From Nitrosopumilales archaeon (GTDB taxonomy: Archaea; Thermoproteota; Nitrososphaeria; Nitrososphaerales; Nitrosopumilaceae), in the NCBI GenBank assembly GCA_900299125.1, contig OMIR01000082.1:1-64000 (forward strand): a stretch of 64,000 nt of DNA. The letters run 5' to 3'. The notes under the pieces are model-generated. The model was not told the origin of the DNA, made no database searches, and was given only the letters and a program-made list of their open reading frames with translations. Within the stretch, counting starts at the first letter, position 1. The number at the start of each line of letters is the position of its first letter. The position numbers and the translations under genes were made by a program. Positions 1 through 64,000 of the stretch are shown here, in pieces.

Positions 1-12
1 ATCTTTGTGTCT

Positions 13-357
13 CTAATTACTTTTTTGTAGAAACAGGCCTAGCATCGTTCTGCCCTTTTCTGTTATAGAATAATTCACTGAATCTCCAGTTGATTCTCTT
101 TTTATGAAATTGTAATCTAGGCAGAAATGTAAATAGTTCAGAAACGATCTTTTCATCCTAATCTTTGATGATTCGTAGAGTTCAGAAAATGCAAGAGGAC
201 TGCAACTTAATTGATATAGTAATTTTATCACAGTCAGAGTACTGAAATCACGCGCACGGGCTTTTACTGCATCCATGACTTGCTCGTCTCGAGATATAAT
301 GAAATCTCCTAACTGATCTGCTACTTCAAGAGGTATGTATGTTAAACGTGCTTTCAT
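13..357 (-). CDS. Winged-helix transcriptional regulator
   Basis: Predicted small DNA-binding protein of 114 residues. A helix-rich core around residues 40-108 reads as a winged helix: a helix with TLTVIKLLYQL, a recognition-like segment ESSKIRMKRSFLNYL, then a wing and the terminal ITEKGRTMLGLFL, typical of archaeal HTH_45/ArsR-like regulators. There is no sensor domain or Cys cluster, so the effector is unknown. The ATG is about 26 bp from a TTAATTAA element inside a perfect 14-bp palindrome (380-393), and a second near-palindrome (363-376) lies between, which suggests autoregulation. Family call by fold pattern only. Confidence 0.75.
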   Translation of the reverse strand: MKARLTYIPLEVADQLGDFIISRDEQVMDAVKARARDFSTLTVIKLLYQLSCSPLAFSELYESSKIRMKRSFLNYLHFCLDYNFIKRESTGDSVNYSITEKGRTMLGLFLQKSN

Positions 358-362
358 GTACT

Positions 363-393
363 GTATGGTACCGTACTTTACCTTAATTAAGGT
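363..393 (-). promoter_or_regulatory. TATA-like box and dyad operators upstream of the winged-helix gene
   Basis: ACCTTAATTAAGGT (380-393) is a perfect 14-bp palindrome whose TTAATTAA core sits where a leaderless archaeal TATA box would be for the minus-strand gene starting at 357. GTATGGTACCGTAC (363-376) is a 14-bp palindrome with one mismatched pair, lying between that core and the start codon. The arrangement resembles repressor sites that block TBP/TFB or RNA polymerase. The symmetry is read directly; its use as an operator is inferred. Confidence 0.55.
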
Positions 394-467
394 TAGTTTG
401 TGTTTTTTTTGATTTATGGTAAATTTTTTTGAGCTAGGTATTTCTAAAAAATCATGAACTAATTGTG

Positions 468-569
468 TTATTGAGCCATAATGATTTGATTTGTTTCTCT
501 CTGAGCACGTTTTTTACGAATCAAATTAGCCAACTGAATTGCTTGTATTTCATCTAGGGTTTCACACAT
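468..569 (-). CDS. Possible 33-residue small protein
   Basis: A minus-strand ATG frame of 33 residues, beginning MCETLDEIQAIQLANLIRKK and ending in a basic, Gln-rich tail. It is probably one amphipathic helix. A TAATTA element at 591-600 lies 22-31 bp before the ATG, the spacing expected for a leaderless promoter, and this is the main support. It lies just past the stop of pmbA (606). The family is not recognised, and it may be a chance frame. Confidence 0.35.
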   Translation of the reverse strand: MCETLDEIQAIQLANLIRKKRAQRETNQIIMAQ

Positions 570-605
570 GAGATAGATTCTGATGATGTGATAATTAATC
601 TTCTC

Positions 606-1952
606 TTAGATTGTTGTAAAAGATATTCCGTCGCATTTTATTGTGGGGCATGTTACTGGCAATCCGGCCCATGGTAAAACTACTTTGGAATCATTACCAA
701 TTGCAGAAATATTTTCCAGCATTTTTAGTAAATTATGAATGATTCGAATTGATTTGATTGGGATTATCTCTCCGTTTTTAATTTGAAAAATTCCACTTCT
801 GGCAGTGCATGAAAAGTCTCCTCTGAGAGGATTAACGGGGTAAGTATACCATAATCTGCCAACTAAAATTCCATCATCCGTATCTTTTACTATCTCTTCA
901 TGAGTTTGATTGCCTGAAACTATGGTTAGATTGTGTGGTGCTGATACTGGGATTGGATCTGTGGAACGACCCAATGGAACTCCAACCCTGCAAGCGTTTC
1001 CTGAAGTCAAGGTGTTTTCTTTTTGTGCAATATATGAATCAGAATACGTTCCATCAAAAATCCCATCTCGAATGAAATATCTTCGGTCTGCTGATACTCC
1101 CTCATCATCAAATGATTTTGCACCTAGACTGTTTGGAACGAGTGGATCATCAATTAGATTAAAAGATTCAGTAGCGATCTTTGAGCCAATTTTTGCAAAA
1201 CAACTCCTTCCCTCTGAAAATGTTTTGAGATGAAAATTTGGACCTAGAACAAAATATAGTAATTCTCCAACAGCATGCGGCTCGAAGATTATGCTAGTTA
1301 TCTTGGATGTGGCAGTATCTGGATTAATTGATTTAATACACATTTCTTTGGCTTCACGTCCTACTTTTTGAGCATCAAACAAATCAAGAGTTCTAGAATT
1401 TAATTGACCTAACCCTGAGACGGAACTTGTAATTTCAGAATCAGCATTAATTAATCCGGAAACATAGCTTGATTTTTCTGATTTGTGAAGACCTGATGTA
1501 TTTGCCACCTCAAATTCGTCACAAGTTATGTTCAGCGATCCTGACACACGAGTGATTTTTTTATCCAGCGTTGCATCTATCATGGATTGAGCAAGCTCAG
1601 AAGCCTTGTTTGGGTCGATTTTCCAAATTTTGTAATCGTTTGTTTTTTCTACTGATTTGACTTTAGTTTCACTTGGAAATGTCTTCCAAAATTCTCTACG
1701 ACTAAGTTTGCTAATGCCGTGAATTGCTTCCTCTACTATTTTCTTTGAATCTAGAATATTTGATTGGGCAGAAGATATCCGACTGTCTTTGATTAGTCGA
1801 ATTCCAATGGATTTGTCATAGTTTTCTTTTATTTCTGAAATTTCAGAATCTGTAATTCTCACAGTAATCGTCTTTTTAGCACAAAAAACTGATTCGCACT
1901 GATCTGCTCCTTTATGCAAAGCATAAGAGATCACATCGTTGCAAATTGACAA
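606..1952 (-). CDS. pmbA: TldD/PmbA family protein (PmbA/TldE-type subunit)
   Basis: A 448-residue protein with the layout of the PmbA/TldE half of the TldD-TldE protease pair, which processes peptides in the cytosol. The N-terminal alpha/beta domain (1-180) precedes a C-terminal beta-barrel domain with TIVSGNQTHEEIVKDTDDGI and the later GDFSCTARSGIFQIKNGE, a recognisable family segment. No HExxxH zinc motif is present, which fits the non-catalytic subunit. It starts with TTG directly abutting the cofH stop codon, so it is the last gene of a cofG-cofH-pmbA transcript. No TldD partner lies in the window. Confidence 0.85.
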   Translation of the reverse strand: MSICNDVISYALHKGADQCESVFCAKKTITVRITDSEISEIKENYDKSIGIRLIKDSRISSAQSNILDSKKIVEEAIHGISKLSRREFWKTFPSETKVKSVEKTNDYKIWKIDPNKASELAQSMIDATLDKKITRVSGSLNITCDEFEVANTSGLHKSEKSSYVSGLINADSEITSSVSGLGQLNSRTLDLFDAQKVGREAKEMCIKSINPDTATSKITSIIFEPHAVGELLYFVLGPNFHLKTFSEGRSCFAKIGSKIATESFNLIDDPLVPNSLGAKSFDDEGVSADRRYFIRDGIFDGTYSDSYIAQKENTLTSGNACRVGVPLGRSTDPIPVSAPHNLTIVSGNQTHEEIVKDTDDGILVGRLWYTYPVNPLRGDFSCTARSGIFQIKNGEIIPIKSIRIIHNLLKMLENISAIGNDSKVVLPWAGLPVTCPTIKCDGISFTTI

Positions 1953-3200
1953 CTATTTTGTCCTGGGATTTTTGTATCTGTACTTGTCTATCTTTACTAA
2001 CTCAAAGTATGAGCCAAATTGAGATGCATCAACTTGATCCAAGTTTTCTACTGTTGGTTCAGATTCGTATATTTTGAGAATATCATACGATGTAGATCTT
2101 TGCGCTGGAATTCTTCCAATCTCACGAATGAGTCTGCGCATTTCTTTTGGTCTGAGTAGCTGACCATGAGTTGCACCTGCTGAAGTCGATATTGATTCAT
2201 TGATTAAGGTACCTCCAAAGTCGTTTGCTCCCCAGAGAAGCAATACCTGTGCCATCTTGGGACCTTCCTTTACCCAAGACATTTGAATATTGTTGATTTG
2301 ATTGTTTAACATGATTCTAGATATTGCATGCGTTAACAAAACGTCATTAGCTGATGCACCGCGACTTATTCCTTCATGTAATTGATGTTTGTACATTGGA
2401 GCCTCAGTATGAATAAAGTTTAGTGGCACAAATTCCGTAAAACCGCCTGTTTCTTTTTGAATGTCTCTAATTTTTGCAACGTGTCTAACTCTGTCTTCAG
2501 GTGTTTCAATATGTCCGAACATGATCGTGGAAGTTGACTGAATTCCAAGTCTATGTGCAGTCTTTATAACTTCTATCCAATCATTAACGCTGATTCTTCC
2601 AGGTGAGATTTTATCTCTCAAGTCTTGATCTAAAATCTCTGCAGCGGTTCCGGGTAAAGTGTTAACACCTGCATCCTTTAGTCGCATCAAGTATTCTTTA
2701 ATCGATAAATTAGAGCGCGTTGCACCATATAGAACTTCTTCAGGTGAAAATCCATGTATGTGCATATTAGGAATTTCTGATTTGATTGCTTTGCAAATAT
2801 TCTCATATGTGTTAGAATCCATGTCTGGCGGGAGTCCAGCTTGAATGCAAACTTCTGTTGCTCCTAGACTGTGGGCTTCTTTTGCACGACGGACTATTTC
2901 ATCAGTTGGTAAAAAATATCCTTCTTCCTCACGAAAATCTCTACTAAATGCACAAAATCCACATTGTTTTATGCAAACATTTGTGAAGTTGATGTTTCTA
3001 TTCACAACAAAAGTTACAATATCGCCTACTCTTCTCCTTCGAAGCTCATCTGCAACCATACCTACAAGGTGAAAGTCAAGACCATGAGCGCCATACAGTT
3101 TTAGTGCTTCTGATACAGTGATTTCCTTTTCAGATAATGCATGATCTAGAACTTCGGCAACCAGAGGATCTACATGCTTTAGTAGTGAGTCTATGTTCAT
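1953..3200 (-). CDS. cofH: FO synthase subunit 2 (5-amino-6-(D-ribitylamino)uracil--L-tyrosine 4-hydroxyphenyl transferase)
   Basis: A radical SAM enzyme that joins a tyrosine-derived 4-hydroxybenzyl group to the ribityl-pyrimidine in making FO, the F420 chromophore. The [4Fe-4S] motif is CIKQCGFC (Cx3Cx2C). Further CofH/MqnC-like segments include ATEVCIQAGLPPD, HGFSPEEVLYGA and STIMFGHIETPEDRVRH. The ATG at 3200 overlaps the cofG stop (ATGA), so I prefer it to a TTG two codons upstream. It acts with CofG, encoded just upstream; in many bacteria the two are fused as FbiC. Confidence 0.95.
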   Translation of the reverse strand: MNIDSLLKHVDPLVAEVLDHALSEKEITVSEALKLYGAHGLDFHLVGMVADELRRRRVGDIVTFVVNRNINFTNVCIKQCGFCAFSRDFREEEGYFLPTDEIVRRAKEAHSLGATEVCIQAGLPPDMDSNTYENICKAIKSEIPNMHIHGFSPEEVLYGATRSNLSIKEYLMRLKDAGVNTLPGTAAEILDQDLRDKISPGRISVNDWIEVIKTAHRLGIQSTSTIMFGHIETPEDRVRHVAKIRDIQKETGGFTEFVPLNFIHTEAPMYKHQLHEGISRGASANDVLLTHAISRIMLNNQINNIQMSWVKEGPKMAQVLLLWGANDFGGTLINESISTSAGATHGQLLRPKEMRRLIREIGRIPAQRSTSYDILKIYESEPTVENLDQVDASQFGSYFELVKIDKYRYKNPRTK

Positions 3201-4369
3201 CTCCAATAATTCTCCTTGACAAGGCCGTCTTTATTCATTATAGGTGTCATTTTTTGATAAAGTTCAGAAGGAATCATATCAATCATTTCAGGATAGACTG
3301 GAAATCTTGCCTTTAGCTCAAACCCTGAATCTCTAGTTTGTTTTTCTATGAAATCAATCTGAGGCCACTTGAATTCTGGATTGACATAGTCTGCCGTCAG
3401 TGGTGATATTCCCCCCCAATCATTAATTCCGGCATCCAAGAAATATTGATAGGAATTAGGTGACAAATTAGGAGGTATCTGGATATTCATTTGTGGCATG
3501 ATTATTCTTGCTAGGGCAACCATGGTTTTGAAGTATGCTTCCTCAGCAGAGGCCGTATTTCTCATTAGGGTATCATCTTTTGGCTGAAAGTTTTGTAAAA
3601 TAATTTCTTGTATGTGGCCATATTTGTCATGAATTTCTTTAATGGCATAAAGTGACTCAATTAATTCGTATGGTGTTTCACCTATTCCCACCAAAACTCC
3701 AGTAGTCGTAGGCATTGAGAGCTCACCAGCATTTTGCAATACTTTTAATCTTTCTTTTGGATTCTTACTGGGAGCTAAACTATGTGGCATATTTTTTTCA
3801 CCCAGTCTTTCACTAGAATTCTCTAGCATTATTCCGATACTGACATTTGTTTTTCTTAACGAGCTTATTTCTGATTTTGTTAGATTGCCTCCATTTGTAT
3901 GTGGAAAAAGACCTGCTTCTAGAGCAATCTCGGATGCATGAACCAAGTACTCTGCAGTGCTTACAAATCCATTTTCTTTGAGCCATTGCTTTGCGATGTT
4001 GTATTTCTCTTCAGGTCTCTCACCTGTGACAAATAGTGCCTCCGTACAATGATATTTTTTTGCAAGTTCTGCTAATTCACGAATATTTTTTTTGTTCATT
4101 AGGGAGAGTTTTTGATCCCCTGGTTCGGATTTGTAAGTGCAGTAACCACAAAAATCTCTGCATAAATTTATCAAATTAAAAAATGCTTTTTTTGAAAAAG
4201 TAATTGTATTTGATTTGAAATTATCACGTATTATGCTTGATGCTCGGTATAATTCGCTAGGATTGTTTTTAGCTGATTCAAAAATTTCATAGATTTGTTT
4301 TTTTGAAATCTCTTTACCATCTAAAACATGATTTAATGGCTCACATGCCATCACCAGATCACTCAACAA
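3197..4369 (-). CDS. cofG: FO synthase subunit 1 (7,8-didemethyl-8-hydroxy-5-deazariboflavin synthase)
   Basis: A radical SAM enzyme that closes the deazaflavin ring of FO from the CofH product. The Cx3Cx2C cluster motif is CRDFCGYC, followed by EALFVTGERPEEKY and a TTGVLVGIGETPYELIESL segment, and later NDWGGISPLTADYVNPE, all usual in CofG. Initiation could be the TTG at 4369 or the ATG at 4351 (MACEPLNHVL); the sequence does not settle this. It is the first gene of cofG-cofH-pmbA and its last four bases overlap cofH. The product feeds CofD, encoded at 19.8 kb. Confidence 0.94.
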   Translation of the reverse strand: MLSDLVMACEPLNHVLDGKEISKKQIYEIFESAKNNPSELYRASSIIRDNFKSNTITFSKKAFFNLINLCRDFCGYCTYKSEPGDQKLSLMNKKNIRELAELAKKYHCTEALFVTGERPEEKYNIAKQWLKENGFVSTAEYLVHASEIALEAGLFPHTNGGNLTKSEISSLRKTNVSIGIMLENSSERLGEKNMPHSLAPSKNPKERLKVLQNAGELSMPTTTGVLVGIGETPYELIESLYAIKEIHDKYGHIQEIILQNFQPKDDTLMRNTASAEEAYFKTMVALARIIMPQMNIQIPPNLSPNSYQYFLDAGINDWGGISPLTADYVNPEFKWPQIDFIEKQTRDSGFELKARFPVYPEMIDMIPSELYQKMTPIMNKDGLVKENYWR

Positions 4370-4391
4370 GAATAGTCGCTAGTTGCGGTAT

Positions 4392-5567
4392 TTATCTTTG
4401 AGTGGAGTTTGATGAGCTAGTACCGTTAAGTGTTAGTATGGATGATTGTCTCTCGTTTAGTTTTATGACAATATCTGTGACTTTACCATCACGTAAAATT
4501 TGTAAAACCATATCGTCACCCACTTTTTTCTCTCTTTGTAAATGAATCAAAATATCATCAATTTTTCTAACTATTTTGGAATCTACTCCTAAAATTATGT
4601 CTCCACCAATTTGATATCTGATTCCGTCGACTTCTTTTGTTTCATTAAATCCATGTAGGCCTGCTTTTTTTGCTGGACTATCATCTAAAACATTTATCAC
4701 TAAAAAGCCTCTTGCATCTTTTAGATTCAATACATCTGCCAAATCTGGATCAATATCTCGTCCAGAAATTCCGACCCAAGGGTGATGATATGTTTTATTT
4801 TGAATCAATACTGGAATGATTTTTTGGACAGTTTTTGATGGGATGGCAAATCCAACTCCTGCAAAGTCGCCTGTTTCAGACTGAATTGCGGTATTGATTC
4901 CAACTACTTCGCCTTTCATGTTGAGAAGTGGGCCTCCAGAATTACCGGGATTTATTGCGGCATCAGTTTGTATGATATCTGGTATCTGAAATCCTCTGTC
5001 TTGAGATGGTAGTAGTCTACCAATTTGACTAATAATTCCTGAACTCATAGAACCTGATAATCCGAACGGGTTTCCTATAGCTGCGATTGGTTCTCCCACT
5101 TGAAGCATAGATGAATCACCAATGGATAAAGGTGATAATACTTCTGAACTAGCGTTTACTTTGACTACTGCTAAATCTGTGAAAAGATCCTTTCCGATTA
5201 TTTTGGCCTTGTATGATCTTCCATCTAAAAACGTAACCGTGATTTTTTCGGCGTTTTCTACTACATGATCATTAGTAATGATGTGCCCTTTGTCATCGTA
5301 GACAAAACCTGAACCAATTCCGCCAATACCTCTAGTGTCATTAGCAGGCCTCTTGACGTTAATTCTTACTACTCCAGATTCGCTTTTTTCAAATATTTCA
5401 ATTAATGAGAGTTCTCCATTATTTTGCGTAATTACTTCATTTTTTTCATTATCGGAAATTTTTTCAGTAGATGGTATCTGAATAGGGGAATTTAGAAAGA
5501 TACTGTATGATAACATCACGATCAAAGCTGATAGTAATACTCCCAAAATTATGGTGGACTTGTTCAA
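4392..5567 (-). CDS. HtrA/DegP-like membrane-anchored serine protease with PDZ domain
   Basis: Predicted quality-control protease facing the outside of the cell. An N-terminal membrane anchor (about residues 5-27) is followed by a trypsin-like domain with His101 (NDHVVENAE), Asp131 (LFTDLAVVKV) and Ser210 (INPGNSGGPLLN), then one PDZ domain (about 265-375). The catalytic triad is complete. The length of 391 residues fits single-PDZ DegS/HtrA forms. It starts with TTG. It lies 22 bp upstream of cofG on the same strand but has no evident link to F420 synthesis. Confidence 0.93.
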   Translation of the reverse strand: MNKSTIILGVLLSALIVMLSYSIFLNSPIQIPSTEKISDNEKNEVITQNNGELSLIEIFEKSESGVVRINVKRPANDTRGIGGIGSGFVYDDKGHIITNDHVVENAEKITVTFLDGRSYKAKIIGKDLFTDLAVVKVNASSEVLSPLSIGDSSMLQVGEPIAAIGNPFGLSGSMSSGIISQIGRLLPSQDRGFQIPDIIQTDAAINPGNSGGPLLNMKGEVVGINTAIQSETGDFAGVGFAIPSKTVQKIIPVLIQNKTYHHPWVGISGRDIDPDLADVLNLKDARGFLVINVLDDSPAKKAGLHGFNETKEVDGIRYQIGGDIILGVDSKIVRKIDDILIHLQREKKVGDDMVLQILRDGKVTDIVIKLNERQSSILTLNGTSSSNSTQR

Positions 5568-5603
5568 TGAATCGATCTATTTTGGTATGCCTATAATCCT
5601 TGC

Positions 5604-6803
5604 CTACACATTGATAAAATCAGGATTTTGATTTTTCATGGAATATGTTCTGCCTCTCCATGATACTGATGAACTGGTCTTGGCCTGTATTATCCCTGCC
5701 AAAAATCCACAGACTACTACAAGACTACCGACTGGCGCAAAAACGCTGTATTTGATTTTAATTTTTAATACCTTTGCTTCAACTAAGCAAGCTGAAAAAA
5801 GTAATCCAGATGAAATCATGGAAGTGATTAGTAATGCAAAAAATGAATTTGAACTAGCAGCAAAAGGAATTGAATAGATCAAAAACACATACGGCATAAA
5901 TAGTAGAAATAAAACTGCAAAGAAAATACCAATGGCGACTTTAGCATCCTGCAAAAACAAAGGAACCATTAGCCGCTTTAATGCATTCCATAGCGTAATT
6001 CCATCTCTAGCCCACACTGCCTCGATTAGATGATCGCCTCTGACCATCTTCATCTTAAATCCTGACTCTTTGACTTTCTTCCCCAATGCTCCATCTTCTA
6101 TTATTTCGTGTTTAACTCCCTCATGAGTCCCAACGGATTCGTAGGTTTTTTTCCTAATTATGAAAAAACTACCAAAAAAATATCCTGTTTTCTTTGTAGG
6201 ATCATTTACACGAATCGCAGAAAATCTTGTATGTAAAAATGTTGAAATTACCGGCAGTGTACTTTTAGTCCACCTATCTAAACAATTCATTTTTGGAATT
6301 GCTGTCAATGCATCTAGTTGAGATGATTCCAAATGTCCCACAGCAAGTGATATTACTTTATTCTCAAATTTAGTGTCTGCATCAGTAAATAGAAATAATT
6401 GACCAGTTGCTCTCTTGTAGCCCTCAATACACGCCCAATTTTTGCCCATCCAACCATCTGGTTTGGGTCCAGCAGTAACATGAATTATTCTCGGGTCTTT
6501 TTTTGCATACTCTGAAATTATTTTTCCAGTCTGGTCTTCAGAAGAATCGTCAATTACTACTATTTCAAAATTTGTATAGTCTTGTGCTAATAATGAATCA
6601 AGACATTTTGCAATGAATTTTTCTTCATTTCTTGCTGGTAGAATTATTGAAACTTTTGGGTTATTGTGTAATCTTACATTAAATTCATCCATCATTGGAG
6701 TTAATCGAAACGAGTCTGCCATTGATTTTATTAGTGATATCCAGGCCCCACAGATAGCAACTAGAATTACTACAAAAGAGTAATTCAATAAATCTAAGAT
6801 CAT
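5604..6803 (-). CDS. Membrane glycosyltransferase, family 2
   Basis: A GT-A fold glycosyltransferase between membrane segments. An N-terminal helix (5-25) precedes VSIILPARNEEKFIAKCLDS, the nucleotide-binding VIDDSSEDQT and the metal-binding DAD at 141-143 (FTDADTKF); EDGALGKKVKESG fits the catalytic-base region. Three or four hydrophobic helices follow from about residue 285. The architecture resembles HpnB-type and ceramide-glucosyltransferase-like enzymes that act on lipid acceptors; donor and acceptor cannot be read. Its start overlaps the stop of the upstream SRPBCC gene by 4 bp, so the two are probably co-translated. Confidence 0.88.
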   Translation of the reverse strand: MILDLLNYSFVVILVAICGAWISLIKSMADSFRLTPMMDEFNVRLHNNPKVSIILPARNEEKFIAKCLDSLLAQDYTNFEIVVIDDSSEDQTGKIISEYAKKDPRIIHVTAGPKPDGWMGKNWACIEGYKRATGQLFLFTDADTKFENKVISLAVGHLESSQLDALTAIPKMNCLDRWTKSTLPVISTFLHTRFSAIRVNDPTKKTGYFFGSFFIIRKKTYESVGTHEGVKHEIIEDGALGKKVKESGFKMKMVRGDHLIEAVWARDGITLWNALKRLMVPLFLQDAKVAIGIFFAVLFLLFMPYVFLIYSIPFAASSNSFFALLITSMISSGLLFSACLVEAKVLKIKIKYSVFAPVGSLVVVCGFLAGIIQAKTSSSVSWRGRTYSMKNQNPDFINV

Positions 6804-7222
6804 ACTTGTTTCTCTATTTCTTGCTTTATTGATTCTAGAGCCTGCTCTGTTCCATTTTTGATATGTTTTTTGACCATGCCTGTAAACATGCCCAGCATAC
6901 CTGTCATTTTTATGTCCCAGATTGTTTCCAGTTTTGTCTTTTCGCCCTCTGGTATTAGTTGCATGGTTTTCGTGCCGTTAACTATTCCTTCTGTGAATGT
7001 TACAAGAATTCTCTGTTTTGGTTGCATCGTTATGGTTTGCATACATTTAGAATCTCTAAATGCAATAATTATCTCGCGTTTTATTGTGTTGCCTTCTTTA
7101 GATGTGGTTCGAACTGATTTCGTACCCTTCCAGAATTTTGGTTCATTATCAAGATCTGCAACTAATTCCCAAACTTTGTCAACAGAGGAATTAATTGTGA
7201 TTGCTGCCTCTATGACTGTCAT
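6800..7222 (-). CDS. SRPBCC (START-like) domain protein
   Basis: A 140-residue single-domain protein with the polyketide-cyclase/CoxG-like pattern: MTVIEAAITINSSVDKVWEL, then DLDNEPKFWKGTKSVR, ending in a long C-terminal helix (MFTGMVKKHIKNGTEQALES). Such folds form a hydrophobic pocket for lipids or other small molecules. It overlaps the glycosyltransferase gene by 4 bp, hinting that the pair handles a lipid-linked substrate, but no ligand is indicated by sequence. Confidence 0.8.
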   Translation of the reverse strand: MTVIEAAITINSSVDKVWELVADLDNEPKFWKGTKSVRTTSKEGNTIKREIIIAFRDSKCMQTITMQPKQRILVTFTEGIVNGTKTMQLIPEGEKTKLETIWDIKMTGMLGMFTGMVKKHIKNGTEQALESIKQEIEKQV

Positions 7223-7247
7223 GGGATGTTTTATTCATCCGTAAATA

Positions 7248-7949
7248 TTAGTCTTGATTTGCGGAATTAAATCTAAAACTAGCAGTGTTTGAATTACCTG
7301 AATATTCTAATGTGACAGTATAGATGCCGTTTTGATCCCATCCTTGGCCACCTGCAATTACAAGGGTGGAAAACATCCCGTCGGATTTGACAATTACTGT
7401 CTCTGCCCAAATTTGTTCTCCAGAAGGATTTGAAATAGATATTTTCACATTAGATGTTGGATTTGTTGTTTTACCAAAAATTGAAATTATATCGCCTTTT
7501 GAATAAGATGAGGAATCTAATTCTAAATCTTTGGGAGTTGCGTTTGTATTAATTGTAAAATCAAAATTCATTGCGATGAAGAATACTCCTAAAACTCCTA
7601 ATGCTGTTAGACTTGAGGCAACTGCAATATTTCGAATCTTTCTCTTACTTGTTGTCTTGAACATGGATCCCTGAGATTTGGGGATTGGTTTTGCTTCGAT
7701 TATTCTAGGTGGATTTGTTGGTAATGCAACTGAAGGAGTAGAGACAACGTGTTGAATTTTGGGCTTGTCATTTGTTGGTACATCTGTGGCATGGATATAG
7801 CGCATAAGCAAGCCCTCGACATATTTTCTATCGTCTATTGATACTATTTTTGTTCGAATAAATTCTTCTTTAATCTTAGCTAAACGGTTAGAATCGCCAT
7901 GGCCCTGCTTGATAAGCAAGTCAATGTCATCTGTAAAGAACTTAGCCAT
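7248..7949 (-). CDS. Single-pass membrane protein with C-terminal extracellular domain
   Basis: I start it at the ATG at 7949 (MAKFFTDDIDLLIKQGHGDS); the longer frame adds 27 unlikely residues. A cytosolic N-terminal region of about 100 residues ends in a basic Pro-rich linker. It is followed by a transmembrane helix (IAVASSLTALGVLGVFFIAM) and a beta-rich domain containing YSKGDIISIFGKT and PSGEQIWAETVIV. This resembles the Ig/MG2-like repeats of the surface protein at 11.9 kb. It may link an internal module to the cell exterior. No family name recognised. Confidence 0.7.
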   Translation of the reverse strand: MAKFFTDDIDLLIKQGHGDSNRLAKIKEEFIRTKIVSIDDRKYVEGLLMRYIHATDVPTNDKPKIQHVVSTPSVALPTNPPRIIEAKPIPKSQGSMFKTTSKRKIRNIAVASSLTALGVLGVFFIAMNFDFTINTNATPKDLELDSSSYSKGDIISIFGKTTNPTSNVKISISNPSGEQIWAETVIVKSDGMFSTLVIAGGQGWDQNGIYTVTLEYSGNSNTASFRFNSANQD

Positions 7950-8077
7950 ACTCTTTTTCCAAATCCTTTTCAGATAAATTAGTTGTGTGGTAATATTGCC
8001 AATCTGCCAAATATTGTTTAACAAAATCATTACGATGCGTCGAAATTCATTTTAAGCACTAGTAAATTTCATCATTT

Positions 8078-8401
8078 ATGACCATAACCTACGATGATTT
8101 TTCCAAGCTTGATATTAGAGTGGCTAAAATCATTTCTGCTGAAAAAATACCTGGTAAGACCAAGATAATTAAAGGAGTAATAGATCTTGGTGGAGAAACT
8201 AGAAGTTTGATAATTGGCGGTGCACAATTTTTCACTCCGGAAGAAATGGTAGGAAAAACAGTAATTGCAATAACAAATCTGGAACCAAAAACTGTAGGTG
8301 GAGTAGATTCTAATGCCATGCTTTTGGCAGCTGACCTTGATGATAAACCCTATTGGCTTAGTGTTGATGAATCAGTACCATTGGGAACGAAAATAAAATG
8401 A
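8078..8401 (+). CDS. tRNA-binding domain protein (CsaA / MetRS-beta-like)
   Basis: A 107-residue stand-alone OB-fold EMAPII/Trbp111-type domain. Diagnostic segments are FSKLDIRVAKIISAEKIPG, the IIGGAQFFTPEEMVGK strand and AITNLEPKTVGGVDSNAM. In this family the domain dimerises and binds the outside corner of tRNA, either as a free CsaA-like protein or as a separate C-terminal part of methionyl-tRNA synthetase. No MetRS gene lies in the window, so the partner is unresolved. It is transcribed divergently from the gene starting at 7949. Confidence 0.88.
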   Translation: MTITYDDFSKLDIRVAKIISAEKIPGKTKIIKGVIDLGGETRSLIIGGAQFFTPEEMVGKTVIAITNLEPKTVGGVDSNAMLLAADLDDKPYWLSVDESVPLGTKIK

Positions 8402-8406
8402 AAGAT

Positions 8407-8967
8407 CTAGTCGTAGATCATTAGACTCTTTTCTTCAAGTAGTGAATGTAGGTTGTTGACTGAGCGGTACACATCTGGTTCCTTTTTAGCTCCAGTACAA
8501 ACTAACTTTCCTGACGAAAATAGCAGAATTACTGTTTTGGGGTCTAACATTCGATGGATGAGACCTGGAAATTGTTCTGGCTCATACATACTTCGTGGTA
8601 GAGTTCTAGCTGCTTGTTCTAGGTGAATCTTTCCACCAAGATTGATTGAAGCAACGATGTTTTGTATGTCAACTACTGCGTCCTTTTTTACCTTTATTCC
8701 TCCTTTTCTGAGCTTTTGAACAACTGATTTCACTGCACTTCTAGCCATTTCTTCAGATTTTGCACCAGTGCAGACCATCTTACCTGATGTGAAAATCAGA
8801 GTGGCAGTTTTTGGACTCTTTAGTCTAAAGACAAGTCCTGGAAACTGATCAGGATGATATTCTACATCTGGAAAATTACGAGTAATCTCGTTTAGATCCA
8901 TTTTCTGATCTACTGAAGCTGAAGCAACAACATTTTCAATACTTACTATTGGTTTTGTTTGTGGCAT
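8407..8967 (-). CDS. tbp: TATA-box-binding protein
   Basis: The general archaeal initiation factor that bends the TATA element and recruits TFB. The 186 residues form two clear repeats (about 8-92 and 98-182). Each has the pattern FPGLVFRLKSPKTATLIF / FPGLIHRMLDPKTVILLF followed by SGK-VCTGAK, where the DNA-contacting strands lie. Both halves are intact and the length is normal. A near-ideal TATA box stands 25-33 bp before its own ATG. It converges with the tRNA-binding protein gene with 5 bp between stops. Confidence 0.98.
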   Translation of the reverse strand: MPQTKPIVSIENVVASASVDQKMDLNEITRNFPDVEYHPDQFPGLVFRLKSPKTATLIFTSGKMVCTGAKSEEMARSAVKSVVQKLRKGGIKVKKDAVVDIQNIVASINLGGKIHLEQAARTLPRSMYEPEQFPGLIHRMLDPKTVILLFSSGKLVCTGAKKEPDVYRSVNNLHSLLEEKSLMIYD

Positions 8968-8991
8968 ACGTTAGCACTTGACTTATCTAGG

Positions 8992-9000
8992 CTATATAAA
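8992..9000 (-). promoter_or_regulatory. TATA box of the TBP gene
   Basis: The plus-strand string CTATATAAA reads TTTATATAG on the minus strand, 25-33 bp before the TBP ATG at 8967. It is one of the closest matches to the archaeal consensus in the window, and the distance indicates a leaderless mRNA. Confidence 0.75.
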
Positions 9001-9107
9001 GAGCACTTTCTATTTCTTAACCCGACAGCCAATTTCTTTGAAATTCTGACCGTAATTTTGATCTAATAGACAAATCCATTAATTTGGCAATTCAGGATTC
9101 AGTATGA

Positions 9108-10229
9108 TTGGATTTCACAGAAATTTTTTCATTAGATAACCTGTTTGGAAATAACAATGATTCATCAAATCCAATAATGTGGCTTATCTGGATTGTTCCT
9201 ATTGTAATCTTTGTTTTTTACGGCCAGAGAATTCAACTAATGGTAACTTCTAGTGAAATCAATAAGGGAATAGAAAAACTGAATCAATACAAGGAATATA
9301 CAAGAAAGGAACTACTTGGCTATTTACAAAATAAATCCTCAGGTGAAATCACAAAAAGGATCGACTCCTATCTGGAGTACTTTACAATAATGCCAGTTGA
9401 CTTGGATCCTAGTGGGATAATGCCAAAAATAAAACACCTTCTTCGTTCTCGTGAGGAATATACAAGATCTCAGGTTCTTAAACTAGGAAAAAATCTCACA
9501 CCGTTAGAGGCTAGCAAAATCCAAAACTTATTGGAAGTTGTAACGACATTGAATCTATTACACAAAATAGTACGACACTTGTTTCTTACCGCCAAAAAGC
9601 AAAATAACTTTCCACTTATCTTGCCATTACAAATGATGCTTCCTTTTGTTATGGAGCAAGCAGAGGCACTTCGAGCTGCGGTTTCAGCCTTAAAAGCAGG
9701 ACAACCACTAGGTGATGGAATAGGTCCAATGGTTGTAGGTAAAATGATGTTATCATTAGAAAAAAAACCAATTGGATTGGAAACAGTTTATGCCGAATCA
9801 GTAGATGAAGAAAGAAAGTTAATCCTGCTAAAGGCAGAAGGTCCAAGTGCTACTGTTGGCAGACCAGGCGATGCAGTAGAATTACTAGTTGCACAAAAAA
9901 AACCAGACCTGATAATAATGATTGATGCCGGAGTAAAAATGGAAGGGGAAAAATCTGGAACTATGGCACAGGGATTTGGAGCTGCCATCGGTGGAATTGG
10001 GACAGATAGATTTCAAATAGAAGAAATTGCAACACAGAACAAAATTTCAATTTATTCTATTGTAATTAAACAAACGATCAAAGAAGCAATTACTCTAATG
10101 ACAAAAGAAATCGCAGACAAGGCAGATGAAGTTGAATCACAAATTCATAATATGATAAAAGAGAATACTAAACCTGGGCAGACTGTATTACTCATAGGAG
10201 TTGGTAATACTCTTGGAGTTCCACAATGA
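9108..10229 (+). CDS. DUF1512 family membrane-anchored protein
   Basis: A 373-residue archaeal protein of unknown function. It starts with TTG, followed by one transmembrane helix (about 23-40, MWLIWIVPIVIFVFYG), a helical region and a larger alpha/beta domain. Within this, LRAAVSALKAGQPLGDGIGP and the Gly-rich GTMAQGFGAAIGGIGTDRFQ are conserved-looking, and GQTVLLIGVGNTLGVPQ ends the protein. I recognise the overall pattern as DUF1512. The next gene overlaps its stop by 4 bp (ATGA), so they are probably made together. Confidence 0.8.
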   Translation: MDFTEIFSLDNLFGNNNDSSNPIMWLIWIVPIVIFVFYGQRIQLMVTSSEINKGIEKLNQYKEYTRKELLGYLQNKSSGEITKRIDSYLEYFTIMPVDLDPSGIMPKIKHLLRSREEYTRSQVLKLGKNLTPLEASKIQNLLEVVTTLNLLHKIVRHLFLTAKKQNNFPLILPLQMMLPFVMEQAEALRAAVSALKAGQPLGDGIGPMVVGKMMLSLEKKPIGLETVYAESVDEERKLILLKAEGPSATVGRPGDAVELLVAQKKPDLIIMIDAGVKMEGEKSGTMAQGFGAAIGGIGTDRFQIEEIATQNKISIYSIVIKQTIKEAITLMTKEIADKADEVESQIHNMIKENTKPGQTVLLIGVGNTLGVPQ

Positions 10230-10408
10230 AATTCTCAAAAAAGGAAAAACCGATAGTTGCTTTCACTGTTGAACAATGCCCAAATTGTAAAAAGGAAAAA
10301 AAGAGAAATTTTCAGGAAGGGGACTGTCTTTTCCTAAAGATGGGCAGTTGTGATGTTTGTAAAATTGCGACGAACATATCGCGTATTTTTGGCGAGCCTA
10401 CAAAGTAG
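10226..10408 (+). CDS. Small zinc-ribbon-like protein
   Basis: A 60-residue protein with Cys18-x2-Cys21 (QCPNCKK) and Cys42-x2-Cys45 (SCDVCKI), plus Cys34, which is consistent with one zinc-binding knuckle pair. Its ATG overlaps the stop of the DUF1512 gene, implying translational coupling. Its tail overlaps the convergent methionine aminopeptidase gene by 11 bp. Function not recognised. Confidence 0.75.
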   Translation: MKFSKKEKPIVAFTVEQCPNCKKEKKRNFQEGDCLFLKMGSCDVCKIATNISRIFGEPTK

Positions 10409-11324
10409 TAATTATTGCACCAGTTGGCGTAGGAATGAAAGTATGCTCTGCTTGGGCCACCCTTTGACCGTTAGCCTCATTGAGAACTGGATAAGCCCTG
10501 ACAATTTTATTTTTAACTAATTCTTCAAGTAATTGTCTTGCTTCTTTTTCTTCATATGATTTGGTAATCCATCTTAGTGCAAATGGCAGCGCGTTAAAAT
10601 TATCCCATATGAAATCAACCATCTTGTTAGCATTTTCATTTTTTATCTTTTTACGGGAGACAAGACCAAAAATGTTCTTTGTCTTTCCCTCTCTTACAAA
10701 TCCTAATCCTTTAGATGTGGTAACGAAAGGCTCACATGCGTATGCTTCTTTTTGTGATAATGCAAATGAGCCAATTGACCACATGTTTGTAATTGACTTT
10801 CCGGCATGAATGGTGTATTGTTCCAAAGAATGACCTGACAAGTTCGCAATGGGTTTGAGATTGTACTGCATAACAGTTTTCTGGATTGTTTTACCAATGT
10901 CACCTGACTTGGTGCCATCCTTAACAATAGCCATCGCGGCCTTTAGGGCCTCCTCAGCAGTTTCAACTAATATTGATGATTGTGGATCATAAGAGACAGA
11001 TACTGCAGTATCTGCAATGTAACCGTTAATTTGAACTCCTAGATCTATTTTGATTAAATCTGAACTAGTAAGTATTATGGGGTCATGAGGCTCTGCGGTA
11101 TAGTGTGCCGCAATTTCGTTTAGACTAGCATTAACTGGGAAGGCACATTTTCCACCTCGTGATTTAATTTCAGATTCAACCGTTTCACAGATCTCATAAA
11201 GTGTTTTTCCAACCCAATCCTTGTTTCTAGATAACTCACGAACCTCTGATGCTATTTTACCTGCTTTGATATAATCATCTAATTGCAATGTTTGCACTTG
11301 GCTAGAATAGTTATTTAAAATCAT
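10398..11324 (-). CDS. map: Methionine aminopeptidase, type II
   Basis: It removes the N-terminal Met from new proteins using two metal ions. The five ligands are visible in order: two Asp in KIDLGVQINGYIADTAVS, His in SGHSLEQYTIHAG, Glu in YACEPFVTT and Glu in QAEHTFIPT. The insert after the His region (IWDNFNALPFALRWITKSYE) is the helical subdomain that marks type II (archaeal/eukaryotic) enzymes. The length of 308 fits archaeal forms without the N-terminal extension. It lies divergent from tRNA-Pro. Confidence 0.97.
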   Translation of the reverse strand: MILNNYSSQVQTLQLDDYIKAGKIASEVRELSRNKDWVGKTLYEICETVESEIKSRGGKCAFPVNASLNEIAAHYTAEPHDPIILTSSDLIKIDLGVQINGYIADTAVSVSYDPQSSILVETAEEALKAAMAIVKDGTKSGDIGKTIQKTVMQYNLKPIANLSGHSLEQYTIHAGKSITNMWSIGSFALSQKEAYACEPFVTTSKGLGFVREGKTKNIFGLVSRKKIKNENANKMVDFIWDNFNALPFALRWITKSYEEKEARQLLEELVKNKIVRAYPVLNEANGQRVAQAEHTFIPTPTGAIITTL

Positions 11325-11328
11325 GCAG

Positions 11329-11336
11329 CTTAAATT
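11329..11336 (+). promoter_or_regulatory. TATA-like box for tRNA-Pro
   Basis: CTTAAATT lies about 27-34 bp before the first base of the mature tRNA at 11363, the spacing expected of an archaeal promoter with a very short leader. It is called by position and composition only. Confidence 0.45.
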
Positions 11337-11362
11337 GGGGCAAAAAATTTTCAGACTAAAGC

Positions 11363-11436
11363 GGGATCGTGGTCTAGCTTGGTATGATTCGGGTTTTGGG
11401 TACCTGAGGTCGTCGGTTCAAATCCGGCCGATCCCA
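11363..11436 (+). tRNA. tRNA-Pro (anticodon UGG)
   Basis: It folds as a full cloverleaf. The acceptor stem GGGATCG (11363-11369) pairs with CGATCCC (11429-11435). The anticodon stem CGGGT/ACCTG encloses TTTGGGT, giving anticodon TGG. The T-arm GTCGG-TTCAAAT-CCGGC is standard, and the discriminator is A. The D-stem is weak, with one mismatch and one wobble. CCA is not encoded and I see no intron. Its synthetase, ProS, is encoded at 48.9-50.3 kb. Confidence 0.96.
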
Positions 11437-11447
11437 CTTCTAATACT

Positions 11448-11723
11448 ATGATTTTTAATCAAGATTTTTTTCAAATGAGTATGAGTGCAAAACGAGAATG
11501 GATTCTCATTGCAGGAATTATGCTTTTCATGATAGGATTGCTTGGCACAGGACTAGCACTAATCTATTCTGTAATAATCGCAGTGGTGATTTATGTTGGA
11601 ATCAAGGTATATGTTGGTAGAAAAAATCTAAAACTCCGGCAACAAATCCCAGAAGGAATATGTGCTCACTGTGGCAATAAAATCACACAAGGTAAATGCC
11701 CAAATTGTGACATTCAAACTTAG
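11448..11723 (+). CDS. Small membrane protein with C-terminal zinc ribbon
   Basis: A 91-residue protein with one or two hydrophobic helices (about 17-55, including LIAGIMLFMIGLLGTGLALI) and a C-terminal CAHCGNKITQGKCPNCD, a two-knuckle Cys4 zinc ribbon on the presumed cytosolic side. It follows tRNA-Pro by 11 bp on the same strand and could be co-transcribed with it. Function not recognised. Confidence 0.75.
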   Translation: MIFNQDFFQMSMSAKREWILIAGIMLFMIGLLGTGLALIYSVIIAVVIYVGIKVYVGRKNLKLRQQIPEGICAHCGNKITQGKCPNCDIQT

Positions 11724-11855
11724 AATTCCTACACATTGTTTTTTAGGTAATAGAGCACATTATGAGTAAAATGCAACCTCAATTAACAACTTGCTCAACT
11801 TTTGCTCAATTTAGATCTAAAATGATATACGGCTTCAAACTATTTTGATAGGAAA

Positions 11856-14800
11856 ATGAGTATTATACCCCTAGTTGGACTGTTTGCAGCTGTATTCTTG
11901 ATTGGATGTGTTGGAACATCTTATGCATCTGATAATTTAGCAGATCATGTAGTTATCAATGAAATAGATACAAATCCACCAGGTGATGATTCCAAGTCAG
12001 TTTTAGAATGGGTAGAACTGTACAACCCAACTGACAAGCCTGTATCGATTGGAGGATGGAAAATTGCTTCAACGACTGTAACAAAAAAGACTTTGGTGTT
12101 GCCTCCGGGTGAAACAATAAAACCTGGACAATTTTTGATTTTCTCTTATAGAAGTCTTTGGTTCACTGATGTTTCTGAAAAAGTTCAACTAAGAAACAAT
12201 ATGGGAGAAATTGTAGATGAAACCCAAGTCATAACAGATCAGAAAAATGACTACCAGTCATGGCAGAGAAAATACGATGGCATTGTTTCTGATTCAAATG
12301 TTTGGATTTTCAAGACTTCATCTCCAGGATCTTCCAATGGAAAACTTCCTGGTTCTGGAGCTGAATCTACCGAACTTGGAGTTTTCATTAAATCGGATAA
12401 GACAAATTATATTTTTGATGAAGTAGCAATAATTTCTGGAAATGTCACAAAACGTGTCTATCAAGAAAAACCTTCATTCATTCAACAACAACTCAGAATA
12501 GATGTCACAGGATCTGGAAAATTTTTTAGGACTATAACAATTTATCCAGATCTTGATCTAAAATTCAAAACCCAAATCAAATTAGACAAAGTTCTTGGCG
12601 CAACTGCTGGAACATATCGTATTGATGCAACTTATGGTCAAGCAACTTTTTCGAATATTTTCTCAGTAGGTGATCTAGTTACTACATCCAAAGAAAAACT
12701 GATCTCCGAGCTTAGCATATCTACTGACAAATCTGCATATCTTCCTGGACAAACTGTCAAAATCTCTGCCTCATCTAATAATGTAATTTATGGCCAAGGC
12801 CTTACTTACAAAGTATACAATCCTAATGGAATGCAGATTTTTTCTGGCAAACTCTTCCCTAACAAATCTGGTGAATTCAATGGAAGTGTATTCATGAGTC
12901 CTAGCAGTCCTGTCTATGGAACTTTGGATATTGTTGCGGATTATGGAAAACAACAGGCCAAAACATCTTTTGAACTTGTTAGGGATGAAAAAAATACCAA
13001 GGAAATTACACTCGTTACTGACAAGCAAGCGTACGGATTAGGAGAGTCCATAATAATCTCAGGTAGAAGTAACAAACATGTAGCTGCTCTGGATTTAGAG
13101 GTAATTCAGACCGGCACTGGCTCTGTTGGCGACACTACAAATAACATATTCAAAATCAAGGATCAGGTGAGACTTGAAGGAGATAGTACTTTCAAGTATG
13201 AACTCAAAATTCCCTCTGAAAAATCAAACCTGGGAGATTACAGAGTCACAATATCTAAAGAATTTGGCAAGGCCATAACTGATTTTGTTATAGTTGAGAA
13301 TCCTGAAACATACGTTGCAACTCCAAAATACTTCATTAAGTCAGATAAGGAAAGATATGTTCCTGGAAATACCGTACTGGTAAATGGACATGTTGACATA
13401 AGAGAGAGAAGCAGCTTTGAGACAGCTCCAATTTTAATCTCTGTGATGGATGACAAGGGTCAGCAAATTAAAATTCTCCTAGTCGGAAGCAAACAACTAG
13501 TTCAGGACAAACTTGTTACTAAAACCTCTACCTACTCATTTTCTGCAACTCCTGACTCTGTAGGAAATTTCAAACTGGACTTTAAGATAAATTCGGCATC
13601 GTTTACTCCCGGAGTATACACAATCCAAGGAACTTATAACAAGAATATCTTTGAAACAACATTTGTAGTTGATAATGGGATTGACATCAAAAACCGAGAT
13701 GTTCTAGTCAAATTAGATAAAGAAGTTTATGGCTTGGGTGAGACGGTTACTCTAGACGGAACACTAGTCAGTGGACAACCCAGTGTAAAAATTGTACTAA
13801 CAAAACCGGATGGTAAAAAAACTGACAGTGGAACCAATATTGACAATAGCAAATTCACGTGGAGCTGGACTTTGCCAACAAAGGACTTTGATTCGGCTGA
13901 TGCTATTGATTCTAGGCAGGCACGCCCAACTGTGTTTGGTACATACAAAGTCTCAGTAGTAACCCCATCACAAACCGTTGACTTGTTCTTTAAACTATCT
14001 AAGAATCCATTAGAAGAAACACTAGCACAAAAACCTGTGACTGTTAAATCTAACAAGACTCAGTATGGCGCAGGCGAAAAACTAATTGTCAGTGGAGTTG
14101 TAGTAAAAAGACAAGATACTGTTAGTTCCACATATGGTGGTATACAAGAAAGAGTAAACGTACAGATTAAAACAATGTCGAATAATGTAATTTTTGAATC
14201 AAATCTGGATTATGATAAAGGTGGAAAATTTCAGACAACCTATGATCTACCACTAACATTGTTCAAGAATGGAAAATACAAAATTGTAGCAACATACCAG
14301 AAAATGAGATCAGAAACCACATTTGAAATTAAAAACAATATTCCTCTAGGAATGACTGGAAAGACAACACTGAATATTGAAACTGATAGACAAGCTTACC
14401 TTCCTGGAGAAACTGTGCATATCACCGGCTCCACAAACAAAATTCTTTCACTTGCAAAACTTGATTTGTTAGTTGAACATAAAAAAGATACCAAAATAGA
14501 TTGTGGCACATTTTATTGTGGATTGGGTAACAACAAAGTCGACATATCAAGAAGTTATGAAAACGGAATTTACTCTTATGATTATCAAATTCCTAAAAAC
14601 TCAGCTCTGGGTACTTACGAAGTTATAGTTGATACCGAATTTGGTACATTCACAACCAGTTTTGATGTTGTAAATCAATTACCCAAAAAAGTAACCGGAG
14701 ACTTCAAAATTTCTGAAAAGCATAATAGAATTACAGAGTCTTCAATAGACGTGGTCTTTGCAGAACAGACAAAGGATGCAATACTAGTTGCACCAAACAC

Positions 14801-15134
14801 ATTACAAGGCTCTATGATCGTATCTCGTGGCTCAGAAAAGATAACAAACATTATGATTCATACTGATGATGGCACGTGCATAATAGGGCAATCAAAAGGA
14901 TGTCTAATTTCTGGTTCTACAAAGACAGATGATTCTTTATACAAAACTGTAACAATTGACGGCTTGCCTTACAAAGTTGCTTATTCAGGACCTAATTTGA
15001 TTTTGGAAAAATTTTCCATATTTCCAGAAGAAGATGATGATATAATTCCAGATTCAACTTGGCATATCAAAATGCAGAATCATGTCTCATCTGCTAAGCT
15101 TTACTATGAGATAATCTACAAACAAATCCAGTAA
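11856..15134 (+). CDS. Large secreted surface protein: lamin-tail domain plus repeated Ig/MG2-like domains
   Basis: A 1092-residue exported protein. A signal peptide covers about residues 1-24. Residues 30-140 match the lamin-tail fold (VINEIDTNPPGDDSKS, LEWVELYNPTDKPVSIGGWK, IKPGQFLIFSY). Seven Ig/macroglobulin-like repeats then begin near residues 179, 290, 388, 495, 618, 730 and 842. Each has the pattern [S/T]D-K-x-x-Y-x-x-G-[E/Q]-x-[V/I] (TDKSAYLPGQTVKIS, TDRQAYLPGETVHI). There is no C-terminal membrane helix or PEFG-like sorting tail, so anchoring is unexplained. It is probably a cell-envelope or adhesion protein. Confidence 0.88.
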   Translation: MSIIPLVGLFAAVFLIGCVGTSYASDNLADHVVINEIDTNPPGDDSKSVLEWVELYNPTDKPVSIGGWKIASTTVTKKTLVLPPGETIKPGQFLIFSYRSLWFTDVSEKVQLRNNMGEIVDETQVITDQKNDYQSWQRKYDGIVSDSNVWIFKTSSPGSSNGKLPGSGAESTELGVFIKSDKTNYIFDEVAIISGNVTKRVYQEKPSFIQQQLRIDVTGSGKFFRTITIYPDLDLKFKTQIKLDKVLGATAGTYRIDATYGQATFSNIFSVGDLVTTSKEKLISELSISTDKSAYLPGQTVKISASSNNVIYGQGLTYKVYNPNGMQIFSGKLFPNKSGEFNGSVFMSPSSPVYGTLDIVADYGKQQAKTSFELVRDEKNTKEITLVTDKQAYGLGESIIISGRSNKHVAALDLEVIQTGTGSVGDTTNNIFKIKDQVRLEGDSTFKYELKIPSEKSNLGDYRVTISKEFGKAITDFVIVENPETYVATPKYFIKSDKERYVPGNTVLVNGHVDIRERSSFETAPILISVMDDKGQQIKILLVGSKQLVQDKLVTKTSTYSFSATPDSVGNFKLDFKINSASFTPGVYTIQGTYNKNIFETTFVVDNGIDIKNRDVLVKLDKEVYGLGETVTLDGTLVSGQPSVKIVLTKPDGKKTDSGTNIDNSKFTWSWTLPTKDFDSADAIDSRQARPTVFGTYKVSVVTPSQTVDLFFKLSKNPLEETLAQKPVTVKSNKTQYGAGEKLIVSGVVVKRQDTVSSTYGGIQERVNVQIKTMSNNVIFESNLDYDKGGKFQTTYDLPLTLFKNGKYKIVATYQKMRSETTFEIKNNIPLGMTGKTTLNIETDRQAYLPGETVHITGSTNKILSLAKLDLLVEHKKDTKIDCGTFYCGLGNNKVDISRSYENGIYSYDYQIPKNSALGTYEVIVDTEFGTFTTSFDVVNQLPKKVTGDFKISEKHNRITESSIDVVFAEQTKDAILVAPNTLQGSMIVSRGSEKITNIMIHTDDGTCIIGQSKGCLISGSTKTDDSLYKTVTIDGLPYKVAYSGPNLILEKFSIFPEEDDDIIPDSTWHIKMQNHVSSAKLYYEIIYKQIQ
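12390..14440 (+). repeat. Seven-fold protein-level Ig/MG2-like repeat
   Basis: Units begin near 12391, 12723, 13017, 13338, 13707, 14043 and 14379, spaced roughly 290-370 bp. The shared opening motif is D-K-x-x-Y-x-x-G-E plus a beta strand ending in SG or NG. The DNA itself is diverged, so the duplication is old and not a site of recent recombination. Confidence 0.75.
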
Positions 15135-15164
15135 ACAGATATTGTTCTATTTGATACTCTGATC

Positions 15165-15668
15165 ATGCGCGCCCAAGTTTTAATGTATAAACAAGACGAC
15201 CCAAAAAAGTGCACTGCTGCAAAACTAGTTAAATTTCAGCTAGCCAAACCCGTATCAAAGACTGACTCGAATACTATAGTACTGGATCCTTTTGCCAAGC
15301 AGACTCTCTTGCATCATGATTCAAGAATTGCTAACTCTATTACCGGAATCGACTGTTCTTGGAATTTGGCAGATCTTACATTTAAAAAGAGATTCTCGGG
15401 AATTCTCAGAAAACTACCACCACTCCTGGCGGGAAATCCGGTTAATTATGCAAAGATCGGTAAGCTCACAACTGTTGAGGCAATCGCAGGGGCTGCTTTT
15501 ATTTTGAGATTTGATTCATTTGGTTTAGAGTTGCTATCAAAGTTTAGCTGGGGTCATACCTTTTACGAATTAAATGCCGATTTACTTCATGATTACTCAC
15601 AGTTGGAATTGGAAGAACAGATCACCCCACTACTAAAAGAATATGGGATCGTACAAAATATTGACTGA
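15165..15668 (+). CDS. tsr3: rRNA aminocarboxypropyltransferase Tsr3
   Basis: Predicted to add the 3-amino-3-carboxypropyl group from SAM to small-subunit rRNA near the decoding site, a late ribosome maturation step in archaea and eukaryotes. Diagnostic segments are TIVLDPFAKQTLLHHDSR, GIDCSWNLAD, LRKLPPLLAGNPVNYAKIGK and the C-terminal FSWGHTFYELNADLLHDYS. The 167 residues form the complete core. It lies 30 bp after the surface-protein gene on the same strand. Confidence 0.93.
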   Translation: MRAQVLMYKQDDPKKCTAAKLVKFQLAKPVSKTDSNTIVLDPFAKQTLLHHDSRIANSITGIDCSWNLADLTFKKRFSGILRKLPPLLAGNPVNYAKIGKLTTVEAIAGAAFILRFDSFGLELLSKFSWGHTFYELNADLLHDYSQLELEEQITPLLKEYGIVQNID

Positions 15669-15727
15669 GTAGCAAATAAGATATTCAGAATAGAGATTTA
15701 TTCATACAATATTGGGTTCGAATAGAT

Positions 15728-18079
15728 ATGGTAAATGAAGCCCAAAATAGTGGATTTACGCGTAGCCTTGGATTAATCGATGTGATTATGGTTGGAGTCG
15801 CCGCAATGATCGGTGGCGCCATATTCGTACTCGTAGGTCCCGGAATGCATGAAGCAGGACCATCACTAATGCTGGCATTTCTGTTGAATGGAATAATTAC
15901 AATTTTTACTGCTTTTACATATGCTGAACTCAGCTCTGCATTGCCTGATACTGGCGGTGGATACAGATGGGTGCGTGAAGGAATGCCAAGACCTAATGCA
16001 TTTTTGAGCGGGTGGATGTCATGGTTTGCTCATACTATAGCGGGAAGCCTTTACGCAGTCGCGTTCTCCTCATTTTTTACACACTTGCTGGATATGGCCG
16101 GAATCTTGGAATCTTCATACCTTATTGAAAAAGGATTTGCGGCAATGGCAGTAGTAATTTTCACATTTATCAATGTCCGCGGAACTGCTCCAACTAGTAA
16201 AGTAGGCAATGTGATTACTATTACGCAGATCACAATAATTGGCGCGTTAATTCTTGGAGCCTTGTTTTCTATAGCATTTTTAAATCCGAATTGGACTGGT
16301 AATTTTTCAAATTTCTTCCCTAATGGAATGTCTGGCTTGGTAATTGCAATGGGATTAACATTCATTGCTTTTGAGGGCTATGAGGTAATTGCACAAACAG
16401 GCAACGAGCTAAAAAACCCAAAAAAGAATATTCCAAAGGCAATTTTCATATCTTTGTTTGTCGTAATTGCAATCTATATTTTATTCACATTTGCATTCGT
16501 TGGTGGACTATCTTCTGAAAAAATCGGTCAGCCATCATGGAAATTTATTGGAAGTTTTGGCGAGCTTGGAATTTTGGAAGCGGCAAAAAACTTTATGCCA
16601 TTTGGCGCAATGATTGTTCTTGCAGGGGGATTTGTTTCAACCCTTGCAGCACTAAATGCAACCACTTACTCGTCCAGCAGAGTCTCATATGCAATGGGAA
16701 CTCATTACAATTTACCACATTTTTTTGGTAAAATTCATCCAAAATACAAAACCCCAGCCATCTCTACTATAGCATCTGGATTAATCATGTTGGTAATGGC
16801 ACTATCACTAGATCTGACTAGTCTTGCAATTGCAGCAAGTGTGATGTTCTTGTTTTTATTTGCACAGGTAAATTATGCTGCAATTACAATTCGAAGATTA
16901 TATGGAAAAAAACTAGATTACTCATTTAAAACACCCTTTTTTCCAATAATTCCAACACTGGGAATTTTATCAGCGGTTGGACTTTCTGTTTATCTTTTGA
17001 TAAAAGAGCCAATATCTTGGGTAATTGCCATAATTTGGATTGTATCGGGGTTTATTATTTACAAATCATACACGTCTAAAAAAGAAATAGAACACTATGC
17101 TCCTCTTGTCTACAACCAAGGACCAAAAGAACGTAAAGAATACCGAGTATTGATAATTTATCATCCTAAATTTGTAGTAGATTACTATGCAATAGCAAAC
17201 TCAATCATTCAAGAAAAGCATGGTGAAATATCGTTTTTGAGTGTCGTTAAGATACCTGTTCACTTGCCTCTTGATGCTACAAACAAAGTCGCTCAGTCAG
17301 AAATTGAAGAATTCAATGAACTAAAACAACTCATTCCCCAGTCGATTAGGCACCGATACTTGGTTAGAATTTCTCATGATGAGACCGATGCGATTCTCTC
17401 AACTGTAGAGGAACAAGGAATCAATTTAGTGATAATTGATTTTTCATTTTTGAGAAATAATAGAAAATTACTTTCATTATCTACATGTGATTTTATTGGA
17501 GTAAGATTAGGACCGAATTTTGACCAAGATTTAAAAAATCTCGTCGTCTCTTATGATAAAGGGCGTCACTCTGATCTAGGTCTAAGAGTAGCTCACTCGA
17601 TTTCTTTGGTCAACTCTTCTAAAATAAGAATAGTTCGTGGTGTCATAGAAAAACCAGAAACTGAAATTGAAATCATGAATAGAATAAATGAAATAATGTT
17701 TGATCTCGACATTAAGAAAATCCAATTTGAAAAAGTTTATCCAAAAACTAAAAACATCGCACCGACATTACTTGAGAGTTTTTCTAAATTAGAAAATGAA
17801 ACTATAATTCTAGGTGCTGGTAATCAGGCGGACTCGGCATTTTCACCTAAAACACTCGAGGTCGTAGATAAGACAAAAAAATCTCTCTTTGTTATTAGGG
17901 ATCACCAATTTTCAGAATTCCATGCACGAAGATTTTGGAGAATTGCTTCATCTAGAATGCGTGAAAATAGACATCTTTACAAAATTTATGTCGATATTGC
18001 GCATCTTGGTTATTCAATCAAGGAAAAACGTTCACGTGGAAGATATGATGAAGAGTACTTTGATTCTAAACTCAAATAG
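15728..18079 (+). CDS. APC-family amino acid permease with large C-terminal soluble domain
   Basis: The N-terminal ~455 residues form about 12 transmembrane helices with the APC signature: GLIDVIMVGVAAMIGGAIFV, then FTYAELSSALPDTGGGYRWV and ITFIAFEGYEVIAQTGNELK-like residues. Residues ~470-783 are soluble and resemble two universal-stress-protein-like alpha/beta units (YRVLIIYHPKFVVDYYAIAN; LKNLVVSYDKGRHSDLGLRV; IILGAGNQADSAFS). Such fusions may couple transport to ligand or nucleotide sensing. The substrate is unknown. Its stop is 29 bp before RNase P RNA. Confidence 0.92.
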   Translation: MVNEAQNSGFTRSLGLIDVIMVGVAAMIGGAIFVLVGPGMHEAGPSLMLAFLLNGIITIFTAFTYAELSSALPDTGGGYRWVREGMPRPNAFLSGWMSWFAHTIAGSLYAVAFSSFFTHLLDMAGILESSYLIEKGFAAMAVVIFTFINVRGTAPTSKVGNVITITQITIIGALILGALFSIAFLNPNWTGNFSNFFPNGMSGLVIAMGLTFIAFEGYEVIAQTGNELKNPKKNIPKAIFISLFVVIAIYILFTFAFVGGLSSEKIGQPSWKFIGSFGELGILEAAKNFMPFGAMIVLAGGFVSTLAALNATTYSSSRVSYAMGTHYNLPHFFGKIHPKYKTPAISTIASGLIMLVMALSLDLTSLAIAASVMFLFLFAQVNYAAITIRRLYGKKLDYSFKTPFFPIIPTLGILSAVGLSVYLLIKEPISWVIAIIWIVSGFIIYKSYTSKKEIEHYAPLVYNQGPKERKEYRVLIIYHPKFVVDYYAIANSIIQEKHGEISFLSVVKIPVHLPLDATNKVAQSEIEEFNELKQLIPQSIRHRYLVRISHDETDAILSTVEEQGINLVIIDFSFLRNNRKLLSLSTCDFIGVRLGPNFDQDLKNLVVSYDKGRHSDLGLRVAHSISLVNSSKIRIVRGVIEKPETEIEIMNRINEIMFDLDIKKIQFEKVYPKTKNIAPTLLESFSKLENETIILGAGNQADSAFSPKTLEVVDKTKKSLFVIRDHQFSEFHARRFWRIASSRMRENRHLYKIYVDIAHLGYSIKEKRSRGRYDEEYFDSKLK

Positions 18080-18080
18080 T

Positions 18081-18088
18081 AAAAATAT
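18081..18088 (+). promoter_or_regulatory. TATA-like box for RNase P RNA
   Basis: AAAAATAT is 21-28 bp before the predicted 5' end of RNase P RNA (18109), the right distance for archaeal initiation. It overlaps the trailer just past the permease stop codon. Confidence 0.5.
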
Positions 18089-18108
18089 CTGATTGTAAAT
18101 ACAAAAAT

Positions 18109-18385
18109 GCGAGCTGGTGGACGATAACTGTGAAAGCAGAGGAAACTCCTCCCTCAATGCAGATGCGTGTTGTGGTGACACAAGACCAGAGATGGTAGGC
18201 AACAGAACAGAAATAATCCGACCTGGAGCACTGTGATGGCAATACCTGAGATTTCCAGCAAAGGAATGAAAGATCTGTCCCATGCAGAGAAAAGCCAAAC
18301 AGAGTCGGGTTCTGCACCTATGACTCAGGTAGGCTGCAAAGCGAAATGTCGTTTACAAACAGAAGGAGGGTTATGGCCAGCACGC
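18109..18385 (+). ncRNA. rnpB: RNase P RNA
   Basis: Catalytic RNA of RNase P, which trims tRNA 5' ends. The 5' CR-I element GAGGAAACTCCTCCCTC aligns with the universal GAGGAAA-TCC-CTC. The 3' CR-V element is ACAGAAGGAGGGTTATGG, matching ACAGAA...TTAT. CCTCC and GGAGG from these two can form helix P4. The ends pair as P1 (GCGAGCTGG with CCAGCACGC, one A-A mismatch). GGCAACAGAACAGAAATAA lies in the middle. The length is about 277 nt and the region has no plausible gene on either strand. Confidence 0.93.
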
Positions 18386-18387
18386 CA

Positions 18388-18393
18388 TTTTTT
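18388..18393 (+). terminator. T-tract terminator of RNase P RNA
   Basis: Six consecutive T residues directly follow the P1 helix, consistent with archaeal oligo-T termination. The tract overlaps the stop codon of the convergent gene at 18392. Confidence 0.55.
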
Positions 18394-19132
18394 ATCTTGA
18401 ACCAATTCTGATGTTTAACTTTAGTTTTTCAGTGGTTCCAGAAGGTGAGGTCGTATCTGTGAATCTTAATTCGGCAGTAGAACCAATCTTGACTCTTTTT
18501 CCATCTATTTCTTTAGGCATCTTTAGAGTCACTGCAAATTTTCCTGTGTTGTCTCCTGTCTCTCTCAATGAAGGTGTTTTTGCATCAAATGCTGGATTTG
18601 CTAAAGTGGTTCTAATTCCATTTGAGCTTCTAAATTCAATTAGACTCAGTGAAATGTTATCAGATTCTCTTGAATCTAAATTATAATCTGGATCAATAAT
18701 TCTTATTTGGAATGTCTGACCAATTCTGATTCTATTTTGAGAAGTTTCAATTGATGCTAATGATTTTTTTACCTTGATTGACTTTGAAACTGTATTGGAA
18801 TTACCTGAAACATCTGACTCATCCTTGTATGTTATGGTTAGAACATCACCGTTTTTGATATCGCGACCATTTATTGTGGTGGGTATTGATACCGTTCCGA
18901 CAAACATTCCAGAGTTAATACCCGTCTCTACAATTTTTTCTGGTCCTGAAATACTGGTTCCAGCAATCTTGAAATCTAATAGTCCTGAAACTGAAACCTC
19001 ATCGACTCCTTTATGCGATATATTTAGATCATCATCATGAACATAGAAAGTGACTGTTCCTCCAGGAACTAGTACTGTACTTGCCTGAAACGTTATTGCT
19101 AAAAATATTCCTGCTAGTGGTATTATGGTCAT
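18392..19132 (-). CDS. Exported two-repeat beta-domain protein
   Basis: A 246-residue protein with a signal peptide or N-terminal anchor (MTIIPLAGIFLAITFQASTV) and two tandem ~100-residue domains. Each begins with an acidic strand (HDDDLNISHKG; IDPDYNLDSRESD) and contains ET-G-NSG/NTG-F followed by I-[N/D]-G-[R/K]-x-[V/I]-K-x-G (TINGRDIKNGD; EIDGKRVKIGS). This is typical of repeat units in thaumarchaeal surface proteins. It overlaps the cofC stop by 4 bp, so it ends the cofD-cofC transcript although its role looks unrelated to F420. Confidence 0.75.
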   Translation of the reverse strand: MTIIPLAGIFLAITFQASTVLVPGGTVTFYVHDDDLNISHKGVDEVSVSGLLDFKIAGTSISGPEKIVETGINSGMFVGTVSIPTTINGRDIKNGDVLTITYKDESDVSGNSNTVSKSIKVKKSLASIETSQNRIRIGQTFQIRIIDPDYNLDSRESDNISLSLIEFRSSNGIRTTLANPAFDAKTPSLRETGDNTGKFAVTLKMPKEIDGKRVKIGSTAELRFTDTTSPSGTTEKLKLNIRIGSR

Positions 19133-19755
19133 TCTATTGTATTTCTGATCTTAGTCACCAATTCTGGCTTTTCAATATTACTCAGAATGAATTCTATGTC
19201 GGTAATGTCATCTATATCCCACATTATTCTTCTAATGAGTGCAAAAGTTGTAGGGATATTGCGGGATTTGGCAGTAGTTAGGTGAATTTTGTAGCTATCT
19301 TCATCATAATGGGTCTCCATTATGTTAATTGGACTGCGTAATAGCGCATTGGTACCATCAAACTTTCTTGAAGGTACCACAACTAATTGGGGGGTTTTTC
19401 TATATTTTATCAACTCATCTATATCGTATGACGTGATAAGAGGTATGTCTTGAGGAAACACTATTGATGTCTCGAAATTATTTTCCAAAAGATATTTCTC
19501 TGCCAAAGATACTGCTGAATTAACACCGTTTTCAGTTTCTTCATAAATCTGAACGGCGTTGTATTTTTTTGCTATTTCAAATGCTCTCTCATCACGAGAT
19601 ATGATCACTGTCTTGTCGATTTTTGATTGTGAAATTGCTGAGAGTACCTCATCTAACATTATTTTGCATAATTGCTCTGTCTTTTCTTGGGATAGGCCTA
19701 GACGAGTTTTTGCCTTTGAGAATGTCTTGACAGGAATAATAGATGCTATTGGCAA
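19129..19755 (-). CDS. cofC: 2-phospho-L-lactate guanylyltransferase
   Basis: It activates the lactate-type side-chain precursor with GTP for transfer to FO by CofD. The nucleotidyltransferase motif is at the N-terminus (IPVKTFSKAKTRLGLSQ). It is followed by TVIISRDERAFEIAKKYNAV, the metal-binding region VFPQDIPLITSYDI and VVVPSRKFDGTNALLRSP, all CofC-like. The length of 208 is usual. It starts with TTG one base after the cofD stop. Depending on clade the substrate may be 2-phospholactate or phosphoenolpyruvate, which cannot be told here. Confidence 0.93.
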   Translation of the reverse strand: MPIASIIPVKTFSKAKTRLGLSQEKTEQLCKIMLDEVLSAISQSKIDKTVIISRDERAFEIAKKYNAVQIYEETENGVNSAVSLAEKYLLENNFETSIVFPQDIPLITSYDIDELIKYRKTPQLVVVPSRKFDGTNALLRSPINIMETHYDEDSYKIHLTTAKSRNIPTTFALIRRIMWDIDDITDIEFILSNIEKPELVTKIRNTIE

Positions 19756-19756
19756 T

Positions 19757-20674
19757 CTATCTTACGTTCTTTAGTACAAATGACGCCAATGCATCTTCAG
19801 ATATCTTGTTATTCATTTTAATGCTGGTATCGTAGATTTTCATATCTAGATTCTGAATTCTTTTAGTTAACAGTCTGTCTTTGGAATCGATAATAATACT
19901 TCCACAAACATCAGAATACATTTGAGCGACTCCGTATGGAGAAACTTCAATTCCTGCAGCTTCCATGTACTCTGCAGCTGGGCCAGAAAATGCCTTATTG
20001 CCAATTAGTGGACTAATAGCAACCACTTTTCTTCGATTCTTGGATAGTTCTTTTCTAACGCCTTTGATCTGAAGCATTGGACCTATACTGGTTAGTGGAT
20101 TGCCTGGTGCAATTATTACTAGTTCTGAATCATGAATTGCATTAATCGCTTCAGGATTTGGTCTTGCTTTATCTGCGCCAATGTATTGAATACCTTGAAC
20201 TTTATCTTTGCCCTTATACTTTACCCAAAACTCTTGCAAATGCATTTCTCCTTTGTCAGTAGTGATCCTAGTCTCAATCGTATTATCGGTAACTGGCATT
20301 ATCTTGGACTCGACGGCAAATCTTTCACACATCCATTTTGTAATTTCTCCCAAGTTTTTTCCATTCTTTAGCATGTTTGTTCTTATTAGATGAGTTGCTG
20401 CATCTCTATCACCAATTCTAAACCATGTTTCTTCACCAAAAATTTCCATCTGTCGTAAAAATCCAAAAGTATCCTTTCTAATTCCCCATCCTTTTTCATA
20501 GTCCAAAATATCTGCAAGACCGTAAATTATGGTATCAATGTCAGGACATACGTATAATCCGTACAACCAGTAATTATCACCCACATTACAAATTACATTT
20601 ACATCGCGGGTCTGAGAGATCAAACCGCGAACAAACTTTACAGAACCAGTACCACCTGCGAGAATTGTTATCAT
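19757..20674 (-). CDS. cofD: 2-phospho-L-lactate transferase
   Basis: It transfers the phospholactyl (or related) group from the CofC product to FO, giving F420-0. It opens with ITILAGGTGSVKFVRGL and NVICNVGDNYWLYGLYVCPD, then FGFLRQMEIFGEETWFRIGD, VIIAPGNPLTSIGPMLQI and VAISPLIGNKAFSGPAAEYM, all characteristic. The 305 residues match the family. It is the first gene of cofD-cofC-surface protein on the minus strand. Confidence 0.96.
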   Translation of the reverse strand: MITILAGGTGSVKFVRGLISQTRDVNVICNVGDNYWLYGLYVCPDIDTIIYGLADILDYEKGWGIRKDTFGFLRQMEIFGEETWFRIGDRDAATHLIRTNMLKNGKNLGEITKWMCERFAVESKIMPVTDNTIETRITTDKGEMHLQEFWVKYKGKDKVQGIQYIGADKARPNPEAINAIHDSELVIIAPGNPLTSIGPMLQIKGVRKELSKNRRKVVAISPLIGNKAFSGPAAEYMEAAGIEVSPYGVAQMYSDVCGSIIIDSKDRLLTKRIQNLDMKIYDTSIKMNNKISEDALASFVLKNVR

Positions 20675-20857
20675 AAAACCCTTTTTCTGTGATACTCGAG
20701 GTCAATATTACCTTTCTCAATAATGCCGTTTCAATACAAAACAATAAACACAAAGAAAAATTGTAAAAAATTCATAGAAAATCTATTTTCTAAAATTTTT
20801 CGCTTGTTTTTACTATCCAAGATAAGATTTATTACTATGAACTGAAACGTCTTGTTC

Positions 20858-22159
20858 GTGAATAGGGCTTCTCTATTGGTATTTTCAGTTTTGTCCATTC
20901 TTCTAATTACTCCGATCTCTAATGCATTTGCAGCTCAGTTAAGCTGGGATGCCAAGACTCCTGAATCTGCCGAAGTCCCACATTTCAAATTCCAAAGAAC
21001 TGCTTATATTGAATACAAAGAAGGTGGAGCAATAGCTGATGCTCTGAGAGGTCAATCAAAAACTATTGAATTTACAGTTGATTCTACTGCGCCTGGTATT
21101 GATGTATTGATTGAAAAATTAAATGAAAATTTACACGAACTACAAAGTTCTGCCCGTGTCACTGATATTACAGTAGAATATCAGGCATCTCTAAATGGAC
21201 GTGGAGATAACGCTTCAGTAGACTTTAGAGTAATCTTAACTCCTAAAATTGATGGTTATCTAATCAAACCCTACTCAGAAGGCTCTCCTGCACTGTTTGA
21301 TATACTGTGGAGAGGAATCAAAGTAAATGATTCAATTACAATCACTACTCCAGATTATGGGGATGTGGAAATAAACAGGCCAATTTCTTTCTATGAAGAG
21401 AACTATCCAGAAGTTGCAGCCCAAATTAATGATGAAGCGAGAAATATAATGAGTATGCCGATTATTGATGCATCCGGTGTTGGTGGATTGGCAATTGGCA
21501 GCTGGCACTTTTTAGCAGACCCAACCGGAATTGTTGCGGAAACTAGCAAATATGGTTTCTCTGGTGCCAAAGTGGTTGTATCGTCTTTCACAATGGGTGA
21601 AAGTAGTTTCCGTGAGGGACAAATAAGAGAGAAAGAATTTGATGCGACATTTACATCTGATAAAACTTATAGCATTAGAACAGTCGAATCCGGAGACTCT
21701 GGAAATATTTTCCTTGCTGGCTATGCATCTCCTGACACCCTAAATGGTGGAGAGGTAGTTGGTGTATCGCCAGTAGCCCCATCAACTGGAGCGCAGACAT
21801 CAAGCGGCTCATTCCCAATATTCATAATATATGGTATGGCTGGAATGGCCGCAGCTGGGGCAGGAGGATTTTTCTGGTGGAGTAACAAAAAGGCAAAACG
21901 AGATTCTGAATATGTTCAAACAGGAATTGACCCAAAATATCTGCGCGGCGTTGATACTAGTGAAGCATCTGGTGGATATAAGACAAACCGAGGAGAGGCA
22001 GAATTGGTCTCTGATGATCAATCATACAAACAACACTCTAGTGTCTATGATCAAGGATCTACCCGTGGCTCTCTTCCAGCTGGATATGAAAAACCAAAGG
22101 ATGAGCCAAAACCAAGTTCTAATCGTGGCTCGATGCCAAAAGACTGGAAACCCTCTTAG
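20858..22159 (+). CDS. Secreted, membrane-anchored protein of unknown function
   Basis: It starts at GTG 20858, or two codons earlier at TTG 20852. A signal peptide (residues 1-25, ending ISNAFAA) leads to an extracellular domain of about 300 residues with alternating strands (SKTIEFTVDSTAPGIDVLIE). One transmembrane helix (FPIFIIYGMAGMAAAGAGGF) follows, then a charged, disordered cytosolic tail carrying two similar motifs, TRGSLPAGYEKP and NRGSMPKDWKPS. A TTTATTA box lies about 25-31 bp before the start. The family is not recognised; the layout recurs in thaumarchaeal envelope proteins. Confidence 0.75.
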   Translation: MNRASLLVFSVLSILLITPISNAFAAQLSWDAKTPESAEVPHFKFQRTAYIEYKEGGAIADALRGQSKTIEFTVDSTAPGIDVLIEKLNENLHELQSSARVTDITVEYQASLNGRGDNASVDFRVILTPKIDGYLIKPYSEGSPALFDILWRGIKVNDSITITTPDYGDVEINRPISFYEENYPEVAAQINDEARNIMSMPIIDASGVGGLAIGSWHFLADPTGIVAETSKYGFSGAKVVVSSFTMGESSFREGQIREKEFDATFTSDKTYSIRTVESGDSGNIFLAGYASPDTLNGGEVVGVSPVAPSTGAQTSSGSFPIFIIYGMAGMAAAGAGGFFWWSNKKAKRDSEYVQTGIDPKYLRGVDTSEASGGYKTNRGEAELVSDDQSYKQHSSVYDQGSTRGSLPAGYEKPKDEPKPSSNRGSMPKDWKPS

Positions 22160-22177
22160 AAAATTTTTTTCCTAATT

Positions 22178-23161
22178 TCAAATAACTGAATTTTTTGTCA
22201 GTTTGTCTTTTCTGTATTGATATATGCCAAGTATTATTGCCAATATTCCAGTAATTAGGAAAATTATTTCTATTGTCTGAATTAGTGAGTGTGAAAAAGA
22301 GTCAATAACGCGAATCTCATTTACACTTGATACTAGATACGCGTAAGAATATACAACATAATTAGTAGCCCAGTGGATCAATACTGCTGCAACGAATCCG
22401 TATCGATAGTAAACCCACCCGATTATGATTCCCGACATTGCCGCTTGAGTGAACTTGCCGTTACTCCATTGTTCAGATACGACGTGTGCAAGGCCAAACA
22501 ATATGCCGACAATAACAATTAGAATTATTGACTTTTTTGAATTAGTGATTGATAAATTATCATGTGGATTCCATAATGATTTGAAAAAAAGTTTTACTGA
22601 TGATCTATTCGAATATGCCAAAAAAATCGGTATTCCGAGTAAAATGATTCTAAAACCAATCTCTTCAATTAGGGGTGATATGGTAATTCCCAAAAAACCA
22701 GTGAGATCATTATCAAAGCTTGGTGGTGTAATTATTATGCCCATGGATTGTTGAATGATATCTATAGCTCCCGAAAGGGCAATTATTACTGTGAACCATT
22801 TGATTGTCTGTACGATGTAATTTCCATCCTGTGCACCGTATGAACCAGACATTATCGGTGAGAGAATACTTAGCATATTTTTTTTAGGTCCTAGAGTAGC
22901 TATTGCAAACAAAATTACGAACACTGCCCATATTACTATGAAAATCTCACCAATCTCTAGCCAGGAAAGCCAGTCTAATCCTTTATTCTTTAGAAAACCA
23001 ATCTCTGTAATTGGTAATCCATAATCTATGCTTTTTCCAATCTGGGAATTAAAAAATAGATAAGCCCCAATTGGAAATGAAAGGATCATCAGGCCAAAAA
23101 TCACAGAGACTAGTGCTGAATATGGAATTGCTAAACCTTGGATGATTTTCTGATCTTGCAT
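22178..23161 (-). CDS. CPBP family intramembrane metalloprotease
   Basis: A multi-pass membrane protein with about 8 helices and the CAAX-protease/bacteriocin-processing (ABI) motifs: Glu166-Glu167 and Arg171 in IEEIGFRIILLG, His226 in FGLAHVVSEQW and His263 in AVLIHWATNYV. These are the expected zinc and catalytic residues. The length of 327 is somewhat long because of the N-terminal helices. Its substrate is unknown. The start abuts the aIF1 stop codon exactly, so the two share a transcript. Confidence 0.9.
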   Translation of the reverse strand: MQDQKIIQGLAIPYSALVSVIFGLMILSFPIGAYLFFNSQIGKSIDYGLPITEIGFLKNKGLDWLSWLEIGEIFIVIWAVFVILFAIATLGPKKNMLSILSPIMSGSYGAQDGNYIVQTIKWFTVIIALSGAIDIIQQSMGIIITPPSFDNDLTGFLGITISPLIEEIGFRIILLGIPIFLAYSNRSSVKLFFKSLWNPHDNLSITNSKKSIILIVIVGILFGLAHVVSEQWSNGKFTQAAMSGIIIGWVYYRYGFVAAVLIHWATNYVVYSYAYLVSSVNEIRVIDSFSHSLIQTIEIIFLITGILAIILGIYQYRKDKLTKNSVI

Positions 23162-23470
23162 TTAATGAACTTCTATACTGGATTCGGAGAATCCAAGTCT
23201 GACTAGTGTTTCTTTCATGGTGTCTCTATGGTCTCCTTGTAAGAAAATATAGTTGTCTTTGGTGGTACCACCGCATGCATACTTGCGCTTCAATTCGCTC
23301 AGAGTACCGTTAAGGTCGTTGAGCTTTGAATCTAGTCCTTCGATCATGGTTCCTTTTTTCTTAAAACGTCTCTCTTCCAATCTTACAACAATTTTAGTTG
23401 ATTCTTTGTTAAGATCGCCGCAAGCACACAAATCTTCTGGGAGTCCACATGTGTTGCAAATTACTGCCAT
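23162..23470 (-). CDS. Translation initiation factor aIF1 (SUI1/YciH family)
   Basis: A start-codon fidelity factor acting on the 30S subunit. An N-terminal Cys cluster (CNTCGLPEDLCACGDL) is followed by the SUI1 domain with KIVVRLEERRFKKKGTMIEG, LKRKYACGGTTKDNYIFLQG and a terminal amphipathic helix. The length of 102 is typical for archaea. It is divergent from the p27-like gene at 23563 and overlaps nothing. Confidence 0.95.
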   Translation of the reverse strand: MAVICNTCGLPEDLCACGDLNKESTKIVVRLEERRFKKKGTMIEGLDSKLNDLNGTLSELKRKYACGGTTKDNYIFLQGDHRDTMKETLVRLGFSESSIEVH

Positions 23471-23562
23471 TATTTTACTAAAATATCCACCTTTAGCCGA
23501 CTATTAAGCCTTATTGGAATTTTCTTGTAAGTTTTTTTACAAAGAATTGTTACTATAGTGTA

Positions 23563-23886
23563 ATGTCAAACGAACTGAGAAAAAAAGCAGTTGAATTATT
23601 ACTAAAGGGTGCCACAATGTTAGCTGAACCATGTCCATACTGTAAGGGAGTACGAATCATCAAAGATGGAAATGCATTATGTGTAAACTGTGGGAGGGAA
23701 CCAGACCAAAGTAAACTAGTGGCTCAAAACAATGAAGTACAAAAAAACCCTATCTTGGATACGCTGAATAAAAAACTAGAACTACTTACAAAAGAATTGG
23801 AAACTGAAAAAGATCATGAAAAACAGCAGATGATTCTCAAGTCTATTAATGCCCTAATAGACACTGTCTCGAAGCTAAGCAAATGA
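23563..23886 (+). CDS. Sjogren syndrome/scleroderma autoantigen 1 (p27)-like zinc protein
   Basis: A 107-residue archaeal member of the autoantigen p27 family. The N-terminal LLKGATMLAEPCPYCKGVRI and LCVNCGREP form a Cys4 zinc ribbon (CPYC, CVNC), and the rest is a predicted coiled coil (LNKKLELLTKELETEKDHEK). Function in archaea is not established. It is followed after 36 bp by Sec61-beta, a spacing that leaves room for a separate promoter. Confidence 0.85.
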   Translation: MSNELRKKAVELLLKGATMLAEPCPYCKGVRIIKDGNALCVNCGREPDQSKLVAQNNEVQKNPILDTLNKKLELLTKELETEKDHEKQQMILKSINALIDTVSKLSK

Positions 23887-23922
23887 TAAAGTTTTTATTT
23901 TAACAATCTAGGTTTTTAATAA

Positions 23923-24093
23923 ATGAGCAGCAGCAAAAAGAAGAGTGCACCACTACCGGCATCATCCGCAGGATTATTGCGTTTCTTTGAAGATGAAACC
24001 AAAGGATACAGACTCGATCCAAGAATCGTTGTTGCAATTCCAACAGGTCTAATCGTAATATCCTGGATTCTTGACCTATTCCTAATAAAATAA
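23923..24093 (+). CDS. Preprotein translocase subunit Sec61-beta
   Basis: A 56-residue tail-anchored subunit of the SecYE-beta channel, easily missed because of its size. It opens with a basic Ser-rich stretch (MSSSKKKSAPLPASSAGLLR), then has FFEDETKGYRLDPRIVVAIP, the family hallmark before the membrane helix, and ends in a single helix (TGLIVISWILDLFLIK). A T-rich TTTTTATTTTA box stands about 21-31 bp upstream of the ATG. It is followed after 8 bp by the DUF2070 gene. Confidence 0.93.
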   Translation: MSSSKKKSAPLPASSAGLLRFFEDETKGYRLDPRIVVAIPTGLIVISWILDLFLIK

Positions 24094-24101
24094 GACCAAA
24101 A

Positions 24102-25844
24102 ATGACCGAATCATATGATGATGTATCAAAGATTCACAAACGTTATTCTCTAACTCTTCTAACACCATCATCAAAATACCATTCGCTGATATTCTCTGCA
24201 ATAATTGCTACTATCACTAGTTACTTTGTTCTGACAGCCTATCTGGATAGACAAAATGATCTTGTATTCAGATTACCCATCTTAATTGGAGTTTTACTCA
24301 TCACGCAAAAAATTGATGCCAGACTAATTCGAACTAGGGAATATTCCAAGGCATTACACATGTCTCTTTTTGGTAACATGTCTTGGCTTGCAATAGTTTT
24401 GATGGGGATGGCAGCATACTCTGTACTGGGTAAAGCGGAACTATCCTTACTGTATATCGCAGAGGGGATGTTGATATTTACTAGCTTTAGAATTGGTTTA
24501 CTTACAACTACATTGGGACTCTCAATGAGAAAATCTTGGGCTATTTGCTTTATTCAACCACTTGCGATGTATTTTGTTTTAATTCCACAAGAATTATGGA
24601 TATCGTCACTGCTTGACCCTTTTGTAATTGGCTTAGGGGTAACATTTCTTACAATTTCATCAGTTTGGTCGTATCTTACTGACAGGGCTGGGCGTCCAGA
24701 AATTAAAAGCACTCATGAGCTAATACAGGCCTACTTGGCTTCACGTGGCAAGGAAAATTATGCAGAGGTCGAGACAATCATCGAGTCTCGTTCTTATCAA
24801 TCAAGTATTCTGACATCTCAGATTAGATTTAATTCAAACAATGGTGAATTTAGAATGGTTCTTCCAGAAATACACCCTGGACCATATCATCCAATTGGCG
24901 GAAGTAACATAACTTATAGACTTTACAAAACTCTGAATTCCTCTGCAATGATCATGCATAGTGTTTCTGATCATGCGCTGAACTTGCCTTCACAGAAAGC
25001 TGTAACAGAATATCTTGGAACCTTTTCGACTAATCTTGTTCTGAAAAAAGGCTCTAATTGTACAGAGCCTGTTATAGTTTCAGTAAACAAGGCACGTGTC
25101 ACCGGAATATTATTTGAAAAAACTGCAATATTGTTTCTTTCATTATCTCCTCATGGTATGGAAGATGTACCCAATTACATAAAAAATGAAATAGAGCAGA
25201 TTGCTAATAATCGAGATTTTGAGCGAATTCTTGTCGTTGATTGTCATAACGCAATGGGTGTAGAAATTGGCAAAGATGACTCTCAGGACATGCTCAAGGC
25301 AGCAAAGGCTACACTAGAAACACTCGTCACCAAAGAATCATACCCATTAGAGTTTGGCTATGCAAATTCTAATGCCATGGATGTCAACTCAATTGATCTT
25401 GGGCCTGGTGGCCTTGGAGTACTATGCTTGAAAATAAACGGCAAGAAATTCTTTTTGGGCTGGTCTGATTCTAATAATATGGAAAACGGTACTCGTGAAT
25501 ACGTGGTTAATTATTTTGCAAAAAATGATATGAATCTAGTTGAATTGTGTACTTCTGACACTCATTTTAGCTCTATAGTGGTGCGTACTAGAACTGGATA
25601 CTATCCTTTTGGAAAAATCTCAAAACCCGAAACAATTGCTACTTGGTATTATCAAATAGCCAAGCAAGCAGAATCCAATCTACAACCGACCTCATTTGAA
25701 ATTTTGGAACACAAAGCTGACGTCAAAGTCATGGGCTCTGCTATACTGGAGGACTTTTCTAAGGCTCTTGACAAATCCCTTCTTCTGACTAAGGGATTTG
25801 CTATTGGTAGTTTCATCATATTCATTGGGTCTCTTTTCTTATAG
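24102..25844 (+). CDS. DUF2070 family membrane protein
   Basis: A 580-residue archaeal protein. Six or so transmembrane helices lie in residues 25-200, followed by a large soluble domain. The soluble part has VLPEIHPGPYHPIGGSNITY, ILVVDCHNAMGVEIGKDDSQ and CTSDTHFSSIVVRTRTGYYP. The conserved His/Asp residues resemble a metal-dependent hydrolase site. A last hydrophobic helix is at the C-terminus. I recognise the family; its function is unknown. It sits just after sec61-beta, and its end overlaps the convergent nuclease-like gene by 23 bp. Confidence 0.88.
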   Translation: MTESYDDVSKIHKRYSLTLLTPSSKYHSLIFSAIIATITSYFVLTAYLDRQNDLVFRLPILIGVLLITQKIDARLIRTREYSKALHMSLFGNMSWLAIVLMGMAAYSVLGKAELSLLYIAEGMLIFTSFRIGLLTTTLGLSMRKSWAICFIQPLAMYFVLIPQELWISSLLDPFVIGLGVTFLTISSVWSYLTDRAGRPEIKSTHELIQAYLASRGKENYAEVETIIESRSYQSSILTSQIRFNSNNGEFRMVLPEIHPGPYHPIGGSNITYRLYKTLNSSAMIMHSVSDHALNLPSQKAVTEYLGTFSTNLVLKKGSNCTEPVIVSVNKARVTGILFEKTAILFLSLSPHGMEDVPNYIKNEIEQIANNRDFERILVVDCHNAMGVEIGKDDSQDMLKAAKATLETLVTKESYPLEFGYANSNAMDVNSIDLGPGGLGVLCLKINGKKFFLGWSDSNNMENGTREYVVNYFAKNDMNLVELCTSDTHFSSIVVRTRTGYYPFGKISKPETIATWYYQIAKQAESNLQPTSFEILEHKADVKVMGSAILEDFSKALDKSLLLTKGFAIGSFIIFIGSLFL

Positions 25845-26460
25845 TCTCAATGTTTTCCAAGTTTCCAAAAAACTCATCTAAAAAATCTCCTAACTGATGT
25901 ATTGGGACTATTGGCACCTTGTCTACAAAGCTTACTTTGTCTTGGTATAAAGTAACAATTACTGGTGCAGCGATTGCACCCTTTGTCTTTGAGACATAGT
26001 GTTTGGTTCGCTCTATCTGCTTGTCTACTATCCCTCTGAGTGCAGATGAACTCATTTTTTTCCAGTGTTTACAATCAATTAACACTGCAATACCTAATCT
26101 GATTCCTACAATATCGATCTCCATACGAGGATTTGTCAGAATTAAATTTCTAATCGTGGCAAAATTATGATCATCCAAAATCCTCGCCGCGAGCCCTTCA
26201 AAATCTTTCCAATCTAGGTGTTTTGCTACATCATCAACGAGAATTCCCTTACTCAAAGCCATGATTGCAGCTCGAAGCTTATCACCCTCTCCAAATTCTA
26301 CTGTGGTACCATCAAATTTGCCGATGTCATTAGAAACAAGCTCTTGAATAATTGCTTTTGATACGGTTTTATCTGATTTTGAAACCCTCGAAAAGTCTTC
26401 AATTGAAATTCCTCCGGAAATTATACCGTCTATTCCATCAAGCCAAAACCTTGAATTCAT
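25822..26460 (-). CDS. Mrr-like PD-(D/E)XK nuclease-fold protein
   Basis: A 212-residue protein. The N-terminal ~85 residues are helical and may bind DNA. Residues 85-200 form a restriction-endonuclease-like core: WKDFEGLAARILDDHNFATI, then RMEIDIVGI, Asp116, and VLIDCKHWKK with Asp129-Cys-Lys131 as the (D/E)xK element. All core acidic residues are present, so it may be active. No methyltransferase or other restriction partner is nearby, so a DNA-repair or housekeeping role is as likely as defence. Confidence 0.8.
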   Translation of the reverse strand: MNSRFWLDGIDGIISGGISIEDFSRVSKSDKTVSKAIIQELVSNDIGKFDGTTVEFGEGDKLRAAIMALSKGILVDDVAKHLDWKDFEGLAARILDDHNFATIRNLILTNPRMEIDIVGIRLGIAVLIDCKHWKKMSSSALRGIVDKQIERTKHYVSKTKGAIAAPVIVTLYQDKVSFVDKVPIVPIHQLGDFLDEFFGNLENIETIRKETQ

Positions 26461-26564
26461 TATTTATTTTCTAATTTTGTAAATTAAAAGTATTACATTA
26501 TGACAATTCAACATTGTAAAAAATACTTTTGGAGCTTTAAATTAGATGAAGTTATGAGAAAATC

Positions 26565-29021
26565 GTGAAGATAATTCTGTTTCTAGTTTTAATCATTTCT
26601 GGATTTGCAACTGCATTTGCAGAAAAAGGTACATTTGTAGATACCATACAATTCATACAGTATCTAGATGAAAGTACTGCAATAGAAGAAGTCAAAAAGA
26701 AAAATCTGGATATTTATTACTCTAGGATTCCAGCTGAATTAATTACTGATACTGATACAAGTAATCTGAAAATATTTTATGCTACCGGCGGAACATATGG
26801 CATACTGGTTAATCCTGCGTTTGGGAAGGATTTCAATCCATTTTACTACCAAAAAATCCGATTCGCACTAAATTATCTTGTTGATAGAAAATTAATTGTT
26901 GATGAGCTAATGTCTGGCTATGGTCTGACAATGATATCAAACTACGGTCCATTTGATCCTGATTATCTTAATGTTGTTTCGGAACTAGAAAAATTTCACT
27001 TTAGGTACAATCCAGAACTTGCAAATTTCTTGATATCTGAAACCATGAATGAAGCGGGCGCAAAAAAAATCGATGGTAAGTGGTTCTATAATGGTGAGCC
27101 TGTCTCAGTAAATTTTTTTATTAGAAACGATGATCCAGTAAGAAAATCCATCGGCGAGGTAATTTCTTCTGAACTAGAAAAAACTGGCTTTTCTGTGAAA
27201 AAAGAATTTGGCGATCTCAATAAGGCTTACGTTCTAGTTTATGGTTCTAATCCCGCGGATCTCAAATGGAGTCTATATACTGAAGGATATGCAGGGCGGT
27301 CGGCATTTGTAAGATATGATCCTTTGGGGCTTGCTCAGATGTACTCGCCATGGTATTCAAACATGCCTGGATTTAACAATCCTCAATACTGGAACTATGA
27401 AAATTCTTCACTGGATGAGATAACCCAGAAAATCTATTCTGGAAATTACACCTCTTATGATGAACGTACAATATTACTGCGTCAAGCAAGTAATATTGGA
27501 GTAAATGAATCAGTACGAATTTTTCTTGCTGCAAAAGTGGATCCCTTCGTTGCTAACAAAGATGTTGATGGAATAATTAATGACTTTGGAGGTGGCATAC
27601 AGACTAGATTTACTCCTATTAATGCAAGAACGCATGGTGATACTCTCAAAATCGGTGTAAAACAAATCTATCAGGGCGCGTGGAATCCAATCCGTGGATT
27701 GGGAGATGCTTACTCTAAAAATGTCTGGGATGTATTGTATGATCCAGGTATTTTCAAAAATCCTTACTCTGGGCAAAATTTTCCTGTACGAGAAAATTGG
27801 AATGTGGAAACTGCAGGACCTAATGGAAAACTAGATGTTCCAAGTGATGCGATATTTTGGAATACCGCCTCACAAAAATGGGATTCTGCACAAGGAAGAA
27901 AAGCCACTAGTAAGGTCACATATGATCTACTTTGGTCTAATTGGCATAACGGAAAAAAAATGGATATGAATGATGTTTTGTATTCAATTTATTTTGCTCA
28001 AGAATGGGGGTCGGCACAAACAGAAAATGATAAAACTTTTGATCCAGAGTATACTCCTACTGCCAACCCATCCGCTAAAACTCTAGTTGCTGTAAAACCA
28101 ATTGATGATAATACTATTGAAGTTTATCTTAATTACTGGCATTTTCATGATTCTGAAATTGCTGACTGGGGTAGTATCTGGGTTTCTATGCCATGGGAAG
28201 TCATGGCATCAATGGAAAGTGCAGTAATTGACGGTAAAGTGTCATTTTCTAGAACTGACTCTCAATCAAAAAACATTGATTGGATCTCTTTGATCATCCC
28301 CCGTGATGCCAAACTAATATCTGATTATCTTAAAAAATTCTCTAGAACAGGTTACATTCCGCTACCACTAGAGAAATTTGTAACATCGAGTGATTATTCA
28401 AATTCTAGGTATGATAGTACGATATCATGGATTGATGAAAAAAAACACGCTGTAATTAGCAACGGACCATTCTATTTGGATAATTATTCTCCTGAGGCAA
28501 GAACAATCACATTGCGCACATTTGATGATGATTCTTATCCGTATAATTCTGGATATTGGAATAAGTTTGAATCTGTAAAACTACCTCAGATCGTATCTAT
28601 TGATATCCCAACTAAAATAATATCTGGAGAACAAATACGTATTCCGTTTAAGACTCAAAACTCAAATCTAATGTATTATTTTCTAAGTGATTCATCGGGA
28701 ATTGAGGTATCTCGTGGAATTATTCCTATTAAATCAGATGTGGGAGAAATCTTGCTTGATTCTAATACTACAAAAATTATGCAAAATGGTGGACATGACA
28801 TCAAAGTTTATGCCATATCTGATACCGTACTCAAACCTGATATTTACATGACTAGTTTTTACGTAACTGATAAACCAAGTAACACTGAAATTGTTGAAAC
28901 AATTCCATACTCACAAAATAAAACTCAAAATAATTATGGGATAATACTTGTTTTAATTGGAGCCATAATTGTCGGAATAATAATCTATTTTAGAAAATCA
29001 AATCGTTTATCAAAGCACTGA
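26565..29021 (+). CDS. ABC transporter family-5 solute-binding protein with swapped segment order
   Basis: Extracellular binding protein for peptides or similar solutes: GTG start, signal peptide (1-20), 818 residues. The block that is normally C-terminal comes first, with QKIRFALNYLVDRKLIVDEL at residues 96-115 and FRYNPELANFLISETMNEAG. The block that is normally N-terminal follows from residue ~358 (DTLKIGVKQIYQGAWNPIRG; NWHNGKKMDMNDVLYSIYFA near 459; SNGPFYLDNYSPEARTITLR). An Ig-like region (~680-770) and a C-terminal anchor (~785-805) end it. A CTTTAAATT box is ~26 bp upstream. No permease gene is adjacent. Confidence 0.87.
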   Translation: MKIILFLVLIISGFATAFAEKGTFVDTIQFIQYLDESTAIEEVKKKNLDIYYSRIPAELITDTDTSNLKIFYATGGTYGILVNPAFGKDFNPFYYQKIRFALNYLVDRKLIVDELMSGYGLTMISNYGPFDPDYLNVVSELEKFHFRYNPELANFLISETMNEAGAKKIDGKWFYNGEPVSVNFFIRNDDPVRKSIGEVISSELEKTGFSVKKEFGDLNKAYVLVYGSNPADLKWSLYTEGYAGRSAFVRYDPLGLAQMYSPWYSNMPGFNNPQYWNYENSSLDEITQKIYSGNYTSYDERTILLRQASNIGVNESVRIFLAAKVDPFVANKDVDGIINDFGGGIQTRFTPINARTHGDTLKIGVKQIYQGAWNPIRGLGDAYSKNVWDVLYDPGIFKNPYSGQNFPVRENWNVETAGPNGKLDVPSDAIFWNTASQKWDSAQGRKATSKVTYDLLWSNWHNGKKMDMNDVLYSIYFAQEWGSAQTENDKTFDPEYTPTANPSAKTLVAVKPIDDNTIEVYLNYWHFHDSEIADWGSIWVSMPWEVMASMESAVIDGKVSFSRTDSQSKNIDWISLIIPRDAKLISDYLKKFSRTGYIPLPLEKFVTSSDYSNSRYDSTISWIDEKKHAVISNGPFYLDNYSPEARTITLRTFDDDSYPYNSGYWNKFESVKLPQIVSIDIPTKIISGEQIRIPFKTQNSNLMYYFLSDSSGIEVSRGIIPIKSDVGEILLDSNTTKIMQNGGHDIKVYAISDTVLKPDIYMTSFYVTDKPSNTEIVETIPYSQNKTQNNYGIILVLIGAIIVGIIIYFRKSNRLSKH

Positions 29022-29088
29022 TAAATTATTCGAATAATTTCTACCACAGTCTTATATCTGAAATTCTAGTTAATTTTTATGAAAGCAA

Positions 29089-29295
29089 ATGCCAGATGAA
29101 TCTTGTCGAAACTGTGGTGGAGAACTCAAAAAATGTACAATATGTGTTGAATGTAGAGACACGGTGAGTCTAATTTGTAATGTTTGTGGAAAAAGAACAA
29201 CTGAAAGAATTCATACTGTATGCTTTAACTCGGAACAGAAATCTGACCACAATCATTTGCCAGGAATATTTTATAATCTTGGGATTATGGCCTAA
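29089..29295 (+). CDS. Small Cys-rich zinc protein
   Basis: A 68-residue protein with CRNCGGELKKC, CVEC and CNVCGKRTTERIHTVC: four CxxC-like pairs or singles suitable for two zinc sites. It then has a His-containing tail (SDHNHLPG). It follows the solute-binding protein by 67 bp. Function not recognised. Confidence 0.7.
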   Translation: MPDESCRNCGGELKKCTICVECRDTVSLICNVCGKRTTERIHTVCFNSEQKSDHNHLPGIFYNLGIMA

Positions 29296-29423
29296 TTGCA
29301 TATTTCTGATATTGTATCACCTATCTGTATTGTTTTTTGATTTAGAAAAATTTTGACAAATCTTTTAGATTTGATTATCTTTTTTTAATTTATCCAATCT
29401 AAACAATCTGAAATTTGATGAAT

Positions 29424-30644
29424 CTATGATTTTCCAGTTGCCCCTTTAACTAAATTGAATAATTGTCTTACTGCAAGCTTTGGATGATTGACTGCCAATT
29501 TGATTATGCTTGAATAGCCGAAATCTGCCTTGATAAAGTCCAAAAACTCATCTATGCTAAGTTCCTTGATAATATCTAATTCTTTATCCCATTCTTTATC
29601 GGAGAGGCCTATCCATCTGGTTTGGACTTTTGATGCTGACTCGATTTTCCTTTGAATTGCTTTTTTCCAACATTCCTCGTAGGATCCGAGAGATTTTTCA
29701 GAAAGATCTCCCTCTAGAACTGCCTTTGCAGCTACCTCGCCTGCAACTCTTCCAAATCGTATCGCATATCGAATACCTTCTAGGACAAGTGGGTTTGCTT
29801 GACCTGCTGTGTCTCCTACTAGTATCAGATTATCGTATACCGTTTTTCTAGATAGTCCATCATTGGGGATTAATCCGTAATGAAATTCAATTAATTTTAT
29901 ATTTCCAAGCTTTGCAACTGGTCCGAGTTTTTTTTGAATTATCTCTTCTAATCGTTGAGTTGGATCTAAATTGGATTCTGGTTTTCCTACGCCGACTCCA
30001 ATTCTAACAATGTTTCCACCCATGGGAAAAATCCATGCGTAACCTGCAGGAGAATATTCCTGACCAACCATTAGCCACCATGTGTCTGATTTTGAATTTT
30101 CTACCTCTACCTCATACTCTGCACCTGCACCAAATCTTTTCCACTGCGTCACCAATCCCAAAGACTTTGCCACAACACTTTGAAATCCACTTGCATCTAT
30201 GACGATTTTTGCATTAATTCTTAATTCCTCTTTATTTGATGTCGCTAAAAGTTGAATTCCGTTTTGATATCGTATTGCTTGAGTAACTGAAGTATTTGTA
30301 TAAATTTCAACATCTTGTTTTAATGCCTTTTCTGCTAACCATCGATATGTTTTTCTTACATCCAAAACGGCCGCATGTGCAATATCTGAAGAAATTATTA
30401 CCTCATTGCCTGGAGAGCAAAATCCATAACTTTTGATTGGATTGTAACAATGTTCTGGTATTTCAAATTCTTTAATGCTATCCATCCAAGTGACTCCACT
30501 TGTTCTAACTGTTTGTGCAACTGATTCTTCTTTTTCTAGTAATGCCACTCTGGCGCCAATCTTTGAGGCTGAAAATGCTGCAGAAGAACCTGCTGGACCT
30601 GCACCAACAATCACAATGTCGTAGTTTAGTACTCTAGTCAACAA
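29424..30644 (-). CDS. Geranylgeranyl reductase family flavoprotein
   Basis: An FAD-dependent oxidoreductase, 406 residues. The dinucleotide-binding motif is at the N-terminus (YDIVIVGAGPAGSSAAFSAS). The second FAD motif is at about residue 275 (LILVGDTAGQANPLVLEGIR), with GGNIVRIGVGVGKPESN between. This is the pattern of archaeal enzymes that saturate geranylgeranyl chains of membrane lipids or quinones. Several paralogues usually exist, so the exact substrate is open. It starts with TTG, about 30 bp after the TPR gene stop. Confidence 0.88.
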   Translation of the reverse strand: MLTRVLNYDIVIVGAGPAGSSAAFSASKIGARVALLEKEESVAQTVRTSGVTWMDSIKEFEIPEHCYNPIKSYGFCSPGNEVIISSDIAHAAVLDVRKTYRWLAEKALKQDVEIYTNTSVTQAIRYQNGIQLLATSNKEELRINAKIVIDASGFQSVVAKSLGLVTQWKRFGAGAEYEVEVENSKSDTWWLMVGQEYSPAGYAWIFPMGGNIVRIGVGVGKPESNLDPTQRLEEIIQKKLGPVAKLGNIKLIEFHYGLIPNDGLSRKTVYDNLILVGDTAGQANPLVLEGIRYAIRFGRVAGEVAAKAVLEGDLSEKSLGSYEECWKKAIQRKIESASKVQTRWIGLSDKEWDKELDIIKELSIDEFLDFIKADFGYSSIIKLAVNHPKLAVRQLFNLVKGATGKS

Positions 30645-30675
30645 AAATCACAAATTTGATGTGAATATTATGCTT

Positions 30676-31155
30676 TTATAAAAGCAGTTTTTTAAACTCT
30701 GGAGTTTTTTTTACCTGCTCAAAATCAATATCATATTGTGCCTTGTATTTACACGAAAAATCTAATTTGATTGCTCTTTTTAGATTTTCAAGACCTTCTG
30801 GGATCTCATTATTTCTAATCAAGCTAGATGCTTTATTGTATAATGTCAATGAACTATCTGGTTTGTTTTTCAAAATCAAATCATAACATGCAATTGCATT
30901 GCGATAATCTTCCAAATAATGAAGCGCAAGTCCTTTGTTGATTAGTGCCAAATTATTTTCTGGCTGAATTTCTAGTACTTTATTATAAGATAAAATCGCA
31001 TCGTGATACCTGGCAAACTTTCCGAGAATATTGCCTTTTTTGATTAATGCTGTAATATTGAATGGTTCTGATTCGATGACCGTATCAAATAAAGATAGAG
31101 CCTTTTTGAAATTGCCTAAATTGAATTCTATTATGGCGGAGTCTAAAACATCCAA
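30676..31155 (-). CDS. TPR-repeat protein
   Basis: A 159-residue protein made of about four tetratricopeptide repeats (ALIKKGNILGKFARYHDAIL; ALINKGLALHYLEDYRNAIA; TLYNKASSLIRNNEIPEGLE). Its ending, DIDFEQVKKTPEFKKLL, is also found in degenerate form in the larger TPR protein at 60.7-61.8 kb. It is likely a protein-protein scaffold with no recognised partner. It starts with TTG abutting the upstream gene's stop. Confidence 0.85.
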   Translation of the reverse strand: MDVLDSAIIEFNLGNFKKALSLFDTVIESEPFNITALIKKGNILGKFARYHDAILSYNKVLEIQPENNLALINKGLALHYLEDYRNAIACYDLILKNKPDSSLTLYNKASSLIRNNEIPEGLENLKRAIKLDFSCKYKAQYDIDFEQVKKTPEFKKLLL

Positions 31156-31362
31156 CTATCTTACTAACTGCTTACCTTTTTGATCAGATGCACGCTCTTC
31201 ATCAAATGTTGCCATGTGCGAAGAATCCCGATGCATATAGCTATGAGTCTCACCGATCTTCTTTCTGCAGAATTTTTTATGAATTGCATCCTCAATTTTT
31301 AGAGTATCTTCATTCTCATGAAACATTTTTTTTCCACAATCTTTGCAGACTATTTCTGGCAT
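31156..31362 (-). CDS. Small protein with Cys/His zinc motif
   Basis: I choose the ATG at 31362 (MPEIVCKDCGKKMFHENEDT), since a TATTTATTTA element lies 22-32 bp before it. A TTG at 31380 would add six residues. CKDCGKKMFHE plus HKKFC could bind one zinc, and HSYMHRDSSH adds more His residues. It is coupled to the downstream TPR gene, with no bases between stop and start. No family recognised. Confidence 0.6.
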   Translation of the reverse strand: MPEIVCKDCGKKMFHENEDTLKIEDAIHKKFCRKKIGETHSYMHRDSSHMATFDEERASDQKGKQLVR

Positions 31363-31383
31363 GACGTTACCAACGCTCAAATC

Positions 31384-31394
31384 TATTTATTTAT
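31384..31394. promoter_or_regulatory. Shared TATA-like element between divergent small genes
   Basis: TATTTATTTAT is roughly 22-32 bp from the minus-strand ATG at 31362 and 19-29 bp from the plus-strand GTG at 31413. It could serve leaderless transcripts in both directions. It is called on spacing and AT content. Confidence 0.4.
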
Positions 31395-31412
31395 TGTGTG
31401 ATTGTTTAGTAC

Positions 31413-31535
31413 GTGGCTGAAATCCAACAGATTCCCTTTATTGTATGGTGTGCAGTCTCAGGTATTCTTTTTTTGCTTTCAGGACTGTCGTATCAAACTT
31501 ATCTGAACCGAAAAAAACTCTCTCGCCTAATTTGA
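31413..31535 (+). CDS. Possible 40-residue single-helix membrane protein
   Basis: A GTG-initiated frame with IPFIVWCAVSGILFLLSGLS as one transmembrane helix, followed by a basic end (NRKKLSRLI). This gives a well-formed inside-positive mini membrane protein. It has a TATA-like element at the right distance and its end overlaps the convergent dehydrogenase by 9 bp. Not recognised; support is from promoter spacing and membrane topology only. Confidence 0.4.
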   Translation: MAEIQQIPFIVWCAVSGILFLLSGLSYQTYLNRKKLSRLI

Positions 31536-32390
31536 CTCTGATAGATATTCTAGTATTGCAGTATAATCCAGAGCTCCGAATTTTTCCTCGGCATCTTGAT
31601 AAATTTGGTTTGCTCTAGTTGCCATGGGTAGTATAACACCAAATGCTTTTGCAGCTTCATTAATTGTGTCAAGATCTTTTTTGAGATTTGCAAGTGTAAA
31701 TGTCGGTGCATAGTCCTGCTTTAACATCTTGTAAGCCTTACTTTCACTCATACCTGTTTTAAAGTACGTTGAATTTAGTATCTCTAGAAATATTTCTGGA
31801 TTGATATTTGATGCACGAGCAAGTGTTATGCCTTCTGATAATGCTAATGCTAACATTGCTATTTGAAGATTCATTGCAAGTTTAACTGAATGAGCAGACC
31901 CATTATTACCTAAGTAAAAGACTTTACTTGCAATATCGTCAAAAATATTTTTACATTTTTCAAATACTGACTTGTTTCCGCCTACCATCATTACTAATCC
32001 GCCATTGATTGCAACGTTTGGACCTCCCATTACAGGAGTATCGCAAAAAGAAATACCTCTACTTTGAAATTCTGCTGCTATGTGTTTTGATTCTATCGGA
32101 TTGATAGTACTCATATCACATACTATCAAACCATCATGCTTGCCACATGCAATACATTCATCACCAAATGATACTTTTTTGACAGCATCGGCATTTTTAA
32201 CGATACTAAAAACAATATCTGAATTCTCTGAAACCATTTTTGGTGAGTTTGCAACTATGGCACCGTTTTTTTCTAGCTCTTTAGTTTTGGATTTGGTTCT
32301 ATTGTATACTGTCAGATTGTGTCCTTTACGAAGAAGGTTTAGACCTACTGCATTTCCTAAAAGACCTGTACCAATAATTCCTACACGCAT
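31527..32390 (-). CDS. 3-hydroxyisobutyrate/6-phosphogluconate-like NAD(P) dehydrogenase
   Basis: A beta-hydroxyacid dehydrogenase of 287 residues. The Rossmann motif is at the N-terminus (MRVGIIGTGLLGNAVGLNLL). The substrate-binding DTPVMGGPNVAINGGLVMMV and the catalytic Lys region GNNGSAHSVKLAMNLQIAML are both present. Asn-Arg-Thr after the second strand (VYNRTKSKTKEL) suggests NADPH preference. The substrate could be a short hydroxyacid or succinic semialdehyde (GLYR-like); sequence alone does not decide. Confidence 0.9.
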   Translation of the reverse strand: MRVGIIGTGLLGNAVGLNLLRKGHNLTVYNRTKSKTKELEKNGAIVANSPKMVSENSDIVFSIVKNADAVKKVSFGDECIACGKHDGLIVCDMSTINPIESKHIAAEFQSRGISFCDTPVMGGPNVAINGGLVMMVGGNKSVFEKCKNIFDDIASKVFYLGNNGSAHSVKLAMNLQIAMLALALSEGITLARASNINPEIFLEILNSTYFKTGMSESKAYKMLKQDYAPTFTLANLKKDLDTINEAAKAFGVILPMATRANQIYQDAEEKFGALDYTAILEYLSESN

Positions 32391-32421
32391 AAAAAAATCA
32401 CAAACATTGATTATTTGTGCT

Positions 32422-32808
32422 TTAGCGAAGCTCTTCTTGGATTACCTTCCACTTGCCACCGAATAATGGCGAAGTTAGAGCTAAATGACCGATGACTCTG
32501 TCTCCTTTTCTAACTAGAGCATAGTCTTGTTTTGAAATTTTAATGATTTTCTCTTTGGTTTTATATCCACCTTCAATTACTTTGATTTTGAATCTCTTAC
32601 TAGCTTTGATTATTAATTTTCTAGCAACCTGTACATCGCCAATCCATGAGAACATTTCAAATGTTCCAAAATTTTTTGTTTCTATATCTTCATTGTAAAG
32701 TCTGGCCTCGAATTTGAGCTTGTCCTTTCTTGATTCTTCATTTAACCATTCAATTACTTGTTGCCCATATCCTTTTTCTATGCCAAATGTTTCTGAATCC
32801 ATTTTCAT
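32422..32808 (-). CDS. Hypothetical protein
   Basis: A 128-residue soluble protein with an alpha/beta pattern (QQVIEWLNEESRKDKLKFEA; FEMFSWIGDVQVARKLIIKA; IKVIEGGYKTKEKIIKISKQ). The codon pattern and start are good and it lies 31 bp upstream of the dehydrogenase on the same strand, so it is likely a real gene. No family, catalytic motif or membrane segment recognised. Confidence 0.6.
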   Translation of the reverse strand: MKMDSETFGIEKGYGQQVIEWLNEESRKDKLKFEARLYNEDIETKNFGTFEMFSWIGDVQVARKLIIKASKRFKIKVIEGGYKTKEKIIKISKQDYALVRKGDRVIGHLALTSPLFGGKWKVIQEELR

Positions 32809-33049
32809 GATTAATTTATTGATGTAGTGGGACTTATTTTATGATTGTACAAATTTCTAGACTCAGTTTATTGTTTAATGATGGTTCAGATCCCACATTT
32901 TTGGCTAGTATTCATAATTGATGTACACTGCATGAGAGTTTTTATGGCATTGATCCCTGAATCTTCAATTTGGCGCAAACTAATCCACAATTCTGTACAA
33001 GAATTTTTAATGTATCATAGATTAGTCAGAAAACTGGCTTCACTTTGTA

Positions 33050-34330
33050 TTGACTACGAATAACAAAAGATGGCTTTGGTTTATTTTGCCTATCAATATA
33101 GCTGCAGAAGGTCTTCATACTGCAATTCCATTATTTGTAATTCAATTAGGCGGTGGTATTAGTGAAGTTTCAATTATGGTAGCAATTCATTATGGGGCTG
33201 CAGCACTGGGCTCTATTCTTTGGGGAAAAGTGCTGGACAAGTTTCATGCAAAAAAGGCAGTTTTGGTGATCTCTTTTTCTAGTATTATTTTGTGTTGTTT
33301 ATGGCTATATCAAACAAATAATCTTGAACCGCTTTATGTAATAGCACCACTATCTGGATTTTTTTTGACGGCACGTAGTCCAGTAACCCAAATGCTCGTT
33401 ATGGAAACTAGTATGAATAATCAATGGGGGAAACTTTTTGCTAGAACCTCTGTTCTTTCCACATTTGGAAGCCTTGGAGCAATGTTAATTGGTGCAGTCT
33501 GGAGTCTGTATTTTGATAGCAGACAATACTTTGTCATATGTGGTGTTGCAAGTGCCATTGCGTTGGTTATTAGTACTCAAATTAACAAAACTCATTTCCA
33601 CATAGAGCGACATGCAATTGCTCACTCTGTACATGGAATTCAACATGCATTTGGGCACTTTAGATTGCACCACTATCTGGTTTTTCCAAGCATTCCAAGC
33701 ATTCATGATTATAAGCACATTCTCTCAATACTCAAAGGCAAAGTATCACACGAAATAGGATTTTTATTTTTGGCAAACTTTATGTTTTATTTTGGTAGCA
33801 ACATCTACTTTACTGCATTAACTCCATTTCTCAAAACTCTTAATCTCTCTGATTCACTTGTCTTCACGCTGTACTTGATTCAGACTTCAATGATGGCAGG
33901 AATATTTTTCGTAGCGCCAAAAATCATCTCTAGATTTGGAGAGGAAAAGTCTGCCATGTTTGCATATTTACCTAGAATTCTCGGGGTGTTGGTTGCTGCA
34001 TTTCTGATTACAGTATTCTCTGGTTTTGTTTTACTTTCATTTGCTATACTTTCAATGTGTCTTATGGTTGTCGGATTTTCAATTTTTACGACCGCAAATT
34101 CTGTATTGCTTTTTAAAACAATTCCTAAAGGATTTGAGGGAACATACCTAGGAGTGAATAGTTCTATGGTTGGTATGGGTGTGTTCGGTGGAGCTCTTAT
34201 TGCTGGTTTTATAGCCACGAATTTTAATTATGTCCTAACTTTTCTTGCATCATCAGTAATTTTATTTGGCTCTGTAGCACTTTTTAGATTCTATTTGCAT
34301 CATAGACTATCAGAAAAAACAATCATTTAG
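33050..34330 (+). CDS. Major facilitator superfamily transporter with His-rich loop
   Basis: A 426-residue, 12-helix carrier. The loop after helix 2 has LWGKVLDKFHAKKAVLVIS, an MFS motif-A variant. The central loop (residues 182-223) holds 11 histidines (THFHIERHAIAHSVHG, QHAFGHFRLHHY), unusual for MFS and suggestive of metal binding. It starts with TTG. The substrate is unknown; a metal chelate or drug-like solute is possible. The 240-bp upstream gap holds no convincing gene. Confidence 0.87.
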   Translation: MTTNNKRWLWFILPINIAAEGLHTAIPLFVIQLGGGISEVSIMVAIHYGAAALGSILWGKVLDKFHAKKAVLVISFSSIILCCLWLYQTNNLEPLYVIAPLSGFFLTARSPVTQMLVMETSMNNQWGKLFARTSVLSTFGSLGAMLIGAVWSLYFDSRQYFVICGVASAIALVISTQINKTHFHIERHAIAHSVHGIQHAFGHFRLHHYLVFPSIPSIHDYKHILSILKGKVSHEIGFLFLANFMFYFGSNIYFTALTPFLKTLNLSDSLVFTLYLIQTSMMAGIFFVAPKIISRFGEEKSAMFAYLPRILGVLVAAFLITVFSGFVLLSFAILSMCLMVVGFSIFTTANSVLLFKTIPKGFEGTYLGVNSSMVGMGVFGGALIAGFIATNFNYVLTFLASSVILFGSVALFRFYLHHRLSEKTII

Positions 34331-34534
34331 TCCGATGATTTTTTTAGATATTCTGAAGATTCAGTTGTTAATTCAGTCGTGCATTTCTCCAGTTTTAATT
34401 ATCATGTGTAATTAGGTGATGGTACTGTTTTTTAAGAACTGATTAAATCTAAAAAATAAAAAATCATTGATTTTTAATCATGCGTATATTAATTTTGCAT
34501 AATTAGAAATATCTAGATAAAAATTGATAATGTA

Positions 34535-34897
34535 TTGATAACAGTAGACTGTAGAGATGTAGAGCACCTAAAACATGAGATGGCTGTTTTCGTCTCTGAT
34601 TGGTTAGGTATGATTCCTAGTATGAAATTACACGAGTTTGTTCTCAGTAGTATAGATGATCGTCCAGTAGATTTTGATACTGCAGTCAAAGCCATCAAAG
34701 AATTTTTTGCATCAATTGGAGAGACTACTAATTATGGTGTGCTGAAAAAAAACGATGTCATACAGATCACATATGTTCATGGTGAAAAATCTAGATCTCC
34801 AAAACCTACTCAATCTATGTTTTCTTGTACTCATTGTGGATATGTGACTCCTTACGAAGTATTACTTCAAACACACATGAAACTGCATTATCTTTAA
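34535..34897 (+). CDS. Protein with C-terminal C2H2 zinc finger
   Basis: A 120-residue TTG-started protein. The N-terminal ~80 residues form an alpha/beta domain (ITVDCRDVEHLKHEMAVFVS). The C-terminus is a classical C2H2 finger, CTHCGYVTPYEVLLQTHMKLH (Cx2C...Hx3H), a motif common in small thaumarchaeal proteins. It may bind nucleic acid or protein. It ends 4 bp into the convergent gene. Confidence 0.7.
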   Translation: MITVDCRDVEHLKHEMAVFVSDWLGMIPSMKLHEFVLSSIDDRPVDFDTAVKAIKEFFASIGETTNYGVLKKNDVIQITYVHGEKSRSPKPTQSMFSCTHCGYVTPYEVLLQTHMKLHYL

Positions 34898-35160
34898 TGA
34901 ATAAGGAATCTATGTCTTAACTGTGGTATGGTAGACTCTAAAACAAAATCATACTGGGGTAATAGATATTGATAATGTTTGGCAAAGCTGATTGCCGCAG
35001 TACGAGTATGAAACGTGGTTCTCAATTCCATTCTTATTTGATTTCCTAACTTGTCGTATACTACGAGCCTGTGCCAGTGCGGCAATTCATATTTTCTAGT
35101 AAAGATCCAAAGTACGGCTAATATGCCAATAAAAAATCCAGTTATGATCTTATCTAGCAT
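34894..35160 (-). CDS. Small single-pass membrane protein
   Basis: An 88-residue protein. One transmembrane helix is at the N-terminus (IITGFFIGILAVLWIFTR), followed by a soluble basic domain of about 60 residues (HRLVVYDKLGNQIRMELRTT, FHTRTAAISFAKHYQYLLPQ). It overlaps the convergent C2H2 gene by 4 bp. Not recognised. Confidence 0.6.
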   Translation of the reverse strand: MLDKIITGFFIGILAVLWIFTRKYELPHWHRLVVYDKLGNQIRMELRTTFHTRTAAISFAKHYQYLLPQYDFVLESTIPQLRHRFLIH

Positions 35161-35239
35161 GAATTTTTGGAAGCGATTTTGGTATTAAGAATTATCATTT
35201 TTGAGGATTTCTTATATTGCCTTAAATCCATAATGCTAT

Positions 35240-35329
35240 ATGGAAGAAAAATCTGAAAATATGACTTGCGAAAGCTGCCCACTGGACTCGATACCGAGAA
35301 TGATCGCAAGACTATTCAAGAAAAAATAA
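35240..35329 (+). CDS. Possible 29-residue CxxC peptide
   Basis: A short ATG frame, MEEKSENMTCESCPLDSIPR then a basic end (LFKKK), with a CESC motif that could bind metal. A CTTATATTG element at about 35210-35218 gives the 22-30 bp spacing of a leaderless promoter. It precedes the CSCG membrane-protein gene by 34 bp, so they may be co-expressed. The frame is too short to be certain. Confidence 0.4.
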   Translation: MEEKSENMTCESCPLDSIPRMIARLFKKK

Positions 35330-35363
35330 CTTGGTACTAATTGATTGTTAAGGTAAAGATGAA

Positions 35364-35840
35364 ATGTTAAGTTCGATTAGGTTTGTATTTTCAAATTATG
35401 GTTATGCTGTACTTGGTACTATAGTGTTTCTTACGTTTTTTATGATGCTATCATTTCTATCTGAGTTTATTTTTTTTGAACCGTATTTTATTTTTAATAT
35501 TCAATCTGAGAGAATTGTTAGCTTTGTGCTAATAATGATAGTTTCACTTCTCTCGGCATTAGTAATACCGATGAATATTTTTTTGGTATCACTAGCTAAG
35601 AGGTTAAAGCGTATGAGTAGCGGTCTAGTTGGATCTGTCATTGGAGCATCTGCAGGCGCTTGTAGTTGCGGACCTATTGGATTTTCAATCATTTCGGTTT
35701 TTGGCACTGTTGGTGGAACTGCAACCGCGTTTCTGACTATGTATGAAATACCATTAAGGGTCTTATCAATTGGAATATTATTTTTTACATTTTATCATGC
35801 TACCCGGTCAATTAAAAAAGACTGCATTATAAGAAAATAA
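35364..35840 (+). CDS. Four-helix membrane protein with a CSCG motif
   Basis: A 158-residue membrane protein with about four helices. A conserved-looking small-residue segment lies between helices 2 and 3 (GSVIGASAGACSCGPIGFSI), containing Cys-x-Cys next to a predicted membrane face. This could coordinate a metal or form a redox pair. A closing loop holds a basic tail with one further Cys. No family recognised. Confidence 0.65.
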   Translation: MLSSIRFVFSNYGYAVLGTIVFLTFFMMLSFLSEFIFFEPYFIFNIQSERIVSFVLIMIVSLLSALVIPMNIFLVSLAKRLKRMSSGLVGSVIGASAGACSCGPIGFSIISVFGTVGGTATAFLTMYEIPLRVLSIGILFFTFYHATRSIKKDCIIRK

Positions 35841-35942
35841 ACTGTTCTTAATCTTGTAAATTTCAATATTGATCTATGTTTTTACTTGAATTTTGTTTGA
35901 AAAAATTAACTTGGTGTCTTAACTTTTTGTGCCAAATCGGAT

Positions 35943-36044
35943 ATGTTTGCGATTCTTTGTAGCTTGATTATGACTATAATTTTTGTGCCTACACGGCCTT
36001 CAAAAAAAACCTTGGATTCTGATGAAGAATATAATCAAGACTAG
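35943..36044 (+). CDS. Possible 33-residue membrane micropeptide
   Basis: An ATG frame beginning MFAILCSLIMTIIFVP, one hydrophobic helix, then a charged tail ending in EEYNQD. It overlaps the last 4 bp of the convergent BtuF-like gene. I see no clear TATA element before it, so this is a weak candidate based on topology only. Confidence 0.25.
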   Translation: MFAILCSLIMTIIFVPTRPSKKTLDSDEEYNQD

Positions 36045-36952
36045 ATCTTGGTAAATCCATCTTTCGGTGTTGTCATAGAGGTGAATTTTTCAGGATGAAT
36101 TATCTTTGCAAGTATTTCAATGCCTGTGATTGTTCTAATACTTGGCTTTGAAAAATATGAATTTGCATCAACTGCAAAAACGTTGCCAGATTTTACTGCT
36201 CTGAGGTTTTGCCATCGTGTATTTTTTTTCAGATAATTTGTACACTCTGAGCTAGTTCTCTGTGTATCAAAACCACATGGCATCATGATTATAATGTCTG
36301 GATCAGCAACCATTATTTCATCTAAAGTCATTTTTCTAGAGTGCTCACCAGTGCTACTTAACAAATTTGTGCCACCGGCAATTTCAATCATTTGTGGAAT
36401 CCAATGACCTGATGTGAAAAATGGCTCTATCCACTCAATGCACAAAACTTTAGGCCTTTTAGGATAGTCTTGATTTTGTATTTTACTTATTCGATCTCGT
36501 AGTGATTTGACTAGCTCATTTCCTCGATTCTCTTGATCAATTTTTTTAGCAATCACGCATACACCATCTAAAATTTCATCAATATTGTGAGGATCTATAA
36601 CTTCAACTTCTGGCTTTTTATCTAGAATTTCCAAGGCTTTATTGATCTCAGTTGTATATGCAGAACATACTGCACATGTTCCTTGTCCGATAATAAGATC
36701 CGGTTTGGCATTTTTGATATTCTCTTCATTAACAACAAATATTGTGGATCCGGATTTGACAAGTTCTTGAATTTTATCATCAATTTGGAGTGATGTCATT
36801 TTCAGAGGATCAAAAACGGAATTTATGACACGAGGAATTGTCTTTGCCTGCTCTGGGTAATTGCATTCATGAGTAACACCGACGAGTTCTTTTCCAGCGC
36901 CTAACTCAAAGATTAACTCAGTTGCACTAGGCAAAAATGATACTATTCTCAT
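36041..36952 (-). CDS. BtuF-like cobalamin/corrinoid-binding protein
   Basis: A 303-residue helical-backbone periplasmic-binding fold: MRIVSFLPSATELIFELGAG, LVGVTHECNYPEQAKTIPRV and IIGQGTCAVCSAYTTEINKA, then ADPDIIIMMPCGFDTQRTSS. It lacks a signal peptide, as do many archaeal members annotated as cobalamin-binding. It could therefore work inside the cell, or transfer without a classical leader. No BtuCD genes are next to it. Corrinoid as ligand is inferred from the family. Confidence 0.82.
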   Translation of the reverse strand: MRIVSFLPSATELIFELGAGKELVGVTHECNYPEQAKTIPRVINSVFDPLKMTSLQIDDKIQELVKSGSTIFVVNEENIKNAKPDLIIGQGTCAVCSAYTTEINKALEILDKKPEVEVIDPHNIDEILDGVCVIAKKIDQENRGNELVKSLRDRISKIQNQDYPKRPKVLCIEWIEPFFTSGHWIPQMIEIAGGTNLLSSTGEHSRKMTLDEIMVADPDIIIMMPCGFDTQRTSSECTNYLKKNTRWQNLRAVKSGNVFAVDANSYFSKPSIRTITGIEILAKIIHPEKFTSMTTPKDGFTKI

Positions 36953-37043
36953 AATGTCTTATCATAATGTCACTAATATCTGATTTTTGATTAATACTTG
37001 TTCAATGATTCATGCTAAATAATCAGATGTCTTTTGTTTATCT

Positions 37044-38204
37044 ATGAGCATAAATGCTGCAAATATTCGTAAATCTATTGAAAAAAATTGGAACGAGTAT
37101 TTATCCAAATATGGTAACCTTTTTTCATCTAATTCCATTTCAGGTTCTAGTCCACCTTCTGTTTTTGTGGGCTCATATGGATATCCGAAAGTGGGTGTTG
37201 GTCCAATGGTTCCACCAATCCATGGTGATACTGGAATTCTTGACGCTCCTGAGAAATGGCTTGGAAAAAGTCTAGAAGAAATTGTAAATTTTAGATTGAA
37301 TTTAATTAGAGGAACTCAGAATCTCTCAGTTCAAAACCCTACTGGAAGATACATCGAAACATTACAAGAACTTGCAATGTCATCTAATAATCCTGACTCG
37401 GAAATAACATTTTACAATAATACACAACCTTCATCATTTATTGATGGCGAATCTGCTCCATTTGGCCCAATAGGCCAAGTCAAATCAGCAAAATTTTCTG
37501 GCATGATTACCTCAAAACCATTAGAAAAGACTTACTATGATAGAGACCTTGGTGCAGAAGATGCAATTATTTCACTTTATAATTCTGGCATAGAAATTTC
37601 AAAAATCCAAAAATGTTTTTCAATTGGGATGTTTGGTAAAAAACGTAAACTTGTTCCTACGCGATGGAGTATTACTGCAACTGATGATACCATCTCAAAA
37701 AATTTGGTAGATCAAATTCTGGATTATTCTTTGATTGATTCACATATTGTCTTTAATTATAAGCATTTAGGTAATTCATTTTCAGTTTTATTGTTTCCTC
37801 ATAGATGGATGTATGAAATGCAAGAAGCATGGCATACAGAGACGGGAAAAATTGGATTTGGGGCTGACTCAGAAAATGCAAATGGAATTGATCACTATCC
37901 TATTATTGCTGGAGCATATTTTGCCGCAAAGCTTGGGGTAGCAGAGTATCTGGCAAAGAAAAAAAGTCAAGCCGGTGTGTTGGTTTTAAGAGAAATCCGA
38001 CCAGAATATGCAGTGCCAGTCGGTGTCTGGCAAGTAAGAGAGGCAATACGTGCAGCTTTTAATGGTAAACCAATAGTTGTAGATTCTATCGAACAAGGAA
38101 TTGATATTGCGTGTAGATCTATGACTATTAGTAAAAAAGAATGGCTCTCAAACGGCTCAATCCTAAAGATGTTAAGGCAAAAAACAATTACTGATTATTT
38201 CTGA
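37044..38204 (+). CDS. nreA: NreA-like archaeal DNA repair protein with C-terminal PIP box
   Basis: A 386-residue Nre family protein (DUF650/DUF651): PPSVFVGSYGYPKVGVGPMV, DTGILDAPEKWLGKSLEEIV and VPTRWSITATDDTISKNLVD are characteristic. The protein ends in LRQKTITDYF, a PCNA-interacting motif (Q379-x-x-I-x-x-Y-F). In haloarchaea Nre proteins contribute to DNA damage repair. No N-terminal zinc finger is present. It faces away from the BtuF-like gene. Confidence 0.92.
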   Translation: MSINAANIRKSIEKNWNEYLSKYGNLFSSNSISGSSPPSVFVGSYGYPKVGVGPMVPPIHGDTGILDAPEKWLGKSLEEIVNFRLNLIRGTQNLSVQNPTGRYIETLQELAMSSNNPDSEITFYNNTQPSSFIDGESAPFGPIGQVKSAKFSGMITSKPLEKTYYDRDLGAEDAIISLYNSGIEISKIQKCFSIGMFGKKRKLVPTRWSITATDDTISKNLVDQILDYSLIDSHIVFNYKHLGNSFSVLLFPHRWMYEMQEAWHTETGKIGFGADSENANGIDHYPIIAGAYFAAKLGVAEYLAKKKSQAGVLVLREIRPEYAVPVGVWQVREAIRAAFNGKPIVVDSIEQGIDIACRSMTISKKEWLSNGSILKMLRQKTITDYF

Positions 38205-38290
38205 TCTTGCATAATTTGGCAATTATTAACTAATATTCAAAGAATATAATGTAAATAATTGGTTTTTATTAAATGCAAATTATATCCTAA

Positions 38291-39211
38291 ATGTTGCAAA
38301 ACAAATTACTACTATTCGCTATTTTGATTATAATCAGTCCAGTTTTATTTGCTCTAGTTTATCAACCTAGTTCATTTTCTCTTAGCTGGAATCAGGGTCG
38401 GGGAGGTTGGCTTTTTGCAATGACGTTTATTGTTGCAGAAATTATAGGTGTTAAAGTATTAGTTTTAAAAAAACGAGTAATTATGACCATTCCATTTGCA
38501 GCTGCAGTATTTACGTATCTAATATCACTTGATTATGGTCTTAGACAATACATTCAGAATAGTGCAAAATTCTACAATGTAAATCTTGTTCACTCTTGGA
38601 CATGGCTATGGGATTTTGTCATATTGGGGGTTTTCGTTATTGCAGCTGTGACACTTCTTTTTGGTAAAAAGTGGATTAGAATTGCCCCTGCCGGTCCTAT
38701 TTTTCTATGTGGAAGTGCGATTATTCTATCATTGGACGCATTTTTTCCATATGACACACTAGGACCATTACAATATGTGGTGCCTTATCTTGTCAAGCTA
38801 AATGTTGGGATAATTAATTTCTTTGATCTTGGAACTGCGATAGCAAGAGACAACTTGATGTTCCTAAAAGGTGATCATGGTTCAATGGCGTTGCAGGTGT
38901 TTTGGCCATCTGCAGGCGTCCACTCGGTGATTATCTATTCATTGGTTATGATGGCATTTTTATTAAAAATGAATATTGCTCCAAAAAGAAAGGCAATGTA
39001 TTTTGTAATTGGAATTACTGGTACAATAATTGTAAATATGGTAAGAATATTTTCTCTATCTCTCTTTGTTCTCAAAATTTCATCAAATCCTGCTGAATTT
39101 GAAGAATTTCATGGAGTAGCCGGTGAGATAATGTTTTTGCCATGGCTTTTTGCATATCTATTCATTGTTATGGCACTAGAGACAAGACGGATGAAAAAAA
39201 TCACCGCTTAA
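38291..39211 (+). CDS. Archaeosortase/exosortase family protein (thaumarchaeosortase-like)
   Basis: A 306-residue membrane protein with 8 or so helices. In exosortases the catalytic residues are Cys (in AC-SG-x-S-L), Arg and His. Here the matching segment is WPSAGVHSVIIYS, with Ser207 where Cys is expected. Arg252 lies in IIVNMVRIFSLSL and His274 in EEFHGVAGEIMF. Family members trim C-terminal sorting tails from surface proteins; thaumarchaeal ones pair with PEFG-CTERM tails. No such tail is encoded in this window. An ATATTC-AAA-GAATAT dyad lies about 45 bp upstream. Confidence 0.82.
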   Translation: MLQNKLLLFAILIIISPVLFALVYQPSSFSLSWNQGRGGWLFAMTFIVAEIIGVKVLVLKKRVIMTIPFAAAVFTYLISLDYGLRQYIQNSAKFYNVNLVHSWTWLWDFVILGVFVIAAVTLLFGKKWIRIAPAGPIFLCGSAIILSLDAFFPYDTLGPLQYVVPYLVKLNVGIINFFDLGTAIARDNLMFLKGDHGSMALQVFWPSAGVHSVIIYSLVMMAFLLKMNIAPKRKAMYFVIGITGTIIVNMVRIFSLSLFVLKISSNPAEFEEFHGVAGEIMFLPWLFAYLFIVMALETRRMKKITA

Positions 39212-40296
39212 AAGAAATTATCTATTGATCTTTGTCCTGTAATATCAGCTAATTCGGATACCCTGACTCCTAGTCTTCTAACACTTAGTTCTTGGTCAGC
39301 TAGTGCCTCATGAAGCAACAACATGGCTGTTTTTTTTAGCTCTTCAATACTAGATGTTGGATTTTTGAGCATTCTTGATTTTGTCTTGTTTGATAAATCT
39401 GATTGGACAAACTGTATCCCAACTGACTTGAATGTTTTTTTATGATCTGATATGGTCTGATAAAGATCTATACATATCTCATCTAGTGACTCTGATAAAA
39501 ATTCTAAATCCTTAGTATCTGTTTTTAGTGTGGTGATTCTTGAAAATTGTACTGCTGGAGCCCTCTCTGAAACAGGTTCGTAATCAATTCCTCTAACTGC
39601 ATTGTAAATGTATGAAGCATTTTTTTTACCAAGTATTTTATTCAATGTAAAGATATCCAAATTTTTTAGTTCTGCTATTGTTTGAATTTTCATCTCGAAG
39701 AATTTTTCATTTGTGACTTTTCCTATCCCTGGAATATCTCCGATCTTTAGTTGTTCTAAAAAAGACACTGTTTTTTCTGGCTCTACAACTGTTAGTCCGT
39801 CAGGCTTTTTAAATCCCGAAGCGATTTTTGATAATAATTTGTTGTGAGACACACCAACAGTACATGTCATTTTTAGTTCTGTACGAATTTGATTTTTTAG
39901 CTGTTGTGCCAAGTGAACTGCATTAGTAAAATTCCCGTCTGTTCTATTTGTGATATCGAGATACGCCTCGTCTCGCCCTACGTATTCAAAAACATCGGCA
40001 TAAGATTTCATTATGTCCATACCCTTCTGAGAAATCTCTGAATAATATGCGAAGTCTGCAGGCAAAAATTCGGCGTTTGGAACTTCTATCAATCTGGACT
40101 TGGCAAATTTAATGGGCATGCCAGATTTTACCCCATATTTTCTTGCGATATAATTCGCTGTAGCAATTGCCCCACTGTCACCTCCCCTATCAGAAAAAAT
40201 ACAGACACATACTGGTTTAGTTTTTAATGTTTGATTTCTAATTTCTTCGCACTGTGCATAAAAGTAATCAAAATCAATATGAAGTACTATGCGCAT
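39208..40296 (-). CDS. dinB: DNA polymerase IV (Y family, DinB/Dpo4)
   Basis: A translesion polymerase. Metal-binding Asp8 is in VLHIDFDYFYAQCEE. The acidic pair is in EYVGRDEAYLDITNRT, the steric segment is FSDRGGDSGAIATANYIAR, and the helix-hairpin-helix region is IGDIPGIGKVTNEKF. The protein ends in GQRSIDNFF, a PCNA-binding PIP box. The length of 362 is typical. It converges with the sortase-like gene with a 4-bp overlap. Confidence 0.97.
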   Translation of the reverse strand: MRIVLHIDFDYFYAQCEEIRNQTLKTKPVCVCIFSDRGGDSGAIATANYIARKYGVKSGMPIKFAKSRLIEVPNAEFLPADFAYYSEISQKGMDIMKSYADVFEYVGRDEAYLDITNRTDGNFTNAVHLAQQLKNQIRTELKMTCTVGVSHNKLLSKIASGFKKPDGLTVVEPEKTVSFLEQLKIGDIPGIGKVTNEKFFEMKIQTIAELKNLDIFTLNKILGKKNASYIYNAVRGIDYEPVSERAPAVQFSRITTLKTDTKDLEFLSESLDEICIDLYQTISDHKKTFKSVGIQFVQSDLSNKTKSRMLKNPTSSIEELKKTAMLLLHEALADQELSVRRLGVRVSELADITGQRSIDNFF

Positions 40297-40371
40297 GACT
40301 TGTTTTCATAAAAAATCTTTATTATAATATCGCCAAGCTGAGTCTAAATAAGACAATTTAGCATTCTTACC

Positions 40372-40623
40372 ATGGGATATCCTTTACTTCCTGATGAAAA
40401 AGGGATCAAAATTATTGCTCAGGAAATGGTGCCAGAAAAAATGTACTACTGTTATCATAATAACAAAGTAATGTTGGTGTACAAAGATGATCAGGAATTT
40501 CTCAACTGCTATGAAATTGAAGAAGAAGGAATTGTATCAATGGTAAAAAATTGTAAAACTCCTGATGAAATTGAAAAAATCATAAATGATTATTTGGCAA
40601 AAAATAACTTAAGCATTAAATAA
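40372..40623 (+). CDS. Small conserved hypothetical protein
   Basis: An 83-residue acidic soluble protein (MGYPLLPDEKGIKIIAQEMV; YYCYHNNKVMLVYKDDQEFL) with mixed alpha/beta content and a C-terminal helix. It ends 25 bp before the Alba gene, whose TATA-like box (about 40612-40624) lies inside its last codons. Not recognised. Confidence 0.65.
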   Translation: MGYPLLPDEKGIKIIAQEMVPEKMYYCYHNNKVMLVYKDDQEFLNCYEIEEEGIVSMVKNCKTPDEIEKIINDYLAKNNLSIK

Positions 40624-40648
40624 AAGCAAAATGAGAACATAACAAATC

Positions 40649-40999
40649 ATGGCAGAATCTGAAAAATTGACTGAAGCAGAAGAAATTTTGGATGAATCAA
40701 AAAAAATGCAAGACGATGATAGTGCAAAAAAGATACGCGATGTAATTTTTGTTGGACTAAAACCAATTATGACATATGTCACTGCAACACTAACTCAACT
40801 CTCTAACCAATCTGTAGTGACAATCAAAGCACGCGGTCAGAGAATCACACAAGCTGTGGATGTTTCACAAATGATTGTAAAGCGAATGAACACCGTGGGA
40901 TATTATATCAAAGATGTTAGAATAGCATCTGATTCGTTACAGTCTCAAGATGGAAAGACTAGAAACGTATCTACAATCGAAATTGACGTTTCAAAATAA
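40649..40999 (+). CDS. albA: Alba chromatin/RNA-binding protein
   Basis: A 116-residue Alba-fold protein. A thaumarchaeal-type acidic N-terminal extension of about 30 residues precedes the core, FVGLKPIMTYVTATLTQLSN, VVTIKARGQRITQAVDVSQM and VGYYIKDVRIASDSLQ. The usual Lys pair (Lys16-Lys17 in Sulfolobus) reads Leu-Lys here, so the acetylated Lys16 equivalent is absent. An ATTAAATAAA box lies about 26-34 bp before the ATG. A small membrane ORF overlaps its 3' end. Confidence 0.95.
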   Translation: MAESEKLTEAEEILDESKKMQDDDSAKKIRDVIFVGLKPIMTYVTATLTQLSNQSVVTIKARGQRITQAVDVSQMIVKRMNTVGYYIKDVRIASDSLQSQDGKTRNVSTIEIDVSK

Positions 41000-41222
41000 A
41001 AATTATTTTAAATTATCTATAATTGTTGGAATCCTACTTATCGTATTTACATTGGTTTATCAAAACATGAATTCTTGTACTGCAAGACAATTTTTAATAA
41101 TTGAAGAGGTGCGTCAGTATGAATCAAAAATGGATTATTCTAAATGCATTCCATTGGCAGAAAAAATCCAATCATTTAACGCTCAATGCTCATATGAATT
41201 TGATGATTTAGAATGTGATTAA
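40950..41222 (+). CDS. Small single-pass membrane/exported protein overlapping albA
   Basis: A 90-residue frame whose only usual start (ATG 40950) lies 50 bp inside albA. After about 20 residues comes a transmembrane helix (LSIIVGILLIVFTLVYQN), then a domain with four Cys (SCTARQ, YSKCIPLAEKIQ, AQCSYEF, LECD) that could form two disulfides outside the cell. The Cys pattern and topology argue for a real gene. Not recognised. Confidence 0.5.
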   Translation: MERLETYLQSKLTFQNKNYFKLSIIVGILLIVFTLVYQNMNSCTARQFLIIEEVRQYESKMDYSKCIPLAEKIQSFNAQCSYEFDDLECD

Positions 41223-41827
41223 AAAATATCTAGTAAGAATACCATACCAAAGTAGACTAGAATACAATTAATTCCTAAAAATAGTGCTTTGTAAGGCCTT
41301 CCGACAAGAAAACTTGCACCCTTTGCTGATGTCATGGATACGAATCCCAGCCATGCATAATCCATCCAAATGTGGAGTCCAAACATGATTCCGATTCCCC
41401 ACCACGACCACATAATTATTGAATCTGAAATCAATTTCATGCCTATTGTAAACCACCAAACAAGAAAGAATGGTTTTAATCCTGTTAGAAAGATTCCTGT
41501 CATAAATGGACCGTACTTGGATTTCTTAATGTCGACTCTATGAAATAAAGAACGAATTTGGAGAGCCGCAAACATAAAGATGCTCAATGAGCCGAAAACT
41601 GTAATTAAAATTCTGAATTCTGAAAAATTCTCAAGTGAGATTACTCCTAGTCCAATAAAAAAAATTAAAGGAAGCTCAACTACGGTGTGACCAATTGCTA
41701 TTTTAAATCCTGCAAGACTTTGTTTTAATCCACTTGATACGGTGGATGCAAAAAGTGGTCCAGGAGTAATTACACCTGAGATAGAAACAACAATTACAGT
41801 TACAAAAAACGTTAGAAATTCTTGCAT
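41219..41827 (-). CDS. LysE-family exporter
   Basis: A 202-residue, six-helix membrane protein of the LysE/RhtB/CadD translocator group. The hallmark GVITPGPLFASTVSSGLKQS near the N-terminus is followed by AGFKIAIGHTVVELPLIFFI. It is likely to export amino acids or other small solutes. The start abuts the stop of the PAC2 gene, and its end overlaps the small membrane protein gene by 4 bp. Confidence 0.88.
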   Translation of the reverse strand: MQEFLTFFVTVIVVSISGVITPGPLFASTVSSGLKQSLAGFKIAIGHTVVELPLIFFIGLGVISLENFSEFRILITVFGSLSIFMFAALQIRSLFHRVDIKKSKYGPFMTGIFLTGLKPFFLVWWFTIGMKLISDSIIMWSWWGIGIMFGLHIWMDYAWLGFVSMTSAKGASFLVGRPYKALFLGINCILVYFGMVFLLDIF

Positions 41828-42544
41828 CTAACCATACATTGATTCACGTAGTGCTCTTGTTTCTTTTTCAGTCTCTTTGATTTGTTTTTCTGCCACTTCG
41901 GCCTGCTTTCTCATCATTGATAGATCACAAGAGACACCTGGTAAAATTTTGGACATTGCCATACACAAATCAACACTTGATCCGAAATCTGGGCCAGCAT
42001 CATCCACGCTAACTAGTACTACGATGACATTTTGACCGTAGAGCATTCCTTGGTTTAGGAGCTCGCCAGGAATGCCTGGAATTGTTCCGTTCTGGAGTAC
42101 ATTCATTCCTGCATTCTTTATTTTTTCTCTAGCCTCAGGTGTACTTCCAGCTGCTATGGTTTGTTTCTTATCAGTATCTGGAAGATTCATTGGTGAAGAG
42201 CTTACTACTAGTGAACACTTGTGTTTTTTTGCCCACAAAAGCATCATTTTTGCAATTGCGCGATGATATTGCTCGTTTATTGTCAAATATGATGAAAAGA
42301 CTCCTACTTTGAGTAAGGGATTGACATAGATTCTGGTTGCATAACTTGGTACTCCATCCTTTAGAATAGATACTGTAGGAAAATCATAAGAGTCAACAAA
42401 TCCAACTAATTCATAATTATTTCCATGCATCAAAGACTCACTGGCAATTGCACTGGTAAATCCCACTGATGGAAATCCGTCGATTAGATATCCGCCGTCT
42501 ATGTTGATTGGCTTGGTCTCTTTGACTAGTAATTTTGGAGGCAT
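41828..42544 (-). CDS. PAC2-family proteasome assembly chaperone-like protein
   Basis: A 238-residue PbaB/PAC2-like protein (former DUF75). It shows YLIDGFPSVGFTSAIASESL, ELVGFVDSYDFPTVSILKDG, SSPMNLPDTDKKQTIAAGST and VLVSVDDAGPDFGSSVDLCM. Archaeal members assist or bind the 20S proteasome. The C-terminal helix ends in a charged coil. It lies between the deoxyhypusine synthase and LysE genes on the same strand. Confidence 0.88.
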   Translation of the reverse strand: MPPKLLVKETKPINIDGGYLIDGFPSVGFTSAIASESLMHGNNYELVGFVDSYDFPTVSILKDGVPSYATRIYVNPLLKVGVFSSYLTINEQYHRAIAKMMLLWAKKHKCSLVVSSSPMNLPDTDKKQTIAAGSTPEAREKIKNAGMNVLQNGTIPGIPGELLNQGMLYGQNVIVVLVSVDDAGPDFGSSVDLCMAMSKILPGVSCDLSMMRKQAEVAEKQIKETEKETRALRESMYG

Positions 42545-42578
42545 GTTAGTTGGTTAAAAAAAGACCCTTATAGTTTTT

Positions 42579-43514
42579 TTATAATTTACCAAGAATAGCC
42601 AAATACAAAAATGGTAATGTCGTGGTAATCTCTGAATGAATTGTAGTTTGCTTTGCCTCTTGTGTTACTTTTCCCCATGAAATTGCTTCACGAACAAGAG
42701 CACCTGATAAACTGCCATCAAATTCCTGAGCTGTTGTGATGTAAACTGCATAATCAAGACCTTCACGATACTGATTCCACCATAAGGTGTGGTGTTTTGA
42801 AATCCCTCCGCCTAACATGAATGCTCCTGATTTTTCTGCCTTGAATACCAATCCTGACAAAGTATTTGCATCTTGAGTCATGTTTAATTTGAAATCTGAA
42901 TGCTTTTGTGAAAACATCCATATCTGTGATCCGACAGCCCCGTCCATAATTCCTGGAACAATTACGGGAATGTTATTTTTTTGAGCCCAGAATAAAAACG
43001 AGTCCTCACCTAATCTTTTTCCAATTTCTCTAGTAATGTCGGCAGTTGAAATTTCCTTCATACCGCTTTTGTAGCATTCTTCTAGGATTTGCTGCATTTT
43101 TTCTTCTATGAGAGGACCATAACTCTCCATTGGAACTAGAACATTTCCAAGTCTGTGAATATTCTCATCTGCTAGTTGGGAATCATCCATAGTAAAGCTA
43201 CCCGTCTTATAATCTGAAAAATGCCTTGCAATGTCATGGTCTAATGCACCGCACGTTGTAATGACTACATCAAACCACTTTTTTGCAAGCATGTCTCTGA
43301 TAATGCCTCTGGTGCCAGTTGATACTACTGCACCAACAAACGACAAAAACTTTAGACAAGTTTTGTCTGATATCATTGTTGATAGTATATCCAAACCTTC
43401 TGCTAAATTACGAGATTCAAATCCGCCTGATTTTGACATCTGATCAAAGATGTCTGTAATTTTGGTATTGGGATTGATTGAAAGATCCTTTACTGGTGGT
43501 CCTGCTTCTAACAT
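42579..43514 (-). CDS. dys: Deoxyhypusine synthase
   Basis: It transfers the aminobutyl group of spermidine to a Lys of aIF5A. The active-site segment GGGISKHHTLWWNQYREGLD has the catalytic Lys, and DYAVYITTAQEFDGSLSGAL with EAISWGKV forms the NAD/spermidine pocket. GAVVSTGTRGIIRDMLAKKW is the N-terminal NAD site. The length of 311 is typical. It is probably co-transcribed with the downstream PAC2 gene (34 bp). Confidence 0.96.
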   Translation of the reverse strand: MLEAGPPVKDLSINPNTKITDIFDQMSKSGGFESRNLAEGLDILSTMISDKTCLKFLSFVGAVVSTGTRGIIRDMLAKKWFDVVITTCGALDHDIARHFSDYKTGSFTMDDSQLADENIHRLGNVLVPMESYGPLIEEKMQQILEECYKSGMKEISTADITREIGKRLGEDSFLFWAQKNNIPVIVPGIMDGAVGSQIWMFSQKHSDFKLNMTQDANTLSGLVFKAEKSGAFMLGGGISKHHTLWWNQYREGLDYAVYITTAQEFDGSLSGALVREAISWGKVTQEAKQTTIHSEITTTLPFLYLAILGKL

Positions 43515-43572
43515 GTTTTCATCTAAAAAATCTGGACTATAAAATCGTCAGGTATGCAATCATGCGTAATTT

Positions 43573-44310
43573 TTAAGTGAATTTTTTATGATCTGAATAT
43601 CTGATTTTTCTTGATTTTTCGTACTTTTTAAGATCGAACGTATCAAGTCTTATTCCTTGACCTACCGTAATCTTGGTTTTGGGAATCATCACTCCATCGT
43701 CTTCTATCATATCAACAATGATGCTTTTGCCACCAAATTTTGGCGTTTGAGTATTTGCTGCTAAAATAGGTATGCGATTCTCAAGTGCCCTAGTCTGACA
43801 ATACAAATGCCATGGTTGTATGCCTCGCCTGACAATTCTTGCAGGTGAAAACAATACTTGGGAGCCTTTTTTGACTAGAGTCTGAGCTACATCTGAGAAA
43901 ACCATATCATAACAGATTATGATGCCAAACTTACACTTGGTTGAAAAAACTTTGGCTTCACTTCCTGAGGTAATGATCTCTTTTTCATAATCAAATGGGT
44001 GGATCTTATCCTGAGTGCCAATAAACTGACCCATGTTATCTATTACCGGCGCAGCGATGGTTTGCTTGGTACCTGATTTTGTATAAAATGCACCTGGGAT
44101 TATTGTCATATTGTACTGTTTGGCAATTTTAGCAAATGGGGATAATACTGTCTCAAAATCATCGATCCTATTGTCTGCAAGGTATTGCTCCGGAAGGCAT
44201 ACAATGTCAGCCTCATTTTTGCCGAGTCTCTCTAATAATTGTGAGGCTTGTTTTATTCCATCCTCATTAGTATGCGATACGGTGGTTTGCCCTATTCCTA
44301 ACTTTATCAT
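43573..44310 (-). CDS. Carbon-nitrogen hydrolase (nitrilase superfamily)
   Basis: A 245-residue amidase-fold enzyme with the Glu-Lys-Cys triad: Glu in IVCLPEQYLADNR, Lys in TQDKIHPFDYEKE and Cys in FGIIICYDMVFSDVAQ. The extra conserved RALENRIPILAANTQTP fits the family. It may hydrolyse an amide, nitrile or carbamoyl group; omega-amidase and N-carbamoyl hydrolases are close candidates. It lies 58 bp upstream of deoxyhypusine synthase, but a link to polyamines is only a guess. Confidence 0.9.
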   Translation of the reverse strand: MIKLGIGQTTVSHTNEDGIKQASQLLERLGKNEADIVCLPEQYLADNRIDDFETVLSPFAKIAKQYNMTIIPGAFYTKSGTKQTIAAPVIDNMGQFIGTQDKIHPFDYEKEIITSGSEAKVFSTKCKFGIIICYDMVFSDVAQTLVKKGSQVLFSPARIVRRGIQPWHLYCQTRALENRIPILAANTQTPKFGGKSIIVDMIEDDGVMIPKTKITVGQGIRLDTFDLKKYEKSRKIRYSDHKKFT

Positions 44311-44449
44311 TTAAAGAGCGTAAAATAATACCAAATTTAAGCCCACAATAATGCTACGAGATTTTTCATAGCATTACAAGAATTTTGTCGAGCCAGTCAA
44401 CAAAACTTGTCTATATTTGATTAACAAAGCAACTTGGCATCAAATCTTA

Positions 44450-47400
44450 TTGGTTCACATAAAAAAAGTAGAGATCTATGGGTTCAAGTCATTTGGTTTT
44501 ACCAATACCACCGTTGGCTTTGAGCAAGGACTAGTGTCAATTTCTGGACCTAACGGGTCTGGTAAAAGTAACATACTAGATGCGATCATTTTTGCATTGG
44601 GTGAGAACAAGCCCAAGGTCATGAGAGTTGACAAGCTTCGTTCTCTGATACATGATATTGAGGGAAACAAGCGTGGAACAAAGATGGCTCGAGTTTCATT
44701 ACACTTTGATAATTCTGATAGAAAAATCCCTGTAGATTCCAATGCTGTTGTAATTACTAGAGAAATGGGCGAGGATGGCGAAAATGTCTATTATCTTAAC
44801 CAAAAACAGACGAATAGAAATCAAATTCTTGATTTACTAGAGGTTGCCAATGCCAGTCTTAATCAACTAAATGCAGTACAGCAGGGAACTGTCACTAGAA
44901 TATCTGAATTCACAGCTGAAGAAAAAAGAACCGTCATTGAAGATTTGATTGGTCTGGCGTATTTTGATGAAAAAAAATCCGAATCCATAAAACAACTAGA
45001 GGATGCTGATCGAAGACTAGAAGTAGCACTTGCTAGAATGGACGAAATCAAAAAAAGAATAGATGAACTTGAAGTAGAAAGAAATCATAAACTCCGACAC
45101 GAGTTCATAAACTTTGAGCTTGGAAGACTACATGCTATTTCAGCATCAAATAAAATGAAAATAATACAGACTGAAAAAATATCCAAAGAGCGTTCTATGC
45201 ATTCACTTGTTTCAGAATCCAAAAAACTTGACGAAGAAAGACTAGCACTTAAAAAAGAAATCTCAGACTTGGAATCCCAAAAATTCACATTCATGAATGA
45301 AGCAAATGCCTACAATCAGGCAAAGGCAACAATTGATTCTGAGTTGTCTCAAGCAATGCAAGTCTATGAATCCGCAAATACTGAAACTGTAACAAAATCC
45401 CGAAGAGTAGAACAAATCAATGCCAGACTACCGATAATAGTATCTGATCTAGAATCGCTTCAGCAAACACGAGTAAATATCGAATCTATGACTTCTGAAC
45501 AAAAAGAAATAATTACAAAAATCAAAGAAGAAAAAAATCAAATTTATGAACAGATAAAATCTGTTGAATCAGAATTATCTGTTGTCTATAAACAACAATC
45601 TCATGCACTATCGCAACAAAAAGAAGTTAATTCTAAGATTCAGGGACTATCACAAAAACTAAATGAAGCCAAAGTTGAATTTGCAAAACTTGAATCTGAA
45701 ATAACTGATTCTAAAAATAGAATTAATTCAAATAACAACCGTCTAAATGAAATCGATTCCGAGTCTGTAAAATTACTTGCACTAAAAACTCGATTAGAAT
45801 CAATAATAGAAAATCACAAAGCGACAATTGCTGAGCTTAAAGGTAGGATATCAGAACATGCTGGAAAACAGGGTAAAATAGATCATGATGTTGAAGAACT
45901 CAACTTTATCTTGGAGAAAGCTTCCAAAGCAGCTGCGCAATACGATGCAAAGATTCGCGTTGTTAAAAGTATCATGCATGAGGACTATACAATAGCTCAT
46001 CTTAAAGAACACCGAGAAGAGCTTGGAATTGAAGGACTAGTCTATGAAATGATTTCTTGGGACAAGGAATACGAACGTGCTATTCTTGCTGCTGCATCTG
46101 ATTGGATTAAATCATTTGTAGTCAAAGATTTTGGTACCTTGTTGAGCCTGGCTGATGTGGCACGCTCAAAAAAACTTCCAAAACTAAAAATCATTCCATT
46201 AGAGGCAATACCGAAATTTTCACTTGCTGTTCCAAACGACTCAGATGTATTGGGAGTTTTATCTGATTATGTTCAATGTGATTCAAAATATTCGGCATTA
46301 CTGACATTTCTATTTGGTAATGTTTTACTTGTAAAAAATCAGGAATCTGCACTCCGACTATCAAAATCTGGCTACAAAACTGTCACAATAGATGGAGAGT
46401 TCTTTGAAGCCAAGGCGTCAGCTGTTGTAATTGATATTAACTCAAAGATATCCAAAGTCACAAAAATTATTTCTATGAGTACTTCAGTTGAAGGACTGCA
46501 TCAATCCATTTCATTATTGAAAAAATACATACTTAAAAAAAGACTCTCAATTAAAAAAGTAGAGGGAATTATTCAAAATTATCGTGAAAGATTGTCTATA
46601 TCGGAAACAGGTCTTGCAAATGCCGATATCAGCTACTCTGATCTAAAAATCAAAGTATCATCAATAGAAAAGACAAAATCTCAATTAGAATCAAGAATCA
46701 CTCAGCTAAATAGGCATGTTGAGAAAATAATTCTTGAGCACTCAAAACAAGAATCACTAATACTATCTCTTGAAGACCGAATCACTCTCATGCATGAAAA
46801 CTATGCAGATGGAGAAAACCACAGAATAGCTTCTGAGTTAGACCGATTAAATCAAAGACGCTCTGAGATCATGTCACGCCAATCAGCAATTGTCACAGAA
46901 CTTAGAGAAAAAGAATCTCATCTTGCAACTCTATTGGCGCAGGAGGTTGGAGAAAAAACTAAAATGCAGAATTTGAGAGAAGAACAATCTTCACTTAATC
47001 ATGAAAAACATGAAATCGAGGTTCGACTGAACCAGTTAGCTAAAGATAAAGACTTGTCAAGTGAAAATCTTGTAAAACTTAGAGAAAAAGAACAGAATCT
47101 TATTGCAACATCCGGAACTTCGATTACTAAACTCCAAGAATTTGATGGAAAGCTTGCAGAGTTAAACGAAAGGGAAAGAATTGTTACTAGGGAAATCAAT
47201 GCATTGGAGCGTCAATCAGATTCTCTGTCACGTGATATTAGAGATATTGTAGAAAATGAAGCCAAGATCCAAAAGATTCTAGAAAAATACGGCTACCATG
47301 AAATCACTGAAACATTTGAGGTGGATTCAATGCTATCAACTCTGGAATCTGAAATGAATTCACTATCTACCAAGATTAACGCTACTGCACCACAAACCTT

Positions 47401-47974
47401 TGTAGAAATTTCAACCGGATATCGATCCATGTCTGATAGAAAGAACGAACTAGAAGAAGAAAGAAATGCAATTGTTAGATTTATTGAAGAAATTGATAAG
47501 GACAAACGTCAAACTTTCTTGGAGGCATTTGACAAAGTTGACAAAGAGATTCGTGATGCTTTCCATACGATGACTGGAGGTGAGGCCTGGCTTGAATTGC
47601 AAAATGAAGATGATATTTTCAATTCTGGAATATCTTATTTGATACAATTTCCTAACAAGCCAAAAAGAGAGTCTACATCAATTTCAGGTGGTGAAAAGAC
47701 ACTTGCAGCTATTGTATTTGTATTGGCATTACAAAAACTCAAACCATCCGTATTCTATTTGTTTGATGAAGTGGATGCACACTTGGATGCACCGAACTCT
47801 GAAAAACTTGCAAAAATTATCGAACAACGTTCTGCTGGAAGTCAGTTCATCATGGTATCTCTAAAAGATTCTGTAGTACAAAAAGCAAAATTGATTTACG
47901 GTGTATTTCCAAAGAATGGAGTATCACATGTTGTCACATACAAGGACAAGCGTATGCCTTCAATGACTAACTAG
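44450..47974 (+). CDS. smc: Chromosome segregation protein SMC
   Basis: An ABC-type ATPase that loops and compacts DNA. I prefer the TTG at 44450 (LVHIKKVEIYGFKSFGFTNT) over one at 44417. Walker A is SGPNGSGKSNILDAI. Two long coiled coils flank the hinge (LGIEGLVYEMISWDKEYERA). The signature is SISGGEKTLAAIVFVLALQK, followed by Walker B in FYLFDEVDAHLD. About 1174 residues is the expected size. No scpA or scpB is adjacent. Confidence 0.97.
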   Translation: MVHIKKVEIYGFKSFGFTNTTVGFEQGLVSISGPNGSGKSNILDAIIFALGENKPKVMRVDKLRSLIHDIEGNKRGTKMARVSLHFDNSDRKIPVDSNAVVITREMGEDGENVYYLNQKQTNRNQILDLLEVANASLNQLNAVQQGTVTRISEFTAEEKRTVIEDLIGLAYFDEKKSESIKQLEDADRRLEVALARMDEIKKRIDELEVERNHKLRHEFINFELGRLHAISASNKMKIIQTEKISKERSMHSLVSESKKLDEERLALKKEISDLESQKFTFMNEANAYNQAKATIDSELSQAMQVYESANTETVTKSRRVEQINARLPIIVSDLESLQQTRVNIESMTSEQKEIITKIKEEKNQIYEQIKSVESELSVVYKQQSHALSQQKEVNSKIQGLSQKLNEAKVEFAKLESEITDSKNRINSNNNRLNEIDSESVKLLALKTRLESIIENHKATIAELKGRISEHAGKQGKIDHDVEELNFILEKASKAAAQYDAKIRVVKSIMHEDYTIAHLKEHREELGIEGLVYEMISWDKEYERAILAAASDWIKSFVVKDFGTLLSLADVARSKKLPKLKIIPLEAIPKFSLAVPNDSDVLGVLSDYVQCDSKYSALLTFLFGNVLLVKNQESALRLSKSGYKTVTIDGEFFEAKASAVVIDINSKISKVTKIISMSTSVEGLHQSISLLKKYILKKRLSIKKVEGIIQNYRERLSISETGLANADISYSDLKIKVSSIEKTKSQLESRITQLNRHVEKIILEHSKQESLILSLEDRITLMHENYADGENHRIASELDRLNQRRSEIMSRQSAIVTELREKESHLATLLAQEVGEKTKMQNLREEQSSLNHEKHEIEVRLNQLAKDKDLSSENLVKLREKEQNLIATSGTSITKLQEFDGKLAELNERERIVTREINALERQSDSLSRDIRDIVENEAKIQKILEKYGYHEITETFEVDSMLSTLESEMNSLSTKINATAPQTFVEISTGYRSMSDRKNELEEERNAIVRFIEEIDKDKRQTFLEAFDKVDKEIRDAFHTMTGGEAWLELQNEDDIFNSGISYLIQFPNKPKRESTSISGGEKTLAAIVFVLALQKLKPSVFYLFDEVDAHLDAPNSEKLAKIIEQRSAGSQFIMVSLKDSVVQKAKLIYGVFPKNGVSHVVTYKDKRMPSMTN

Positions 47975-48041
47975 ATTCTTTTTATTATGGCTAATGATTA
48001 GGCAGATTTCTTAAAATTCTCCATAGTTGAATAAACATAAA

Positions 48042-48872
48042 TCAAAAATCCGTTCTAATTTTTCTCTGCCTATTCAAATTTTTAGGATCTGGTTCAACTA
48101 TTGCATCAATTAGTGACTGGGTGTAAGGGTGTTTTGGATTTGACAAGACCTCGTCAATATCTCCAATCTCAACTATTTTTCCATGATATAGTATTGCAAT
48201 TCTTTGTCCAAAATATCGAGCAGTAGCAAGATCATGCGTAATATACAAAAATGATATTTGGAGTTTTTCTCTTAACTCTTTCATTAATTCTAAAATTTCA
48301 GCCCTGATTGAAACATCTAACATGGATACTGGCTCATCAGCTATGATCATCTTTGGTTTTATTACTAGTGCTCTTGCCAAAACAACTCGCTGACGCTGTC
48401 CTCCAGATAGCATGTGTGGATATTTTTCCATAATGTCATTGGCAGGTTCGAGTTTAACTTGTTTTAAAACATCTTGAACTATTTCTCGTCGTTGCAAAGA
48501 ATTACCAATTTTATAAATTTCCAGTGGCTCAGAAATAATTTGATGAATTTTCATTTGTGGGTTTATAGAGTCGTAGGGATCTTGATACACCATTTGTATT
48601 TCAGCGCGAATTTTTTCTAGCAAATCTGGATTATTTGATATCTCAACACCGTCAAAGATTATTCTCCCAGAATCTGGAATTATGGAATGAAGTATTAATT
48701 TTGCAATAGTTGACTTGCCTGAACCAGATTCACCTGCTAAGACTAGTGTCTGACCACGCTCAATGCTAAAAGAAACATCATCTACTGCTTTGACTAGCGA
48801 TAACTGCCTACCAAAAAAGTTCCTTTTTGAATAATATTTTTTGAGATTATCTATCTGGAGTATTTTTTCCAA
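48042..48872 (-). CDS. ABC transporter ATP-binding protein, oligopeptide (OppF/DppF) type
   Basis: A 276-residue ATPase. Walker A is LAGESGSGKSTIAKLILHS, the Q-loop is QMVYQDPYDSINPQMKIHQI, the signature is PHMLSGGQRQRVVLARAL, Walker B is PKMIIADEPVSMLDVS, and the switch His is in LYITHDLATARYFG. The C-terminal EIGDIDEVLSNPKHPYTQSL motif is specific to peptide/nickel importers. It is the likely energiser for the family-5 binding protein at 26.6 kb, but no permease or second ATPase lies beside it. Confidence 0.92.
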   Translation of the reverse strand: MEKILQIDNLKKYYSKRNFFGRQLSLVKAVDDVSFSIERGQTLVLAGESGSGKSTIAKLILHSIIPDSGRIIFDGVEISNNPDLLEKIRAEIQMVYQDPYDSINPQMKIHQIISEPLEIYKIGNSLQRREIVQDVLKQVKLEPANDIMEKYPHMLSGGQRQRVVLARALVIKPKMIIADEPVSMLDVSIRAEILELMKELREKLQISFLYITHDLATARYFGQRIAILYHGKIVEIGDIDEVLSNPKHPYTQSLIDAIVEPDPKNLNRQRKIRTDF

Positions 48873-48904
48873 TTAAGTATAATTCTAAAAATCAGTATAT
48901 CAAT

Positions 48905-50347
48905 TTAGTAGGCACGACCAAATATCGCATTTGTAATGCTGGGTTTTTTACAAAATACACACTTGCCTGAATTATTAGAAACAAATGGAATGACACGAAT
49001 GTCTGCCCCAGTGTCTTCTTTAATCTGTTCCTCACATTCTCGCTTTCCACACCATGCCGCATCAATGAAACTTCCTTTCTCGAGTGCTTCTTTGAACTCG
49101 GAATACTCTGATGTTTTTGCCGTTTTCTGATCTAACATTTTTTTAGCGGCAGTAAACATTTCATCTTGAATTTTTTGTAAAATTTTATCAATTTCAACTG
49201 TGATTGAATCCATAGGTAGGTCTATTTTCTGTTTCACATGTCTAGTTGCATACATTACCTTGTTTTTATCTAAATCTTTGGGGCCAATCTCAATTCGTAA
49301 TGGAACCCCACGCATTTCCCATTCGTTATACTTGAAACCCGGTGTTAACTGGTCACGTCTATCCACATGAACGCGTAACCCCTTCTCTTTGAGTAATTTT
49401 TCAACCCTATCCGCAGCTTCGTTTACACGCCCTGCATCATTTTCATTATAGTAAATTGGAACAATGACAATCTGAATTGGTGCAATTCTTGGAGGTAATA
49501 CTAAGCCCTTATCATCACCATGAACCATTATGGTGGCACCAATTAGTCTCCAAGAGACACCCCAGGACGTCTGCCATGCAAAAGTCTCGGCATTATTTTT
49601 GTCCAAGTATTTTACCTCAAATGGTTTTGAGAAATTCTGCCCAAGAAAATGTGATGTGCCCATCTGAAGTGCTTTTCCGTCAGGCATTATAGATTCCATT
49701 GTGGTTGTATATACAGCTCCGACAAACTTTTCCTTTTCACTTTTCTTACCTGTGATTACTGGTATAGCTAGCTCCTCTTCAACGGTTTTTTTGTAAATAT
49801 CTAAAATCTCGATGACTTCACTTTCAGCTTCTTCTTTTGTGGCATGTACGGTGTGACCTTCTTGCCACAAAAATTCAGATGTTCTCAGAAATGGCTTGGT
49901 CGCTTTAATTTCCGCACGCAAGGCCGTATTCCAAAAATTAATTTTTAACGGAAGATCACGCCATGACTGAATCCATTTTGAATACATTGAATATGCTAAA
50001 GTCTCTGAAGTAGGCCTCAATGCTAACCTGTCACCAATTTCATTCTCACCTGAGTGTGTTACCCAAAATACTTCTGGCGTAAATCCGGCAAAATGATCCG
50101 ATTCTTTAGCAAGCAAAGATTCTGGTATCAAGACTGGCAAAAAGCCATTTCTGTGCCCAGTTGCCTTGAATTTTTTATCTAATATCTCTCTAATTGATTC
50201 CCATATGGCATATCCATCTGGTCTTAGAACTATCAATCCCTTCACTGGGGCATAATCTGCAAGCTCTGCTTTGAGTACTACCTGAGTGTACCATTCAGAA
50301 AAATCATCTTTTTTTGATACTGTGATTCCCGAACTTTCTTTACTCAA
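48905..50347 (-). CDS. proS: Prolyl-tRNA synthetase, archaeal type
   Basis: A class II synthetase of 480 residues. Motif 2 appears as FLRTSEFLWQEGHTVHATKE, and the proline/ATP pocket includes LALRPTSETLAYSMYSKWIQ and SWRLIGATIMVHGDDKGLVL. The anticodon-binding domain follows (IVIVPIYYNENDAGRVNEAA). The C-terminus has the archaeal/eukaryotic zinc-like domain with CGKRECEEQI and CVFCKKPS and ends in IFGRAY. The TTG start gives MSKESSGITV. Its tRNA-Pro(UGG) is at 11.36 kb. Confidence 0.97.
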   Translation of the reverse strand: MSKESSGITVSKKDDFSEWYTQVVLKAELADYAPVKGLIVLRPDGYAIWESIREILDKKFKATGHRNGFLPVLIPESLLAKESDHFAGFTPEVFWVTHSGENEIGDRLALRPTSETLAYSMYSKWIQSWRDLPLKINFWNTALRAEIKATKPFLRTSEFLWQEGHTVHATKEEAESEVIEILDIYKKTVEEELAIPVITGKKSEKEKFVGAVYTTTMESIMPDGKALQMGTSHFLGQNFSKPFEVKYLDKNNAETFAWQTSWGVSWRLIGATIMVHGDDKGLVLPPRIAPIQIVIVPIYYNENDAGRVNEAADRVEKLLKEKGLRVHVDRRDQLTPGFKYNEWEMRGVPLRIEIGPKDLDKNKVMYATRHVKQKIDLPMDSITVEIDKILQKIQDEMFTAAKKMLDQKTAKTSEYSEFKEALEKGSFIDAAWCGKRECEEQIKEDTGADIRVIPFVSNNSGKCVFCKKPSITNAIFGRAY

Positions 50348-50497
50348 CTTGAGTGTTTTTACAGAGTGAAGTAAATGAGCCTTTCCTAGATCATAATTTT
50401 ACTTCAATAATTCGAAGTGAAAAATGCCTGGAAATGATATACTGATTTGGCAAGTTCAATTTTAGTGAAATCAAATACTCAATAAAACCTAGTCTAA

Positions 50498-50788
50498 CTA
50501 TTTTTTCAGTGGTGAACCCTTACACAAAACTTTGCCCATGACTCTAGATTGAAAATTAGAGCATACAAAGCACTGAATGAATGATGTATTGCCTTTTAGT
50601 ACTGGACAATCTACATACTCTTGTTTCATTTTCTTGAGCATCTTTGGACTAACGCCCTTGAGCTTGAGTTTTCCTTTATCGTCCATCATGCCAGAAGCTT
50701 TAAGCTCTGCTTTAACTTCGTCAGTTAATTTTTGAGCTTTTTCGGATTCTTTAACCTCAACTTCAAATTTATGCTCTAGTTCATCCAT
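50498..50788 (-). CDS. Small Cys-containing hypothetical protein
   Basis: A 96-residue soluble protein. The N-terminal half is a charged helix (EVEVKESEKAQKLTDEVKAE). The C-terminal half has four Cys (VDCPVLKGNTSFIQCFVCSN, GKVLCKG) that could bind zinc or an Fe-S cluster. The dipeptide-rich basic middle (KGVSPKMLKKMKQE) may contact nucleic acid. Not recognised. Confidence 0.6.
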   Translation of the reverse strand: MDELEHKFEVEVKESEKAQKLTDEVKAELKASGMMDDKGKLKLKGVSPKMLKKMKQEYVDCPVLKGNTSFIQCFVCSNFQSRVMGKVLCKGSPLKK

Positions 50789-50889
50789 TGACTAAAATTT
50801 CCTATGCCATGATTTAACGGTAACGTTTGCGATCTAAAAATAAAATTCAACTTTTATATTGATAGATTTGAGCCAAAAATTAGAAAAAA

Positions 50890-51540
50890 TTGCTTGCCAT
50901 TTTTGATGTAGAGGGGGTTTTATTTGATGCAGAATATCTTCCAATTCTTGCTGAAAAAATAAACAAGCAGGACGAAATTTGGGCAATTACTAGAAAAGGC
51001 ATTCAAGGATTAATCAATTGGGAGGAAGGACTTAGAACTAGAGTTGATGCATTACGTGGTTTAAGTTATGAAGTTTGTAAGGAGGTAGCAGATGATTTAC
51101 CGATAATGTCTGGGGCAATTCAGACTTGTCGGACACTCAAAGCCGCCGGTTGGAAAATAATGGCAGTTTCTGGAGGTTTTACAATTATGACTGATAGACT
51201 AAAAGAACAATTAGGTCTAGATTTTGTTTATTCAAATGAATTATTATTCAAAGATGGAAAATTAGATGGAGTCAAAATCAACGTAACTTCAGATAAGGCA
51301 AAATCTGCGAGAGTAAAAATTTCAGAATGGAATGAAAAAAGGGAGAACATTGTTGTTACGGTGGACGGTGCAAACGATCTGACCCTTTTTGATATCTGTG
51401 GTCTAGGAGTCGCATTCCGTGCTCAGGATATTGTAAAAGACAAGGCAGACAAAATTATTGAAGAAAAGAATCTAACAAATCTCATTCCACTAATTAATTC
51501 TAAATATAATCTGAATCTTGAATTACAGACACTTGCCTGA
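50890..51540 (+). CDS. serB: HAD-family phosphoserine phosphatase-like protein
   Basis: A 216-residue HAD-IB phosphatase. Motif I is AIFDVEGVLFDAE, motif II Ser is in IMAVSGGFTIMTDRLKEQL, the motif III Lys is probably in SDKAKSARV, and motif IV is VTVDGANDLTLFDICGLGVA. In motif I the second Asp of the usual DxDxT/V is replaced by Glu, which may alter activity. It is SerB-like in length and cap. It starts with TTG. Confidence 0.82.
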   Translation: MLAIFDVEGVLFDAEYLPILAEKINKQDEIWAITRKGIQGLINWEEGLRTRVDALRGLSYEVCKEVADDLPIMSGAIQTCRTLKAAGWKIMAVSGGFTIMTDRLKEQLGLDFVYSNELLFKDGKLDGVKINVTSDKAKSARVKISEWNEKRENIVVTVDGANDLTLFDICGLGVAFRAQDIVKDKADKIIEEKNLTNLIPLINSKYNLNLELQTLA

Positions 51541-51624
51541 TTAATTCTTAATGACACTTTTTCAATAAATAATTTCAAATTAAAAACAAATCAAGTTAAA
51601 TTACAATACTACTCGCATTATCTA

Positions 51625-52356
51625 TTGTTGGAAATAATACCTGTATGCATTAAAGGAAATATTGTTCAAGGAGATGACCTTGTGGAAAAGTTCTCATCTA
51701 GTTTTAAAGAAATACGAGATGGGGATATAATCATAATAGCCCAAAAAATAATTTCAAAACAAGAAGGTAAAATAATTGAGCTTGCAAAAGTTATACCTTC
51801 AATTCTTTCATTGGGAATTGCTGCTCAATACAACAAGGATCCAAAACTCGTAGAAGTGATTCTCTCAGAGGCTAAAAGAATTGTTCGGTTGGAATCAGGT
51901 ATTATAATCACCGAAACTCATCATGGATTTGTATGTGCAAATTCCGGAGTTGATGAGAGTAATCTGCCAACTGGATTTGCTTCAATGCTTCCAGAGAATC
52001 CAGACCTTTCTGCTTCAGAATTTGCAAAAAAAATATCAACAAAATCGGGAAAAAAAGTAGCAGTAATAATTTCTGATACTTTTGGTAGGCCATTTCGGGA
52101 AGGCCAAACAAACGTCGCTATTGGCGTTTCTGGCATTAAAGTATTAGATGATTATGAAGGAAAATCTGATACTTTTGGCAGAACCCTGCGTGTTACAAAA
52201 ATAGCTCAAATTGATGAGTTATGCGGTGCCGCTGAATTGGTGATGAAAAAATTAAAAAATTGCCCATTTGCAATAATCCGTAATTTTGATTATCAATGGT
52301 CTGATGATAAAATTCAAACTATAATTCGTTCCAAGCAAACCGATCTGTTTCGATGA
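51625..52356 (+). CDS. cofE: F420-0:gamma-glutamyl ligase
   Basis: It adds gamma-linked glutamates to F420-0, the last step of F420 synthesis. It begins with TTG (LEIIPVCIKGNIVQGDDLVE). Typical segments are DGDIIIIAQKIISKQEGKII, GIIITETHHGFVCANSGVDE, VAVIISDTFGRPFREGQTNV and FAIIRNFDY. The length of 243 is that of stand-alone archaeal CofE, not the fused FbiB form. It is unlinked to the cofG/H and cofC/D loci at 3 and 20 kb. Confidence 0.95.
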   Translation: MLEIIPVCIKGNIVQGDDLVEKFSSSFKEIRDGDIIIIAQKIISKQEGKIIELAKVIPSILSLGIAAQYNKDPKLVEVILSEAKRIVRLESGIIITETHHGFVCANSGVDESNLPTGFASMLPENPDLSASEFAKKISTKSGKKVAVIISDTFGRPFREGQTNVAIGVSGIKVLDDYEGKSDTFGRTLRVTKIAQIDELCGAAELVMKKLKNCPFAIIRNFDYQWSDDKIQTIIRSKQTDLFR

Positions 52357-52399
52357 GTCTACAAAAGATTATAATCATTGCATTAAATTTTTAATTAAT

Positions 52400-53317
52400 T
52401 TGGGATATATCAAGGCAGAATTACACTGTCATAATTCTTTTTCAAACTATCATGTTGGAGAAAATGATACACCGTTTGATTGCGATATAACAATATCACA
52501 ACAATTGGAGAGAGCTCATGCACTAGGATTAGATGCGTTATTTGTGACTAATCATAACACTCTTGATGGTTATTCACAATTATTACAATACAAAAATAAT
52601 CATGAGAAATACAAACATATTCAAATTTTTCAGGCCGAAGAAATTACTACTGATACTGGAGCACATGTGATTGCATATGGAATTCACAAAGAAATTAGAG
52701 GTGGGCAAAATTTAGATGAAATCCTTGATCAAATACGGGACCAAGATGGAATTTCTTGTGCACCACATCCTTTTAGCTTATTAGATGCGTTACGAAATCA
52801 AGCAGCAAAATGTGATCTAATTGAGATTTTTAACAGCAATAACGTTGATGTAATATCAAATGCACGTGCTACAGAGTTCTCCTTAGAGCACAATAAAATC
52901 GGTGTTGCGGGAAGTGATTCTCATGTATTATCTACATTGGGTAGGTGTACTAATGTGATAGAATCAGAAAACTCACTTGATGATGCAATTCATGCAATGC
53001 GCCATAATAAAATCAAAATTCATCAAACTGGATATGCCAAAGAAAAGGAAACACTAGAGCACATAAAATACAAAATCAACAACTCCCAGGATTATCTGGC
53101 AGAATATATTCGAGAAAACTATCCTAATTCTCAGTGGATGATGTCCCTTTTACTAAAAATTTACAACCTCAATCAAAATAGCTATGTGTGGTCACTTGTT
53201 TACAAATTGGCAGTATTTCTAATGAAACGTGTGTCTAGTAAAATAAACATTCATGGATATGATCCATCCAAACTGCATGATCGAAATCTTGCAACAATGC
53301 TTAGGATGGCAATCTGA
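52400..53317 (+). CDS. PHP-domain metal-dependent phosphoesterase
   Basis: A 305-residue protein. Metal ligands appear in AELHCHNSFSNYHVGENDTP, LFVTNHNTLDGYSQLL, AEEITTDTGAHVIAYGI, ISCAPHPFS and GVAGSDSHVLSTLGRCTN, a complete PHP site. The last ~80 residues form an extra helical tail (NNSQDYLAEYIRENYPNSQW) not typical of the family. The substrate could be a phosphoester such as a nucleotide or inositol/histidinol phosphate. The start is TTG, 43 bp after cofE. Confidence 0.87.
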   Translation: MGYIKAELHCHNSFSNYHVGENDTPFDCDITISQQLERAHALGLDALFVTNHNTLDGYSQLLQYKNNHEKYKHIQIFQAEEITTDTGAHVIAYGIHKEIRGGQNLDEILDQIRDQDGISCAPHPFSLLDALRNQAAKCDLIEIFNSNNVDVISNARATEFSLEHNKIGVAGSDSHVLSTLGRCTNVIESENSLDDAIHAMRHNKIKIHQTGYAKEKETLEHIKYKINNSQDYLAEYIRENYPNSQWMMSLLLKIYNLNQNSYVWSLVYKLAVFLMKRVSSKINIHGYDPSKLHDRNLATMLRMAI

Positions 53318-53356
53318 TTACAGAATCTTTATCAGTTAGATTGCACTATTTCTTCC

Positions 53357-53704
53357 ATGCAAGTTCAACAGGTAGCTGAGAAACTACTAAAGCTTAGTCC
53401 ATCAGTTAGAGTTGTAACTATCTGTGACATGAATGGCAAAGCGCTTTTTTCTGCACGTTCTAGTCGTGTCAAAATGCTTCTCTCAAAACAAGAGAGCAAA
53501 TTGTCATTACTTAACGCCGCACGTGCATGGAAAATTAGAAAAAAGCTAGAAAAGAAATTAGGAAAATGCAAATACGTTTTGGCCGAATATGGCAATGTGA
53601 AAAGAGTAACAATGCCTGCGGGTTCAAATCATTTGCTATTCATCACTACGACATCAGCATATGATCACAAAAAAGTGGTAAATCGAGTAAGAACCTTCCG
53701 TTAG
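53357..53704 (+). CDS. Small protein with roadblock-like pattern
   Basis: A 115-residue protein (MQVQQVAEKLLKLSPSVRVV; TICDMNGKALFSARSSRVKM; HLLFITTTSAYDHKKVVNRV). Its helix-strand-helix-strand order resembles Roadblock/LC7 or profilin-like folds common in small archaeal regulators. It has a basic centre (RAWKIRKKLEKKLGKCK). I do not assign a function. Confidence 0.6.
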   Translation: MQVQQVAEKLLKLSPSVRVVTICDMNGKALFSARSSRVKMLLSKQESKLSLLNAARAWKIRKKLEKKLGKCKYVLAEYGNVKRVTMPAGSNHLLFITTTSAYDHKKVVNRVRTFR

Positions 53705-53737
53705 GGTTCTCCTCCAATTTTTTGTATTTTGTATCGC

Positions 53738-54001
53738 TTAGAGTTTTCTTCTGCCAGTACCACGACCAGTACCGACCCACATTCCTTTCGTTGATGATGT
53801 GTTTGATGATGTGTTTGATGAGCTAGAGATATCGCCGAATTTTATCTTCGCCGTACCTCTTCCCATTGAAATATATTCATTTTTGGCTTCCTGTTTTTTC
53901 TGTTCACTGTATTCCTTGAATGCCGGACCAGTCCAATTGTCGTCTTTTTTCTCTTCTACACGTCTTGATGTTCCTCTACCGCCAATTCTGATGATTCCCA
54001 T
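53738..54001 (-). CDS. Gly/Arg-Thr-rich low-complexity small protein
   Basis: An 87-residue, likely disordered protein with three RGT-type motifs: IIRIGGRGTSRRVEE at the N-terminus, SMGRGTAKIKFGD in the middle and VGTGRGTGRRKL at the C-terminus, around a Ser/Asn/Thr tract. RG-rich segments often bind RNA. It converges with the preceding gene. Family not recognised. Confidence 0.6.
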   Translation of the reverse strand: MGIIRIGGRGTSRRVEEKKDDNWTGPAFKEYSEQKKQEAKNEYISMGRGTAKIKFGDISSSSNTSSNTSSTKGMWVGTGRGTGRRKL

Positions 54002-54089
54002 CGACTCTATTATGGGTGAATCAAACTAATAAGATTATAGGGTACAAATCATCAAATTTTTCTAAATTGCTTAGCTTTCCCTAAAATCT

Positions 54090-54127
54090 TTGAAATTTCT
54101 AAATAGATTTTAATATAGAAATTTCTA
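54090..54127 (+). promoter_or_regulatory. Paired operator-like sites flanking the tusA TATA box
   Basis: TTGAAATTTCTA (54090-54101) and the perfect 12-bp palindrome TAGAAATTTCTA (54116-54127) have centres 26 bp apart. Between them lies ATTTTAATA, placed about 26-33 bp before the tusA TTG at 54139, where TBP should bind. Two similar dyads bracketing the TATA box suggest a dimeric regulator, though AT-rich DNA makes chance matches less rare. Confidence 0.5.
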
Positions 54128-54138
54128 TTTTTTCAATA

Positions 54139-54372
54139 TTGAGTACTGTTAGTAAAAAACTGGATGCACGTGGATTATTCTGCCCAGAACCAGTCTTTAG
54201 AACAAAAATGGAAATCGAAAGAATGCAGGTAGGTGAGACTCTTACTGTTTTAGCTGATGATCCAAATGCTGAAGAAGATATTTCACGTTGGGTTAAGCGA
54301 ACAGGACACGAACTTTTGTCATTGAATAAAAACGATAACTCTCTAGAGTTTCTCATTAAAAAGGTGAAATAG
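54139..54372 (+). CDS. tusA: TusA/SirA family sulfur carrier
   Basis: A 77-residue sulfur relay protein. LDARGLFCPEPVFRTKMEIE has the CPxP motif with Cys15, which carries a persulfide in this family. DDPNAEEDISRWVKRTGHEL is the usual second half. The start is TTG. Its TAG stop is directly followed, in the same frame, by the cysteine synthase sequence (see findings). A dyad-flanked promoter lies upstream. Confidence 0.93.
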   Translation: MSTVSKKLDARGLFCPEPVFRTKMEIERMQVGETLTVLADDPNAEEDISRWVKRTGHELLSLNKNDNSLEFLIKKVK

Positions 54373-54375
54373 TTT

Positions 54376-55371
54376 CTGGCTAAAGTTGTACTAGGTCCTG
54401 AGGTATTAGATAGAGTCGGTAATACTCCCCTTGTAAAACTGAGTTTGTCAAATAACCAAATTCAATATTTTGCAAAGCTAGAAAGTCATAATCCGTTTGG
54501 TTCTGTAAAAGATAGAGCGGCATACTGGATGATAAAAGATGCTGAAGAAAAGGGACGATTGAAAAAAAATCACACTATAATCATTGAGCCTACATCTGGA
54601 AATACTGGAATCGCCTTGGCAGGAATAGCAAGTCTATTGGGATATGAAGTGGAAATAGTGATTCCTGAAAAAGCCTCAGAAGAGACCAAAAAAATTATTG
54701 CAAAACTTGGTGCCAAAATTTATGAAACTAGTGATGATCTATGTCCCAAAGTAGGAGCAGGAACTGATCAAAGTATCGCATTGGCAACATCAATTGCATC
54801 ATCTCGTCCGGACAAGTATTACTCACCAAATCAATACTCCAATGAGGCAAATTTTCTAGGACACTATAGGGGAACTGGACCAGAAATCTGGAAACAAACT
54901 GAAGGAAAAATCACCCATTTCTTTACTGGTGTAGGTACGGGAGGAACTATAACTGGAATTGGAACGTATCTGAAAGAAAAAAATCCCAACATTATGATAA
55001 TTGGATGTCAGCCGCAAAAAGATCACCTCATTCAAGGATGGAGAAACTTTGAAGAATCTGCAAAACCTGATTTGTATTTGAGAAGAGAAAAAATAGTGGA
55101 TGATTGGGCACATGTATCAAATCAAGAGGCCTTTTCGGTAGTCAAGGAAGTTTTCGAAAAAGATGGCATGTTAATTAGCCCATCCTCTGCGGCAGTTTAT
55201 GCTTGTATGAAAAAATACAAAATTGACTCACAAGCCTGTGTTGTAGGAATATTTGCAGATGATGGTAGAAAATTCAAGAGTGTCTATGCTAAACAGCAAA
55301 TAATGTCAGAAAATGAATTTGATACTGCATTAAAAAATGCAAAACATCTTTCTAATATTGCTTACCTGTAA
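54376..55371 (+). CDS. cysK: Cysteine synthase family PLP enzyme, probable CTG start
   Basis: It makes cysteine from an activated serine and sulfide, or a related beta-replacement. GRVGNTPLV-type N-terminus (DRVGNTPLVKLSLSN), PLP Lys in NPFGSVKDRAAYWMI, TSGNTGIALAGIASLLGYEV and the phosphate loop GVGTGGTITGIGTYLK are all present. The shortest usual start (TTG 54445) would cut off GNTPLV, so I begin at CTG 54376. This is the second codon after the tusA TAG and is in the same frame. No ATG, GTG or TTG lies between. The enzyme is otherwise intact. Confidence 0.88.
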   Translation: MAKVVLGPEVLDRVGNTPLVKLSLSNNQIQYFAKLESHNPFGSVKDRAAYWMIKDAEEKGRLKKNHTIIIEPTSGNTGIALAGIASLLGYEVEIVIPEKASEETKKIIAKLGAKIYETSDDLCPKVGAGTDQSIALATSIASSRPDKYYSPNQYSNEANFLGHYRGTGPEIWKQTEGKITHFFTGVGTGGTITGIGTYLKEKNPNIMIIGCQPQKDHLIQGWRNFEESAKPDLYLRREKIVDDWAHVSNQEAFSVVKEVFEKDGMLISPSSAAVYACMKKYKIDSQACVVGIFADDGRKFKSVYAKQQIMSENEFDTALKNAKHLSNIAYL

Positions 55372-55379
55372 TCTCTGAC

Positions 55380-56366
55380 TTATTTATTTTCAACTAGGTA
55401 TCTATCCACATCAATTGCTGCCATACAACCATAACCTGCAGCAGTAATTGCTTGTCTGTATCTGTGATCGTGGACATCGCCAGCAGCGAAAACCCCTGGT
55501 ACGTTAGTCTTTGTATTTTCTTTGAGTTTGATGTATCCCTGCCCGTCTAATTCTATTCTATCAACGAAAATTTTTGTATTTGGTTCATGACCGATTGCGA
55601 CAAAAACTGCACCTGCTGTCAGAGTTGTTTTTTGACCTGATTTGACATCTGTTAATACTGCACTAGATACTCTCTCTTTACCCTGAATATCTTCAAGTAT
55701 GCTATTCCAATGAATCTGAATCTTTGGATTTGACATTGCACGTTCTTGCATTACTTTGCTTGCGCGTAACTGATCCTTTCTGTGAATGAGGTGCACCTTA
55801 CTTCCGAATTTTGTTAAAAATGTGGCCTCTTCAACTGCGGAATCTCCTCCTCCAACTACAATTATTTCCTGATTTCTAAAAAACGGACCGTCACATGTAG
55901 CACAATATGAAACACCACGTCCACCAAATGTTTGCTCGCCAGCAATACCGAGTTTTCTAGGTGATGCACCTGTGGCAATAATCACTGCTTTGCATTCGTA
56001 TTCTTCTGATGCAGTTAAAATCTTGAATGGCTTGTGTCTGAAATCTACGTCAATTACCTCATCATCAATTATGGTTGTCCCCATTCTTTCGGTCTGTTTT
56101 CTCATGGTGATCATCAGATCAGGACCCATGATTCCATTTTCAAATCCTGGATAATTTTCAACATCCGTAGTATTGACAAGTTGACCTCCTGGCAAAATGC
56201 CAGATAGGATTAATGTCTCGTGTCTTGCTCTAGAGCAATAGATTCCAGCAGTGTATCCTGCAGGACCTGCACCGATAATAATTACGTCGTACTTTGTTTT
56301 TCTTTTCTCAGTCTTTGGAAACTCTTTTTCCATCATCATGGTCGAGCCACCGTCTGAAGCCATCAT
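55380..56366 (-). CDS. trxB: Thioredoxin reductase
   Basis: An FAD/NADPH disulfide reductase. The FAD motif is DVIIIGAGPAGYTAGIYCSR, the redox-active pair is CATCDGPFF, the NADPH site is EIIVVGGGDSAVEEATFLTK, and FAAGDVHDHRYRQAITAAGY closes the FAD site. I begin at ATG 56366, whose ATGA overlaps the stop of the gene upstream. A longer TTG frame would overlap it by 43 bp. It is the third gene of thi4-unknown-trxB. Confidence 0.95.
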   Translation of the reverse strand: MMASDGGSTMMMEKEFPKTEKRKTKYDVIIIGAGPAGYTAGIYCSRARHETLILSGILPGGQLVNTTDVENYPGFENGIMGPDLMITMRKQTERMGTTIIDDEVIDVDFRHKPFKILTASEEYECKAVIIATGASPRKLGIAGEQTFGGRGVSYCATCDGPFFRNQEIIVVGGGDSAVEEATFLTKFGSKVHLIHRKDQLRASKVMQERAMSNPKIQIHWNSILEDIQGKERVSSAVLTDVKSGQKTTLTAGAVFVAIGHEPNTKIFVDRIELDGQGYIKLKENTKTNVPGVFAAGDVHDHRYRQAITAAGYGCMAAIDVDRYLVENK

Positions 56367-57166
56367 AAAAGTGCCATTTTTTTTGAATAATTTAAAGTCA
56401 ACCAATCCTTGATTGCTTTTTCATGTTTTGCGCACAGTCGACCAAATTCTAACTGTGAATACAACAGATCGCGTTGCCAATGAGCGTTGTTCAAACGACA
56501 GTCAAGCAAATCACAAAATGATTCTCCAAAGATATAGTAAAAAATTGCCTGAAGGGCGTAGCCCTGTACTATCTTATCTAACCTACTGTCATGATATTCT
56601 AGATACGTCCCTTTGTATTTTTCCTTAATAGAATCAATATTTAGCCCAATTCCGTAGTTTTTCATCAAGTCCATGTAATATTCACGAGGCTTTGCAGGGG
56701 CTTCTATGATTCCAGTGGTGGAAATTATTGCGGGGTTGGAACCAATTAGTGCTCTACCATGATACCTGTAATCGGAATTATCGAAAGTGCAAGTTAGTTT
56801 GTTAGTTAATACCAAATGCAAAATATCACTCTCGGACTCGTCATTGCCAATAAGACCTGTTAGAATTTTTTGTAACTCAAATCCGTCATAGAGAACAATG
56901 TTTTCTGTCTCGGCGGAATTAACAAATGATTCAAACTCGAACTGTACTTCCTCAGTAGTTGGGTCATGAATTTGAAATTCCTGTCTATAGTTGTAAACTC
57001 TGGTTCTGGCAACATCATGTGCGACATCTAATCCCTTTTGATGGAAAATATTTTTTCTCTTTATGACGGGGACTCTAAAAAAATCTTGTAAAAAATTTGC
57101 TAAAGAATCAAAATTTATTTCAGGTACCGACGGCTCCTCGTAGAGAAATATTTTTGATAATAACAC
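56363..57166 (-). CDS. Protein of unknown function between thi4 and trxB
   Basis: A 267-residue soluble protein with a GTG start 2 bp after thi4. The C-terminal half is the most distinctive: DSRLDKIVQGYALQAIFYYI, FGESFCDLLDCRLNNAHWQR and FGRLCAKHEKAIKDW, with clustered Cys/His that could bind metal. I recall related thaumarchaeal proteins labelled as a DUF of putative metallopeptidases, but there is no HExxH and I do not claim activity. Its strict linkage to thi4 and trxB suggests work in thiamin, sulfur or redox metabolism. Confidence 0.65.
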   Translation of the reverse strand: MLLSKIFLYEEPSVPEINFDSLANFLQDFFRVPVIKRKNIFHQKGLDVAHDVARTRVYNYRQEFQIHDPTTEEVQFEFESFVNSAETENIVLYDGFELQKILTGLIGNDESESDILHLVLTNKLTCTFDNSDYRYHGRALIGSNPAIISTTGIIEAPAKPREYYMDLMKNYGIGLNIDSIKEKYKGTYLEYHDSRLDKIVQGYALQAIFYYIFGESFCDLLDCRLNNAHWQRDLLYSQLEFGRLCAKHEKAIKDWLTLNYSKKMALL

Positions 57167-57168
57167 GT

Positions 57169-57981
57169 TTAGCTTCGATTTAGCTCTTTCAATTTCTGAG
57201 CAGTAATCTCTGCTGCTCTTTTTCCTGAGAATAACATGGAACCAAATGTGGGACCCATCCTTGGAAGCCCATGTGTTTCTGTGACTGACATTCCGGCAAT
57301 TACAAGTCCTGGATAAATTTCCCCCGTGGATTCAACTACTTTGTCTTCCCCATCTTCAACCCACATTGGATTCATTCCTTTCCAGTCGACAAGCTTTCTA
57401 TCTACTAGTCTTTTTACTGCAACTGAATCATGACCAGAAGCATCAATTACCATCTTTGATTCTAAGGCAACTGGATCAACACAAGTGATGTTCCTTGGCA
57501 AAGCAGATACTGGCATCCAGTTCACGACCAGTCCTGAAACTCGACCATATTTCAAAATTAGATCATCAAATTTAGTCAGATTCAAGAATTTTACACCTGC
57601 ATCACATGTAGCTGCAATTAGCTTTGAAACTGCATGTGGTCCTGCGGTAATGTATAGTCCTTCAGTTGCTTGCTTGTATGGTACACCTAACTCATCCCAG
57701 ATTTTTTGTGCTGGAGCTCGTACTGTTACTGGATTCATCATATATCCGCCCAACCAGTATCCGCCACCAAGATAGTTGTTTTGCTCTATGATCAAAACCT
57801 TGTAACCCATTAATGATAATTCACGTCCGGCTGTTAATCCAGCTGGACCTGCTCCTATGATTATGACATCAGAAGTAATTCTTTCTTTGAATACTGCAAA
57901 AAACTCATCAGCAATGGCTCCAGTAATTTTTGCTTCATTTACGTCGGCAAAAATTTTTGTTCTTGTCTGTGCACTTTGCAT
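57169..57981 (-). CDS. thi4: Thiamine thiazole synthase Thi4, Cys type
   Basis: It converts NAD and glycine, with sulfur, to the ADP-thiazole precursor of thiamin. SDVIIIGAGPAGLTAGRELS, LIIEQNNYLGGGYWLGGYMM and GMSVTETHGLPRMGPTFGSM are characteristic. Cys167 (in ITCVDPVALESK) occupies the position of the sacrificial Cys of yeast Thi4 (CCMDP), whereas methanogen Thi4 proteins have His and use free sulfide. So a single-turnover, self-sacrificing enzyme is predicted, as shown for Haloferax. The length of 270 is complete. Confidence 0.94.
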   Translation of the reverse strand: MQSAQTRTKIFADVNEAKITGAIADEFFAVFKERITSDVIIIGAGPAGLTAGRELSLMGYKVLIIEQNNYLGGGYWLGGYMMNPVTVRAPAQKIWDELGVPYKQATEGLYITAGPHAVSKLIAATCDAGVKFLNLTKFDDLILKYGRVSGLVVNWMPVSALPRNITCVDPVALESKMVIDASGHDSVAVKRLVDRKLVDWKGMNPMWVEDGEDKVVESTGEIYPGLVIAGMSVTETHGLPRMGPTFGSMLFSGKRAAEITAQKLKELNRS

Positions 57982-58113
57982 AAAACTAGCCCAAATTAAA
58001 TTACATTAATAGTTTATTGTCATTAGTTTTTCAATTACTTAGGAGAAACTAAGAATTAGGAAAATACTGCACTTGAATTAGCGGGCTCGGCAAATTGTGA
58101 TTCTTATCAAAAA

Positions 58114-58120
58114 TTTATAT
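58114..58120 (+). promoter_or_regulatory. TATA box of the nitrite/sulfite reductase gene
   Basis: TTTATAT lies about 21-27 bp before the TTG start at 58141, in a 159-bp gap shared with divergent thi4. This favours a leaderless transcript. A CTTAG-GAGAAA-CTAAG hairpin (58038-58053) also lies in this gap, of unknown role. Confidence 0.5.
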
Positions 58121-58140
58121 CCGATTTTAAGTGAAGCTAG

Positions 58141-59949
58141 TTGAATTTGAGTACTCTAACTAAACAGTCTCGAGATGGCAAAAAACCAAAGGTTAACTGG
58201 GCACGAATTGAGGAAGCCGACCACTTTGCTGAAATGGTAAAAAAATTCCGACAAGGCAAACTAGAGCCTGATCTTTTTAGAAGATTTAGATTGCAAAATG
58301 GTGCATATGGCACTCGAATGACCGATGATTATGCTATGGTTAGAGTGAAGCTTCCGGCAGGAGAAGTATATCCTCATCAACTAGAACGACTAGCAACACT
58401 CTCTGAACAATATTCTATTGGTTCAGCACATGTTTCAACAAGACAAAATCTGCAATTGCACTGGGTTATACTAGAAGATGTTTCAGAAATAATGAGAAGC
58501 CTCGCCGAAGTAGGCCTAACTTCCCGAGAGGCATGTGGTAATGCCGTTAGAAATGTAATGTGTAGTCCTTTGGCAGGTGTTTGTAAGGATGAAGAATTTG
58601 ATGTGACACCTTATGCCATTGCAACTGCCAAATTTTTCTTAAGAAACCCACTAAACCAATCATTGCCTAGAAAGTTCAAGTTCAATTTCACCTGCTGTGA
58701 AAAACATGGAATGGCTAGAATGGTTGACGTTGGACTAATCCCACAAACTAGGACAATAAATGGACAATCTCGAAGAGGCTTCAAAATATTCCTCGGAGGA
58801 GGATTGGGAAACAAATCATTTGTTGGACATCAATTAGAGGATTGGACTCCTGAAGAAGATTTACTGTACACATCAATTGCGACAATTAGAATTTTTGACA
58901 GATTAGGAGATAGAAAACATCTGGAGCGCAACAGAATGAGATACTTGGTTGACTCGATGGGTTGGGAACAATTCCAAAGTCTTGTTCTCAAAGAAAGGGC
59001 TCTGGTAAAAATGGCCCAATCTGTTATCGTCAAACTCTCAGTTGACTCAACTCCACAGAAGCTAGACACCAATATCAGAATAACTGGATTTGAAGGAAAA
59101 TCAATCCCTGATGGATTCTCTAGATGGCGAAAGGGTAATACTTTTGCACAAAAACAATCTGGATACTATTCTGTTTCTATAACACTTGAAGCAGGCGACA
59201 TTACTGCTAACCAACTTCGCACAATCTCAGAAGTCTCTAAAGATTTTTCCGCAGAGGGCTATGCGAGAACTGGTTTTGTTCAGGATATTTATCTCAGATA
59301 TGTTGCAGAATCAGACCTTCCAAGGCTTTATGCAAAATTAATTGATGTCGGATTGGCAAATCCAGGCTCACTTACAATGGTTCATCCAGTTGGCTGCTCA
59401 GGTACCACATCCTGTAATCTGGCTCTAACGAATTCACACAGACTAGCAAAGGAAATACAAAGAAAATTCATCGAATTAAAACTTGATCAGGACGAAGATC
59501 TCAGAGAATCCTCAATCAAAATAAGCGGATGTCCTAATTCTTGCGGCCAACACGAAATTGCTACCATTGGATTCTTTGGGGGTGGTGGACGTTCTGGCAA
59601 AGATATGTATCCTGTATATCAAATGTCTTTGGGTGGACGGTCTGACGGTGAGACGATGCTTGGAGTAAACGTGATGAGGATTCCAGCAAAGCGTGTCATA
59701 CCTGCCGTTCTAAAACTCATTGAGACATTCAAGGCAAACAAAAAGCAGGAAGATGATTTCAAGTCATGGATTCACAAGATCATTACAGGGCATGCTGATT
59801 CACAGGTCAGAACTGTCGATGATATTAAAAAAACACTCTTGCCATTTACACAGGCTCCGTCAATTGAACAAGACAAGGATTTCTATGCTGACTATGGTAG
59901 TGACTCTAGCTACCATACGAGAACCGGCAAGGGTGAATGCGCTGCTTGA
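58141..59949 (+). CDS. nirA: Ferredoxin-type nitrite/sulfite reductase (siroheme)
   Basis: A 602-residue two-repeat siroheme/[4Fe-4S] enzyme that reduces nitrite to ammonia or sulfite to sulfide with six electrons. The cluster Cys are in VGCSGTTSCNLAL (Cx5C) and KISGCPNSCGQHEIATIGFF (Cx3C). Siroheme-contacting STRQNLQLHWVIL and EACGNAVRNVMCSPLAGVC are present. The motifs do not separate nitrite from sulfite. The overlapping rhodanese gene and nearby tusA and cysteine synthase lean toward sulfite. The start is TTG. Confidence 0.93.
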   Translation: MNLSTLTKQSRDGKKPKVNWARIEEADHFAEMVKKFRQGKLEPDLFRRFRLQNGAYGTRMTDDYAMVRVKLPAGEVYPHQLERLATLSEQYSIGSAHVSTRQNLQLHWVILEDVSEIMRSLAEVGLTSREACGNAVRNVMCSPLAGVCKDEEFDVTPYAIATAKFFLRNPLNQSLPRKFKFNFTCCEKHGMARMVDVGLIPQTRTINGQSRRGFKIFLGGGLGNKSFVGHQLEDWTPEEDLLYTSIATIRIFDRLGDRKHLERNRMRYLVDSMGWEQFQSLVLKERALVKMAQSVIVKLSVDSTPQKLDTNIRITGFEGKSIPDGFSRWRKGNTFAQKQSGYYSVSITLEAGDITANQLRTISEVSKDFSAEGYARTGFVQDIYLRYVAESDLPRLYAKLIDVGLANPGSLTMVHPVGCSGTTSCNLALTNSHRLAKEIQRKFIELKLDQDEDLRESSIKISGCPNSCGQHEIATIGFFGGGGRSGKDMYPVYQMSLGGRSDGETMLGVNVMRIPAKRVIPAVLKLIETFKANKKQEDDFKSWIHKIITGHADSQVRTVDDIKKTLLPFTQAPSIEQDKDFYADYGSDSSYHTRTGKGECAA

Positions 59950-60734
59950 AAAAACCAACAATTGATGCAGATTATCTACGAGGGCAAATCCGTGATAATA
60001 GTATTAGAATTATAGATGTTAGGCGATCTGAGGATTACAAAAAAGATCACATTCCAAAATCTGTAAATCTCCCACTTGCGGAGCTCTTAGCCGATGATTC
60101 ACCAGAAAACGTACTCAAAATAACACAAAAACTGGGAATAGATGATCAGACCCCTGTAGCAGTTTATGATGATACGTTTGGAGCGTTGGCATCCAGAGTT
60201 GCATGGACTCTTCAATATCTTGGGCACTCTGATGTATCACTCTTGGAGATGACTTATTCTCAATGGAAAGGCCTTGGTTTGGAAGTTGATAGCTCAGAGA
60301 ACGTGCCATCACAAAAGACTCATTCTGTAAAACTCAGACCTGAGATAATGGCAACTGCTGACTATTTGGAAAAGGCCAAAGAAAACAAAAATGTCATTGT
60401 GATTGATAATCGTGAACGATTAAACTATCTGGAACAACACATTCCTGGAGCAATCAATATTCCGTATCTAACACTTTCATCTGAAAATAGAATTCTCAAG
60501 CCAAAAGAGGAACTAAAACGACTACTCAAAAACCGAAACATACCAGAAAATTCGGAAATTATTACTTACTGTGGAAGTGTTGGAACACTCTCAGGGCTTG
60601 CTTATTATGCCCTACAATCTGCCGACTATCAAAATGTTAGACTCTACGTGCGCTCTTTCAAAGAGTGGAAAGGACTAAACAAACCAATCATAAAGCAAGA
60701 AAACGCCAATTATTGGGACCTGTCAGCAGAATAA
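59937..60734 (+). CDS. Two-domain rhodanese-like sulfurtransferase
   Basis: A 265-residue thiosulfate sulfurtransferase-like protein. The first rhodanese domain (8-120) ends in VAVYDDTFGALASR, with Asp where the catalytic Cys would be. The second (130-255) has IITYCGSVGTLSGLAYYALQ with the active Cys. This inactive-active arrangement is normal for TST-type enzymes. ATG 59937 or TTG 59946 both overlap the nirA stop, so the two are translationally coupled. Confidence 0.92.
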   Translation: MRCLKKPTIDADYLRGQIRDNSIRIIDVRRSEDYKKDHIPKSVNLPLAELLADDSPENVLKITQKLGIDDQTPVAVYDDTFGALASRVAWTLQYLGHSDVSLLEMTYSQWKGLGLEVDSSENVPSQKTHSVKLRPEIMATADYLEKAKENKNVIVIDNRERLNYLEQHIPGAINIPYLTLSSENRILKPKEELKRLLKNRNIPENSEIITYCGSVGTLSGLAYYALQSADYQNVRLYVRSFKEWKGLNKPIIKQENANYWDLSAE

Positions 60735-61841
60735 CTATACTTGCCCGCGTAGCTTTTTGGTAATCACGGCTTCCACACTATCTAATAATCCTAGAATCTT
60801 TTCCTTGTTTTCTTTAAGATAATCCAAACCCTTGTCTTCTAGTCTTACCTTGTATAGTCTAATCTCGCGATGCTCATCTAGGAATTGTTCTATCATGGCA
60901 GCTCCAAGTTTTTCAGCATCAATAAATGAGCCAAAGTTTTTGATAATTTTTTCGACATCTTCTTCTTCAATTGCAAGCTTTGTTGATTGAATTGCCTCAC
61001 TAACATCTCTGAGTGATTTGATAGTGCCTGGTAGCTTCTTGGTTGTACCAATAAGACTTTTTTTCTCAACACCGATTTTTTCTGCCATTTCTGGTTCTAT
61101 GTCATAAGTATCAATCTTGTTGAGTCCTTGTCGTTTTTCATTTTTAATAATTAGTCCTTTTTGTAATAGTTTTCTAAGAGAATCTTCGACCTCTTCTTTA
61201 CTTACAAATGTCGTCCATACAATTGCACCAATTGTATGATAGCCTTGTCGTATTGATTCAAAGACCACAAGCTCTACTATTCTTCTAAAACTTTCCTCAA
61301 TTTTGATATTTGAAAAATCCTTATCTCTTACTGCGCGTTTTGCATTTTTAACATCAATTTCAATTGAACGTTTTAGGGATTCTATTGATTCAGGAATTTC
61401 ATTTAGCAGTGATAAATAGCACGCCTTGTTGTACCATGCCATACCAAATGTTGGATCTGACTCGATTGATTTTTCAACACAATCTAGGGCCTTTGGATAT
61501 TGTTTTTGTTGATAATGAACCAATGACTTGAGATTCCATGCTTCGGAATTTGCAACGTCCAAATCTAGCACTTTATCGTATGCTTGTAGAGCTCCTGCAT
61601 AATCATCCAAGTGGAATTTAGAATATCCCATTTTTAGCAGCGCTTCGATATTGTTAGGATCAATTCTAATTATTTGATCAAATACTTTGACTGCATCTTC
61701 AAGACGCTCGTCTGCCATTAGGTGAATGCCTTTTTTCAGAAGTTTTGTCTGCTGATACTCTGCATTTACCAGACTAGTACTAGTATCATCAACTGGCTTT
61801 GGTAGGTTTTTGTCTTCTTTTCCTTCCAAACTCTTTTTCAT
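60735..61841 (-). CDS. TPR protein with C-terminal winged-helix-like region
   Basis: A 368-residue soluble protein. About four TPRs occupy residues 30-165 (ALLKMGYSKFHLDDYAGALQ; AWNLKSLVHYQQKQYPKALD; AWYNKACYLSLLNEIPESIE). They are followed by a winged-helix-like segment (YHTIGAIVWTTFVSKEEVED; SLRKLLQKGLIIKNEKRQGL) and a helical C-terminus. It is probably a scaffold or regulator. The stop touches the rhodanese stop with no gap (convergent). Confidence 0.8.
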   Translation of the reverse strand: MKKSLEGKEDKNLPKPVDDTSTSLVNAEYQQTKLLKKGIHLMADERLEDAVKVFDQIIRIDPNNIEALLKMGYSKFHLDDYAGALQAYDKVLDLDVANSEAWNLKSLVHYQQKQYPKALDCVEKSIESDPTFGMAWYNKACYLSLLNEIPESIESLKRSIEIDVKNAKRAVRDKDFSNIKIEESFRRIVELVVFESIRQGYHTIGAIVWTTFVSKEEVEDSLRKLLQKGLIIKNEKRQGLNKIDTYDIEPEMAEKIGVEKKSLIGTTKKLPGTIKSLRDVSEAIQSTKLAIEEEDVEKIIKNFGSFIDAEKLGAAMIEQFLDEHREIRLYKVRLEDKGLDYLKENKEKILGLLDSVEAVITKKLRGQV

Positions 61842-61950
61842 TTGTGATTTTTGAAGATAATTCGAATAAATACCAAGCTGATCATAATTAAGCTAGGCAA
61901 CTAGGTTCCACATAGAAAATCCAATATACTTGCAGATTACAACCTGTTTG

Positions 61951-63441
61951 ATGTCCACAGCGGCTAGGAGAATTGACGTTTCTGGAGAGGCACCGTTTAA
62001 GCAATCTGGTGTTTATGAGGTAGAAATTTCGATTTGTGATTCTCCACCTTTAAAAGAAGAGATCAGTATGAAACGATTTCCTTCGCTATGGCACGAGCGT
62101 TTTCACTTGCATGTCAAGGATTCAAAATTCACTCAAACTCTAGGTTCTAGCTCAAACCCTATTCCTGATTCTGTCTTTAGACAGTCTGCTGTTTGGATAG
62201 TTGTTAGCGATCAATTCTCATCCATGTATTCAGTCTTTCAATTCCAATTAACTACATCAGATAGTTCTGCCAAAAAAGAAACTATATCATTTTCTGAAAA
62301 TAAATCTGAAACTGGATATCTCGAAGAGCAATCTCCTCGTGAGGAACGCACAAAGAGAACATCACAAGGCTTGCAGGGATTTAGAGGACCATCAGGACCA
62401 ACTGGGCCGCAAGGTGAACGCGGCCCAACTGGACTACAAGGTCCACCGGGTGTTCAAGGCGATAAAGGTCCACAAGGTCCACCAGGCGTTCACGGAGATA
62501 AAGGCCCAACTGGTTTTCAGGGCGACAAGGGTGACAAAGGCCCATCAGGACCACCGGGCGACAAGGGTGAAAAAGGCGACAAGGGAATTACTGGTGATAA
62601 AGGCGACAAGGGTGACAAAGGCCCATCAGGTCCGCCAGGCGACAAGGGTGACAAAGGCCCATCAGGTCCGCCAGGTGACAAGGGCGTTACAGGCCCAATT
62701 GGAATTCAAGGCGATAAAGGTTCGACTGGACTACAAGGACCATTAGGCGACAAAGGAGTAATTGGCCCACCAGGACCAATTGGTGACAAAGGCCCGACAG
62801 GTCCAGTAGGTTCACAGGGTGATAAAGGAATTCAAGGACCATTGGGAGAACGTGGTCCCAGAGGTCCACAAGGCCCAGCTGGCGATAAAGGACAATTAGG
62901 ACCAATAGGACCTGCAGGTGAAAAGGGACCTAGAGGTATTCAAGGTGAAGTTGGTGATAAAGGCCCACAAGGACCACAAGGACCTGCTGGAGAAAAAGGA
63001 TTAACTGGAGTTCCAGGCCCGCAAGGCGAACGTGGTCCGAGAGGTCAACAAGGTCCACCCGGAGAAAAAGGATTAACAGGCCCTACTGGACCACCTGGCG
63101 ATAAAGGTCAGACAGGTCCACAAGGCCCACAAGGTGAACCAGGACCTCAGGGATTAGCAGGAGAACAAGGTCCACAAGGCCCACAGGGAATTCAAGGCCC
63201 ACAGGGTGAGAGAGGTCCTATAGGGCAACGTGGTCCTTCAGGTGACAAAGGCCCGCAAGGCCCACAAGGTCCTGCCGGTGACAAGGGTCCAAGAGGCCCA
63301 CCAGGCCCACCAGGTCCGATGGGTTCGACTGGCATGTCAGATGAGCAAAAAGCACTTTTCAAAGAACTACTAGAGGTTTTGACTTCAAAAAATATCATTT
63401 CCACAGAAGAGCAGATAAAATTAATGAGTTATCTATACTAG
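61951..63441 (+). CDS. Collagen-like protein with 108 uninterrupted Gly-X-Y triplets
   Basis: I start at ATG 61951 ([20 protein letters not shown]); a TTG lies seven codons earlier. A beta-rich N-terminal domain of about 110 residues ([33 protein letters not shown]) and a charged linker precede a perfect collagen region at 62368-63336. GDK occurs 21 times there, with many GEK and GPQ. The end is a short amphipathic helix ([20 protein letters not shown]). No signal peptide or anchor is visible. The triple helix would rely on Lys-Asp/Glu pairs, as in bacterial collagens. Confidence 0.9.
62368..63336 (+). repeat. Collagen Gly-X-Y coding repeat
   Basis: Every third codon is Gly for 108 consecutive triplets. 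Within it a 36-bp unit is repeated head-to-tail at 62605-62640 and 62641-62676 with one base difference. A related copy with several changes lies just upstream near 62525. These indicate recent growth by slippage or unequal recombination. Confidence 0.9.
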
Positions 63442-63442
63442 T

Positions 63443-63727
63443 ATGAGCGAACCAAAAAATAAAATTGATTTTAAAATGCTTGATTATGAGCGAATAGGTG
63501 GGGATTTTGTTGCCTTTAAACTCGAAGATGGCGCGCTAGTCAAAGTAAAAGTTGATCTTGATCGTGTAGGTATTGCACTTAATCATAAGAATCCTGATGG
63601 GACTCCTCATTATGCCATTAATACATCAGTAAAAATCTCAATTATTCCTAATGATAGAAAATTTTCTGTAGAAAAGGGACTCAAAGACAAGCAGGCACCA
63701 CCACCCCCAAGTCAAATGTTTAGTTAG
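63443..63727 (+). CDS. Small protein coupled to the collagen-like gene
   Basis: A 94-residue soluble protein whose ATG comes one base after the collagen gene stop. It is beta-rich (GGDFVAFKLEDGALVKVKVD; YAINTSVKISIIPNDRKFSV) and ends in a Pro-rich tail (KQAPPPPSQMFS). The close coupling suggests a shared process. No family recognised. Confidence 0.7.
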   Translation: MSEPKNKIDFKMLDYERIGGDFVAFKLEDGALVKVKVDLDRVGIALNHKNPDGTPHYAINTSVKISIIPNDRKFSVEKGLKDKQAPPPPSQMFS

Positions 63728-63743
63728 TAGAAAAATAATATTT

Positions 63744-63770
63744 CGCGTCAATCAAAAGATTGACGCGTTT
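63744..63770 (+). terminator. Hairpin terminator between convergent genes
   Basis: CGCGTCAATC (63744-63753) and GATTGACGCG (63758-63767) form a perfect 10-bp stem with an AAAA loop, followed by TTT and then ATTTTT at 63773-63778. It lies between the coupled small gene and the convergent H1-like gene and would serve as a bidirectional stop. Such strong stem-loops are not usual in this oligo-T-terminating lineage. Confidence 0.7.
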
Positions 63771-63776
63771 GGATTT

Positions 63777-63893
63777 TTATCTTCGTTTCTTTGCTGCTTT
63801 CTTTGCAGTTTTTCGCTTTGCTGCTTTACGTTTTGGAGCTGCCTTTCTTTTTGGAGCTGCCTTGCGTTTAGCTGCTTTACGTTTAGTAGCCAT
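63777..63893 (-). CDS. 38-residue Lys/Ala/Arg-rich histone-H1-like basic peptide
   Basis: The minus-strand ATG frame reads MATKRKAAKRKAAPKKKAAP, followed by KRKAAKRKTAKKAAKKRR. It consists only of Lys, Arg, Ala, Pro and Thr apart from the start, and closely resembles the C-terminal tail of histone H1 and bacterial H1-like proteins (AAPKRK/AAKRK repeats). The extreme composition is not expected by chance in AT-rich DNA. A nucleoid- or nucleic-acid-binding role is inferred. The opposite strand gives a hydrophobic Phe/Arg-rich shadow frame. Confidence 0.75.
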   Translation of the reverse strand: MATKRKAAKRKAAPKRKAAPKRKAAKRKTAKKAAKKRR

Positions 63894-64000
63894 TACAAAA
63901 TCTGATGTCTGGTGGTTTTTCTATAGTAATACTAAACAAAATTACACCAAGTGATTACATAATGTACACGATTTTTTTTTCACAAAAAAATTTCTGATCG

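Follow-up and report, generated by a model that had tools for sequence, protein, structure and literature searches.

A family-5 solute-binding protein with its two halves in reversed order, conserved across the Thermoproteota

Results

A reversed SBP_bac_5 domain

The window, i.e., the whole stretch of 64,000 nucleotides of archaeal DNA analysed here, encodes at 26565-29021 on the forward strand an 818-aa protein with a GTG start, in which the two halves of a family-5 solute-binding protein (SBP; Pfam SBP_bac_5, PF00496) occur in swapped order. The order is conserved in relatives, where the gene is accompanied by transporter genes; a few canonical proteins nest among the permuted ones, and C-terminal anchors recur in the permuted families. 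The sequence supports a circular permutation, with the reversed blocks abutting and the old C- and N-termini joined. The swapped order is ancient and phylum-wide and, as far as the literature was searched, undescribed.

An earlier note, made from the sequence alone, had inferred swapped halves from three motifs placed near residues 100, 460, and 640, which held: RFALNYLVDRKLIVDEL spans residues 99-115, WHNGKKMDMNDVLYS residues 460-474, and GPFYLDNYSP residues 634-643. It had also predicted that the PF00496 profile would match in two reversed blocks. Profile positions 148-328 indeed align with residues 25-224, placing the late half first, and positions 28-152 with residues ~459-677 (window 27939-28595); the total of 82.9 bits passes the gathering cut-off of 32.4, with both domain halves present. 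The same reversal is seen against Thermococcus kodakarensis OppA (PDB 7fi3): a single-sequence phmmer search of the PDB (E=1.3e-48) aligns query residues 368-659 with chain residues 18-309 and query residues 14-282 with chain residues 311-603, and a 25-member profile recovers the same reversed blocks (E=8.7e-98). In a third piece of the latter match, profile positions 312-363 correspond to 7fi3 chain residues 671-722; thus, the old C-terminal end lies directly before the join and the circle closes.

When the protein was cut at the join and its tail removed, a rotation that amounts to a permutation-aware alignment at the sequence level, a single linear match to 7fi3 was obtained (14-580 to 18-603, E=3.1e-51), and PF00496 scored 95.4 bits in one piece, up from 82.9 bits in two. 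Only after this in silico rotation is the canonical linear order of the PF00496 halves met; because the halves are reversed, we file the protein as a permuted SBP_bac_5 variant and not as an ordinary member. The blocks meet at a single point, PF00496 position ~148-152, which in divergent relatives lies at canonical-profile position ~229. A chance match is excluded as the source of the reversed blocks. Either a normal topology or a linear match to a different SBP family would have refuted the swap; no full-length match of the latter kind was found (Pfam returned PF00496 only, and the PDB only cluster C structures), and Foldseek covered about half of 7fi3.

Domain layout and structure model

On the forward strand, a predicted signal peptide (residues ~1-19; 26565-26621), with the cleavage site inferred between ATAFA and EKG and no lipobox seen, is followed by Block B, the canonical C-terminal half (residues 22-350; 26628-27614; PF00496 148-328, 7fi3 311-603). 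The join between the ancestral C- and N-termini, delimited by block models (residues 351-358; 27615-27638), leads into Block A, the canonical N-terminal half (residues 359-670; 27639-28574; PF00496 28-152, 7fi3 18-309), which bears the WHNG...DVLYS and GPFYLDNYSP motifs. Thereafter come a predicted Ig-like beta-sandwich (residues ~671-770; 28575-28874), a predicted C-terminal transmembrane (TM) anchor (residues ~791-811; 28935-28997), and a basic tail.

An AlphaFold2 model built from a 59-sequence alignment (pLDDT 80.2, pTM 0.76) shows eight strands by DSSP at residues 675-768 (pLDDT ~85-95), a low-confidence linker at 774-791, and then a long helix. The signal peptide and the TM helix are predicted by both hydropathy and this model, supporting the membrane anchor proposed in the earlier note. 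The Ig-like domain, also proposed there, rests solely on the predicted eight-strand segment, as Pfam gave no Ig match for the protein. In Foldseek searches, all 50 listed best PDB matches were cluster C SBPs, with 7fi3 at the top (E=5e-21); the alignments span ~306-396 columns each, with TM-scores of 0.26-0.35 on the query and about half coverage, and that to 7fi3 gave a TM-score of 0.35-0.39 over 396 columns, only about half of the chain. Since the aligner is sequential and no permutation-aware superposition was made, this half coverage fits a permutation but does not prove it; likewise, the closure of B and A into the two-lobed SBP fold is inferred from a predicted model.

Phylum-wide distribution

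Among near relatives, 51 of 61 genomes match, and every complete copy aligns as a single linear match, in the order of the window protein; three genomes (G004, G010, and G012) have partial copies. In a further genome, of the window's own genus, the copy is in two pieces (G003:C29:1526-3945), with the permuted SBP read as two overlapping open frames, a possible frameshift or pseudogene. Matches were found in 176 of 200 genomes at the class level and in 292 of 397 at the phylum level, the weak ones among these being ordinary SBP_bac_5 paralogues. Classification of the fetched ORFs with block HMMs yielded 209 in the B-A order (a redundant count), two A-B loci encoding one protein, and a remainder with B only; once duplicates are removed, there are 157 distinct full-length B-A ORFs across the Thermoproteota. 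Named homologues include those of Candidatus Nitrosotenuis, Nitrosopumilus, Nitrosarchaeum, and Candidatus Nitrosotalea, among others. A-B relatives were rare: only 2 of 348 genomes of the phylum, both of one family, have one. Even the divergent permuted members (L227, L229, L231, and L232) share the breakpoint, with B starting at canonical-profile positions 227-229 and A ending at 221-237, and the gap between block models at the join is 8-20 aa across 173 relatives.

As the order is kept across a whole archaeal phylum, the swap is real and widespread. The proposed survey of thaumarchaeal homologues thus revealed a phylum-wide order rather than a thaumarchaeal oddity, and the nesting of canonical relatives in the permuted clade, described below, goes beyond what had been claimed. 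Of the two routes suggested, circular permutation is supported by the abutting reversed blocks and the single linear matches after rotation; a route through duplication and loss of opposite halves remains unproven, and neither tandem BAB nor BABA intermediates occur among the fetched ORFs, in which multiple B matches come from a single B block interrupted by an insertion. The claim that the arrangement was not known to have been described stands insofar as the literature searched, which was open-access only, contained no account of a permuted SBP_bac_5.

The survey concerns the Thermoproteota, with Euryarchaeota and Asgard archaea outside its coverage. Candidate bacterial permuted relatives, suggested by two-piece tblastn matches of a divergent permuted query to plasmids, were rejected, as the five bacterial loci read (L251-L254 and L256) proved canonical; the Haloferax protein L255 likewise has the canonical order. 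A record titled 'Gammaproteobacteria bacterium BBSC-SA02' (BMAH01000059.1; L148) carries a 68%-identical thaumarchaeal SBP and is probably mislabelled or contaminated. Elsewhere, an SBP_bac_5 ORF truncated by the start of its locus (L240:1-1461, + strand) has its C-terminus just after NPYYW, without an anchor, and resembles a permuted paralogue that lacks the tether and has dpp genes of its own. A distant 2079-aa protein (L040:3817-10056, - strand) combines FG-GAP repeats, SdrD_B, and a permuted SBP_bac_5 with Peripla_BP_6 and ANF_receptor, which are type-1 binding domains, uniting three binding modules in one chain.

Transporter partners

In most loci that cover the flank, dppB or dppC adjoins the SBP gene, often as SBP-dppB-dppC followed by two ATPase genes, and this includes Nitrosopumilales relatives (L161, L172, L177, and L225). 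The SBP gene of the window genome lies away from the permease genes, and the dpp parts there are scattered, with the cognate DppB, DppC, and ATPases that are adjacent in relatives all encoded: a DppF/OppF-type ATPase with ABC_tran and oligo_HPY domains, a probable partner, lies in the window (48042-48872, - strand), while contig C4 carries dppB and dppC, and contig C63 a further oligo_HPY ATPase gene. The window SBP is the only PF00496 gene found in its Candidatus Nitrosotenuis-like genome.

The outer loop between TM1 and TM2 of DppC is ~207-254 residues long in permuted systems, and also in the A-B system L226 and TkOppA-like ones, against 43-54 residues for the first outer loop of canonical DppC in the systems examined, E. 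coli included. The DppC at L039:3849-5186 (+ strand), like others of permuted systems, has here an extra outer domain that is absent from canonical DppC. The window further encodes, at 61930-63441 (+ strand), a 503-aa protein containing a long stretch of collagen-like Gly-X-Y repeats.

Order of events

Trees were built from rotated permuted sequences aligned with canonical ones, for the whole protein and for each half; the 7fi3 sequence used was copied from HMMER alignments and is partial, lacking residues 604-645. The permuted members of the first kind, 7fi3, and an 895-aa A-B relative form one clade (SH-aLRT 97; 100/99 in a later tree), within which 7fi3 and the A-B proteins L272/L273 are nested (nodes 100/98, 100/98, and 100/100), the latter beside permuted L139/L140/L274-L279. 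As 7fi3 falls inside the permuted clade, its A-B order looks secondary. Forcing a permuted-only clade, with 7fi3 and L272/L273 outside, is 204 log-likelihood units worse (AU p=2.3e-38), a p-value that is merely indicative because the group had been defined with knowledge of an earlier tree. The A-half and B-half trees separately repeat the nesting of the A-B proteins, and this agreement argues against a hybrid origin. By our count, one gain and two reversals make three changes, while an A-B backbone would need about six identical gains; on parsimony, one ancient permutation with two reversals fits better than repeated identical permutations. A reversal would be simply another permutation, with the cut placed in the join.

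A second permutation and the C-terminal anchors

A second SBP_bac_5 permutation, with another cut at canonical-profile position ~361/374, was recognized in L113 (232-2889, + strand; genome G180) and L257-L271. L113 itself runs from canonical position 374 round to 361, and as a query it matches 17 of 250 genomes of the phylum; full-length members of its type share the breakpoint (start 363-385, end 361-364). A C-terminal TM helix is present in all 14 complete members of this family and in 151 of the 157 of the first, compared to 6 of the 21 canonical proteins of full length that were included, though the sequences are related and the counts are hence not independent. Three of those six anchored canonical proteins (Cytobacillus L254, L108, and L110) are the canonical neighbours nearest to the permuted clade; hence, the anchor may predate the permutation.

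Discussion

Taking these observations together, we regard it as very likely that the 818-aa protein is a permuted cluster C SBP that acts as a tethered peptide receptor for a DppBCDF-type importer, and that its permutation arose once and was later reversed. In the proposed scenario, a canonical chain would have been cut in the loop immediately downstream of the ...NPxYW motif, with its old C- and N-termini linked by a short linker. The secreted protein would fold into the usual two-lobed binding protein, a closure that is itself inferred, and its new C-terminus would anchor it outside the membrane via the Ig-like spacer and the TM helix. There it would catch peptides and pass them to the importer, putatively docking on the enlarged outer loop of DppC; the ligand class is inferred, and neither ligand binding nor transport has been documented for a permuted member. 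The permutation would put the C-terminal tether in a better place, an advantage that is again inferred. It is envisaged as a single early event in the archaeal clade, later undone in at least two places, the lineage of Thermococcus OppA and one family of Thermoproteota.

The most serious rival to this history holds that the A-B order was kept along a TkOppA-like backbone, making 7fi3 and L272/L273 ancestral, with permutation at the same site many times over. In its favour, the closest outgroups (Cytobacillus, L108, and L110) are canonical, the loop that is cut may be prone to permutation, and the second permuted family shows that permutation can recur. However, it demands about six identical events instead of one gain and two reversals, the breakpoint is common to all copies, and the trees of both halves nest the A-B proteins; we therefore deem it unlikely. 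The function could also be contested, with the protein being a tethered receptor or scavenger, e.g., a sensor or an adhesin, that no longer feeds a transporter. The window gene indeed stands alone between unrelated genes, and a distant relative is part of the 2079-aa fusion with FG-GAP and type-1 periplasmic-binding domains. Yet dppBC adjoin the SBP in most relatives, Nitrosopumilales included, and the window genome, in which no second SBP_bac_5 was found, has kept dppB, dppC, and two oligo_HPY ATPases, leaving little room for this view. Finally, the window genome is a draft in 109 contigs, and one might suspect a chance match or an artefact of assembly, frameshift, or annotation. This is all but excluded: the order is the same in single-contig genomes and in more than 150 distinct ORFs, some only about 27-30% identical, and its conservation across relatives rules out an artefact or split gene.

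Building on the preferred reading of a single, later reversed permutation, a bolder one may be put forward, for which we see as much reason for doubt as for belief. It posits that the order of the halves is reversible, having undergone one rotation, two back-rotations, and a second independent rotation, as an adaptation to C-terminal tethering. The permuted form would have spread through the phylum with enlarged-loop DppC and C-terminal tethers, and been rotated back in Thermococcus OppA and L272/L273.

With a permuted clade, a second permutation, and apparent reversals to compare, the question of why a binding protein should be permuted becomes directly testable: close relatives of both orders are available, including one with a solved structure. 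Annotation is also affected because linear profiles split the permuted proteins. The findings further bear on peptide uptake by ammonia-oxidizing archaea, this being the only family-5 receptor found in the window genome. As a lead only, Sulfolobus OppASs/SSO1273, a pull-down partner of ATV P529 (PMC4456609), might belong among the permuted SBPs.

With respect to known systems, the closest solved relative is T. kodakarensis OppA, which was solved with an endogenous pentapeptide and belongs by the tree to the same archaeal subfamily but has the canonical A-B order. With the cluster C SBPs at large (DppA, OppA, NikA, and AppA), the permuted protein shares both PF00496 halves, the same motifs, and, in relatives, dpp-type neighbours; it differs in its reversed halves, its Ig-like spacer (predicted) and C-terminal TM anchor, and the enlarged loop of its partner DppC. 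A precedent is the glucose-binding TpMglB-2 (Tp0684), a natural circularly permuted, membrane-tethered binding protein of an ABC transporter, for which a 'Type Ic / Cluster Bc' was proposed and tethering suggested as the driver of the topology (PMC4990184). Both proteins are circularly permuted with respect to their own canonical class. However, TpMglB-2 is a bacterial lipoprotein with another cut site and a Type I (cluster B) sugar-binding fold, whose criterion the 818-aa protein does not meet, its Pfam match being to PF00496 only and its PDB matches to cluster C. Natural SBP permutation, previously known from one cluster B family, is here extended to a phylum-wide clade in the peptide-binding class.
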